A DNA stretch of 35,011 nucleotides, from assembly GCA_947459825.1 (NCBI GenBank), contig CANHFH010000015.1, positions 1-35,011 of the forward strand, read 5' to 3'. Numbering within the stretch: the first letter of the stretch is position 1; each line of letters opens with the position of its first letter. Shown here piece after piece: positions 1 to 35,011 of the stretch. This DNA is from Pseudomonadota bacterium (GTDB lineage Bacteria; Pseudomonadota; Gammaproteobacteria; Steroidobacterales; Steroidobacteraceae). Both the position numbers and the translations under genes were made by a program. Under the pieces are notes generated by a model, which saw only the letters and a list, made by a program, of their open reading frames with translations, did no database searches and had not been told where the DNA came from.

Positions 1-38
1 CGCGTGGCACGGGGGACGGGGCGGCAGGTCGTCATCAT
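1..38 (-). CDS. Possible 5' end of a divergent gene running off the left edge
   Basis: On the reverse strand an ATG at 38-36, followed at once by a second ATG, opens a frame that stays open to the window edge (12 codons, beginning MMTTCRPVPRA). A purine-rich GGAGAA lies about 7 nt upstream of the first ATG. This spacing closely resembles the ribosome-binding region of the aldehyde dehydrogenase start at 3733. The divergent cytochrome gene starts at 173, so about 135 bp would serve as the shared promoter region. Twelve codons cannot identify a product, and no function is proposed. It could equally be a chance start. Confidence 0.3.
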   Translation of the reverse strand, partial: MMTTCRPVPRAT

Positions 39-159
39 GGCGTTCTCCGGAGGAAGAGTTGGCAGGTACGGCGGCAGGATGTCCTATCGACCGACCGCCG
101 CGCTCCCGGTTCCACCCTGCTGCGGTGGATCCGTATGCGCGGGTCGGTCGGATGCGGCC

Positions 160-165
160 TATGAT
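160..165 (+). promoter_or_regulatory. -10 box (TATGAT) placed for a leaderless cytochrome c mRNA
   Basis: TATGAT matches the sigma-70 -10 consensus at five of six bases. Its last base is 8 nt before the ATG at 173, so transcription would begin at or next to the start codon. No Shine-Dalgarno sequence precedes that ATG, and no convincing -35 box lies 16-18 bp upstream. The same geometry recurs before three other genes in the window. A 6-bp inverted repeat (TCCACC/GGTGGA, 111-129) lies further upstream and has no assigned role. Confidence 0.4.
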
Positions 166-172
166 AGCCGTC

Positions 173-808
173 ATGTCCGACCTTCCGGTCCGCGCTTGTG
201 TCTTTCCGGTCGTCCTGGCGCTCTCTTTGTGGACATCGCCGGCCGTCGCCGATCCGCCGACCCGCGGCGAGAGCCTCTTCGCCACCTGCTCGGCCTGCCA
301 CGGCGCTGCCGGCATGGGACAGCCTGACGGGCCCGCTCCGGTGCTGGCGGGCCAGCACGAGCGGGTCCTGATCCGGCAGCTCGCCGACTACCGCGATGGC
401 ACGCGTTGGGATCCGCGCATGGAGCATGTCGCCCGGCTGCGTATCGTGGAACGGCCGGACGATCTCGTCGCGCTCGCGGCTTTCGTCTCGCACCTCGATG
501 CGTCGCTGCCCGCGGCGATCGGCAGCGGCGCCGGTCTCGACGCAGGCGCCCGCGCGTTCGTCATGGAGTGCTCGGTCTGCCACGGCGCCACGGGGCAGGG
601 CGATGCCGTGCGCGGTGTGCCTCGGCTCGCCGGCCAGCATCACGGCTACCTGAAGCGGCAGGTGCAGGACGCCGTCGAAGGACGGCGTCCGCGTTTGCAG
701 GCCTCGCACGGGCCGCGCTTCGCGGCCCTCACGGCTCTCGAGATCGATGGCCTGGCCGATTACCTGTCCCGCAATGCGCGACGCGTGGCCCCTGCGCCGG
801 CCCGCTGA
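173..808 (+). CDS. Dihaem cytochrome c, c4-like, periplasmic
   Basis: This 211-residue protein has a Sec signal peptide (hydrophobic residues about 8-26, cleavage after AVA) and two CXXCH haem sites, CSACH at 39-43 and CSVCH at 133-137. Its two similar halves and its length fit the cytochrome c4 group, which carries electrons to terminal oxidases in the periplasm. I chose the ATG at 173 because it puts the signal peptide at the N-terminus; in-frame ATGs at 152 and 161 would add a short charged leader. The first half has a Met after the haem site in a plausible axial position (DPRMEHV). The second half has no Met in the equivalent stretch (QASHGPRFAAL), so its sixth ligand is unclear. The 3' end overlaps the patatin-like gene by 35 nt. 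Confidence 0.88.
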   Translation: MSDLPVRACVFPVVLALSLWTSPAVADPPTRGESLFATCSACHGAAGMGQPDGPAPVLAGQHERVLIRQLADYRDGTRWDPRMEHVARLRIVERPDDLVALAAFVSHLDASLPAAIGSGAGLDAGARAFVMECSVCHGATGQGDAVRGVPRLAGQHHGYLKRQVQDAVEGRRPRLQASHGPRFAALTALEIDGLADYLSRNARRVAPAPAR

Positions 809-2201
809 CGCACGACGCGCCGGCGCGCGGTCCGTCTGCCTCGCCGCACTGGCGCTGTTGGCGGGCTGCTCGTCGTCGCGTGCGTTCCTCGGCGAGCCGC
901 TCACGCGTCCGGCGGGCGCGGACGGCTATCGCGCCTCGGCGGTGCTGCCGCGTCGCGCGCCCGACGATCTGCGGGTGGTGGTGAGCTTCTCGGGCGGCGG
1001 CATGCGCGCGTCGGCGTTCGCGTACGGCGTGCTGGAGCAGCTCGCCGAGGACCGTATCCGGCCGACCGACGGCACCGGCCCGCGCCGTCTGCTCGACGAG
1101 GTCGACCTCGTCTCCGCCGTCTCGGGCGGCGCCGTGACCGCGACCTACTGGGCGCTGCACGGCGACCGGTTGTTCACCGATTTCCGGCGGCGCTTCCTGA
1201 CGCGCGATGTATCGGGCGGGCTGCAGCGCGCGGTGTTCCTCGATCCGCGCACCTGGGTGCGGTTGGCGTCGAGCGAGTACTCCCGCGGCGATGTCTACGC
1301 CGATTACCTCGACCGCAAGCTGTTCCGCGGCGCGAAGTTCGCGGACCTCGACCGCTCGGGGCAGCGGCCCTTCCTGATCCTCAACGCCACCGATATCGGC
1401 GTCGCCGCGCGCTTCGAGTTCACGCAGGAGAGTTTCGACCTGCTGTGCGCCGACCTCGACAGCTATCCCATCAGCCGCGCCGTGGCGGCCTCGTCGTCGG
1501 TGCCGGCGCTGCTCACGCCGATCACGCTGCGCAACCGGGCCGGCGGCTGCGGGTACCGCATGCCCGTTTGGGTGGCGCCCGCCGCCGCGGCCCATGACGA
1601 TTCACGCCGCCACCTCCGCGCCTCCGCGATGCAGTCCTATGCCGACCGGGACCGTTACGGCTGGCTGCACCTCGTCGACGGCGCATTGGGCGACAACCTC
1701 GGCGCGCGCGCGGCGCTCGATGCGCTCGCCGACCGTGACGACCCGGCGCAGCCCGATCCGGGCGCGGTCTCGCGCTCCCAGCGTCTGGTCTTCATCACGG
1801 TGAACGCATCGGACTGGCAGGCGGGCCGCATCGGCGGTTCGCGTCGGCCGCCCGATGCCATGGAGATGCTGCGCCTGACCGGCACCGTGCCGGTCGACCG
1901 CTACACCGTCGAGACCAAGGCGCTGCTGCGCGAGACGCTGCGGCGCTGGATGGACGGCGACGGCGGGGCGGAGCGGGCACATATCGTCGAGGTGGACCTC
2001 GACGAGCTGCGCGACGACCCGCGGTTCGGGCGGTTGACGCGACTGCCCACGGCGTTCGATGCCGCGCCCGGCGACATCGACGAGCTGCGCTGCGCCGCGC
2101 GGCACCTGCTGATGGCGAACGCCGAATACCGTCGCTTCCTCGCGGTGTCAGGCACCGCCGCTGCAGCAGCGGTCCCGACCGAGTGCGCGCGCGCGCCCTG
2201 A
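774..2201 (+). CDS. Patatin-like phospholipase family lipoprotein
   Basis: The protein has 475 residues. An arginine-rich N-terminus and hydrophobic stretch end in the lipobox LLAGC (Cys32), so it is probably a lipid-anchored envelope protein. The patatin fold signature is present: an oxyanion loop SGGGMRAS at 73-80, a nucleophile Ser117 in VSAVSGG, and a catalytic Asp in DGALGDN about 200 residues later. Family members are acyl hydrolases acting on phospholipids or lysophospholipids; the substrate here is not evident. The ATG at 774 is the latest start that keeps the lipobox, and it overlaps the cytochrome gene by 35 nt, so translation may be coupled. An earlier ATG at 747 is possible. It ends 17 bp from the convergent aldehyde dehydrogenase stop. 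Confidence 0.85.
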   Translation: MRDAWPLRRPADARRAGARSVCLAALALLAGCSSSRAFLGEPLTRPAGADGYRASAVLPRRAPDDLRVVVSFSGGGMRASAFAYGVLEQLAEDRIRPTDGTGPRRLLDEVDLVSAVSGGAVTATYWALHGDRLFTDFRRRFLTRDVSGGLQRAVFLDPRTWVRLASSEYSRGDVYADYLDRKLFRGAKFADLDRSGQRPFLILNATDIGVAARFEFTQESFDLLCADLDSYPISRAVAASSSVPALLTPITLRNRAGGCGYRMPVWVAPAAAAHDDSRRHLRASAMQSYADRDRYGWLHLVDGALGDNLGARAALDALADRDDPAQPDPGAVSRSQRLVFITVNASDWQAGRIGGSRRPPDAMEMLRLTGTVPVDRYTVETKALLRETLRRWMDGDGGAERAHIVEVDLDELRDDPRFGRLTRLPTAFDAAPGDIDELRCAARHLLMANAEYRRFLAVSGTAAAAAVPTECARAP

Positions 2202-2218
2202 GGCCGCACCGGCTCGCG

Positions 2219-3733
2219 TCACCATGTCATCGAGACGCCCTTGGTCTTGAGGTAGGGCTCGAGGCCTTCCTTGCCGAACTCGCGGCCCCAACCAGATTGC
2301 TTGTTGCCGCCGAAGGGCATCGCGGGGTCGATGGCGGCGTGCATGTTCACGCTCACCTGGCCGGCATCGATGCGCCGCACCATCTGCATGGCGCGGCCGA
2401 GGTCGCGCGTCCAGACGCTGCCCGACAGGCCGTAGATGGTCGAGTTGGCCGCGCGCGCCACCTGCGCGAGGTCGTCATCGCCGAAGGACTGCACGCAGAG
2501 CACCGGCCCGAAGATCTCCTCGCGCACCGGCGTCATGTCGTCGCGGGTGCGCGCGAGCACCGTCGGCTCGAAGAAATATCCGGGCCGCGACGGCGCCGCG
2601 CCGCCGCAGACGACCTCGGCACCCTCGCGTCGTCCGGCCGCGACGAAACCCGCGACGCGCTCGCGTTGCTGCGCGGAGATCAGCGGACCGAACTCTGAGG
2701 TCGGATCCATGCCCGGGCCGAGCTTCATCGCGCGCGCGATCGCGGCGATGCCCTCGACCATGCGGTCATGCACCTTCTCGTGCACGAAGAGCCGCGTGCC
2801 CGCCATGCAGTTCTGGCCCTGCAGGAAGAAGCAGGCGCGCGCCGCACCGGGGATCGCCTGTTCGAGGTCGGCGTCGTCGAACACCACGACCGGCGACTTG
2901 CCGCCGAGCTCGAGCGTCACCTTCTTCAGGTCCGCCGCCGCGGCGCGCACGATCATGCGGCCTACCTCGGTCGAACCGGTGAAGGCGATCTTGTCGACGC
3001 CGGGATGCGCTGCGAGCGCCGCGCCCGCGCTCTCGCCCGTGCCGTTGACGAGGTTGATGACACCGTCGGGCACGCCCGCCTCCTGGCAGATCTCGGCGAG
3101 GCGCATCGCGCTGAGCGGTGCGAGTTCGGCGGGCTTCAGCACCAGCGTGCAGCCGGTGGCGAGAGCGGGGGCCACCTTGAGCATCACCATCGGCAGCGGC
3201 GAGTTCCACGGCGTGATCGCACCGACCACGCCGATCGGCTCGCGCAGCGTGAACGATATCGCCTCGCCCGGCAGCTTGCCCTGCGGCGCTGCAGGGATGG
3301 TCGCGCCCTCGATCTTGGTCGGCCAGCCGGCGTAGTAGCGGAAGAACTCCGGGACCACCATGCCGCAGACATACTGCGCCAGCGGCATCGGCAACCCGCT
3401 GTCGAGCACCTCGAGCTCGCAGAGGCGCTGGAAGTCCTGCTGCACGAGGTCCGCCACCTTCCAGAGCACTGCGCTGCGCTGCGCGGCGGTGAAGCGCGAC
3501 CATGGTCCCTCGAACGCCGCGCGCGCAGCGCGCACCGCCGCGTCGACATCGGCGGCACCGCCGGCGGCGACCCGTGAGATGCGCTCTCCGGTGGCCGGGT
3601 CGTACACATCGATGGTCGCGCTCGAGGCGGGCGTGACCCATCGTCCGCCGATGAAGTGGCCGTGCTCGCGGCCGAGGAACTCCAGCGTGGTGGCCGAGGG
3701 CGAGGGCGGCTGAGCGGTGGGTGCTGCGGTCAT
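2219..3733 (-). CDS. NAD(P)-dependent aldehyde dehydrogenase family protein
   Basis: This 504-residue protein is normal length for the ALDH superfamily and oxidises an aldehyde to its acid with NAD(P)+. All key residues are visible: Asn177 in ITPWNSPL, the nucleotide-binding FTGSTEVGR at 251-259, general base Glu275 in TLELGGKSP, nucleophile Cys309 in GQNCMAG, and the late EEIFGPVL motif. It most resembles the broad-specificity aldehyde/betaine-aldehyde/vanillin-type enzymes, and its substrate cannot be read from sequence. The start is well supported by a GGAGGA ribosome-binding site about 6 nt upstream on the reverse strand. It is transcribed divergently from the EAL-HDOD gene across a 147-bp spacer that holds three copies of GTCCGGTC. 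Confidence 0.93.
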   Translation of the reverse strand: MTAAPTAQPPSPSATTLEFLGREHGHFIGGRWVTPASSATIDVYDPATGERISRVAAGGAADVDAAVRAARAAFEGPWSRFTAAQRSAVLWKVADLVQQDFQRLCELEVLDSGLPMPLAQYVCGMVVPEFFRYYAGWPTKIEGATIPAAPQGKLPGEAISFTLREPIGVVGAITPWNSPLPMVMLKVAPALATGCTLVLKPAELAPLSAMRLAEICQEAGVPDGVINLVNGTGESAGAALAAHPGVDKIAFTGSTEVGRMIVRAAAADLKKVTLELGGKSPVVVFDDADLEQAIPGAARACFFLQGQNCMAGTRLFVHEKVHDRMVEGIAAIARAMKLGPGMDPTSEFGPLISAQQRERVAGFVAAGRREGAEVVCGGAAPSRPGYFFEPTVLARTRDDMTPVREEIFGPVLCVQSFGDDDLAQVARAANSTIYGLSGSVWTRDLGRAMQMVRRIDAGQVSVNMHAAIDPAMPFGGNKQSGWGREFGKEGLEPYLKTKGVSMTW

Positions 3734-3749
3734 GGCGTTCCTCCGGGGT

Positions 3750-3811
3750 GTCCGGTCATCCTAAGTCCGGTCCGCCCGACGACCGCGCTCCGGTTTGCCA
3801 TGTGTCCGGTC
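3750..3811. repeat. Three direct copies of GTCCGGTC in a divergent promoter region
   Basis: GTCCGGTC occurs at 3750-3757, 3765-3772 and 3804-3811, all in the same orientation. They lie between the aldehyde dehydrogenase start (3733) and the EAL-HDOD start (3881). Copy spacing is 15 and 39 nt. The first two copies flank a TAGGAT that could serve as the -10 of the aldehyde dehydrogenase on the reverse strand. This could be a regulator-binding array, or chance in a GC-rich spacer. Confidence 0.3.
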
Positions 3812-3831
3812 CGTGGGCATGCCGACGGGCA

Positions 3832-3860
3832 TTGAAGCGGGGCGCGGTCCTGCCGATACT
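3832..3860 (+). promoter_or_regulatory. Sigma-70-like promoter of the EAL-HDOD gene
   Basis: TTGAAG (3832-3837) and GATACT (3855-3860) are separated by exactly 17 bp, and each matches consensus at four of six bases. Transcription would start near 3867, leaving a leader of about 14 nt with a purine-rich GGGAAGCGAG sequence just before the ATG at 3881. Confidence 0.5.
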
Positions 3861-3880
3861 CCCCGGATGAGGGAAGCGAG

Positions 3881-5167
3881 ATGAGGCGCAAGGAGACCCG
3901 TCGCGCGGCGGCCGCGTTCGCCGATCCGGCGACCCACGACGTATGCGTGGCGCGGCAGCCGATCTTCGACCCGTTGTCGAAGGTGTCGGCCTACGAACTG
4001 CTCTATCGGCCGAGCGCGGACGACGGCGCAGCGGACGACGGCGCAGCGGGCGACGGGCCGAGCGGCGCGGCGGCCACCGCACGCGTGATCCTCGCGGCCA
4101 TCAGCGATTTCGGGCTCGAACACCTCGCCGGTACGGCTGATGTGCACATCAACCTGCCCGCCGAGCTCATCCGTTCGCCCATCGACATCCCGCTGCCGCC
4201 CGCGCGCGTGGTGCTCGAGGTGCTGGAGGACGTCGAGGCGGATGACGCGGTGGTCGCCGGCATCGAGGCCTACCGCTCACGCGGTTTCCGCATCGCCCTC
4301 GACGATTTCGCCTGGGCGCCCGGGCAGGGCGATCCGCGGCTGCTGAAGTCGGCGGACTGCGTCAAGGTCGATGTGCTGCTGCAGCCGCCGGAGACGCTCG
4401 GCGCGATGGTCGCCGAGCTGCGCAGCCGGGGCATCCTGATGATCGCGGAGAAGGTCGAGACGGGGGAGCAGTTCGGACTCTGCCGCGGCATGGGTTTCGC
4501 GGGCTTCCAGGGTTTCTTCCTGCAGCGGCCGGAGACGTTCAAGGGGCAGCGCGCCGAAGGTTTCCAGCCGACGACGCTGCAGGTGCTGGCGGCGCTGCAG
4601 TCGCAGGATTACTCGACCGACGAGGTCGAGAAGCTGGTGTCGCGCGATGTCGCGCTGGTGCACCGGGTGTTGTTGCGTCTCAACTCCGCCTACTACGGGT
4701 TCCCGTCGCCCGTCTCGTCGATCCGCCACGGCGTCAACCTGCTGGGCCGGGACAACCTGCTCAAGCTCTGCGCCATCATGTCGCTGGCGGCGTTCCGCGA
4801 CCGCCCCACCTGGCTGCTCGCCAACACCCTGACGCGCGCCAGGATGTGCGAGCTGCTGCACGAGTCCGACGACGGCGACGAGGCGGGCGTCTTCTTCATG
4901 GCAGGCCTGCTCTCGCACCTCGATGCGCTGCTCGGCCTGCCACGCGAGGAGGCGCTGCGCAGCCTCGCGCTCACGCCGACCGTGCGCGATGCGGTGCTGT
5001 CGCGGTCAGGCCCGGCTGGCCGCGCGTTGGCCGCCGTCGAGGCCTGGGAGCGCGGCGATTGGGACGCCGTGAAGGAGGTGGGCCATCGGGACCTCGCCAA
5101 GATCCGCGCCGCGTACCTCGATGCCGTCGCCTGGGGCGAGGAGACGGTCAAACTGACCGCCGACTGA
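3881..5167 (+). CDS. EAL-HDOD signalling protein with a degenerate EAL domain
   Basis: The protein has 428 residues. The N-terminal EAL-like domain (about 20-205) opens with ARQPIFDPLSKVSAYELLYR and ends with the FQGFFLQRPE motif. The HDOD domain (about 210-405) follows, giving the two-domain layout of the YuxH/CdgJ group. Active c-di-GMP phosphodiesterases carry EALLR, DDFGTG and E(V/G)VET motifs. Here EAL reads ELL and DDFG reads DDFA, so it is probably a non-catalytic regulator or c-di-GMP-independent scaffold. A 15-bp DNA tandem repeat makes an ADDGA repeat in a loop at about 46-56. A good promoter and ribosome-binding site support the start. It is a single gene, convergent with the next SDR gene 17 bp away. 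Confidence 0.88.
   Translation: MRRKETRRAAAAFADPATHDVCVARQPIFDPLSKVSAYELLYRPSADDGAADDGAAGDGPSGAAATARVILAAISDFGLEHLAGTADVHINLPAELIRSPIDIPLPPARVVLEVLEDVEADDAVVAGIEAYRSRGFRIALDDFAWAPGQGDPRLLKSADCVKVDVLLQPPETLGAMVAELRSRGILMIAEKVETGEQFGLCRGMGFAGFQGFFLQRPETFKGQRAEGFQPTTLQVLAALQSQDYSTDEVEKLVSRDVALVHRVLLRLNSAYYGFPSPVSSIRHGVNLLGRDNLLKLCAIMSLAAFRDRPTWLLANTLTRARMCELLHESDDGDEAGVFFMAGLLSHLDALLGLPREEALRSLALTPTVRDAVLSRSGPAGRALAAVEAWERGDWDAVKEVGHRDLAKIRAAYLDAVAWGEETVKLTAD
4016..4045 (+). repeat. Perfect 15-bp tandem repeat, two copies, inside the EAL-like domain
   Basis: The unit GCGGACGACGGCGCA is present at 4016-4030 and 4031-4045, encoding ADDGA twice, with a decayed third unit directly after. It sits in a loop following the YELLYR motif and could vary in copy number by slippage without shifting the frame. 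Confidence 0.75.
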
Positions 5168-5184
5168 GCCGGGATGCGCCGCGC

Positions 5185-5988
5185 TCAGTCGTTGAACATC
5201 TTCCAGAGCGTGCGGCGCGACGGATCGTAGGCGTTGTAGATCTTGCCGGCGGTCGCCGGATCGCCGAGCGCCTGCACGACCAGTTCCGCGAGGTCGCCGC
5301 GCGCGATGTAGCTGAAGGCCTTCGGATCGTCCGCGAGGACCGCCGTGCCGGTGGCCTTCACATCGCCGAGACCGCCGGGCCGGATGATCGTGTAGTCGAG
5401 CCCGCTCGCGCGCAGGTGGTCCTCGGCCCGTCCCTTGAGCGCGATCACCTCCTTGAGGAAGCGGCGCGACGGCGCCGGTGCCGTCTCCCAGGAATCGCCG
5501 GTGCCTACCACCGTCACCAGCACGAAGCGTTTGACGCCGGCCGCCGCAGCCGCGTCGATCGCGTTGCGGTTACCCTCGAAATCAGGACGGCGGGTCTTGT
5601 CGCCCCGGCCCGTGCCGAGCGTCGAGATGACCGCCGCGTAACCGCCCGCTGCGACCGCCGCGCGGACCTGCTCCGCGTCCATGGCATCGGCGACGACGGT
5701 CGCGACGCCGAGCTCGCGCAGCGCCGCGGTATCTGACGTCGGTCGCACCGCGACGGTGACCTGCTCGCCGCGCGCCTTGAGGCGTTTCACGACCTCGAGA
5801 CCGGTCGCGCGGTTGCCGCCGAACACCAACACCGGACCGCCCGGCGAGGTGTAGGTGGCGGCCGCTCGGATGCCCACCGGTTCGTGCGATGAACCGCTCA
5901 ACCAGAACACATAGGCGGCGAGCAGCGCTGCGAGCACCAGCACCGCGTAACCGACGGTCTTCAGGACGATGCCGAGGATGCGCAGCAT
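5185..5988 (-). CDS. Membrane-anchored atypical SDR, NmrA/NAD(P)-binding type
   Basis: The protein has 267 residues. One N-terminal membrane segment (about 9-31) is followed by a Rossmann domain starting with PVLVFGGNRATG, which is the GGxxATG form of the dinucleotide loop found in NmrA-like and NAD(P)H-binding atypical SDRs. Later motifs AVISTLGTG, VKRFVLVTV and DYTIIRPGGLGD fit this group, whose members reduce small substrates or act as redox sensors. No YxxxK catalytic pair is obvious, which is common in atypical SDRs. It lies 15 bp downstream of the epimerase homologue with a GGAGA ribosome-binding site, and is probably the last gene of the slyX/S9-peptidase/epimerase/SDR run. The substrate is unknown. 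Confidence 0.82.
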   Translation of the reverse strand: MLRILGIVLKTVGYAVLVLAALLAAYVFWLSGSSHEPVGIRAAATYTSPGGPVLVFGGNRATGLEVVKRLKARGEQVTVAVRPTSDTAALRELGVATVVADAMDAEQVRAAVAAGGYAAVISTLGTGRGDKTRRPDFEGNRNAIDAAAAAGVKRFVLVTVVGTGDSWETAPAPSRRFLKEVIALKGRAEDHLRASGLDYTIIRPGGLGDVKATGTAVLADDPKAFSYIARGDLAELVVQALGDPATAGKIYNAYDPSRRTLWKMFND

Positions 5989-6003
5989 GGCGTGGTCTCC
6001 GGG

Positions 6004-7116
6004 TCAGGGACGGAAATCGGCGAGCAGCTTCGTCTCGCGCTCGGCTGCGAGACCGGCTTTGAGCTTGTCACGCTCGGCGGCGGGGCGCGAGAGATGCCAG
6101 CGCAGCGTGTCGACGACGGTCTCGGCGAGCGGGCGGATGCGCAGACCCGCGACGGTGGCGCGCGACATCGCGGTGGCGGCGAAGCCGGCGCTGTCGCCCG
6201 TGGCGGGCACCCACACCGGCATGTCGGACCACGGCTGTACGCCCTGCGCCTCGAGGAACGGCGCGGGCATCCACACCGGTTCCGGCGTCGCGGCCGGCTT
6301 GGCGATGCTGCGGGCGGCGGCCACCGACTCCGCGACGAGCTCGCCGATGGTGAACCGTCCCGGGGCGGAGACGACGTTGAAGGTGCCGATGACGCGGCGC
6401 TCCATGGCGTCGAGCGCGAAGGCCGCAAGATCGCGGGCGTCGATGAGCTGCACCGGATCCGCGGGCGCACCGGGCGCAGCGAAGCGTCCGCCGCGCGCCG
6501 CGCGCGCCGGCCAGTAGGTGAAGCGGTCGGTGTTGTCATCCGGTCCCACGATGAGTCCGGGACGCAGCACGGTGACGTTGCCCGCGCCGTAGACCTCGCG
6601 CGCCGCCGTCTCGCACAGCGCCTTGAGCGGACCGAAGGTCGCGCCGTCGACGGTCTCGACGGTCTCGTCGGCGAGCTTGCCCACGGGCGAGTCTTCGTCG
6701 TTCGGCGCGGCGAACGACGCATAGACCGACAGCGACGAGACGAAGAGGTAATGCGGCACGGAGGCGCGCAGCATCTGCGCGGCGAGCCGCACCTGTCGCG
6801 GTACATAGCCCGAGTTGTCGATCACCGCGTCGAAGGACCGGCCCGCGAGCCCGCCGAGATCGCCGTTGCGGTCGCCGGTGATGCGCGGCACCTCGGGGAA
6901 GCGGTCCTTGTTGGTGCGGCCGCGGTTGAAGAAGGTCACCGAGTGGCCGCGCGCCAGCGCGAGCGCCGTCATGTGCAGGCCGATGAACCGCGTACCGCCG
7001 AGGATCAGGATGCGCATCGGCCGCGCCGCGCGGCCGGTGGTGGACAGAGCCGCAGCGGCGGCGATCGCGGCGCCCGCCTGCAGGAACTCGCGGCGGCGCA
7101 ACCGACGGGCGTCCAT
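6004..7116 (-). CDS. Tat-exported NAD-dependent epimerase/dehydratase family protein
   Basis: The protein has 370 residues. It begins with a twin-arginine signal (RRREFLQAG, then an alanine-rich hydrophobic stretch to about residue 30), implying export of a folded, cofactor-loaded protein. The extended SDR fold starts with MRILILGGTRFIG (GxxxxxG loop) and continues with FVSSLSVY and VLRPGLIVGPDD. The position normally holding the catalytic Tyr of YxxxK is Phe161 (FGPLK, with Lys165), so standard epimerase or dehydratase chemistry may be lost. The start ATG shares one base with the stop codon of the S9 peptidase (TGATG), which indicates translational coupling; longer upstream extensions of this frame lie inside the peptidase gene and are rejected. 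The substrate is unknown. Confidence 0.85.
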   Translation of the reverse strand: MDARRLRRREFLQAGAAIAAAAALSTTGRAARPMRILILGGTRFIGLHMTALALARGHSVTFFNRGRTNKDRFPEVPRITGDRNGDLGGLAGRSFDAVIDNSGYVPRQVRLAAQMLRASVPHYLFVSSLSVYASFAAPNDEDSPVGKLADETVETVDGATFGPLKALCETAAREVYGAGNVTVLRPGLIVGPDDNTDRFTYWPARAARGGRFAAPGAPADPVQLIDARDLAAFALDAMERRVIGTFNVVSAPGRFTIGELVAESVAAARSIAKPAATPEPVWMPAPFLEAQGVQPWSDMPVWVPATGDSAGFAATAMSRATVAGLRIRPLAETVVDTLRWHLSRPAAERDKLKAGLAAERETKLLADFRP

Positions 7117-9227
7117 CAGCGCACCCCCGGCGGCGCGTACTTCTCGACCCACTGGCGCACGGTGGCGTACCAGTGCAGCGAGTTCTGCGGCTTCAATATC
7201 CAGTGGTTCTCGTCCGGGTAGTAGACGAACTTCGAGGGCACGCCGCGCTTCTGCAGCGTGTTGAAGAGCTCGACGCCGTGGTTCACCGGCACGCGCAGGT
7301 CCTGCTGGCCGTGGATCACGAGCGTCGGCGTCACGAAGTTGCCGGCGGAGGTGTGCGGCGAATAGCGCGCGAACTCCTCGGGCCGCTCCCAGAACTCGAA
7401 GAAGCGGTCCTTCTCCGCGCCGAAGTCGGCGGCGATCTGCGTGTACTTGTTGTAGACCGCGGCGTGCGCCACCAGCGCCTTGAACGGATGCGCGCGGCCG
7501 AGCAGCGTCGCCGCGAGGAAGCCGCCGTAGCTCGCACCGGCCGCGACCATGCGCGACGCATCGGCCCAGGGCTGCGCGGCCACCCACTGCGCGGCGGCGA
7601 TGGTGTCCGCGTAGGGCTTGGTGATCCAGTCGGGGTTGATCGAGTCGGCGAAGGCCTGACCGAAGCCGCTCGAACCGTGGAAGTTGTGCCAGGTGACGAC
7701 ATAGCCCCAGCTGGCGAACACATGCGCGTTCCAACGCCATTGCGTCGCATCCTGGATGCCGTTGTGCGGACCGCCGTGCAGCAGCATCATCACCGGATAA
7801 CGCTTCGCCGGATCGAAGCCCGGCGGATGGATGACCCACATCTGGATCGGCGCGCCGCCGCTGCCCGTGTAGGTGACGCTGTCCACCTTGCCGAGCGACA
7901 CGCCGGCGAGCGCCGCGTCGTTGAAGTCGGTGAGGCGCGTCGCCGCACCGCTCGTGAGGTCGACGCGCACCAGCGTCGGCGGCTCGGAGAAGCTCTGCCG
8001 CAGCGCGACGGCGGCCGGCTTGGCGCCGCCACGCTCCGCCACCGCCAGCGAGCCGAAGCTCGGCGTCGTGGTCACCGCGCGCGGCTTGCCGGGCGCGGCG
8101 ATGTCGAAGCGCCAGATGCGGTTGACCGCCGCGTCGTCGATGGCGCTGAAGACGGACTTCGAATCCGGCCGCCAGACGAGCACGCCGGCCGAGCGGTCGA
8201 AGTTCCCCGACAGGTCACGCATCGCGCCCGTCGCACGGTCCACCAGCATCAGGCGCGCGCGGTCGGCGTAGAACGGCGGGATCCTCTGCGCGGTGTACGC
8301 GAGCCACTTGCCGTCGGGGCTGTAGGCGGGATCGTCGTCGTCGGCGCGGTTGCCCTCGGTCAGGTTGCGCGGCGGCTTGCAGCCGCAGGCGGCGATGGTG
8401 ATGACATCGTAGTTGGGCTCGATGCCGCTGCGGTCGACATCCGCGACGAACGCGACCTCGAGGCCGTCGGGCGAGATGTCGTAGGACGAGACGGAGTAGT
8501 CCCTCCTCGACAGCGACAGTCCCGAGAGCCGGGTGATCGCCTGCGGCTCACCGCCTTCGACCGCCACGGAGAAGAGATGGGGTTCGCGGTCGTCGAGGTA
8601 ACGGTCCCAATACGCGAGCGGCGCACGGTCCCAGCTGCGCGCGTTCATCTTGCTGTCGGCGCGCTCCTTCAGCCGCTTCGCCTGGTCCTTCCACTCGACG
8701 AGGTCGGTCCAGATCGGCGTGACGAAGGCGATACGCTTGCCGTCCGGGAACCACTTGATGGCGTTGGCGCCGGTCGGCACCTGCGTCAGGCGCCGCGCTT
8801 CGCCGCCATCGACGGGGATGATGTAGATCTGGGATTCTTTGTCTTCGCCGCGCTTCGAGAGGAAAGCGATGCTGCGGCCGTCCGGGCTGAAGGCGGGCGA
8901 GGTGTCGGCGGCCTTGTCGCTGGTGAGCGGACGCGCCGGCCCGCCGGCGACCGGCACCAGCCAGATGTCGGTGGCGCCGCGGTTCTCGGCGATGTCGAAG
9001 CGCGTCACGGTGACGGCCGCGGTGCTGCCGTCCGGCGAGATCGCGGTGTCGCCGAGGCGGGCGAGCGACCACATCTTCCCCGCCGAGAACGCGTCGGCCG
9101 GGTCCGCGGAGGCGGCCGCGGCAGTCGGGGCGGTCGGGGCGGTCGGGGCCGCCTCCTGTGCGGCGACGGACAGCGGCGCGGTGAGGGCGGCGAGGGCGGA
9201 CAGCAAAGCGGCGAGGGATCGTTTCAT
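7116..9227 (-). CDS. S9-family prolyl-oligopeptidase-like serine peptidase, secreted
   Basis: The protein has 703 residues. It starts with a Sec signal peptide (about 1-23, ending SVAAQ), followed by a beta-propeller made of repeated SPDG/FPDG blades (for example FSPDGRSIAF, YSPDGKWLAY). The C-terminal alpha/beta-hydrolase domain has nucleophile Ser566 in GASYGGF, Asp643 in GQQDLRVPV and His675 in DENHW. This architecture belongs to the S9 acylaminoacyl-peptidase/dipeptidyl-peptidase group, which cleaves short peptides; here it would act in the periplasm. The motif HGGPH forms the oxyanion region. A GGAG lies about 10 nt before the ATG. It is followed with a 1-nt overlap by the epimerase homologue and lies 48 bp downstream of slyX. 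Confidence 0.93.
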   Translation of the reverse strand: MKRSLAALLSALAALTAPLSVAAQEAAPTAPTAPTAAAASADPADAFSAGKMWSLARLGDTAISPDGSTAAVTVTRFDIAENRGATDIWLVPVAGGPARPLTSDKAADTSPAFSPDGRSIAFLSKRGEDKESQIYIIPVDGGEARRLTQVPTGANAIKWFPDGKRIAFVTPIWTDLVEWKDQAKRLKERADSKMNARSWDRAPLAYWDRYLDDREPHLFSVAVEGGEPQAITRLSGLSLSRRDYSVSSYDISPDGLEVAFVADVDRSGIEPNYDVITIAACGCKPPRNLTEGNRADDDDPAYSPDGKWLAYTAQRIPPFYADRARLMLVDRATGAMRDLSGNFDRSAGVLVWRPDSKSVFSAIDDAAVNRIWRFDIAAPGKPRAVTTTPSFGSLAVAERGGAKPAAVALRQSFSEPPTLVRVDLTSGAATRLTDFNDAALAGVSLGKVDSVTYTGSGGAPIQMWVIHPPGFDPAKRYPVMMLLHGGPHNGIQDATQWRWNAHVFASWGYVVTWHNFHGSSGFGQAFADSINPDWITKPYADTIAAAQWVAAQPWADASRMVAAGASYGGFLAATLLGRAHPFKALVAHAAVYNKYTQIAADFGAEKDRFFEFWERPEEFARYSPHTSAGNFVTPTLVIHGQQDLRVPVNHGVELFNTLQKRGVPSKFVYYPDENHWILKPQNSLHWYATVRQWVEKYAPPGVR

Positions 9228-9249
9228 CGGCAGGCTCCGGCAGGTCGTT

Positions 9250-9281
9250 CGTCGGTGGTCAATATTCGTCGGCGGTCAATA
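9250..9281. repeat. Two 15-bp direct repeats (14/15 identical) around the slyX stop codon
   Basis: CGTCGGTGGTCAATA (9250-9264) and CGTCGGCGGTCAATA (9267-9281) are separated by 2 nt, a period of 17. The second copy contains the last Tyr codon and stop codon of slyX on the reverse strand, and the first lies in the gap before the S9 peptidase. It looks like a local duplication of the slyX 3' end; no regulatory role is evident. Confidence 0.6.
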
Positions 9282-9479
9282 ATGGGGCGGCGGTTCGGGA
9301 TCCGTGCGGCTCGCCCCTGCAGCACCGCCTTCGACCTCGGCGAGCAGCTGCTGGTTGCGCTGCCGCAGACGGTCGATGTCGCGTTGTTGCCGGTAGAACT
9401 CCTCGGAGAGTTCCTGCACGGCCCGCTCCAGATGCGCGATGCGCATCTCGAGGGCTTCCAGGCGGGCGGGGTCGGTCAT
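9276..9479 (-). CDS. slyX: SlyX family protein
   Basis: The protein has 67 residues. It is an almost continuous coiled coil (about 5-50, rich in E, R, Q and L in heptads) ending in a proline-rich tail, PEPPPHY. The PPHY terminus and short coiled-coil form are the hallmark of SlyX proteins, which are common in proteobacteria and have no established biochemical role. The ATG at 9479 gives the usual family length, and a GGGA lies just upstream. It leads the reverse-strand run ahead of the S9 peptidase, 48 bp away, and is divergent from the NTF2-like gene. Confidence 0.85.
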   Translation of the reverse strand: MTDPARLEALEMRIAHLERAVQELSEEFYRQQRDIDRLRQRNQQLLAEVEGGAAGASRTDPEPPPHY

Positions 9480-9587
9480 GGTCCCGCAAGGCTAATCCAT
9501 AGGCCGGTCCGCGGCCACCCGTGGGTCTTCGGCGGTCGATGCTGGCCCAGGCGATGCGGCGGGATGCCCCCGCCCGGCGCGCTCGGG

Positions 9588-9593
9588 CATACT
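9588..9593 (+). promoter_or_regulatory. -10-like box (CATACT) placed for a leaderless NTF2-like mRNA
   Basis: CATACT matches the -10 consensus at four of six bases and ends 7 nt before the ATG at 9600, so transcription would begin at the start codon. There is no Shine-Dalgarno sequence and no clear -35 box. The rest of the 120-bp slyX/NTF2-like spacer (9480-9599) shows nothing else recognisable. Confidence 0.35.
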
Positions 9594-9599
9594 GAACCC

Positions 9600-10037
9600 A
9601 TGACAGGCAATCTCGGTGATGGTCGCATCGTGGTCGGCACCGCGCGCACGGAGCGCGCGGACGCGATCGATCTTGCGCGCAACTGGCTCGATGCCGTCTG
9701 GCGGCGCGACCTCGCCGCCGCCGCGGCCATGATGGCGCCGGGGGCCCGGGTCACGATCTCGGGCGGGCACCAGTTCGCCGCGCTGGAGGCCTTCGCGGCG
9801 TTCGCGGCGGAGCGCTACGCCGAGTTCCGCAAACAGGCCGACGCGTTCGAGGCCTGCGAGGCGGCCGGTGGCCTCGCCGTCTATGTGCGCGGCACGCTGT
9901 CCGGCACCTTCAAGGACGGCGCCCCGTTCAGCGCCGTGCGTTGGTGCGACCGCTTCCTCGTCGCCCAAGGACGCATCATCGACATCGAGACCTGGAGCGA
10001 CATCGCGGAGACCCGCGCAGGAGCCGCAGCGACATGA
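9600..10037 (+). CDS. SnoaL/NTF2-like fold protein
   Basis: The protein has 145 residues. Its pattern is that of SnoaL-like NTF2 proteins: an N-terminal helix with ARNWLDAVWRRDLAAAAAMMAPGARV, a central VYVRGTLSGTF strand region, and a final strand DRFLVAQGRIIDIETWSDI. Members of this fold are small cone-shaped hydrolases, isomerases or binding proteins, and the sequence alone does not say which. The ATG at 9600 is preceded by a -10-like hexamer rather than a ribosome-binding site. The stop overlaps the next ATG by 4 nt (ATGA), so it is the first gene of a three-gene operon with a nitrilase-like protein and an enoyl-reductase-like protein. Confidence 0.75.
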   Translation: MTGNLGDGRIVVGTARTERADAIDLARNWLDAVWRRDLAAAAAMMAPGARVTISGGHQFAALEAFAAFAAERYAEFRKQADAFEACEAAGGLAVYVRGTLSGTFKDGAPFSAVRWCDRFLVAQGRIIDIETWSDIAETRAGAAAT

Positions 10038-11080
10038 CCGAGAGACTCGACCGCTACGCCGCGCTCGCGTTGCAGGTGGACTGCGACGGCGTACATCCCG
10101 ACCGCGACCGTGAGAGCGCGGCGCAGAGGATGCAGGCTTCGTTGCTCCGCATCGGCGTGGCGTTGGAGGGCGCGCAGCGCTGGATCGGTCCGGACCTCAA
10201 GCTCGTGGTGCTGCCCGAGTACATCCTGTCCGGTCCGCCTTGGGGCGAGACCATCCCGGAGTGGGCGGCGAAGGGCGCGGTCGCGCCGGACGGACCTGAA
10301 TACGCGGCGCTGGCCGCGCTCGCGCAGCGCCACGGAGTGTTCCTCGCGGGCAACGGCTACGAGACCGACCGGCATTTCCCGGGGCTCTACTTCCAGTGCT
10401 GCTGGGTGTTCGGTCCGAACGGCGACCGGGTGCTGACCTATCGTCGCCTGATCTCGATCTTCGCGCCGACGCCGCACGATGTCTGGGACAAGTACCTCGA
10501 CATCTACGGCATCGAGGGCGTCTTCCCGGTGGCCGACACCGCCGTCGGCAAACTCGCCGCGATCGCCTCCGAGGAGATCCTCTACCCCGAGGTCGCGCGC
10601 GCGCACGCCGTCCGCGGCGCCGAGGTGTTCCTGCATTCGACCAGCGAGGTCGCCTCGACCTCTCTCACCATCAAGCAGATCGCGCGGCGCGCCCGCGCGC
10701 TCGAGAACATGGCCTATGTCGTGTCGGCCAACACCGCCGAGCTGCGCGGCATCTCCGTGCCCACCGACTCGAGCAACGGCTATTCCGACATCATCGACTG
10801 GCAGGGCGGGCAGATGGTCGTGGCGGGGCAGGGCAACTCCTCGGTCGCGAACGCCTACCTCGACATGGCGGGACTGCGCGCCGCGCGCCGCCGGCCGGCG
10901 ATGTCCAACATGCTCTCGCGCCAGGCGCTCGAGATGTTCGCCGAGACCTTCGCGACGGCCGATCTGCGGCGGCGCAACGGCCTGCTCAAGGGCGGCGAGG
11001 TGGTGATACCGGACCGCAGCTATTTCCGCGCGCGGCAGGCCGACGCGATCGCGCGGATGACGGAGCGCGGCATTCTTTGA
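10034..11080 (+). CDS. Nitrilase-superfamily homologue lacking the catalytic Cys and Lys
   Basis: The protein has 348 residues and the carbon-nitrogen hydrolase fold. The first catalytic residue is present (Glu62 in VVLPEYIL). In the family, Lys follows Y-R in the second motif; here it is Arg138 (TYRRLISIF). The nucleophile Cys six residues before the conserved PE is replaced by Ser179 (IASEEILYPEVAR). The remaining landmarks, the ARAHAVRGAEVFLH stretch and the ARALENMAYVVSAN stretch, are intact. It may therefore be a non-catalytic homologue, or an enzyme with altered chemistry. The C-terminus extends about 60 residues beyond the core. The start is fixed by ATGA overlap with the NTF2-like gene, and its stop overlaps the TTG start of the next gene. 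The substrate is unknown. Confidence 0.85.
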   Translation: MTERLDRYAALALQVDCDGVHPDRDRESAAQRMQASLLRIGVALEGAQRWIGPDLKLVVLPEYILSGPPWGETIPEWAAKGAVAPDGPEYAALAALAQRHGVFLAGNGYETDRHFPGLYFQCCWVFGPNGDRVLTYRRLISIFAPTPHDVWDKYLDIYGIEGVFPVADTAVGKLAAIASEEILYPEVARAHAVRGAEVFLHSTSEVASTSLTIKQIARRARALENMAYVVSANTAELRGISVPTDSSNGYSDIIDWQGGQMVVAGQGNSSVANAYLDMAGLRAARRRPAMSNMLSRQALEMFAETFATADLRRRNGLLKGGEVVIPDRSYFRARQADAIARMTERGIL

Positions 11081-12060
11081 GCCGCGCCGCGGTGCATGAG
11101 GCCTACGGCGCGCCGCGCGAGGTGCTGCGCGTCGTGGAGCAGGATCCCGGCGATCCCGCCGAGGGCGAGATCGTGGTGCGCATGGAGGCGGCCGCGATGC
11201 ACATCGCCGACCTGCGCACCATCGAGGGCGCAGCGACCTTCCGCAGACCGTTGCCGCGCACGCCGGGCTTCGAGGGCATCGGCCGCGTCGAGCGCGCGGG
11301 GCGCGATGCGGGCTTCGCGCCCGGCGACCGCGTGTTCCCGCCGCTCGGCAGCGGCACCTTCCGCGAGCGGCTGCGTTGCCGAGGCGCTGATTGCCTGCCC
11401 GCGCCCGAGGGCGACGCCGCGCAGCTCGCGCTGTTGACGGTCAACGGCCCGACGGCTGCGGTGCTGCTCGAGGATTTCGCGGCGCTGCAGCCGGGGGATT
11501 GGCTGGTCCAGAACGCGGCCAACTCCAGCTGCGGACGCTATCTGATCCGGCTCGCGCGTCTTGCGGGCGTGCGCACGGTCAACATCGTCCGGCGGCCGGA
11601 GATGGTGGACGAGCTGCTCGCGCTGGGCGGCGATGCGGTGCTGGTGGACGGACCCGACCTCGCGGCACAGGTGCGTGCGGCCACGGGCGGCGTCGCGCCG
11701 CGGATCGGCGTGGATGCGGTCGCGGGCGCGGCCACGCAGCGCATCGCCGAGTGCCTCGCGCCGGAGTCGCCGCTCGTGTGCTACGGCGCGATGGGCGGTG
11801 CGCCCTGCGAGATCGACTTCTATCTGATGTTCCGCGAGGGCATCGTGCTGCACGGGCTGAGCTTCGTGCGCCAGCTGCAGCGGCGGCGCCCCGACGAGGT
11901 ACGTGCGCTCTACACGAGGCTCGCGGGGCTCATGGCCGACGGCACGCTCGCGGCGCGGATCGCCGCGGTGTATCCGCTCGACCGCATCGTCGAGGCCTGC
12001 GAGCATGCAGCGCGCAGCGGCGCCGAGCGCGACGGCAAGGTGATCATCTCGCTGGTGTGA
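11077..12060 (+). CDS. MDR-family oxidoreductase, 2-enoyl thioester reductase-like
   Basis: The protein has 327 residues. It belongs to the zinc-free medium-chain dehydrogenase/reductase family. The PGFEGIGRV motif and the nucleotide-binding stretch GDWLVQNAANSSCGRYLI resemble mitochondrial-type trans-2-enoyl-CoA reductase (ETR/MECR) more than simple quinone reductases. NIVRRPEM, after the second Rossmann strand, is typical of NADPH-specific ETR proteins. The Tyr expected before the PGFEG segment in ETR enzymes is not evident (GAATFRRPLP). I chose TTG at 11077 because it overlaps the upstream stop as TTGA; GTG at 11092 is the alternative. The gene ends convergently, overlapping the MFS gene by 17 nt. 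The shared operon suggests it acts on the same unknown metabolite as its two partners. Confidence 0.8.
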   Translation: MSRAAVHEAYGAPREVLRVVEQDPGDPAEGEIVVRMEAAAMHIADLRTIEGAATFRRPLPRTPGFEGIGRVERAGRDAGFAPGDRVFPPLGSGTFRERLRCRGADCLPAPEGDAAQLALLTVNGPTAAVLLEDFAALQPGDWLVQNAANSSCGRYLIRLARLAGVRTVNIVRRPEMVDELLALGGDAVLVDGPDLAAQVRAATGGVAPRIGVDAVAGAATQRIAECLAPESPLVCYGAMGGAPCEIDFYLMFREGIVLHGLSFVRQLQRRRPDEVRALYTRLAGLMADGTLAARIAAVYPLDRIVEACEHAARSGAERDGKVIISLV

Positions 12061-13210
12061 CCTCGCCGCGCCGCAGCACCATCCAGGTCGTCAACAGCAG
12101 CAGCGGCAGCGTCGCGAGGTTGAGGGCGGTCCAGCCGATCGATTCGAGCGCGAAGCCCGCGAGCAGCGAGGCCACCGCTTGGCAACCGAACACCACGAGA
12201 TCGTTGAAGCCCTGCGCGCGGAACCGCTCGTCGGCCGAGTGCACCCCGGCGAGCACGGCGGTGGCGCCGACGAACAGCAGGTTCCAGCCGACGCCGAGCA
12301 GCACCAGCGCCACGATGTAGTGCGCGAACCCCTGCCCCACCGCCGCGACGATGCCGATGCAGGCGAAGTTGGCGGCGAGGCCCGCGAGCATCATGCCGCG
12401 GATGCCGAGACGGCCGGTGAGCCACGGCGTCGCGAGCGAGGGCAGGTACATGCCGAGCAGATGCGCGGTGATGACGCCCGCCGTCGCGTGGCCGTCGAAG
12501 CCGTCGTGCACATGCATGCTGATCGGCGTGGCGGTCATGATGAAGCTCATCACCGCGTAGGAGGCGAGCGCGCCGAGCAGGGCGAGACGGTAGTCGGCGA
12601 CGCGCAGCAGTGCGCGCACCGAGCGGCCCGCATCGCGGCGTTCCGCCGGCGTGGGCGTGCCGACCTGCAACCGGGCGAGCACCAGCGCCGCGCAGAGCAG
12701 CAACCCGGCGAGCACGACGAAGGACCCGGTGTACTCCGGCCAGCCGCCGAGGTGGCGCACGCGTTCGCCGAGTGCGGGGCCGAAGACCGCGGCGGCGAGC
12801 GTGCCGAGCATCACCGTCGCGACCGCCCGCGCGGCGTCGGCCTGCGGCACGGACTCCACGGCGGCGAAACGGAACTGCTGCACCACCGCGGCGTTCGCGC
12901 CGAACAGCAGACCGGTCAGGCAGAACGCGACGAAGCTGCCGCTCGCGACGGCGGCGGCGCAGGCGAGCGCGCCTGCCGCACCGAGCAATGCGCTGCCGAC
13001 GAACACCGGTCTGCGGCCGATGCGCTGCATCAGCAGCGCCGCCGGCAAGGACGCGGCCGCGACGCCGACGATGGAGAGCGACCACGGCAGCGTGGCGAGC
13101 GCGGGTGTCGGCGCGAGCCGCGCACCCACGATGCCGCCGAACGCGACGAGCGTGATGGTTCCGCAGGCCGCGAAAGCCTGCGCGATGGTGAGGATCCAGA
13201 CCTGGCGCAT
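12044..13210 (-). CDS. Major facilitator superfamily transporter
   Basis: The protein has 388 residues with about 12 hydrophobic segments in two six-helix halves. The cytoplasmic loop after helix 2 carries MQRIGRRPVFVGSALLG, the family motif A region, with a similar TGRLGIRGMMLAG in the second half. It is likely an exporter of a small molecule; the substrate is not evident. The ATG at 13210 is preceded by AGGAAG at a good distance, and longer upstream frames run into ilvA and are rejected. It is divergent from ilvA across only 38 bp, with a TATACT reverse-strand -10 overlapping the ilvA -10 region. It ends inside the 3' end of the MDR gene. Confidence 0.87.
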   Translation of the reverse strand: MRQVWILTIAQAFAACGTITLVAFGGIVGARLAPTPALATLPWSLSIVGVAAASLPAALLMQRIGRRPVFVGSALLGAAGALACAAAVASGSFVAFCLTGLLFGANAAVVQQFRFAAVESVPQADAARAVATVMLGTLAAAVFGPALGERVRHLGGWPEYTGSFVVLAGLLLCAALVLARLQVGTPTPAERRDAGRSVRALLRVADYRLALLGALASYAVMSFIMTATPISMHVHDGFDGHATAGVITAHLLGMYLPSLATPWLTGRLGIRGMMLAGLAANFACIGIVAAVGQGFAHYIVALVLLGVGWNLLFVGATAVLAGVHSADERFRAQGFNDLVVFGCQAVASLLAGFALESIGWTALNLATLPLLLLTTWMVLRRGEVTPAR

Positions 13211-13248
13211 GCTTCCTGCCCTGCTGCGCAGCAGTATATGCTGCACGG
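13211..13248. promoter_or_regulatory. Divergent MFS/ilvA promoter with a perfect 14-bp palindrome
   Basis: The 38-bp spacer contains the perfect palindrome CTGCTGCGCAGCAG (13221-13234). It is followed by overlapping -10-like boxes on opposite strands. TATACT reads on the reverse strand at 13238-13233, placed for the MFS gene with a leader of about 16 nt holding AGGAAG. TATATG/TATGCT reads on the forward strand at 13235-13242 and ends 7 nt before the ilvA ATG, implying a leaderless ilvA mRNA. The second half of the palindrome also pairs with CTGC beyond the -10 (GCAG-N6-CTGC). A regulator bound here would control both genes. No good -35 box is visible in either direction. Confidence 0.45.
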
Positions 13249-14778
13249 ATGAGCACGGGTCCCGCCGCCGAATACGTCGACCGCATCCTGCGCGCACGCG
13301 TCTACGAGGCGGCCATCGAGACGCCGCTCGAGGTCGCACCGCGCCTCTCGCGCCGCATCGGCAACACCGTGCTGCTCAAGCGCGAAGACCTGCAACCGGT
13401 CTTCTCCTTCAAGATCCGCGGCGCCTACAACAAGATCGCCAACCTCTCCGCGACCGCCGCCGCGCGCGGCGTGATCTGCGCCTCCGCCGGCAACCATGCG
13501 CAGGGTGTGGCGCTCGCCGCCGGGCGGCGCGGCATCCCGTCGGTCATCGTCATGCCGGTGACCACGCCGCGCATCAAGGTGCAGGCGGTGATCGACCTCG
13601 GCGGCGAGGCCGTGCTGCACGGGGACGACTACGACGCGGCCTGCGACCATGCGCTCGCGCTCGCCCGCGAGCGCGACATGGTGTTCGTCCATCCGTTCGA
13701 CGATCCGGATGTCATCGCAGGCCAGGGCACCATCGGCATGGAGATCGCGCGCCAGAGCGGCGGCGACCTCGATGCGGTGTTCGTGCCGGTGGGCGGCGGC
13801 GGCCTGATCGCCGGCATCGCGGCGTTCCTCAAGCACCTCTACCCGCGCATCCGCATCATCGGCGTCAACGCCGCGGATTCGACCGCGATGCGCGACTCGC
13901 TGCAGGCCGGCGAGCGCGTTGCGCTCGAACGGGTCGGCAGCTTCGCCGACGGCGTGGCGGTGCGGCGCGTGGGCGAGGAGACCTTCCGCCTCGTCCGCGA
14001 CCTCGTCGACGAGATGGTCTGCGTCGACACCGACGAGATCTGCGCCGGCATCCAGGACATCTTCGAGGACACACGCTGCGTGGTGGAGCCGTCCGGCGCG
14101 CTGGCGGTCGCCGCCATCAAGAAGTGGACCGCGCGCGAGGGCGCATCGGGCAAGCGTCTCGTCGCCATCAACTGCGGTGCGAACATGAACTTCGACCGCT
14201 TGCGCCATGTGGCCGAGCGCGCCGAGCTCGGCGAGCAGCGCGAGGCGTTGCTCGCGGTCGAGATCCCTGAGCGGCCGGGCAGCTTCCTCGCGCTGTGCCG
14301 TGCGCTCGGCATGCGTGCGGTCACCGAGTTCAACTACCGCTACGAGTCGGCGGCGCGCGCGCGGGTGTTCCTCGGCTTCGCGCTGGCGGCGGGTCGTGCG
14401 GACCGTGACGGCGTCGCTGCGGCGCTGCGCGAGGCGGGCTTCGGCGTCACCGACCTCACCGACAACGAGCTCGCCAAGCTGCATATCCGGTACATGGTCG
14501 GCGGTCGGCCCGCAGGGGTCCGCGAGGAGATGCTGCTGCGCTTCGAGTTCCCGGAGCGTCCCGGCGCGCTGCTGCGCTTCCTCGAGGCGGTCGGGTCGCG
14601 TTGGAACATCACGCTGTTCCACTACCGCAACCACGGGTCCGATGCCGGGCGCGTGGTGGCCGGCATCGTGGTGCCGCCGGAGACGCGCGAGGATTTCATG
14701 CTGCATCTCACGGCGCTGCAGTATCCGTGGGTCGACGAGACCGCGAATCCCGCCTATCGGCTGTTCCTCGCGGGCTGA
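13249..14778 (+). CDS. ilvA: Threonine ammonia-lyase (threonine dehydratase), biosynthetic
   Basis: The protein has 509 residues, nearly the length of the E. coli enzyme. It converts L-threonine to 2-oxobutanoate and ammonia, the first step of isoleucine synthesis, in the cytoplasm. The PLP domain (about 1-320) has the Schiff-base Lys55 in FSFKIRGAYNK, ASAGNHAQGV for phosphate and substrate contact, and the glycine loop VGGGGLIAG. The C-terminal regulatory part (about 325-509) holds two ACT-like modules, each opening with ER(P)G (IPERPGSFL, FPERPGALL), as in isoleucine-inhibited enzymes. No other ilv gene lies nearby. The ATG at 13249 has no ribosome-binding site but does have a -10-like box directly upstream. 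It is divergent from an MFS transporter. Confidence 0.95.
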   Translation: MSTGPAAEYVDRILRARVYEAAIETPLEVAPRLSRRIGNTVLLKREDLQPVFSFKIRGAYNKIANLSATAAARGVICASAGNHAQGVALAAGRRGIPSVIVMPVTTPRIKVQAVIDLGGEAVLHGDDYDAACDHALALARERDMVFVHPFDDPDVIAGQGTIGMEIARQSGGDLDAVFVPVGGGGLIAGIAAFLKHLYPRIRIIGVNAADSTAMRDSLQAGERVALERVGSFADGVAVRRVGEETFRLVRDLVDEMVCVDTDEICAGIQDIFEDTRCVVEPSGALAVAAIKKWTAREGASGKRLVAINCGANMNFDRLRHVAERAELGEQREALLAVEIPERPGSFLALCRALGMRAVTEFNYRYESAARARVFLGFALAAGRADRDGVAAALREAGFGVTDLTDNELAKLHIRYMVGGRPAGVREEMLLRFEFPERPGALLRFLEAVGSRWNITLFHYRNHGSDAGRVVAGIVVPPETREDFMLHLTALQYPWVDETANPAYRLFLAG

Positions 14779-14807
14779 CCGCACGCTCCGTCACGGATCC
14801 GGCCGCC

Positions 14808-15707
14808 ATGACACAGGACATCTACCGCGCACGGCGCGCGCCGCGCGAGTCCCGTCTCACGCTCCGCGGGTTGGAGCACCGTCTGCTCGAGTGGGGCCCG
14901 GCGGGCGCCCCGCCGATGGTGCTGCTCCACGGCTACATGGATTGCGCCGACACCTTCCAGTTCCTGGTGGACGCCTTGCCCGACGACCAGCGTTTCGTCG
15001 CGCTCGACCTGCGCGGCTTCGGCGGCAGCGCCGCGGTCGGCGGTCCCTACTGGTTCCCCGACTATCTCGCCGACCTCGATGCGCTGCTCGATCTGCTCGC
15101 GCCCGCGGCACCGGTACGGCTCGTCGGGCACAGCATGGGCGGCAATATCGTGCTGCAGTACGCCGGTGCAAGGCCGGAGCGCGTGCGCTCCGTGGTGGCG
15201 CTCGAGGGTTTCGGCTTGCCGCGCACCGAGCCGGATGAGGCGCCGGCGCGCATGCGTCGTTGGCTCGATGAGCTGCGGGCACCGCCGAGGGGTTCGCGTT
15301 ACGAGACGGTCGATCAGCTCGCCGCGAACCTGTCGCGCCGCAATCCGCGGTTGACCGCTGCGCACGCCGCCTTCGTCGCCGAGGCGTGGACGCGGCCTGT
15401 GCCGGACGCCGGCCGCGAGCTGCGTTTCGATCCCTGGCATCGCCTCGTGAACCCGGTGCTCTACCGCCGCGAGGAGACCGAGGCGATGTGGCGCGCGGTG
15501 CGGGCGCCGGTGCTGATGGTGCTCGGCGGCGATTCCGAGCTGTTGCGGCGCTTGGGTCCCGACGGCGAGGAGGCCGTCTACCGCGCCCGGTTCCAGCGCG
15601 TCGAGGTCGTCACCTTGCCGGGGCTCGGGCACATGCTGCATCACGAGGATCCGCGACCCGTCGCCGATGCGGTCCAAGGTTGGCTCGCGCGCCACCCGGA
15701 CGCCTGA
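14808..15707 (+). CDS. Alpha/beta-hydrolase fold protein
   Basis: The protein has 299 residues with a complete catalytic triad: the oxyanion HGY near the start (VLLHGYMDC), nucleophile Ser in VGHSMGGN, Asp in VLGGDSELL and His in LPGLGHMLHHEDP. The fold and length match epoxide hydrolase/haloalkane dehalogenase/esterase relatives, and the specificity cannot be read. It starts 29 bp after ilvA with only a weak ribosome-binding site (GGATCCGG) and could be cotranscribed with it. The ATG at 14808 is the first start giving a normal N-terminus. Confidence 0.85.
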   Translation: MTQDIYRARRAPRESRLTLRGLEHRLLEWGPAGAPPMVLLHGYMDCADTFQFLVDALPDDQRFVALDLRGFGGSAAVGGPYWFPDYLADLDALLDLLAPAAPVRLVGHSMGGNIVLQYAGARPERVRSVVALEGFGLPRTEPDEAPARMRRWLDELRAPPRGSRYETVDQLAANLSRRNPRLTAAHAAFVAEAWTRPVPDAGRELRFDPWHRLVNPVLYRREETEAMWRAVRAPVLMVLGGDSELLRRLGPDGEEAVYRARFQRVEVVTLPGLGHMLHHEDPRPVADAVQGWLARHPDA

Positions 15708-15733
15708 AGAGGGCGGCCGTCCGCGCCGGGCGG

Positions 15734-15739
15734 TATCAT
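15734..15739 (+). promoter_or_regulatory. -10 box (TATCAT) placed for a leaderless DUF3429 mRNA
   Basis: TATCAT matches the -10 consensus at five of six bases and ends 8 nt before the ATG at 15747. It overlaps the alternative ATG at 15738, which argues that 15747 is the true start. No Shine-Dalgarno sequence is present. Confidence 0.4.
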
Positions 15740-15746
15740 GCGAGCG

Positions 15747-16223
15747 ATGCAACACACCCCCGAAGACACCGCGAAACCCGTGTTCGGTCTCGGCGGCGGT
15801 GCGGCTGCCGCCGGTTGGGCGGGGCTGCTCCCGTTCGCGGCGGCGCTCGCCTGCGTCGCGCTCGCGCCGGATGCGGCATGGCGCGCGTTCGGCGTCCGGC
15901 TCGCGCTCGCCTGGGGCGCGGTCATCCTGACCTTCGTCGCGGCCGTGCACTGGGGGCTCGCGCTCGCGGGTCGTTGGCGCTGGGACGCGGGTGCCATCCT
16001 CGGATCGGTGCTGCCCTCGGTGCTCGGCGCTGCGGCGGTGCTCCAAGGCGGCACGCGCGGCATCGCCTTGCTGGTGGCGGGCTTCGGCGCGTTCTGGCTC
16101 TACGAGCATCGCCGGCGCGGCGAGGACCTGCCCGCCGACTACCTCGCCCTGCGCCGCGCCTTGACGCTGGCGGTGGTCGCGCTGCTCGCGGTCACCGCGA
16201 TCGCCGCGGGTCCGGACGCGTGA
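15747..16223 (+). CDS. DUF3429 family inner-membrane protein
   Basis: The protein has 158 residues with about four to five hydrophobic segments (AGWAGLLPFAAALACVAL, ALAWGAVILTFVAAVHWGLAL, GAILGSVLPSVLGAAAVL, GIALLVAGFGAFWLY and a last one near the C-terminus). The GLLPF opening and FVAAVHWG motif fit the DUF3429 family, found widely in proteobacteria and without a known function. I chose 15747 because a -10 box overlaps the earlier ATG at 15738. The gene lies 13 bp upstream of the AI-2E-family permease and may be cotranscribed with it. Confidence 0.8.
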   Translation: MQHTPEDTAKPVFGLGGGAAAAGWAGLLPFAAALACVALAPDAAWRAFGVRLALAWGAVILTFVAAVHWGLALAGRWRWDAGAILGSVLPSVLGAAAVLQGGTRGIALLVAGFGAFWLYEHRRRGEDLPADYLALRRALTLAVVALLAVTAIAAGPDA

Positions 16224-16236
16224 CGGAGCGCAGCCC

Positions 16237-17304
16237 ATGAGCGTGATGGAGGACCTCGCCGAAGCGAAATGGCTGCGGCGCCTGCTGCTCGCAGGTCTGC
16301 TCGCGGTGCTGCTGCTGCTCGTCTTCCAGGTCCTGCAGCCGTTCATCGTGCCGGTGATCTGGTCGGCGATCCTCGCGTTCGTCACCTGGCCTCTGCATGT
16401 CCGAGTGCTGCGGCTGTTCCGCGGGCAGCGCGATGGCGCGGCGTTCTTCATGACGCTGCTGATGACCATCTGCATCGTGCTGCCGATCGTCTGGCTCGTC
16501 ATCCTGGTGCAGGCGCAGGCGCTGCCGGTGTACCGCGAGCTCGCGCCGCTGCTGGCCAAGACCCAGCTGCCGCAGTTCATCACCCAGCTGCCCATCCTCG
16601 GGCCGCGTCTGCAGGAGATCTTCACGGAGTTCGCGCGCGACCCCGAGGCGCTCGGCGAGACGATCCGCGGTTTCCTGAACCAGTCCTCGGGGGAGCTCGC
16701 GGCGCTGCTCGGCGGCGTGGGGCGCAACCTCGCCAAGCTCGTGATCGCGATGGTCTCGCTGTTCTTCATGTTCCGCGACGGTGAGCAATTCGCGGCGCAG
16801 GTACGGCGGGTGCTCGAGCAGTTCTTCGGCACGGTCCGCGTCGACCACTACATCGATGCGATCGGCTCCACCGTGAGGGCGGTGGTCTATGGACTGGTGC
16901 TCGCGGCGCTTGCGCAGGGCACGCTCGCCGGGATCGGCTATTGGGCTGCAGGTCTTCCGGCGCCTGCGTTCCTCGGTGCGATCACCTTCCTCGTCGGTCT
17001 CGTCCCTTTCGTGGTGCCTTTCGTGTGGGCCTCCGCGAGCCTGTGGCTGTTCCTGACCGGCAAGACGGTCGCTGCGGTGGGCTTGTTCATCTGGGGTCTC
17101 ACGGCGGTCAGCTGGATCGACAACCTCGTGCGCCCGCTCGTCATCAGCGGCGCGACGCGCATCCCGTTCCTGCTCGTCCTGTTCGGCGTGCTGGGCGGCC
17201 TCGGCGCGTTCGGCCTCGTCGGCCTCTTCATCGGGCCGGTGATCCTCGCCGTCTCGATCGCGATCTGGCGCGAGTGGCTCGCGGAGAAGCGCGCGCAGGG
17301 TTGA
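16237..17304 (+). CDS. AI-2E family transporter (PerM/TqsA-like permease)
   Basis: The protein has 355 residues with about seven to eight membrane segments in the characteristic layout. An N-terminal hairpin (LLLAGLLAVLLLLVFQVL, QPFIVPVIWSAILAFVTWPL) comes first, then a third segment, a soluble loop at about 90-155, and a C-terminal bundle ending in LFGVLGGLGAFGLVGLFIGPVILAV (written here in part: GGLGAFGLVGLFIGP). The GxxGxFGxxGLFxGP pattern is diagnostic of the family. Members include the E. coli AI-2 exporter TqsA and Na+/H+ antiporter-like proteins, so substrate assignment is unsafe. A GGAGCG lies about 9 nt before the ATG. A perfect hairpin follows the stop codon. Confidence 0.88.
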   Translation: MSVMEDLAEAKWLRRLLLAGLLAVLLLLVFQVLQPFIVPVIWSAILAFVTWPLHVRVLRLFRGQRDGAAFFMTLLMTICIVLPIVWLVILVQAQALPVYRELAPLLAKTQLPQFITQLPILGPRLQEIFTEFARDPEALGETIRGFLNQSSGELAALLGGVGRNLAKLVIAMVSLFFMFRDGEQFAAQVRRVLEQFFGTVRVDHYIDAIGSTVRAVVYGLVLAALAQGTLAGIGYWAAGLPAPAFLGAITFLVGLVPFVVPFVWASASLWLFLTGKTVAAVGLFIWGLTAVSWIDNLVRPLVISGATRIPFLLVLFGVLGGLGAFGLVGLFIGPVILAVSIAIWREWLAEKRAQG

Positions 17305-17320
17305 TGCGCGCGCCGGACGG

Positions 17321-17345
17321 GAGCCGCATTCCGTCGATGCGGCTC
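17321..17345. terminator. Perfect 8-bp hairpin between convergent genes, possible bidirectional terminator
   Basis: GAGCCGCA (17321-17328) and TGCGGCTC (17338-17345) are perfect inverted repeats with a 9-nt loop. They lie 16 bp after the AI-2E permease stop and 10 bp beyond the LOG-gene stop, in the only convergent gap of useful size here. No T-tract follows on either strand, so termination may be weak or factor-assisted. Confidence 0.45.
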
Positions 17346-17366
17346 AGCTCTCGGCTCAGGTCTCGG
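17343..17366 (-). repeat. 12-bp tandem duplication carrying two in-frame stop codons at the LOG gene end
   Basis: CTCAGCTCTCGG (17343-17354) and CTCAGGTCTCGG (17355-17366) differ at one base. Read on the reverse strand in the LOG frame they give A-E-T-stop followed by A-E-S-stop. The gene end has therefore been locally duplicated together with its stop codon, leaving a tandem stop. Confidence 0.6.
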
Positions 17367-17937
17367 CGCGGGTGAGCTGCGCGGGCAGCGGCGGCGCGCG
17401 CCACGCGCGCATCGCGGTGAGCAGCTGTGCCGGGTCGTGCTCCACCAGCAGCATCTCGCGCACGCCCTCGCGCAGGAAGCCTTCGCCGTCGACATGGTCG
17501 AGGAAGCGCGCGAGCCCCGAGTAGAAGCCGGCGACGTCGAGCAGCGCGCAGGGCTTGTGGTGCAGGCCGAGATGCACCCAGGTCCAGACCTCGAACAGCT
17601 CTTCGAGCGTGCCGACGCCGCCCGGGAGCGCGATGAAGCCGTCGGCGAGCTCGGCCATCAACGCTTTCCGTTCATGCATCGAACCGACTACGCGCAGATC
17701 GGCGAGCCCTGCGTGCGCGATCTCGCGCTTCATCAGGGCGCGAGGGATCACGCCGATCACCTCGCCGCCCGCCGCGCGGGCAGCGTCGGCGACCGCGCCC
17801 ATCAGGCCGATCGAAGCGCCGCCGTAGACGAGACCGATGCCCTCCTCTGCGAGCAGGGCACCGAGCGCCTGCGCCGCCTCGCGGTAGATCGGGTCACGGC
17901 CGGCGTTCGCGCCGCAGAACACGCAGAGTCGCTTCAT
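17356..17937 (-). CDS. LOG family protein (TIGR00730-type, YvdD/LonelyGuy fold)
   Basis: The protein has 193 residues and a complete Rossmann-like LOG domain: CVFCGANAG at the start, [11 protein letters not shown], the SMHERK motif and the signature [13 protein letters not shown]. Family members hydrolyse nucleoside monophosphates to the base and ribose 5-phosphate. In plants and some bacteria the substrate is a cytokinin nucleotide, and in others AMP. The PGGxGTxxE motif and the Arg/Lys of the HERK motif are intact, so activity is expected. The start overlaps the stop of the upstream double hydrolase as ATGA (17937-17934), so the two are translationally coupled on the reverse strand. The 3' end has a duplicated stop codon. 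Confidence 0.92.
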
Positions 17938-19643
17938 GCCAGTGTCTCCGGGGGCGACAGCGTCATCGCCCATTCCGCGGGGTCGTCGGGCAGCGCGATG
18001 AACGGCAGCGACGGGAAAGCGCGCGCAGCGCGGAGCGTGTCGGGACCGTATGGATCGGCGGGTGCGGCAGCGAACCGTGTGGGAACCCGCAGCTTCAAGA
18101 GGCGCTTGAGCTGTGGTGCGACGGGATGCGTGAGCGCAGCGAGCGCGGTGCGCCGCCACATCCCGCGGGAGCGCAGCAGGTCGAGCAGCTCGGTCTGGAT
18201 GTCATCGGCGTCGACCCGCGGCGTGGCGCGCAGCACGCCGGCACGGCTGCGGTCGAACCACGGCCGGTAGAACCTGCGGTCGCGCAGCATGTGCCAGCCG
18301 TGCAGCAGGTGACCGCCGTGCCACTCCGGCCGGATGTCGGGCAGGCCGTGACGCACGGCGCTGCGGCGCGCCGCGGCGTCCGGCATGGGCAACCCGATCA
18401 GCGTGAGCCGTCCGACGCGTGCGGGCGCCTGCAGTGCGAGCGCGAGCGCCACCGTCGCGCCGCTGCCGATGCCGACGAGCTCACAGTGCGCGAGTCCGAG
18501 CGCATCGAGCGCGGCGCGCACCGTGCGTGCGTGCGCGGCGATCGACGGCCTGCCCCGCAGCGGAGCGGCGTCCGACTCGCCGTGGCCCGGCAGGTCGAGC
18601 GCCAACACCGGGCGCCGGCCGATGAAGCCCCCCGCGGTGGCGCGCAGCGTGTCGACAGACCCGTAGGCGTCGTGCAGCAGCAGCACCGGCAGGCCCTCGG
18701 CATCGTCGTTGCGGCGCAGACGCAGCTGCCCGCCAGGGACGGTGATGAAATCCTGGCGCATGACGCCGCGCAGCGCAGCGGCCGCGACCGGTGCGCCGAT
18801 GCGCTCGCGGGCCTGGCGCTTGATGAACCGTCGGCCGAGGTCGAGCGTCTCATCGGGCGTACCTCCGGGCTGCACCGTCACCTGCGGCGAAGCGTCACGG
18901 ATGCGCGGCAGCTGCTGCGAGAGCACATCGGTCGCGGCTGCGGTGGCGAGCAGCGGCGTCGCCGCATGCCGCAGCGTGTCGGCGCTGCGCAGCGTGAAGG
19001 CGGCGCGGTAGCCGACCCTGTAGTGGTCTCCGGACCGCATGAAATCGAGCAGCGCGTCCTGCAGCGCCGCGGGCGAGGCCATGTCGACCGGCAGGCGCGC
19101 GGCGGCGGATGCGCGGTACCAGGGGAAGAAGATCTTCTGTTCACGCAGCCGCGCCCACAGCCACGCGAGATGCGCGCCGTCCCAAGAAGGGCGGAGCGGC
19201 GGCAGGTAATGCTGGACGAAATCATCGCGCTCCGCGTCGGTCAGCAGCACCACGCCGTTGGCCACCGCGCAGGAGATGCGCTGCGGATGACGGGCTGCCA
19301 GCGCGAGCGCGATCATCGCGCCGGTGTGGAAGCCGTAGACCGCGGTGCGCGCGACGCCGAGCGCGTCCATGAACTCGACCACCGCGTCGGCGAAGTCGTC
19401 CATCTCCGCGTGCGGCACGCCGAGCGGATCGGAGAGCCCGAAGCCCGGCGTGTCGGGCGCGATGCAGGTCAGATGCGGCCGCCAGCGCGTCATCGTCGCG
19501 AGCATGTCGAGCGAGGACAGCGGTGATTGGTGCAGGCACAGCACCACGGGGCCGCGGCCCGCGCGGCGGTAATGCACCTGGCGCGCGCCCCACCGCCCAC
19601 CGGTGATGGTCGCGAAGTGGCGCGTGATCGCAGGCTCCGCCAT
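17934..19643 (-). CDS. Tandem alpha/beta-hydrolase protein, both nucleophile elbows altered
   Basis: The protein has 569 residues, twice the normal size of an alpha/beta hydrolase. Residues about 1-285 and 290-569 are two diverged copies, as shown by paired blocks such as [26 protein letters not shown] and FFPWYR/YRPWFD. The usual nucleophile elbow G-x-S-x-G reads G-F-H-T-G at 104-108 in the first copy and G-I-G-S-G at 391-395 in the second. Neither has Ser in the third position, and neither half has a clear C-terminal GHxxxxE histidine. Other hydrolase landmarks ([31 protein letters not shown]) remain. It may be non-catalytic or use different chemistry. A GGGGAG supports the ATG at 19643. 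It is coupled by ATGA to the LOG gene. Confidence 0.85.
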
Positions 19644-19692
19644 GAGAGACTCCCCACCCTCGATATCGGGTCAGGCAACTTACCACCGACGC

Positions 19693-20991
19693 ATGGAACC
19701 TTCGACGGCATCGCGGACGGCGGCCGAGGACGGGTCGTCCGAGGGCGACACCTCGCTGCGCGCTGTGCTGGCGCAACGCGACTTCCGTCGCTATGCCGGC
19801 GCGCGCTTCGTCGCGACGATCACCTGGCAGATGCTCGGCGTTGCGGTGGGCTGGCAGGTCTACGACCTCACGCGCGATCCGCTCGACCTGGGGCTCATCG
19901 GTCTCGCGCAGTTCCTGCCGTTCCTCGCGCTGGTGCTGCCGGGCGGACAGGTGGCGGACCGGCATGACCGGCGCGCGGTGCTGATCGCCGCCTACGCGAC
20001 CGAGGTGGTGGCGGTGCTCGTGCTGCTGGCGTTCACGCTCTCCGGCAGCCGCGAGACCTGGCCGGTGTTCCTCGCGATGGGGCTGGTCGGCGCCGGTCGC
20101 GCGTTCTGGATGCCGACCGGGCAGGCGATGGTGGTCAACCTCGTGCCGACGCCGCTGTTCCCGCGCGCCGCGGCGTTCAACGCCACGCTGTTCCAGCTCG
20201 CGATGATCGCGGGGCCGGCGGTCGGCGGTGTGCTGTACGCGCTCGGCGAATCCTCGTCGGGCGCCGGTGCGGTGTGGGTGTACGGGACCGCGCTCGCGCT
20301 GTTGGCGCTCGTCATCGGTTCGCTGCTGCGGGTGAGACCGGTGCGTCCGCCGCCGACCACCGCGCCGCATTCCTGGCACGAACTGTCGGCGGGCCTGCGC
20401 TTCGTCCTCTCGCGCAAGCCGGTGCTGGGCGCGATATCGCTCGACCTGTTCGCGGTGCTGTTCGGCGGCGCCACGGCGCTGTTGCCGATGTTCGCGGCGG
20501 ACATCCTGCATGTCGGCCCGGAGGGCTTGGGTCTGCTGCGTGCGGCGCCCGGTGTCGGCGCTGCGATCACCGCCGTGTCGCTCGCGCGCCGCCCGATCGC
20601 GCGCCATGCCGGGCGATGGATGTTCGGCGGCGTCGCGGTGTTCGGCGCCGCCACCGTGGTGTTCGGCGCGTCCACCTCCTTCTGGCTGTCGTTCGCCGCG
20701 CTGCTCTGCGTCGGCGCCGGTGACATGGTCAGCGTGTTCGTGCGTCACCTGCTCGTGCAGCTCGAGACCCCGGATGCCATCCGCGGTCGCGTCAGCTCGG
20801 TGAGCGCGCTCTTCATCGGCGCTTCCAACGAGCTCGGCGAGTTCGAGTCAGGCCTGACGGCCAGCTGGTGGGGGCCCGTGCCGGCGGTGGTGGTCGGCGG
20901 ATTCGCCTGCCTCGGGGTGGTGGGTGTCTACCTGCGGTTGTTCCCGGAATTGCGGCGCTTGGACCGGTTCCCCGACCCTGCGCGGGACTGA
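19693..20991 (+). CDS. Major facilitator superfamily transporter, EntS-like
   Basis: The protein has 432 residues with about 12 membrane segments after a hydrophilic N-terminus of about 30 residues. The segment LRAVLAQRDFRRYAGARFVATITWQM and the loop GGQVADRHDRRAVLIAA are typical of the EntS/Tet-like exporter branch (DHA3 type), which moves siderophores or drugs out of the cell. The ARDFRRY-type start and C-terminal LETPDAIRGRVSSV motif support this. The ATG at 19693 is chosen because earlier in-frame starts fall within the divergent hydrolase leader. No clear ribosome-binding site or promoter is visible in the 49-bp spacer. The substrate is unknown. Confidence 0.85.
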   Translation: MEPSTASRTAAEDGSSEGDTSLRAVLAQRDFRRYAGARFVATITWQMLGVAVGWQVYDLTRDPLDLGLIGLAQFLPFLALVLPGGQVADRHDRRAVLIAAYATEVVAVLVLLAFTLSGSRETWPVFLAMGLVGAGRAFWMPTGQAMVVNLVPTPLFPRAAAFNATLFQLAMIAGPAVGGVLYALGESSSGAGAVWVYGTALALLALVIGSLLRVRPVRPPPTTAPHSWHELSAGLRFVLSRKPVLGAISLDLFAVLFGGATALLPMFAADILHVGPEGLGLLRAAPGVGAAITAVSLARRPIARHAGRWMFGGVAVFGAATVVFGASTSFWLSFAALLCVGAGDMVSVFVRHLLVQLETPDAIRGRVSSVSALFIGASNELGEFESGLTASWWGPVPAVVVGGFACLGVVGVYLRLFPELRRLDRFPDPARD

Positions 20992-21086
20992 TCCCGGACG
21001 GGTGCTGTATATCCGGACAGGTCGTCCCCCACGGTGCCCGAGGGAACCGTCCCCGTCCGCCGCGGTCTTTCGCATGGGGGGACGCG

Positions 21087-21095
21087 TGGCATACT
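21087..21095 (+). promoter_or_regulatory. Extended -10 promoter candidate for the 13-kb lipoprotein/kinase/VWA operon
   Basis: TGGCATACT contains the TGn extension and a CATACT -10 hexamer. Transcription would start near 21102 and give a 42-nt leader before the ATG at 21144, which has a GGGAG ribosome-binding site. No good -35 is visible, which extended -10 promoters tolerate. It lies in the only sizeable gap (152 bp, 20992-21143) upstream of eleven closely packed genes. Confidence 0.4.
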
Positions 21096-21143
21096 CGTCC
21101 TCACCGGTCGCATCCGTCAGTGCGCCTCCTGCGGGAGCCCGAT

Positions 21144-21818
21144 ATGGCCATCATCACGCTGCGTAACGCTCTCGTGGCTGCGCTCGCCCTCGGCAGCGCC
21201 GGCTGCATGAGCGCGCGCGTCGAGGAGTCGCGCGAACTGCCGACGCAGATCGCGGCGGGCGAGGCCGTGGTGATCCTCGCCAAGCCCCAGATCGAGGGCG
21301 CCGCCGCCGCGGATGACTTCATGGACTGCGTCGGTCGCGGTCTGGCCTCCGGCGAGCGCCCGGTACCGGTGCGCGACAACGACGCCTTCGTCGACAGCCT
21401 GTTCCCGTGGTTCGAGCCCGCCACCGCGCCGGCGCGGCCCGAGGCGGTGACCGAGGTCCTCGCGCGTCCCGGGGTCAGCGAGCGTATCGCCTCCACCGGG
21501 GTGCGCTATCTCGTCTGGCTCGACGGCGCGACCCGCAAGACCGATGGCGGCGGCAGCCTGGCCTGCGGTGCGGCCCCGGGCGCCGCGGGTTGCGTGGGCT
21601 TCGGCTGGTGGGAGAAGGAATCCGATTTCGAGGCGGTGATCTGGGACCTCAAGAGCGCGAAGTCCGCCGGTTCCATCGGCACCAATGTCACCGGTACTTC
21701 GGCGATCGTCGGCGCGGTGGTGCCGTTGCCGTTCATCGCGCGGGTCGAGGGCACGGCCTGCAAGCGGCTCGCCGGTCAGCTGCAGTCCTTCTTCCAGGGC
21801 GGCGCTCCGGCGCCTTGA
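21144..21818 (+). CDS. Predicted lipoprotein A of the kinase/VWA operon
   Basis: The protein has 224 residues. A short signal peptide ends at Cys21 (ALGSAGC), an acceptable though not ideal lipobox. The mature part has no domain I recognise. It contains the conserved-looking stretches AVVILAKPQIEG, GVRYLVWLDGATRK, a Cys pair around a Gly/Ala stretch (ACGAAPGAAGCVGFGWWEKE) and DFEAVIWDLKSAKS. This alternation of beta-strands ending in a final helix (KRLAGQLQSFF) resembles small envelope lipoproteins with an alpha/beta sandwich. GGGAG about 7 nt before the ATG supports the start. It is the first gene of the 21144-34064 operon, so it is likely a periplasmic or outer-membrane component of the same complex. 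The function is unknown. Confidence 0.75.
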   Translation: MAIITLRNALVAALALGSAGCMSARVEESRELPTQIAAGEAVVILAKPQIEGAAAADDFMDCVGRGLASGERPVPVRDNDAFVDSLFPWFEPATAPARPEAVTEVLARPGVSERIASTGVRYLVWLDGATRKTDGGGSLACGAAPGAAGCVGFGWWEKESDFEAVIWDLKSAKSAGSIGTNVTGTSAIVGAVVPLPFIARVEGTACKRLAGQLQSFFQGGAPAP

Positions 21819-21838
21819 ATTCTTTGGAGACCGCAGTG

Positions 21839-22567
21839 ATGGGCATCGTTCGGCATTGGCGTGCGTTCGTGGCGGTGGCCGGGGTCGCTGTGCTGACCGG
21901 CTGCGCTGCGACCGGTGGTGGGACTTCGACGGGTGGCATGCCGGGCGGTCTGCCGGGCGGCGTGCCCGGTGGCCTGCCGGGTGCGATCCCCGGCGGGACC
22001 GGCGGTGCGCCATCGGGCGGGATGCCCGGCCTGCCGGACATGGGATCCTCGGGCAGCGGGTCCGACAGCCGGGGTGCCGAGGGACGCAGCGGCGGTGAGG
22101 GCGGTGCGAGCACCGCCGACGAGCGCCGCACGGTGCTGGACAAGCGTCTCGACGACACGCTGGGCGAGTTCGACAAGACCCTGGGCGAGGAGCAGGCGCG
22201 CACCGCGCGTTCGCGCGATGAGCGTGAGGCTTCGACGGCGCGCCGCACTTCCGACGGTTCGGCGGACGGCGGCGATGCCGCCGGTGAAGGTGGTGCAGCG
22301 GCCGGTTCGGGCGATGGCGCGCGCGAGGGCGACCTGCGCTCTGCGCGGGCCGGTGGTGCGTCGTCGTCCACCGAAGGCGGCTCGCAGCAGTCCGGCGGCG
22401 GTTCTGGCGGTGGCGGTGGCGACCGCGGCATCCCGTCGGGCGACGACGACGACATCGTCGCCCGTCGGCTGCGCCGTGCGGCGGAACAGGAGACCGATCC
22501 GGAGCTGCGCGAGAAGCTCTGGAAGGAGTACGCGGACTACAAGCGCAACGCGCAGGGGCGTGGTTGA
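21839..22567 (+). CDS. Predicted Gly/Ser-rich lipoprotein B of the operon
   Basis: The protein has 242 residues. The signal peptide ends in a textbook lipobox LTGC (Cys22). A low-complexity stretch follows, with MPGG/LPGG/VPGG/IPGG repeats at about 34-53. Next come a charged segment with two related DKRLDDTLGEFDKTLGEEQ elements, a long Gly/Ser/Ala-rich linker, and a compact C-terminal motif DIVARRLRRAAEQETDPELREKL. The last part looks like the only conserved folded element: the protein resembles a tether with a small helical interaction module at the end. The ATG at 21839 is preceded by GGAGA; GTG at 21836 is an alternative. It lies 20 bp after lipoprotein A, and its stop overlaps a possible TTG start of lipoprotein C. 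Confidence 0.75.
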   Translation: MGIVRHWRAFVAVAGVAVLTGCAATGGGTSTGGMPGGLPGGVPGGLPGAIPGGTGGAPSGGMPGLPDMGSSGSGSDSRGAEGRSGGEGGASTADERRTVLDKRLDDTLGEFDKTLGEEQARTARSRDEREASTARRTSDGSADGGDAAGEGGAAAGSGDGAREGDLRSARAGGASSSTEGGSQQSGGGSGGGGGDRGIPSGDDDDIVARRLRRAAEQETDPELREKLWKEYADYKRNAQGRG

Positions 22568-22569
22568 GC

Positions 22570-23844
22570 ATGATGACGATGAACACGGGGTACCGCGGTC
22601 GGCGGCTGTCGATGGGTCTGCTTGCGCTGGCGGCGTTGGCGCTCGGCGGATGCGTGGTACACGAGACCAAGCCGATCGCCAAGGTCGAGGCGCGACAGGC
22701 GAAGCAGCAGATCCCGGCCGCGGAGCTGCTCGATATCGGGATCCGCGAGTTCGATCCGAACATCCCCGCTGCGCTCGTCGACGACGAGGAGGCGCTCGAC
22801 AAGCGGCGCATCTACCCGGACATCCGCAAGGCCGAGTCCCGCCTGCTCGCGGTGCGCCTGCGCTCGACGCTCGAGTCCTCGGGGCAGTGGGGCGCGGTGC
22901 GCGTGGTGCCGCAGGGCATCGAACACCTCGACCTGATCGTCAGCGCGCGCATCGTCGAGTCGACCGGCGCGCGTCTCGAGCTGCGCGTCGACGCGGTCGA
23001 CGCGACCGGTCGCGCGTGGATCAAGGACCGCAGCTATGCGGGCGACGCCGATCTCGGTTCCTACAAGACCGATGCCGCGCTGCGCGCGCGCGACCCGTTC
23101 CAGAACGTGCACTCGCAGATCGCCAACGACCTCGTTGCCGCGCGCGACGCCTTGGCGGCCGCACAACGCCGCGAGATCCGGCAGGTCGCCGAGCTGCGGT
23201 TCGCGCAGGACCTCGATCCACGGCGCTTCCAGGGCTATCTGCAGCGCGACGCCGGCGGGCTGCTGCGGATCGCGCGGTTGCCGGCCGCCGACGACCCCGC
23301 GCTGGCGCGCATCGCCAAGATCCGCGAGCGCGACGCCGCGGTCATCGATACCGTGGACGGCTTCAGCGGCGACTTCTCCGAGCAGCTGTTCGAGCCCTAT
23401 GGTGGTTGGCGCCGCACCAGCCGCGACGCCATCGAGAAGGCGGAGCGCACGCGCAACCAGGCGCTGACGCGCACCGCGCTCGGTGCCGCCGCGGTCCTCG
23501 CGAGCATCTTCGTGCCGAGCAACTGCGCGGGCGGCGACTACAACTGCCAGCGCGTCGACAGCGCGCTGCGCACCACGGCGTCGATGGGCGGCGTGGCGGC
23601 GGTGCTCTCGGGGATCCAGAAGTACGCCGACGCCAAGGCCGCAGCCCAGGAAGTCAAAGAATTAGCGGACAGCTTCGGCAGCGAGGCGGCCGGCCAGACC
23701 GTCGAGGTCGAGGGGCGCACGCTCAAGCTGACGGGCACCGCCGAGGAGCAGTACCGCGAGTGGCGGCGGCTGCTGGCGGCGATCTACCAGGAGGAGAACG
23801 GCGTCCCGGCCGCGACCCCTGCGGGCACCGCGCCCGCGCCCTGA
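22570..23844 (+). CDS. Predicted lipoprotein C of the operon, 424 residues
   Basis: The N-terminal signal peptide ends in LALGGC (Cys28). The first part of the mature protein (about 40-190) alternates strands and helices, with LLAVRLRSTLESSGQWGAVRV, LDLIVSARIVESTGARLEL and DPFQNVHSQIANDLVAARD. This is a layout shared by lipoproteins whose N-terminal domain resembles the TolB/FlgT-type fold; the likeness is from memory and is weak. The second part has an FEPYGGWRRTSRDA motif, a hydrophobic helix (ALGAAAVLASIFVPS) with two Cys close by, and a charged C-terminus. A TTA leucine codon at 23662 is out of keeping with the GC-rich codon use around it. ATG at 22570 is preferred over TTG at 22564. The function is unknown. 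Confidence 0.75.
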   Translation: MMTMNTGYRGRRLSMGLLALAALALGGCVVHETKPIAKVEARQAKQQIPAAELLDIGIREFDPNIPAALVDDEEALDKRRIYPDIRKAESRLLAVRLRSTLESSGQWGAVRVVPQGIEHLDLIVSARIVESTGARLELRVDAVDATGRAWIKDRSYAGDADLGSYKTDAALRARDPFQNVHSQIANDLVAARDALAAAQRREIRQVAELRFAQDLDPRRFQGYLQRDAGGLLRIARLPAADDPALARIAKIRERDAAVIDTVDGFSGDFSEQLFEPYGGWRRTSRDAIEKAERTRNQALTRTALGAAAVLASIFVPSNCAGGDYNCQRVDSALRTTASMGGVAAVLSGIQKYADAKAAAQEVKELADSFGSEAAGQTVEVEGRTLKLTGTAEEQYREWRRLLAAIYQEENGVPAATPAGTAPAP

Positions 23845-23853
23845 GCGCCGCCC

Positions 23854-26193
23854 GTGGCGATGCCGGGAACACGGGTCTTCGACCGGTTCGAACTGCTCGC
23901 GCGCGTGGGTGGCGGCGGCGAGGCCGATGTGTGGCAGGCGAGTGACGGCGCCGATGTCATCGCGCTGAAGATCATCGATCTGACGGCGCGTCCCGAGCAG
24001 GAGATCGACCGCGCATGGACGGCGCTGCGCCGCCAGCACGACCTGCTCGCGGTCGTCGACCACCCCGGTGTGCTGCGGCCCGCCGAACCGCTGCGGGACG
24101 GCGCGCTGCTCGGGCTGCCCATGCCATTCTTCGAGGACGATGCGCGCAGTCTGCGCGGTGCGCCCGCTGCCCGCGTGTTGCCCGTGCTGCGCGCGGTCGC
24201 CGAGGCCGTGGCGGCCCTGCACGCCGCCGGCATCGTCCACCGCGACCTCAAGCCCGGCAACATCTTGCTCGACGCGGAGGGTCGCGCCCGGCTCGCCGAC
24301 TTCGGCAGCGCGGAACTCCTCGGTGAGGCCGCTGCGGGGGTGTCCTTCTCGCCCTACACCGCGAGCCCGGCGCAGCGTCGCGGCGCACCGGCCTCGGTCG
24401 AGGACGACCTGCACGGTTTCGGCGCGCTCGCCTACGAGTTGCTCGGCGGCTATCCGCCGCGTTTCCCGGTCGAGCCCGCTGCGGGCGCGGACCTGCCGCC
24501 CGTGCCGCCGCTGGTGCCGGCGCATCCGTTACCCGAGGACCTGCATCGGCTCGTGATGGCGCTCCTCGACGACGGCGCAGCGTCGCCGTCCGCGCCCGCG
24601 CCGCAGTCCGGGGCGGCGAGGCCGGCGGACATGACGGCGGTGGTGGGCGCGTTGCGCGGCATCCGTGCCGTCGCGCCAGCCGTGCCCGGGACGGTGCGGA
24701 TCCGTGCGCCCGCGGCCGGTGCGACGGGCGCCGCGGCGGCGGGCGCGGTGGACGGAACGGCGACCGACGGGCGCGTTCGAGGGCGTCTCGTGCGCGTCGC
24801 AGCCGCGCTCGCGCTGCTCGGGCTGCTGGCCGGTGTGTTTCTTTGGCTGCCGCGCCTGGCGCCGCCTGCGGCGACGGTGGCCGGCGCGGCGCCGACCGCG
24901 CGACCGTCGACCGCCGCAGAGGCGTCGCGCGATGCGGTGCGGTCCGCGACCGCGGACCGCCTGAAGCAGCAGCTCGCCGCGTCGGCTGCGGCCGCCGAGA
25001 GATACTCCGCGACCGTCATGGCTCTCGAGGCGCGCGGCGCGGGTGTCTGGGGCGGCGCCGACTTCGCTGCGGCACGGGCCCAGGGGCGTGCCGCCGCACA
25101 GGCGCTCGATGCGGAGGACCCGGCGCGTGCCATCGATCTTTTCGACGCGGCGACGGCATCGCTCGGCAAGGTCGCCGCGGTGGCACCCGCTGCCTTGGCG
25201 ACGCAGCTGCGCGCCGGCGGCGAGGCGCTCGAGTCCGGTCAACCGGAAGCGGCGCGACAGGCGTTCGAACTCGCGAAGCTCATCGCGCCCGAGGATGCGC
25301 GTGCTGTGGAGGGACTGCGCCGCGCCGAGGTCCTCGGCAGGATCCTGCCGCGGCTCGCCGAGGCGGAGGCGGCGGCGCTCGGCGAGCGTCCGCTGGAGGC
25401 CGTGACGCTCTACGAGCAGGTGCTGCGCGAGGACCCTGCGCATCCGGGCGCCCGCGCAGGGCTGGCGCGCGCCCGTGCGGCGCTCGGCTCGGATGCCTAC
25501 GCGCGCGCGATCGGCGATGCGCTCGCGGCCCTGCGCGAAGGCCGCGACAAGGACGCGCGTGCGGCGCTGGCCCGCGCCCGTTCGCTGCGTCCCGGCGGTG
25601 CGGAGATCGTGGCCGTCGAGGCGCAGTCGAGTGCGGTCGGTGCGCGGCGCGAACTCACGGCGACCCGCGAATCGCTGGCCGCGCTCGAGACCGCGGAGCG
25701 ATGGGGCGAGGCGCTCGCCGGTTACGAGCAGTGGCTGGCGCGCGACCCCACGCTCGAGTTCGCGCGCAGCGGCAGGTCACGCGCCGCCCCCCGCGCGGAG
25801 CTCGCGCGTCGGCTCGATGCGCTGCTCGGCGACCCGGCGCGGCTGGTCGCGCCGGAGGTCAGGCGTGAAGCCGACCAGTTGCTGGCGCGCGCCGATGCGG
25901 TGCGCGGCAGCGCGCCGGTGCTGCGTTCGCAGACGACGCGGCTGCGCGACACGGTGAAACTCTACGACCAGCCGGTGGCCACGGTGCTGCAGTCGGATGG
26001 CCTGACCCAGGTCACGCTGCAGCGCGTGGGGACGGTCGGCATGTTCACGCGTAAAGAGCTGCAGCTGAAGCCCGGCCGCTATGTCGCCATCGGCAGCCGG
26101 CCCGGCTACCGCGACGTGCGCCGCGAATTCACGCTGACGCCGGGCGGCGCTGCGGTGACCGTCGATGTGCGCTGCACAGAGACGGTGTCGTGA
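23854..26193 (+). CDS. Transmembrane Ser/Thr protein kinase with periplasmic repeats and a PEGA-like end
   Basis: The protein has 779 residues. The cytoplasmic kinase domain (about 10-240) has the glycine loop VGGGGEADV, Lys39 (ALKII), the catalytic loop HRDLKPGN with Asp131, and DFG with Asp149, so activity is expected. The APE motif is replaced by SPAQ. One membrane helix at about 312-333 follows a Pro/Ala-rich linker. The outer part contains helical, TPR-like repeats (for example RPLEAVTLYEQVLREDPAHPG and WGEALAGYEQWLARDP) and a C-terminal beta domain with LKPGRYVAIGSRPGYRDVRR, like PEGA domains. It is probably a sensor kinase that reads an envelope signal and phosphorylates cytoplasmic targets bound by the FHA proteins of the same operon. 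GTG at 23854 or ATG at 23860 is the start. No PP2C phosphatase is seen in the window. Confidence 0.9.
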   Translation: MAMPGTRVFDRFELLARVGGGGEADVWQASDGADVIALKIIDLTARPEQEIDRAWTALRRQHDLLAVVDHPGVLRPAEPLRDGALLGLPMPFFEDDARSLRGAPAARVLPVLRAVAEAVAALHAAGIVHRDLKPGNILLDAEGRARLADFGSAELLGEAAAGVSFSPYTASPAQRRGAPASVEDDLHGFGALAYELLGGYPPRFPVEPAAGADLPPVPPLVPAHPLPEDLHRLVMALLDDGAASPSAPAPQSGAARPADMTAVVGALRGIRAVAPAVPGTVRIRAPAAGATGAAAAGAVDGTATDGRVRGRLVRVAAALALLGLLAGVFLWLPRLAPPAATVAGAAPTARPSTAAEASRDAVRSATADRLKQQLAASAAAAERYSATVMALEARGAGVWGGADFAAARAQGRAAAQALDAEDPARAIDLFDAATASLGKVAAVAPAALATQLRAGGEALESGQPEAARQAFELAKLIAPEDARAVEGLRRAEVLGRILPRLAEAEAAALGERPLEAVTLYEQVLREDPAHPGARAGLARARAALGSDAYARAIGDALAALREGRDKDARAALARARSLRPGGAEIVAVEAQSSAVGARRELTATRESLAALETAERWGEALAGYEQWLARDPTLEFARSGRSRAAPRAELARRLDALLGDPARLVAPEVRREADQLLARADAVRGSAPVLRSQTTRLRDTVKLYDQPVATVLQSDGLTQVTLQRVGTVGMFTRKELQLKPGRYVAIGSRPGYRDVRREFTLTPGGAAVTVDVRCTETVS

Positions 26194-26203
26194 GGGTGCC
26201 GCC

Positions 26204-28639
26204 ATGAGCATGCCGTCGATGCGTGTGGTCGAGCCGGGCGGGACGCGCGATATCGCGCTGCCTTGCGCCGTCGGCGGGTCCCCGCAGGATCCGCTGCGCA
26301 TCCCGGATGCGGCGGACGCGACGACAGGGGTCTTCGAGATCCAGGACGGCGAGTTCGGCTTCCGCGCCACCGCAGCGGTGCCGGTGCGGCTCAACGGTCG
26401 CAGGCTGCCCGCCGACGGATTCCGCAGGCTCGCACCCGGCGACATGCTCGCGGTGGGCGGCACCCGGGTATCGGTGGAGATGGTCGGCGAGCGGCCGTCG
26501 CTCGTCGTGCGACACCTGCAGGGCAACGACACCGTGCCTCCGCTGCGCGCGCCGGCACCTGCGGACGACGAGGGCGGATCCGCGGATGCGATGGTCGCAG
26601 CGGCGGCGGTGTCGGGCGCGAGCCCTGACGATGGCGGCCGCGGATCGGCGGGTCGCGGCGGTCGTCGCAGCCTATGGCCCTGGATCGCGTTTCTGTCCGC
26701 CGCCGCCGTGGCGGCGCTGCTGTGGGCCGTGCTGCGTCCGCTGCAGCCGGTGACCGTGGTCACCTTCCCCGCGGAGGCGACCGTGCGCGGCTCGGGCATC
26801 AGTTGGCGCTCAGGTGCGTCGCTGTTCCTCATGCCGGGACCGCAGGTGGTGACGGTGCGGGCGCCGGGCCACCGCGACGCGACGCGGCGCCTGCAGGTGC
26901 GCGCCGATGAGCCGCAACGGCTCGAGGTACGGCTCGAGCCGCTGCCCGGGACGCTCGACATCGACACGGGAGGCGTCGCTGCCAAGGTGTTCATCGACGG
27001 CGCCGAGGTGGGCGGCGCGCCGGGCGCGATCGAGGTCGCCGCAGGCGAACGGACGCTGACCCTGCGCGCGCCGCGGCATCTCGATGCCGTGCAGCGCGTG
27101 ACGGTGGAGGGGCGAGGCGTACGCCAGGCGATCGGCATCGCGATGCGGCCGAGCTGGGGCCGTCTCGAGGCGAGCGCCACCACGCCGGGTGCGACGCTGT
27201 CGGTCGACGGCGCTGCTGCGATGCCGCTGCCCGCGGCGCTCGATCTGCCCGCCGGGCTGCGCCGGCTCGAGGTGGGCGCGCCGGGCGCGCGCGTGTGGCG
27301 CAGCGTCGCGCTCGTCGAACCCGGCAAGACCTTGCGCATCGGTCCGATCGAGCTCGGCGCGCCGGATGCGGTGGTCAGCATACGCTCGCAACCGGCGGGC
27401 GCCGAAGTCACGGTCGGGGGCGTGTTCCGCGGCCGCACGCCGCTCGAGGTGTCGCTCGCGCCCGGCGTCGACCACGACCTGGGATTCGCGCTGCAGGGCT
27501 ACGCAGCGGCGACGCGACGGCTGCCGGCCCGTGCGGGCGAGCGCTCCACGCTGGCGGTGACGCTGCAGCCGGTGCTGGTCCCGCTCACCGTGCAGGGCGA
27601 GCCGGTGGATGCGGAGGTCTGGATCGGCGGACAGCAGCGCGGTCGCGCGCCGCTCACGCTGCAGCTCCCCGCACGCCCGCACCGCGTCGAACTGCGGCGC
27701 GCCGGTTCGCAACCGCAGTCGCTCGACATCGACCTGTCGTCGGCGGTGGCGCGCACGGTCGACTATTCGCTGCTGCCCGAGGGCAAGCCCGCCGGCTGGA
27801 AGCCCGCGCCCGCGTCGCTCGTCACCGCTTCCGGCCGCGCGTTGCGGCTGCTGCCGGCTGGCACTTACACGATGGGCAGCGAGCGCCGGGAGCAGGGGCG
27901 TCGCGCCAATGAATTCACGCGTCGCGTGACGCTCGCCCGTCCCGTCTACATCGCGGTGCGCGAGGTCACCAACGGCGAGTTCCGCAGGTTCCGCGCGTCG
28001 CACGCCGCCGGGTTCGTGCAGCGGCGCACCGTCGACCTCGATCCGCAGGCGGCGTCCGGTGTGTCCTGGTCGGACGCGGTGGAGTACTGCAACTGGCTGT
28101 CGGCGCAGGAGGGGCTGCCGCCGGCCTACGAGAAGGCCGGCGACGGTTGGACGCTGCGCCAGCCCGTGACCACGGGATACCGGCTGCCGACGGAGGCCGA
28201 GTGGGAGTACGCGGCGCGCCAGGTGCCGCTCGCCGGACGGGCGCGGCGCTACGAGTGGGGCGACGAACTGCCGCCGCCCGCCGGTGCCGCCAACCTCGCG
28301 GGCAGCGAGGCGGCGGGCGTCGTGCAGACGCTGCTCGAGGGCTGGCAGGACGAGCACCCGTCCGTCGCGCCGCCCGGCAAGTACCCCGCGAACGGCCTCG
28401 GTCTCTACGACATGACGGGCAACGTCTCGGAGTGGGTGCACGACGCGTATGCTTCGTTCGACACGGCGGCGGGCGGCACCAATCCGACCGGGCCGGCGTC
28501 GGGCGCGCGCCGCGTGGTGAAGGGCGCGAACTGGCGCACGGCGGTCTTCTCGGAGCTGCGGCCGGCGTGGCGCGAGGGCGCGGATCCGTCCAGCGCATCC
28601 CAGGACATCGGTTTCCGTATCGCACGATACGCGGAGTGA
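26204..28639 (+). CDS. Membrane-spanning FHA-like / PEGA / SUMF1 protein
   Basis: The protein has 811 residues. The N-terminus (about 1-105) looks like a degenerate FHA domain (VRLNGRRL, then LAPGDMLAVGGTRV). A Gly/Asp-rich linker and one membrane helix (157-178) follow. The long outer part (about 182-540) contains several PEGA-type beta repeats, including VSIRSQPAGAEVTVGGVFRG and VDAEVWIGGQQRG. The C-terminus (about 545-811) is a formylglycine-generating-enzyme-like (SUMF1) domain with TYTMGS, YRLPTEAEWEYAAR, DMTGNVSEWVHD and IGFRIAR. The paired Cys of true FGE enzymes are absent, as in most SUMF1 relatives, so a structural or sensing role is likely. TagR of the type VI secretion phosphorylation pathway has this domain. 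GAGGGTG precedes the ATG; the gene lies 10 bp after the kinase. Confidence 0.88.
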   Translation: MSMPSMRVVEPGGTRDIALPCAVGGSPQDPLRIPDAADATTGVFEIQDGEFGFRATAAVPVRLNGRRLPADGFRRLAPGDMLAVGGTRVSVEMVGERPSLVVRHLQGNDTVPPLRAPAPADDEGGSADAMVAAAAVSGASPDDGGRGSAGRGGRRSLWPWIAFLSAAAVAALLWAVLRPLQPVTVVTFPAEATVRGSGISWRSGASLFLMPGPQVVTVRAPGHRDATRRLQVRADEPQRLEVRLEPLPGTLDIDTGGVAAKVFIDGAEVGGAPGAIEVAAGERTLTLRAPRHLDAVQRVTVEGRGVRQAIGIAMRPSWGRLEASATTPGATLSVDGAAAMPLPAALDLPAGLRRLEVGAPGARVWRSVALVEPGKTLRIGPIELGAPDAVVSIRSQPAGAEVTVGGVFRGRTPLEVSLAPGVDHDLGFALQGYAAATRRLPARAGERSTLAVTLQPVLVPLTVQGEPVDAEVWIGGQQRGRAPLTLQLPARPHRVELRRAGSQPQSLDIDLSSAVARTVDYSLLPEGKPAGWKPAPASLVTASGRALRLLPAGTYTMGSERREQGRRANEFTRRVTLARPVYIAVREVTNGEFRRFRASHAAGFVQRRTVDLDPQAASGVSWSDAVEYCNWLSAQEGLPPAYEKAGDGWTLRQPVTTGYRLPTEAEWEYAARQVPLAGRARRYEWGDELPPPAGAANLAGSEAAGVVQTLLEGWQDEHPSVAPPGKYPANGLGLYDMTGNVSEWVHDAYASFDTAAGGTNPTGPASGARRVVKGANWRTAVFSELRPAWREGADPSSASQDIGFRIARYAE

Positions 28640-28641
28640 GC

Positions 28642-29007
28642 ATGAAAGCGAGCGAGAGGGCCGCGCCGCGCGCGGCGAGGATGATCGCGTGGACCGCAGC
28701 GGCGGCGCTCGTCTGCTGGGGCGCGACGCTGTCCATGGTGCGCGCCGTCGCGCAGGAGACCGCGCCGCCGCGCACGGCACCGCCCGATGCGCCGTCCGAT
28801 GCACCGTCCGATGCGCCGCCGACCGATGCCACACCTTCGGATGCCGTGCCGACGGCACCGACCACGGCCGGCGCTCCGGTCGTGGAGGACGGCGATACCA
28901 ACGAGGAGGCCTCGAGCGACCGTGCCCGCGCACCGGTGACGCTCGACGAGCTGCCCGAGTTCCGCGATTCCGCCGACAACAACATCACCCTGCCGGTCGA
29001 CATATGA
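28642..29007 (+). CDS. Small exported Pro/Asp-rich protein of the operon
   Basis: The protein has 121 residues. A hydrophobic segment (about 14-37, ending AVAQE) reads as a signal peptide or membrane anchor. A disordered Pro/Asp/Ser/Thr region follows, with APSDAPSDAPPTDATPSDA made from 12-bp DNA repeats. It ends in a short non-repetitive element, LDELPEFRDSADNNITLPVDI (written in part: ELPEFRDSADNN). The last 20 residues look like a binding epitope for a partner. The ATG at 28642 follows the SUMF1 stop by 2 nt. Its own stop overlaps the channel gene start by 4 nt (ATGA), so it is made in step with the MotA/TolQ-like protein and may be an accessory subunit. It matches no family I know. Confidence 0.72.
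   Translation: MKASERAAPRAARMIAWTAAAALVCWGATLSMVRAVAQETAPPRTAPPDAPSDAPSDAPPTDATPSDAVPTAPTTAGAPVVEDGDTNEEASSDRARAPVTLDELPEFRDSADNNITLPVDI
28786..28821 (+). repeat. Three 12-bp tandem repeats in the small exported protein
   Basis: GATGCGCCGTCC, GATGCACCGTCC and GATGCGCCGCCG at 28786-28797, 28798-28809 and 28810-28821 encode DAPS-DAPS-DAPP. A fourth related unit follows after a 3-nt insertion. The linker probably grew by slippage and could vary in length between strains. Confidence 0.7.
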
Positions 29008-29804
29008 ACAGAAAGCTCCCCAATGAATTCATCTTCACCGTGGTGGCGTTGCTGCTGTCGGTGATCCTGGTGCACGCCGCATATGTGCTGCATGTGCGCC
29101 CCGTCGCCGAGGCGCAGATGCGCGCCGACCGCGAGGCCATGGCCAAGGACCCCGAGTATGTGCAGCAGCGCTCCATCTATGTGGTCATCAAGGACTACGA
29201 GCAGGAGGCCGAGATCATCCTGATGCTGTGGGCCCTGGCGATCCTCGGCTACAAGACGCTCGCCTACCGGCGCGAGGCCGAGGCGCTGCGCGCCGGCCTG
29301 CTGCGCCTGCCTGAGGGCGCGCGGATCCTGCCGGAGGACACCCGCGAGTACATGCGTCAGCTGGAGGAGCTGCCGGCCGACACGCGCGAACGGCTCGTGC
29401 CGCGCGCGCTGCTCGCGGCGCTCGCACGCTTCGGCGCGACGCGCAGCGTGCAGGACGCGTCGACGGTCGCGCACGGGGTCTGTCAGTCCGAGGCCGAGCG
29501 GCTCGATTCCGACCTCTCGATGCTGCGCTACATCGCCTGGGCGATCCCCGCCATCGGCTTCATCGGCACGGTGCGCGGCATCGGCGATGCGCTGTCGCAG
29601 GCGCACAAGGCCGTGACCGGTGACATCTCCGGCGTCACCGAGGGCCTCGGTGTCGCCTTCAATTCGACGCTGATCGCGTTGTTGTTGTCGATCCTGCTGA
29701 TGTTCCTGATGCAGCAGCTGCAGCAGGCGCAGGAACGGCTGGTGCTCGACGCCGAGACCTGGCTGGACCAGCGCGTGATCCGCAACCTGCAGGTCCTCGG
29801 ATGA
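29004..29804 (+). CDS. MotA/TolQ/ExbB-type proton channel family protein
   Basis: The protein has 266 residues with four predicted membrane segments (about 9-30, 70-88, 175-199, 212-238) and a cytoplasmic domain at about 90-170. The C-terminal pair carries the family signature, AIPAIGFIGTVRGI, followed after a short loop by GVTEGLGVAFNSTLIALLLS. The small residues lining the proton path (Thr189, Ser221/Thr222) are present. In MotAB, TolQR and ExbBD, five such subunits surround two B subunits and use proton flow to turn or move them. The likely B partners are the two VWA proteins encoded at 31225-33363. The four-helix topology is more MotA-like than ExbB-like. The start is fixed by ATGA overlap with the previous gene, and the stop overlaps the next ATG in the same way. 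Confidence 0.88.
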   Translation: MNRKLPNEFIFTVVALLLSVILVHAAYVLHVRPVAEAQMRADREAMAKDPEYVQQRSIYVVIKDYEQEAEIILMLWALAILGYKTLAYRREAEALRAGLLRLPEGARILPEDTREYMRQLEELPADTRERLVPRALLAALARFGATRSVQDASTVAHGVCQSEAERLDSDLSMLRYIAWAIPAIGFIGTVRGIGDALSQAHKAVTGDISGVTEGLGVAFNSTLIALLLSILLMFLMQQLQQAQERLVLDAETWLDQRVIRNLQVLG

Positions 29805-31225
29805 GCATCGTCGGCCTGCAGCTCGACGACGCGGCGTTCGCCGTGGCGCGCGATGGCGCGCCGCTCGGTGCCGTCACGCCGTCGATCGTGCATGCCGATC
29901 CTGCAGATGCCACCCGCTTCGGCACCCTCGCGGCGGATGCCGTGCGCCGCACGCCGCATCGTGTGTCCTACGGCCACTGGGCTGCGTTCGGCGCGGGCAC
30001 CGGCACCGCCGGCAAGCCCGGCGTGTCCGATGGCGCCGCGGCCCGAGCCGCCTTCACGGTCGCTTGCGCCGAACTGCGCCAGCGGGTCGCCCCACATGTC
30101 GCACCGGGTGATCGGCTGCGGATCGCCGTGCCGCCGGCCCTCGATACCGATGCGCTCGGTTGGGTGCTCGCCGCCTGCCGGGAGGCGGCGCTGCCGGTCG
30201 ACGGATTCCATGATGCCGCGGCGCTCGCGGTGGCCGCGCTCGGCCTCGAGGGTGAGGTCATCGTCCCCGCCGTCGGTCTGACTCATACCTCGGCCACGCG
30301 GGTCGTGGTCGGAGAGGGCGAGGCGCGGCGGCGTGCCGTCCGCATATCGCGTGATGCCGGTCTGCTCACGGTGCAGCAGCGTTGGCTCGAGATGATCGCC
30401 GAGGCGATGGTGCTGCGTTCCCGCTTCGATCCGCTGCATGAGGCCGCGAGCGAACAGCGGCTCTACGACCTGCTGCCGACGGCGGCGGCGCGGGCCGCGC
30501 GCGAGGGATCTGCGACCCTCGAACTGCCGGCAGGCGCTGCGAGCTGCGCGGTGACGCTGAGCCGGGACCAGTTCGCGGCCGCCGCGCGCCCGCTGACGCG
30601 CGCGCTCGCAGCGTCGATCGACGCGCTGCGGTCGGACGGCGCTCCGCCCACCTTGCTGCTCTCCGAGACGCTGCTCGAACTGCCGGGCGTCGTGGAGGCG
30701 TTGTCCGCGCTGCCGGGCGTGCGTCTCCATGCGATGGACGCCGATCTCGTCGCGCGTGCGGCATCGATGCTGCCCGTCGCGGCCGACGCCGCCGCCGAGG
30801 CGACGGCGGTGGAGGTGCCGTTGCGGCGTGGGATCGCCGTCGGCGCGATCCTCGGCGAAGCCAGGGTCGTCGAGATCGCGCCCGAGGCCGCTCGGACGGC
30901 GCCGACCCATGTGCTGTGGCGCGGTTCGGCCATCCCGCTCGTACCGGGGACCGTCCTCGAGGTCGGCCGCGCGCCCGCGGCGGACGGCATCCGGCTCGAC
31001 GAAGGGCTCGCCGGCGTGTCGCGGCTGCACTGCACGCTGCGTCACGGGCCGGAGGGCGTGCAGGTCATCGACCATGCCGCTTACGGCACCTGGCTCAACG
31101 GCCGTCGGATCGCCGGCCGGGCGCGGCTCGCAGCGGGTGATCGGCTGCGCATCGGTGACCCCGGTGTCGAACTCGCGCTGATCGCGGTGGGGTCGGGCGC
31201 TGCGACGGACGCCGGGACGGGCTGA
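29801..31225 (+). CDS. Hsp70/actin-like protein with a C-terminal FHA domain
   Basis: The protein has 474 residues. The N-terminal about 340 residues resemble the YegD/DnaK-like actin fold: TPSIVHADPADATRFG-type start, IAVPPALDTDALGWVLAACREAALPV, and MVLRSRFDPLHEAASEQRLYDLLP (in part: RFDPLHEAASEQRLYD). The nucleotide-binding motifs are poor: DxGTTNS reads GLQLDDAAFAV, and the second phosphate loop DxGGGT reads VGLTHTSATRV, so it is probably not a working ATPase. The C-terminus (about 385-465) is a complete FHA domain with GR at 387-388, GVSRLHC and AYGTWLNGRRI, which should bind phosphothreonine. It likely recruits phosphorylated partners of the operon kinase to the channel complex. ATGA overlap with the channel gene and TGATG with the next indicate tight coupling. 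Confidence 0.82.
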   Translation: MSIVGLQLDDAAFAVARDGAPLGAVTPSIVHADPADATRFGTLAADAVRRTPHRVSYGHWAAFGAGTGTAGKPGVSDGAAARAAFTVACAELRQRVAPHVAPGDRLRIAVPPALDTDALGWVLAACREAALPVDGFHDAAALAVAALGLEGEVIVPAVGLTHTSATRVVVGEGEARRRAVRISRDAGLLTVQQRWLEMIAEAMVLRSRFDPLHEAASEQRLYDLLPTAAARAAREGSATLELPAGAASCAVTLSRDQFAAAARPLTRALAASIDALRSDGAPPTLLLSETLLELPGVVEALSALPGVRLHAMDADLVARAASMLPVAADAAAEATAVEVPLRRGIAVGAILGEARVVEIAPEAARTAPTHVLWRGSAIPLVPGTVLEVGRAPAADGIRLDEGLAGVSRLHCTLRHGPEGVQVIDHAAYGTWLNGRRIAGRARLAAGDRLRIGDPGVELALIAVGSGAATDAGTG

Positions 31226-32316
31226 TGAAGCGCCGTCGCGTCGAGGTCTTCAGCATGTCCTTCCTGGACGTGATCTGCTGCGGCTTCGGTGCGGTCATCC
31301 TCTTCTACACGATCATCAGCGCGCAGAGCGGCATCGAGCGGACGCGCCGTGCCGAGGACCTCGCTGCGCAGGTGTCCAAGCTCGAGGAGGAGGTGGTGCG
31401 CGGCGCCAAGAACCTCGTGCTGCTGCGCAACGCCCTGCAGCGCACCGACAGCGAGACCGTGTCGGCGGCCTCGCGTGCGACGCGCCTGATCGAGGAGCTG
31501 CAGCAGCGCCGCGAGGAGGCGTCCATCTACGACGCCACCACGCTCGCCAAGCGCGAACGCATCGAGAAGCTCAAGGCCGATGTGCGCGCGCTCGAGGAGA
31601 GCACGCGTCGGCTCGAGGCGAGCGCCAAGGTGGAGACGCCGCGCGGCGAGATGACCGGCAGCGGTCGGTCGACGGCCAGCCGCCGCTATCTGACAGGGCT
31701 GTCGTTCCGCGGCCGGCGCATCCTCGTCCTGCTCGACCGCTCGTCGAGCATGCTCGACGAGGACCTGGTGCAGATCATCCGGTTGCGCAACTCCTCCGAT
31801 CAGGCGCGCCGCAACGCCGCGAAGTGGCAACGCAGCACCGACATCGCGCGTTGGCTGGTCGAGCAGATGCCGGCAGGTCGGCAGTTCCAGGTCTACGCGT
31901 TCAACGAGACCGCGGTACCGCTGATCGCGGGCACCGAGGGGCAATGGCTCGCCGTCGATGCGGCGCGCCGCCGCGAAGCGGTGGCCGCCATCGGGACGCT
32001 GCTGCCGCAGGGCGGCACCAGCCTGATCAACGCGCTGCGCGTGCGCACCGCGTTCAGGCAGCAGCCCGACCAGATCATCCTGCTGACCGACGGTCTGCCG
32101 ACGCAGGGCGCGACGCCGCCGGCGCTGCGCCGCTACATCGATGTCGGCGACCGTGCACGCCTGTTCGACGAGGCGGTGCGCGGCATCGATCCGAAGGTCC
32201 CGATCGATGTGGTGCTGCTGCCGATGAAGGGCGAGGTGCCCGGACCGCACCGGTTCTGGGCGCTCGCCCAGCGGACCAAGGGGTCGTTCGTCGTGCCGTC
32301 GCGGGACTGGCCCTGA
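31225..32316 (+). CDS. VWA protein 1 with a MotB/TolR-like N-terminal membrane segment
   Basis: The protein has 363 residues. A basic N-terminus (MKRRR) is followed by SFLDVICCGFGAVILFYTI, one membrane helix headed by Asp15. A coiled coil follows (about 35-140, rich in E/R/L), then a VWA domain with an intact metal site: DRSSS at 171-175, Thr265 in GGTS and Asp289 in LTDGLP. The positive-inside rule puts the VWA domain in the periplasm. One helix with Asp near its cytoplasmic end is the form of the MotB, TolR and ExbD subunits that carry the proton-binding Asp, but here the outer domain is VWA rather than OmpA-like. Its start shares one base with the previous stop. Its first 20 codons are almost identical in DNA to those of VWA protein 2. 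Confidence 0.88.
   Translation: MKRRRVEVFSMSFLDVICCGFGAVILFYTIISAQSGIERTRRAEDLAAQVSKLEEEVVRGAKNLVLLRNALQRTDSETVSAASRATRLIEELQQRREEASIYDATTLAKRERIEKLKADVRALEESTRRLEASAKVETPRGEMTGSGRSTASRRYLTGLSFRGRRILVLLDRSSSMLDEDLVQIIRLRNSSDQARRNAAKWQRSTDIARWLVEQMPAGRQFQVYAFNETAVPLIAGTEGQWLAVDAARRREAVAAIGTLLPQGGTSLINALRVRTAFRQQPDQIILLTDGLPTQGATPPALRRYIDVGDRARLFDEAVRGIDPKVPIDVVLLPMKGEVPGPHRFWALAQRTKGSFVVPSRDWP
31243..31289 (+). repeat. Copy 1 of a 47-nt near-identical repeat at the 5' end of the two VWA genes
   Basis: This stretch matches 32350-32396 at 46 of 47 positions, including every synonymous site over the final 34 nt. It encodes the end of the cytoplasmic leader and the first half of the membrane helix (SFLDVICCGFG). 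The rest of the two genes is far less alike. Confidence 0.9.
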
Positions 32317-32325
32317 GGTGCCGTT

Positions 32326-33363
32326 GTGAAGCGCCGTCGCCGCGAGACCGAGGTCTTCAGCCTGTCCTTCCTGGACGTGATCTGCTGCGGCTTCGGCGCG
32401 ATCATCCTGCTGCTCGTGCTCTCGGAGTTCGGGCAGCCGCTCGTCATCGAGCGCTCACGCCAGGATCTCGAGTCGCAGATCAAGCGTCTGCAGGCCGAGC
32501 TCTTCACCATCCGCGGCGACAGCGAGCGGCTGGAACGGGAGCTCAAGGGCAGGGTGGACCTGATGCAGCGCGAGCGGCTCAACCTCGCGCGTGCCGCCGG
32601 CGAGATGAGCAGCATCCGCGGGCAGTTCGACGCGTCGCGGCAGGAGGCTGCGGTCAGCAACATCGTCGAGAACGAGCTGCTGTCGGCGTACCAAGACCTC
32701 ATGCAGGAGAACGAGCGGCTGCAATCGGCGTCGCGCACCCGGCGGCGCGTCTCCACCGCTGCGGTGGGCGGCATCCCGGTGGACAGCGATTATGTGATCT
32801 TCCTCGTCGACACCTCGGGCAGCATGGATGTCCACCGCGAGACGCTGACGCGGGTGATGCGCGAGATCCTCGACATCTATCCGCGGCTGAAGGGACTGCA
32901 GATCGTCGACGACAACGGCCGCGAACTCTTCCGCGGGACGCGTGGCCGCTGGCTGGTCGACTCGCGCGGCCTGCGCGACGACATCGTCGCCCGGGTGCGC
33001 GACTGGCGCGCGTTCAGCGATTCGAGCCCCGAGGACGGCATCGAGGCGGCGATCGCCAATTATTGGTCGGCGGACCGCCGGATCAGCATCTATGTCCTCG
33101 GCGACGACTTCAACGGCCCGAGCATCCAAGGCGCGCTCGACGCCATCGACCGCGTGAACCGGCCGGACGGCAGCGGCCGCCGCCGCGTCCGCATCCACGG
33201 CATCGGTTTCCCGCGGGCGCCGTTTACAAACCCGCGGTTTTCGGCTTTGATGCGGGCGGTGAGCGAGCGCAACGACGGCACCTTCGTCGGGCTCACGCAG
33301 CTGGATGTCTGCGCGATCAGGATCAACGTGGGAGGCGTCGAGCGATGCGTCAGTGGCGACTGA
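32326..33363 (+). CDS. VWA protein 2 with a MotB/TolR-like N-terminal membrane segment
   Basis: The protein has 345 residues and is a paralogue of VWA protein 1 with the same plan. It has a basic leader (MKRRRRE), a membrane helix SFLDVICCGFGAIILLLVL with Asp17, a long coiled coil (about 35-145), and a VWA domain beginning with DTSGS at 162-166 and later VLGDDFNG. The Thr of the metal site is less clear (SSPEDGIEAA), so metal binding may be weaker than in protein 1. The outer domain ends with two Cys (DVCAIRI and ERCVS) not shared with the first copy. GTG at 32326 is used, with GAGGTG about 6 nt upstream. It overlaps the following lipoprotein gene by 19 nt. I propose that the two proteins form the B-subunit pair of the proton channel. 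Confidence 0.88.
   Translation: MKRRRRETEVFSLSFLDVICCGFGAIILLLVLSEFGQPLVIERSRQDLESQIKRLQAELFTIRGDSERLERELKGRVDLMQRERLNLARAAGEMSSIRGQFDASRQEAAVSNIVENELLSAYQDLMQENERLQSASRTRRRVSTAAVGGIPVDSDYVIFLVDTSGSMDVHRETLTRVMREILDIYPRLKGLQIVDDNGRELFRGTRGRWLVDSRGLRDDIVARVRDWRAFSDSSPEDGIEAAIANYWSADRRISIYVLGDDFNGPSIQGALDAIDRVNRPDGSGRRRVRIHGIGFPRAPFTNPRFSALMRAVSERNDGTFVGLTQLDVCAIRINVGGVERCVSGD
32350..32396 (+). repeat. Copy 2 of the 47-nt near-identical repeat in the VWA genes
   Basis: It matches 31243-31289 with one mismatch. The leader codons upstream of it are also alike (GAAGCGCCGTCGC in both), apart from a two-codon insertion here. Confidence 0.9.
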
Positions 33364-34064
33364 CCGCGGCCGCGGGGGCTGCAGCGCTGCTCGTCGGCTG
33401 CGGCACCGTGCAGATCGCGCCGAAACCGGTGTTCCCCAAGCCTCTGGTGGAGCAGCTGCCGGCCACGGTCGGGCTCGTGTTGTCGGCCGAGCAGCGCGAC
33501 CTCAAGCATGAGGAGACGCGCGGCGGCGTCGCCTGGGCGGTGCTGCTCGGCGCCGGCCAGCAGGCTTTCGCCCGTACGGTGATGGGCGCCACCTTCCGCG
33601 AGGTGCGCGAGTTCCCCGACAGCGCCGCAGCCGCGCGCGACCCGGCGGTGCAGGCGATCTTCGTGCCGCAGATCGAGCAGTATTCCTTCGCCACCGCCGA
33701 CGAGACCGGCGGCGAATATGTGGCGGTCACCATCCGCTACCGTATCGAGGTGTTCTCGCCGGACGGCGGCATCCACGACACGCTGACGCTGACCGGTTAC
33801 GGCACCAGCCGCATGGGCGGCATGGAGATGGGCGCCTCCGACGCGATGGACCGCGCGACGCGCGGAGCGATGCGCGACGCCGCCGCCAAGTTCCTCGCGC
33901 AGTTCGGTCGTCTGCCGATGGCGGCGCGGTTGGCGGCGGGCGAGCGGCTGTCGGCGGACGCCGCTGGCGGTCAGGGGACCGCGGAGGCGCTCACGATCGA
34001 GGCGTTGCCGGTGCGGGATTCGAGACGCCCCGCGTCGCCGCCGGTCACTCGCGCGACACCTTGA
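33345..34064 (+). CDS. Predicted lipoprotein D of the operon
   Basis: The protein has 239 residues. The signal peptide ends in a strong lipobox LVGC (Cys19). The mature part begins with a Pro-rich stretch (IAPKPVFPKPLVEQLP), followed by a likely alpha/beta domain: VGLVLSAEQRDLKHEE, AVLLGAGQQAFARTVMGATF, AIFVPQIEQYSFAT, YVAVTIRYRIEVFSPDG. Small outer-membrane lipoproteins that dock on envelope machines share this alternation of strands, but I cannot name a family. GGGAGG about 10 nt upstream supports the ATG, and the gene starts inside the end of VWA protein 2. It is the last gene of the operon and overlaps the convergent TonB-like gene by 20 nt. Confidence 0.78.
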   Translation: MRQWRLTAAAGAAALLVGCGTVQIAPKPVFPKPLVEQLPATVGLVLSAEQRDLKHEETRGGVAWAVLLGAGQQAFARTVMGATFREVREFPDSAAAARDPAVQAIFVPQIEQYSFATADETGGEYVAVTIRYRIEVFSPDGGIHDTLTLTGYGTSRMGGMEMGASDAMDRATRGAMRDAAAKFLAQFGRLPMAARLAAGERLSADAAGGQGTAEALTIEALPVRDSRRPASPPVTRATP

Positions 34065-35011
34065 CGAGCATCCGCTCGCGGAACACCACGCCGTCGGTCT
34101 CGACGGGGACCCCCGCCTCGATGCGTGGCGCGTAGCGCGCTTTGCGCGCCGCGAAGACCACCGAGCGGGCCACCGCATCAGGTTCGGCCCCGTCCGGCAG
34201 GCGCGCGTCCAGCACCCTGCCGTCGCGGCCCACGCGCAGCACCAGGTCCACATCGCGCGCCGTGTACTCCTCCGGGTCCGACGGCGCCAGCCGCGTCGCC
34301 GAACTGGGCGGCGCCCGGTAGATCAGCTGGCGTGGCCGCTCCAGGAAGTCCTTCTTGCCGGTGCCTGCCGCCACCAACGCCTTCCAAGCCTCCGCATAGG
34401 CCGCGGTCGCCTTGTTGCCGGCACCGGCGAGCAGATACCAGTCGCCGAGCTGGGCGAGGGTCTCACCGAACAGCGCTTGGTCGACGGGCGCGCTGGCGCG
34501 GATCAGCTCCACCGCATAGCGCAGCACGCGCTCGCCGTCCGGATTGAACCGACCGCCGACGGCTTGGGGAGCGAAAGGATCGCCGCCGCCCCCCGTCATC
34601 TCGGGCGCCATGGTGTCGGTGACCTCGGGGCCGTAGACCGCTTCGCCGAGCCAGGTGCGCGACAGTCCGCGCATCGCCGGCACGCCCGCGAGCGGCAGGG
34701 TCGGTCCGATCCGCTCGGCGATCTGCAGCGCGCGTGCGTGCAGGCCGCGCGCCGTCGTGAACCGCAGCTGGGATTCGCGCCAGCGCGCCAACCGGTCGAG
34801 GGGGTCGAGCAGGCGTGGGTCGTCCCGGCCATAAGCGCTTTCAGCGACCCGGAACGCGAACAGGTGCTCGCGCTCCGCCTCCGCCTCGGCACCGATCGCC
34901 ACATACCCTTCGATGAGCGGATCGACGATGTCGAGCTGCGCAGGGTTGTAGAGTCCGTCGAGGTTGCGCGAGAGGTCGACCGCTCGCTTGAGCACGACCA
35001 CGGCTTCGGTC
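34045..35011 (-). CDS. TPR-like protein with a TonB-type C-terminal domain, 5' end outside the window
   Basis: At least 321 codons are visible, and the frame is open at the right edge. GTG at 35001 is probably internal, since the frame continues upstream. The visible N-terminal part is helical with paired repeats of tetratricopeptide type (LDGLYNPAQLDIVDPLIEGY, LIRASAPVDQALFGETLAQLGDWYLLAG, AAYAEAWKAL; the second is cited in part, QALFGETLAQLGDWYLL). The last about 75 residues (DVDLVLRVGRDGRVLDARLP through KARYAPRIEAGVPVETDGV) match the TonB C-terminal fold, in which a phi-R-Y-x-P motif and an F/V-R-E strand follow. No signal peptide can be judged. It may link to the channel operon next door, but it lies on the other strand and may be unrelated. 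Confidence 0.75.
   Translation of the reverse strand, partial: TEAVVVLKRAVDLSRNLDGLYNPAQLDIVDPLIEGYVAIGAEAEAEREHLFAFRVAESAYGRDDPRLLDPLDRLARWRESQLRFTTARGLHARALQIAERIGPTLPLAGVPAMRGLSRTWLGEAVYGPEVTDTMAPEMTGGGGDPFAPQAVGGRFNPDGERVLRYAVELIRASAPVDQALFGETLAQLGDWYLLAGAGNKATAAYAEAWKALVAAGTGKKDFLERPRQLIYRAPPSSATRLAPSDPEEYTARDVDLVLRVGRDGRVLDARLPDGAEPDAVARSVVFAARKARYAPRIEAGVPVETDGVVFRERMLVKVSRE

Follow-up and report, generated by a model that had tools for sequence, protein, structure and literature searches.

A conserved gene set with a TolQ-like channel, two vWA proteins and lipoproteins in a Steroidobacteraceae bacterium: a putative proton-driven trans-envelope machine

Closest described systems

Few of the energised links between both membranes of diderm bacteria are understood. 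In T9SS, the GldKLMN proteins join a SUMF1-fold protein to a proton motor, and PpkA, Fha and TagR act in the threonine phosphorylation pathway of T6SS. The locus considered here shares its channel family, pore threonines and axle aspartate with the 5:2 motors TolQR, ExbBD and MotAB, but has two distinct axle genes, both carrying vWA domains. With Tol-Pal it has in common a TolQ-like channel and a TolB-N-like domain in one of its lipoproteins (lipo3), whereas no TolR, TolA or Pal match was found in the set, TolB did not pass its family cut-off there either, and lipo3 resembles the N-domain of TolB in fold only. The T6SS pathway employs the same kinds of domains (kinase, FHA, SUMF1 and vWA), but a sheath gene is missing in 32 of 34 carriers of the set. 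As for GldKLMN, the SUMF1 score is far below the GldK cut-off, and the channel is of the MotA_ExbB type.

The nearest relative was described in 2025 in Mol Biol Evol (PMC12204202), the main text of which proposes that a TolQ-like gene and a heterologous pair of membrane-tethered vWA proteins form a 5:2 motor in which the pair serves as axle. This proposal rests on sequences and AF3 models, and the function is given there as unknown. The family was reported from Proteobacteria and Verrucomicrobia (with Idiomarina sequences as reference), with a conserved membrane-helix Asp, a ring of channel Thr and no tolR, and vWA proteins are stated to have a role in gliding. Judged by description, the second vWA family of that text agrees with the present locus in all of these structural points, i.e., the TolQ-like gene, the heterologous vWA pair, the helix Asp, the channel Thr and the lack of tolR. 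Nowhere does the same main text mention kinase, SUMF, formylglycine or PEGA.

The preliminary description of this DNA, made from the letters only, knew of no characterised system with such a set. This holds in part: the motor core is already proposed in the main text of PMC12204202, so that for three of the eleven genes there is an existing description, which had been named at the outset as a refutation, and no account of the remaining genes turned up in the literature searched. The tail of the small exported protein (sm), the kinase-FHA dependence, the T..P motif, the pseudo-Hsp70 fold and the TolB/PelC/FlgT-like lipoprotein were not found described in the main texts of the published open papers searched. 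A motor family described by its core alone, as far as that main text goes, is supplemented here with a conserved neighbourhood, comprising a nine-gene order, the sm tail, the lipo3 fold and the linkage of kinase, FHA and T..P motif.

Layout and conservation of the gene set

The window, i.e., the whole stretch of DNA analysed, comprises 35,011 nucleotides (contig CANHFH010000015.1 of assembly GCA_947459825.1). Eleven open reading frames occupy its + strand from 21144 to 34064, and neighbouring frames overlap (ATGA at 29004 and 29801, TGATG at 31225) or are separated by 20 bp at most, just as had been reported at the outset. Counts of promoter-like (0 found, 0.4 expected) and terminator-like sites (3 found, 3.2 expected) between 20800 and 35000 are not above chance, so these sites do not support a single transcription unit.

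Linkage of the genes is real and goes beyond chance. Of the 323 genomes of the class, 26 carry the vWA profiles, and exactly these 26 match the channel strongly (E <= 4.2e-76). In 100 of the 105 loci with at least four core genes, the succession is lipo2, lipo3, kinase/TPR, PEGA/SUMF1, sm, channel, Hsp70/FHA, vwa1, vwa2. Such co-occurrence and order, together with the residues discussed below, bear out the link between the genes, the envelope location and the combination of a proton channel with two vWA proteins that were claimed from the letters. According to database records, the loci are spread over Gammaproteobacteria, Desulfobacterales, Acidobacteria, Myxococcales and Kiritimatiellia, and the putative machine is widespread mainly in uncultured lineages, with a compact and conserved list of parts.

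Within the genus, vwa2 is present in 19 of the 23 other genomes examined, and the gene order is retained over the full length of all 14 mapped stretches, two of which lack the channel. Where an operon has no channel, this gene is found elsewhere in the genome (all four genomes checked, and likewise G247). In Peristeroidobacter soli the vWA pair stands without the remaining genes within the 21 kb examined. Plasmid-borne copies of vwa2 were not found. Common flanking genes were dropped as a clue to function, the recurrent ones being lineage-specific among the matches listed.

Four proteins of the set carry visible lipobox-type leaders, in line with the four lipoproteins expected. Lipo2 (21839..22567) is Gly/Pro-rich and ends in the conserved motif DDDxVAR..REAA.E.DP.LR..LW.EY..YK; its homologues occur in 64 of 112 unique loci, and those of lipo3 (22564..23844) in 71 of 112 (duplicates were removed by alignment for all unique-locus counts, i.e., 112, 83 and 86). 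The single-chain AlphaFold2 model of lipo3 (pLDDT 90.3) consists of a domain at about residues 48-203 and a long helical hairpin at 245-376. Fold matches of the domain to FlgT (Z 9.4), PelC (Z 8.4) and TolB (Z 8.3) are moderate, and this fold is common to unrelated machines. Foldseek gave no match for lipo3 at E <= 0.001, and a PDB profile search with its alignment yielded nothing useful.

A gene on the - strand (34045..35001), convergent with lipo4, recurs beside the set and stands outside the original eleven-gene reading. Its product shows TPR_12 (E 1.3e-4) and TonB_C (E 0.011) matches, both below the curated cut-offs. The contig ends 10 bp past this frame, and the real start codon may be beyond that end.

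Putative motor core, cytoplasmic partners and the small exported protein

Pfam upheld the kinase, SUMF1, PEGA, channel and FHA calls of the preliminary description. The channel (29004..29804), of the TolQ/ExbB/MotA type, belongs to the MotA_ExbB family (E 9.2e-15). TolQ is its closest solved protein (E 0.0078), and the pore residues T189 and T222 align without gaps to T145 and T178 of TolQ, both being kept in 100 of 100 channel rows. Against the tolQ model the channel scores 28.5 bits, with a cut-off of 221, and a PDB search with the channel profile gave no chain at E <= 0.01.

The proteins vwa1 (31225..32316) and vwa2 (32326..33363) are each composed of one MotB/TolR-type membrane helix with a single Asp, a coiled coil and a vWA-type domain. 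The domain of vwa1 is matched by Pfam (E 8.2e-9) and has a complete MIDAS (D171, S173, S175, T265, D289); that of vwa2 gives only a weak match (E 0.07), with the MIDAS-like residues D162, S164, S166, S231, S233 and D260. MIDAS residues are near-invariant across the vWA rows. The transpore Asp15 of vwa1 is conserved in 124 of 124 rows and Asp17 of vwa2 in 127 of 128, together 251 of 252 readable rows, these residue counts, that of the pore Thr and the tail letters given below coming from an older set, from which 12 loci had been removed as duplicates, only 8 of them true repeats, and in which the near-identical loci L152 and L172 were retained. PDB profile searches with the vwa1 and vwa2 alignments gave coiled-coil look-alikes only. 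By these residues, the core appears to be a TolQR-type motor with the vWA pair as its axle.

The kinase/TPR protein (23854..26193) begins with a Ser/Thr kinase domain (residues 13-202, Pfam E 2.4e-19), followed by a membrane segment (312-330), TPR and a C-terminus that lacks a Pfam match and that we read from its conservation as PEGA-like, both the latter being exported. The next protein (26204..28639) carries a membrane segment at 159-177, four PEGA stretches matched by Pfam and a SUMF1 domain (E 1.4e-47); the FHA-like N-terminus once ascribed to it has no Pfam match. Formylglycine-generating enzymes need an active-site cysteine pair. The only cysteines in the full length of the SUMF1 protein are C21 and C629, and such an activity was rejected, no pair of this type being present.

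The cytoplasmic adaptor (29801..31225) consists of an Hsp70-like part (1-332) and an FHA domain (388-452; Pfam E 8.2e-10). The FHA core follows the rule GR..S..H...N; in the consensus of 55 rows GVSRxHC and NG are present, and the Arg is missing in some rows. The structure of residues 1-332 can be superposed on nucleotide-binding domains of Hsp70 proteins, for instance that of mortalin (Z 30.4, 3.2 A, 328 residues), so that the fold upholds a call previously made from letters. Hsp70 proteins are marked by glycine-rich phosphate-binding motifs, and the phosphate-1 and phosphate-2 stretches of the adaptor are degenerate in all rows listed (15 of 55). According to the model, this N-terminus is a predicted pseudo-Hsp70, in which the nucleotide-binding fold is kept and the phosphate motifs are degenerate.

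Kinase and FHA are accessory and lie outside the core. Across 83 unique loci, 53 have both the kinase domain and the FHA protein, 19 the FHA protein only, 11 neither and none the kinase alone; in the 30 loci without the kinase domain, the remaining operon stays in place (absence was called by our own profile at E <= 1e-5 on MAG sequences and may include frameshifts). The threonine-phosphorylation signalling postulated initially is thus not central to the system: 30 of 83 loci do without the kinase domain, and 11 of these 30 lack the FHA protein as well. No kinase domain (0 of 53) occurs without the FHA protein.

A juxtamembrane motif of the SUMF1 protein, GNDTVPP, contains Thr110 (codon 26531..26533), a proposed phospho-acceptor. 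The T..P motif was found in 46 of 52 kinase-bearing loci vs 8 of 30 kinase-less ones, counted without regard to relatedness. There are exceptions on both sides, namely the 8 kinase-less loci with the motif and 6 kinase loci without it. T..P as a universal phospho-site was rejected, the motif tracking the kinase only.

The small exported protein sm (28642..29007) has a hydrophobic leader or membrane segment (15-33), a variable Pro/Ala-rich linker and a C-terminal tail (28951..29004), LPEFRDSADNNITLPVDI. The first 121 loci served to define its pattern, AD..[VI].FP.DI at the very end; in these loci it gave 96 matches among 20,220 ORFs, at most one per locus, 95 of them at the sm position and the 96th directly 5' of the FHA gene. 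Out of sample, all 17 matches among 3,957 ORFs fell at the sm position; one of them repeats a contig already seen (L172 = L141), so the independent test comprises 18 operons, with the tail exact in 16 and variant in two (L166 and L168, detected only with a relaxed second pattern). The tail motif is present in 86 of 86 unique loci bearing a SUMF1 ORF, and its penultimate Asp is nearly invariant. A by-product of the overlap with the channel start was rejected as the cause of this conservation, because the tail is kept where the sm and channel genes are apart or another gene comes next (L162, L173). As far as sequence conservation can tell, sm, to which the preliminary description gave no more than a brief mention, is the best-conserved new part of the set.

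Proposed machine and rival explanations

In our opinion, a proton-driven 5:2 trans-envelope machine, including gating by kinase and FHA, is the best full explanation of the set, and we regard it as fairly probable. Five channel subunits would encircle one vwa1 and one vwa2 helix, and protons passing Asp15/Asp17 and the ring of Thr189 and Thr222 would turn or pump this axle. The coiled coils could carry the force to the periplasmic vWA domains, which may hold a partner via their MIDAS metal sites. The sm tail is the best candidate ligand of these sites and might serve, close to the inner membrane, as a latch or a coupling 'box'; its binding to a vWA MIDAS is a guess, and the SUMF1 cleft is an equally good candidate site. 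Lipo3, with a domain fold common to TolB, PelC and FlgT, would likely be the outer-membrane end. Where the kinase domain exists, it may phosphorylate the T..P motif; the pseudo-Hsp70 adaptor would then bind the phosphorylated motif through its FHA domain, and the motor would be gated from the cytoplasm.

The biological role of such a machine we can only infer. It is possible, if doubtful, that it constitutes a self-contained class of energised trans-envelope systems beside Tol, Ton and T9SS, in which five TolQ-like subunits rotate a heterodimer of vWA1 and vWA2, the metal sites capture the sm tail, a lipoprotein ring stands at the outer membrane and kinase, phospho-Thr and FHA provide gating in some lineages. 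The system offers three testable ideas, i.e., a tail peptide as a ligand, a vWA pair as an axle and a single phospho-threonine as a switch.

A side branch of Tol-Pal or Ton seems rather unlikely to us. In it, the vWA pair would supply energy for import or for stabilising the outer membrane; the TPR/TonB_C-like protein would be the transducer, and lipo3 would stand in for TolB. The closeness of the channel to TolQ, the TolB-like domain of lipo3, the adjoining weak TonB_C gene and an OmpA/Gly-zipper gene found 3' of vwa2 in some loci are consistent with it, but the same genome has a separate TolQ above the curated cut-off (at C17), TolR, TolA and Pal were not matched among the genes scanned, and the TonB_C-like gene was recorded beside just 46 of the 112 unique loci, a lower bound since many loci are truncated by contig ends. 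A machine for surface motility, adhesion or export, with a GldK-like SUMF1 protein and a CglB-like vWA pair, is an unlikely solution. Among NCBIfam families, GldK matches the SUMF1 part best (94.8 bits, well short of the cut-off of 350), and the gliding role mentioned in the main text of PMC12204202 points the same way; against this, GldL, GldM, secretin and adhesin matches were absent from the genes scanned, and recurrent flanking genes vary by lineage among the matches listed (six-frame ORFs, many of them spurious).

It is very improbable that the set serves sensing or regulation in the manner of the T6SS threonine phosphorylation pathway, for all the identity of domain kinds and the invariable company of kinase domain and FHA protein. 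The other genes stay in the loci that lack the kinase domain, and T6SS regulation was rejected on the absence of the sheath gene (VipB), which was detected in two of the 34 carriers tested and not in the genome considered here. Least credible of all is Zorya-type phage defence, suggested by a weak match of the channel to ZorA (E 2.1e-5). It was rejected, as a PADLOC scan of eight proteins gave no ZorB, ZorC/D or ZorE match, the other matches being kinase-hit models only, and the presence of vwa2 and of the kept gene order across the genus shows no island pattern.

The two outermost genes of the set, lipo1 (21144..21818), a putative lipoprotein without a Pfam match, and lipo4 (33345..34064), are accessory. 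Homologues were recorded in at least 27 (lipo1) and at least 49 (lipo4) of the 112 unique loci, many of which are truncated by contig ends, and in other loci lipo1 often adjoins lipo4.

Gene order and co-occurrence

The source genome comprises 2.6 Mb in 200 contigs, and the window is one complete contig of 35,011 bases. Eleven plus-strand genes at 21144-34064, overlapping or spaced by at most 20 bp, had been recognised in a preliminary description, and they were borne out by ORF mapping. The domain calls made there are confirmed by Pfam, with one exception: nothing was matched by the FHA-like N-terminus of the SUMF1 protein. Convergent with the last lipoprotein gene, lipo4, lies an ORF (34045-35001) for a TPR protein with a weak TonB_C end, which may be cut because the contig stops 10 bp past it.

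Removal of near-identical stretches left 131 loci. At least four of nine core genes were found in 105 of them; 100 of these 105 are colinear, and in 104 the genes all lie on one strand. The order is broken by a displaced second lipoprotein gene (lipo2) in L058 and L059 and by a channel gene downstream of vwa2, the second vWA gene, in L162 and L173. In the fifth exception, L148, a Myxococcales record, the channel-FHA-vwa half is divergent from the SUMF1-kinase-lipoprotein half, which hints that the operon may comprise two modules. Genes not detected within otherwise intact runs are hspFHA, encoding a pseudo-Hsp70 and FHA adaptor (17 cases), the channel (9), the third lipoprotein lipo3 (3) and sm, the small exported protein (2, both tail variants). 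Homologues of the TonB_C-like neighbour, lipo4 and lipo1 occur in at least 46, 49 and 27, respectively, of the 112 unique loci in the first set; these counts are lower bounds, since contig ends or the extent of the fetched stretches truncate many loci. A protein with OmpA and Gly-zipper parts forms a cluster from 16 loci, in most of which it is encoded directly downstream of vwa2; two members were checked by Pfam (L045:14728-15525 and L134:11043-11858). In two genomes, G057 (L057, L058) and G044 (L059), the system is present a second time, in a diverged form that lacks the kinase domain and hspFHA.

Across the genus, family and order, 46 of the 60 genomes examined (this one counted) have vwa2; 40 stretches around such matches were fetched and their genes mapped. 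Near relatives are titled Steroidobacteraceae, Nevskiaceae or merely Gammaproteobacteria. A scan of named genomes gave at least 573 confirmed relatives, and the best 80 of these are mostly titled Gammaproteobacteria and Desulfobacterales/Deltaproteobacteria, with one or few records each titled Acidobacteria, Vicinamibacteria, Myxococcales and Kiritimatiellia. Almost all of these are MAGs, with lineages taken from record titles and binning taken as given. A third set consisted of 20 stretches out of the class sample.

The vWA profile (E <= 1e-10) was found in 26 of 323 class genomes and the channel profile in 34. Exactly the 26 vWA-profile genomes, and no others, have a channel match at E <= 4.2e-76, which supports the gene link; the remaining eight channel matches were weak (E >= 2.5e-30). 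No channel at E <= 1e-5 was detected in five genomes without vwa2. Four genomes (G006, G019, G027, G033) have an operon without the channel, yet encode one elsewhere. In G047, vwa2 lies in L049, on another contig, without other core genes in the fetched stretch, and the remaining genes are in L063, where about 4.6 kb separate the SUMF1 and channel ORFs. In L130 (Peristeroidobacter soli), vwa1 and vwa2 stand without other core genes in the 21 kb fetched.

The proposed vWA motor

A gap-free alignment with TolQ over channel residues 149-256 matched Thr189 and Thr222, conserved in 100 of 100 rows, with TolQ T145 and T178, residues with a role in the proton path. The N-terminal helix of both vwa1 and vwa2 carries [S]FLDxxxCGFGA, its Asp being found in 124/124 and 127/128 readable rows, respectively, and MIDAS residues are near-invariant in both. 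Both proteins also have a coiled-coil stretch, for which chains of GCN4 and keratin were the only matches, all of them weak.

Heterologous pairs of membrane-tethered vWA proteins, encoded beside tolQ-like genes without tolR, are described in PMC12204202 (Mol Biol Evol 2025), together with the Asp in the vWA helix, a conserved Thr ring and AF3 models placing both helices inside the pentamer. The motor idea is credited to that paper. On the features described, the present loci fit that family, which has an Idiomarina reference. Its main text contains no occurrence of kinase, formylglycine, SUMF or PEGA, and the operon neighbourhood (sm tail, putative signalling arm, lipoproteins) was not found in the open literature searched. 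The earlier statement that no characterised system has exactly this set is right only in part, since three of the eleven genes, the motor core, are already covered there.

In our opinion, the best reading is a 5:2 motor with a vWA axle, conserved envelope partners and optional phospho-control. A T6SS-linked system was set aside, since a sheath gene is absent from the own genome and from 32 of the 34 carriers tested (present in two; 42 genomes overall). The locus differs from Tol in that the source genome encodes a separate TolQ besides the operon channel; six MotA/ExbB family matches were found there, counting this channel.

The small exported protein and its tail

The short sm ORF after the SUMF1 gene encodes a hydrophobic leader and, after a linker of variable length, the tail motif A-D-x-x-[VI]-x-F-P-x-[DN]-I, which ends at the extreme C-terminus; no significant Pfam match was obtained. 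In the shortest members (L149, L058), leader and tail make up nearly the whole protein. Matches to [FWYL]P.[DN]I-end numbered 96 among 20,220 six-frame ORFs from 121 loci, at most one per locus; 95 are at the sm position, and the other is immediately upstream of hspFHA in a cut locus. The tail is present in 86/86 unique loci carrying a SUMF1 ORF. In a separate tally of 86 tails, made after 12 loci had been left out, residue -2 is Asp in 81 and Asn in 5, and 78 have Asp at -10; the search pattern itself sets Pro at -4 and Ile at -1.

In unseen genomes (20 stretches, 19 genomes), all 17 matches among 3,957 ORFs were at the sm position. As L172 duplicates an earlier contig and L169 has only a displaced channel, 18 unseen operons remain; 16 have the exact tail, and two variants end in MPSDI and IPSDM. 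The tail might be an effect of overlap with the channel start; this was ruled out by L162 and L173, because the tail gene remains behind SUMF1 there and the channel has moved behind vwa2. We infer that the tail is a candidate docking peptide for a MIDAS or for the SUMF1 cleft.

Putative signalling arm, and lipoproteins

Among 83 loci having lipo3, the kinase/TPR gene, SUMF1 and vwa1, the kinase domain and hspFHA occur together in 53, hspFHA only in 19, neither in 11 and the kinase only in none. At 356-579 residues, the kinase-less homologues of the first set are shorter than the 779-residue protein of the window, yet they match the family profile. Where the family aligns, catalytic residues are mostly conserved (e.g. 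His129 42/42, Asp131 38/42, Asp149 39/41).

The cytoplasmic stretch ahead of the SUMF1 membrane helix contains a T..P or T.PP motif (Thr110 in GNDTVPP in the window). With 12 loci named as duplicates left out, it was found in 45/51 kinase loci and in 14/42 others, against shuffling expectations of 17.3 and 12.2, respectively. With complete kinase genes only and one short SUMF1 ORF omitted, the counts are 46/52 versus 8/30 (Fisher p 1.8e-8, loci counted regardless of relatedness). Thr110 would be phosphorylated and then read by the FHA domain. Residues 1-332 of hspFHA are modelled (pLDDT 91.8) with the nucleotide-binding fold of Hsp70 (Z 30.4, 3.2 A, 328 residues), and its phosphate motifs are degenerate in the 15 of 55 rows inspected; because of this combination, the N-terminal part is likely a pseudo-ATPase scaffold.

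The C-terminus of lipo2 (22445-22543) has a conserved motif, DDDxVAR..REAA.E.DP..R..LW.EY..Y, with no match in Pfam or NCBIfam. The predicted fold of lipo3 is confident (pLDDT 90.3). TolB was top-listed by Foldseek, with nothing at E <= 0.001; the N-terminal domain is nearest to FlgT (Z 9.4, 136 residues), followed by PelC (8.4), TolB (8.3) and CsgG (7.8), and after it comes a long helical hairpin matching many unrelated coiled coils.
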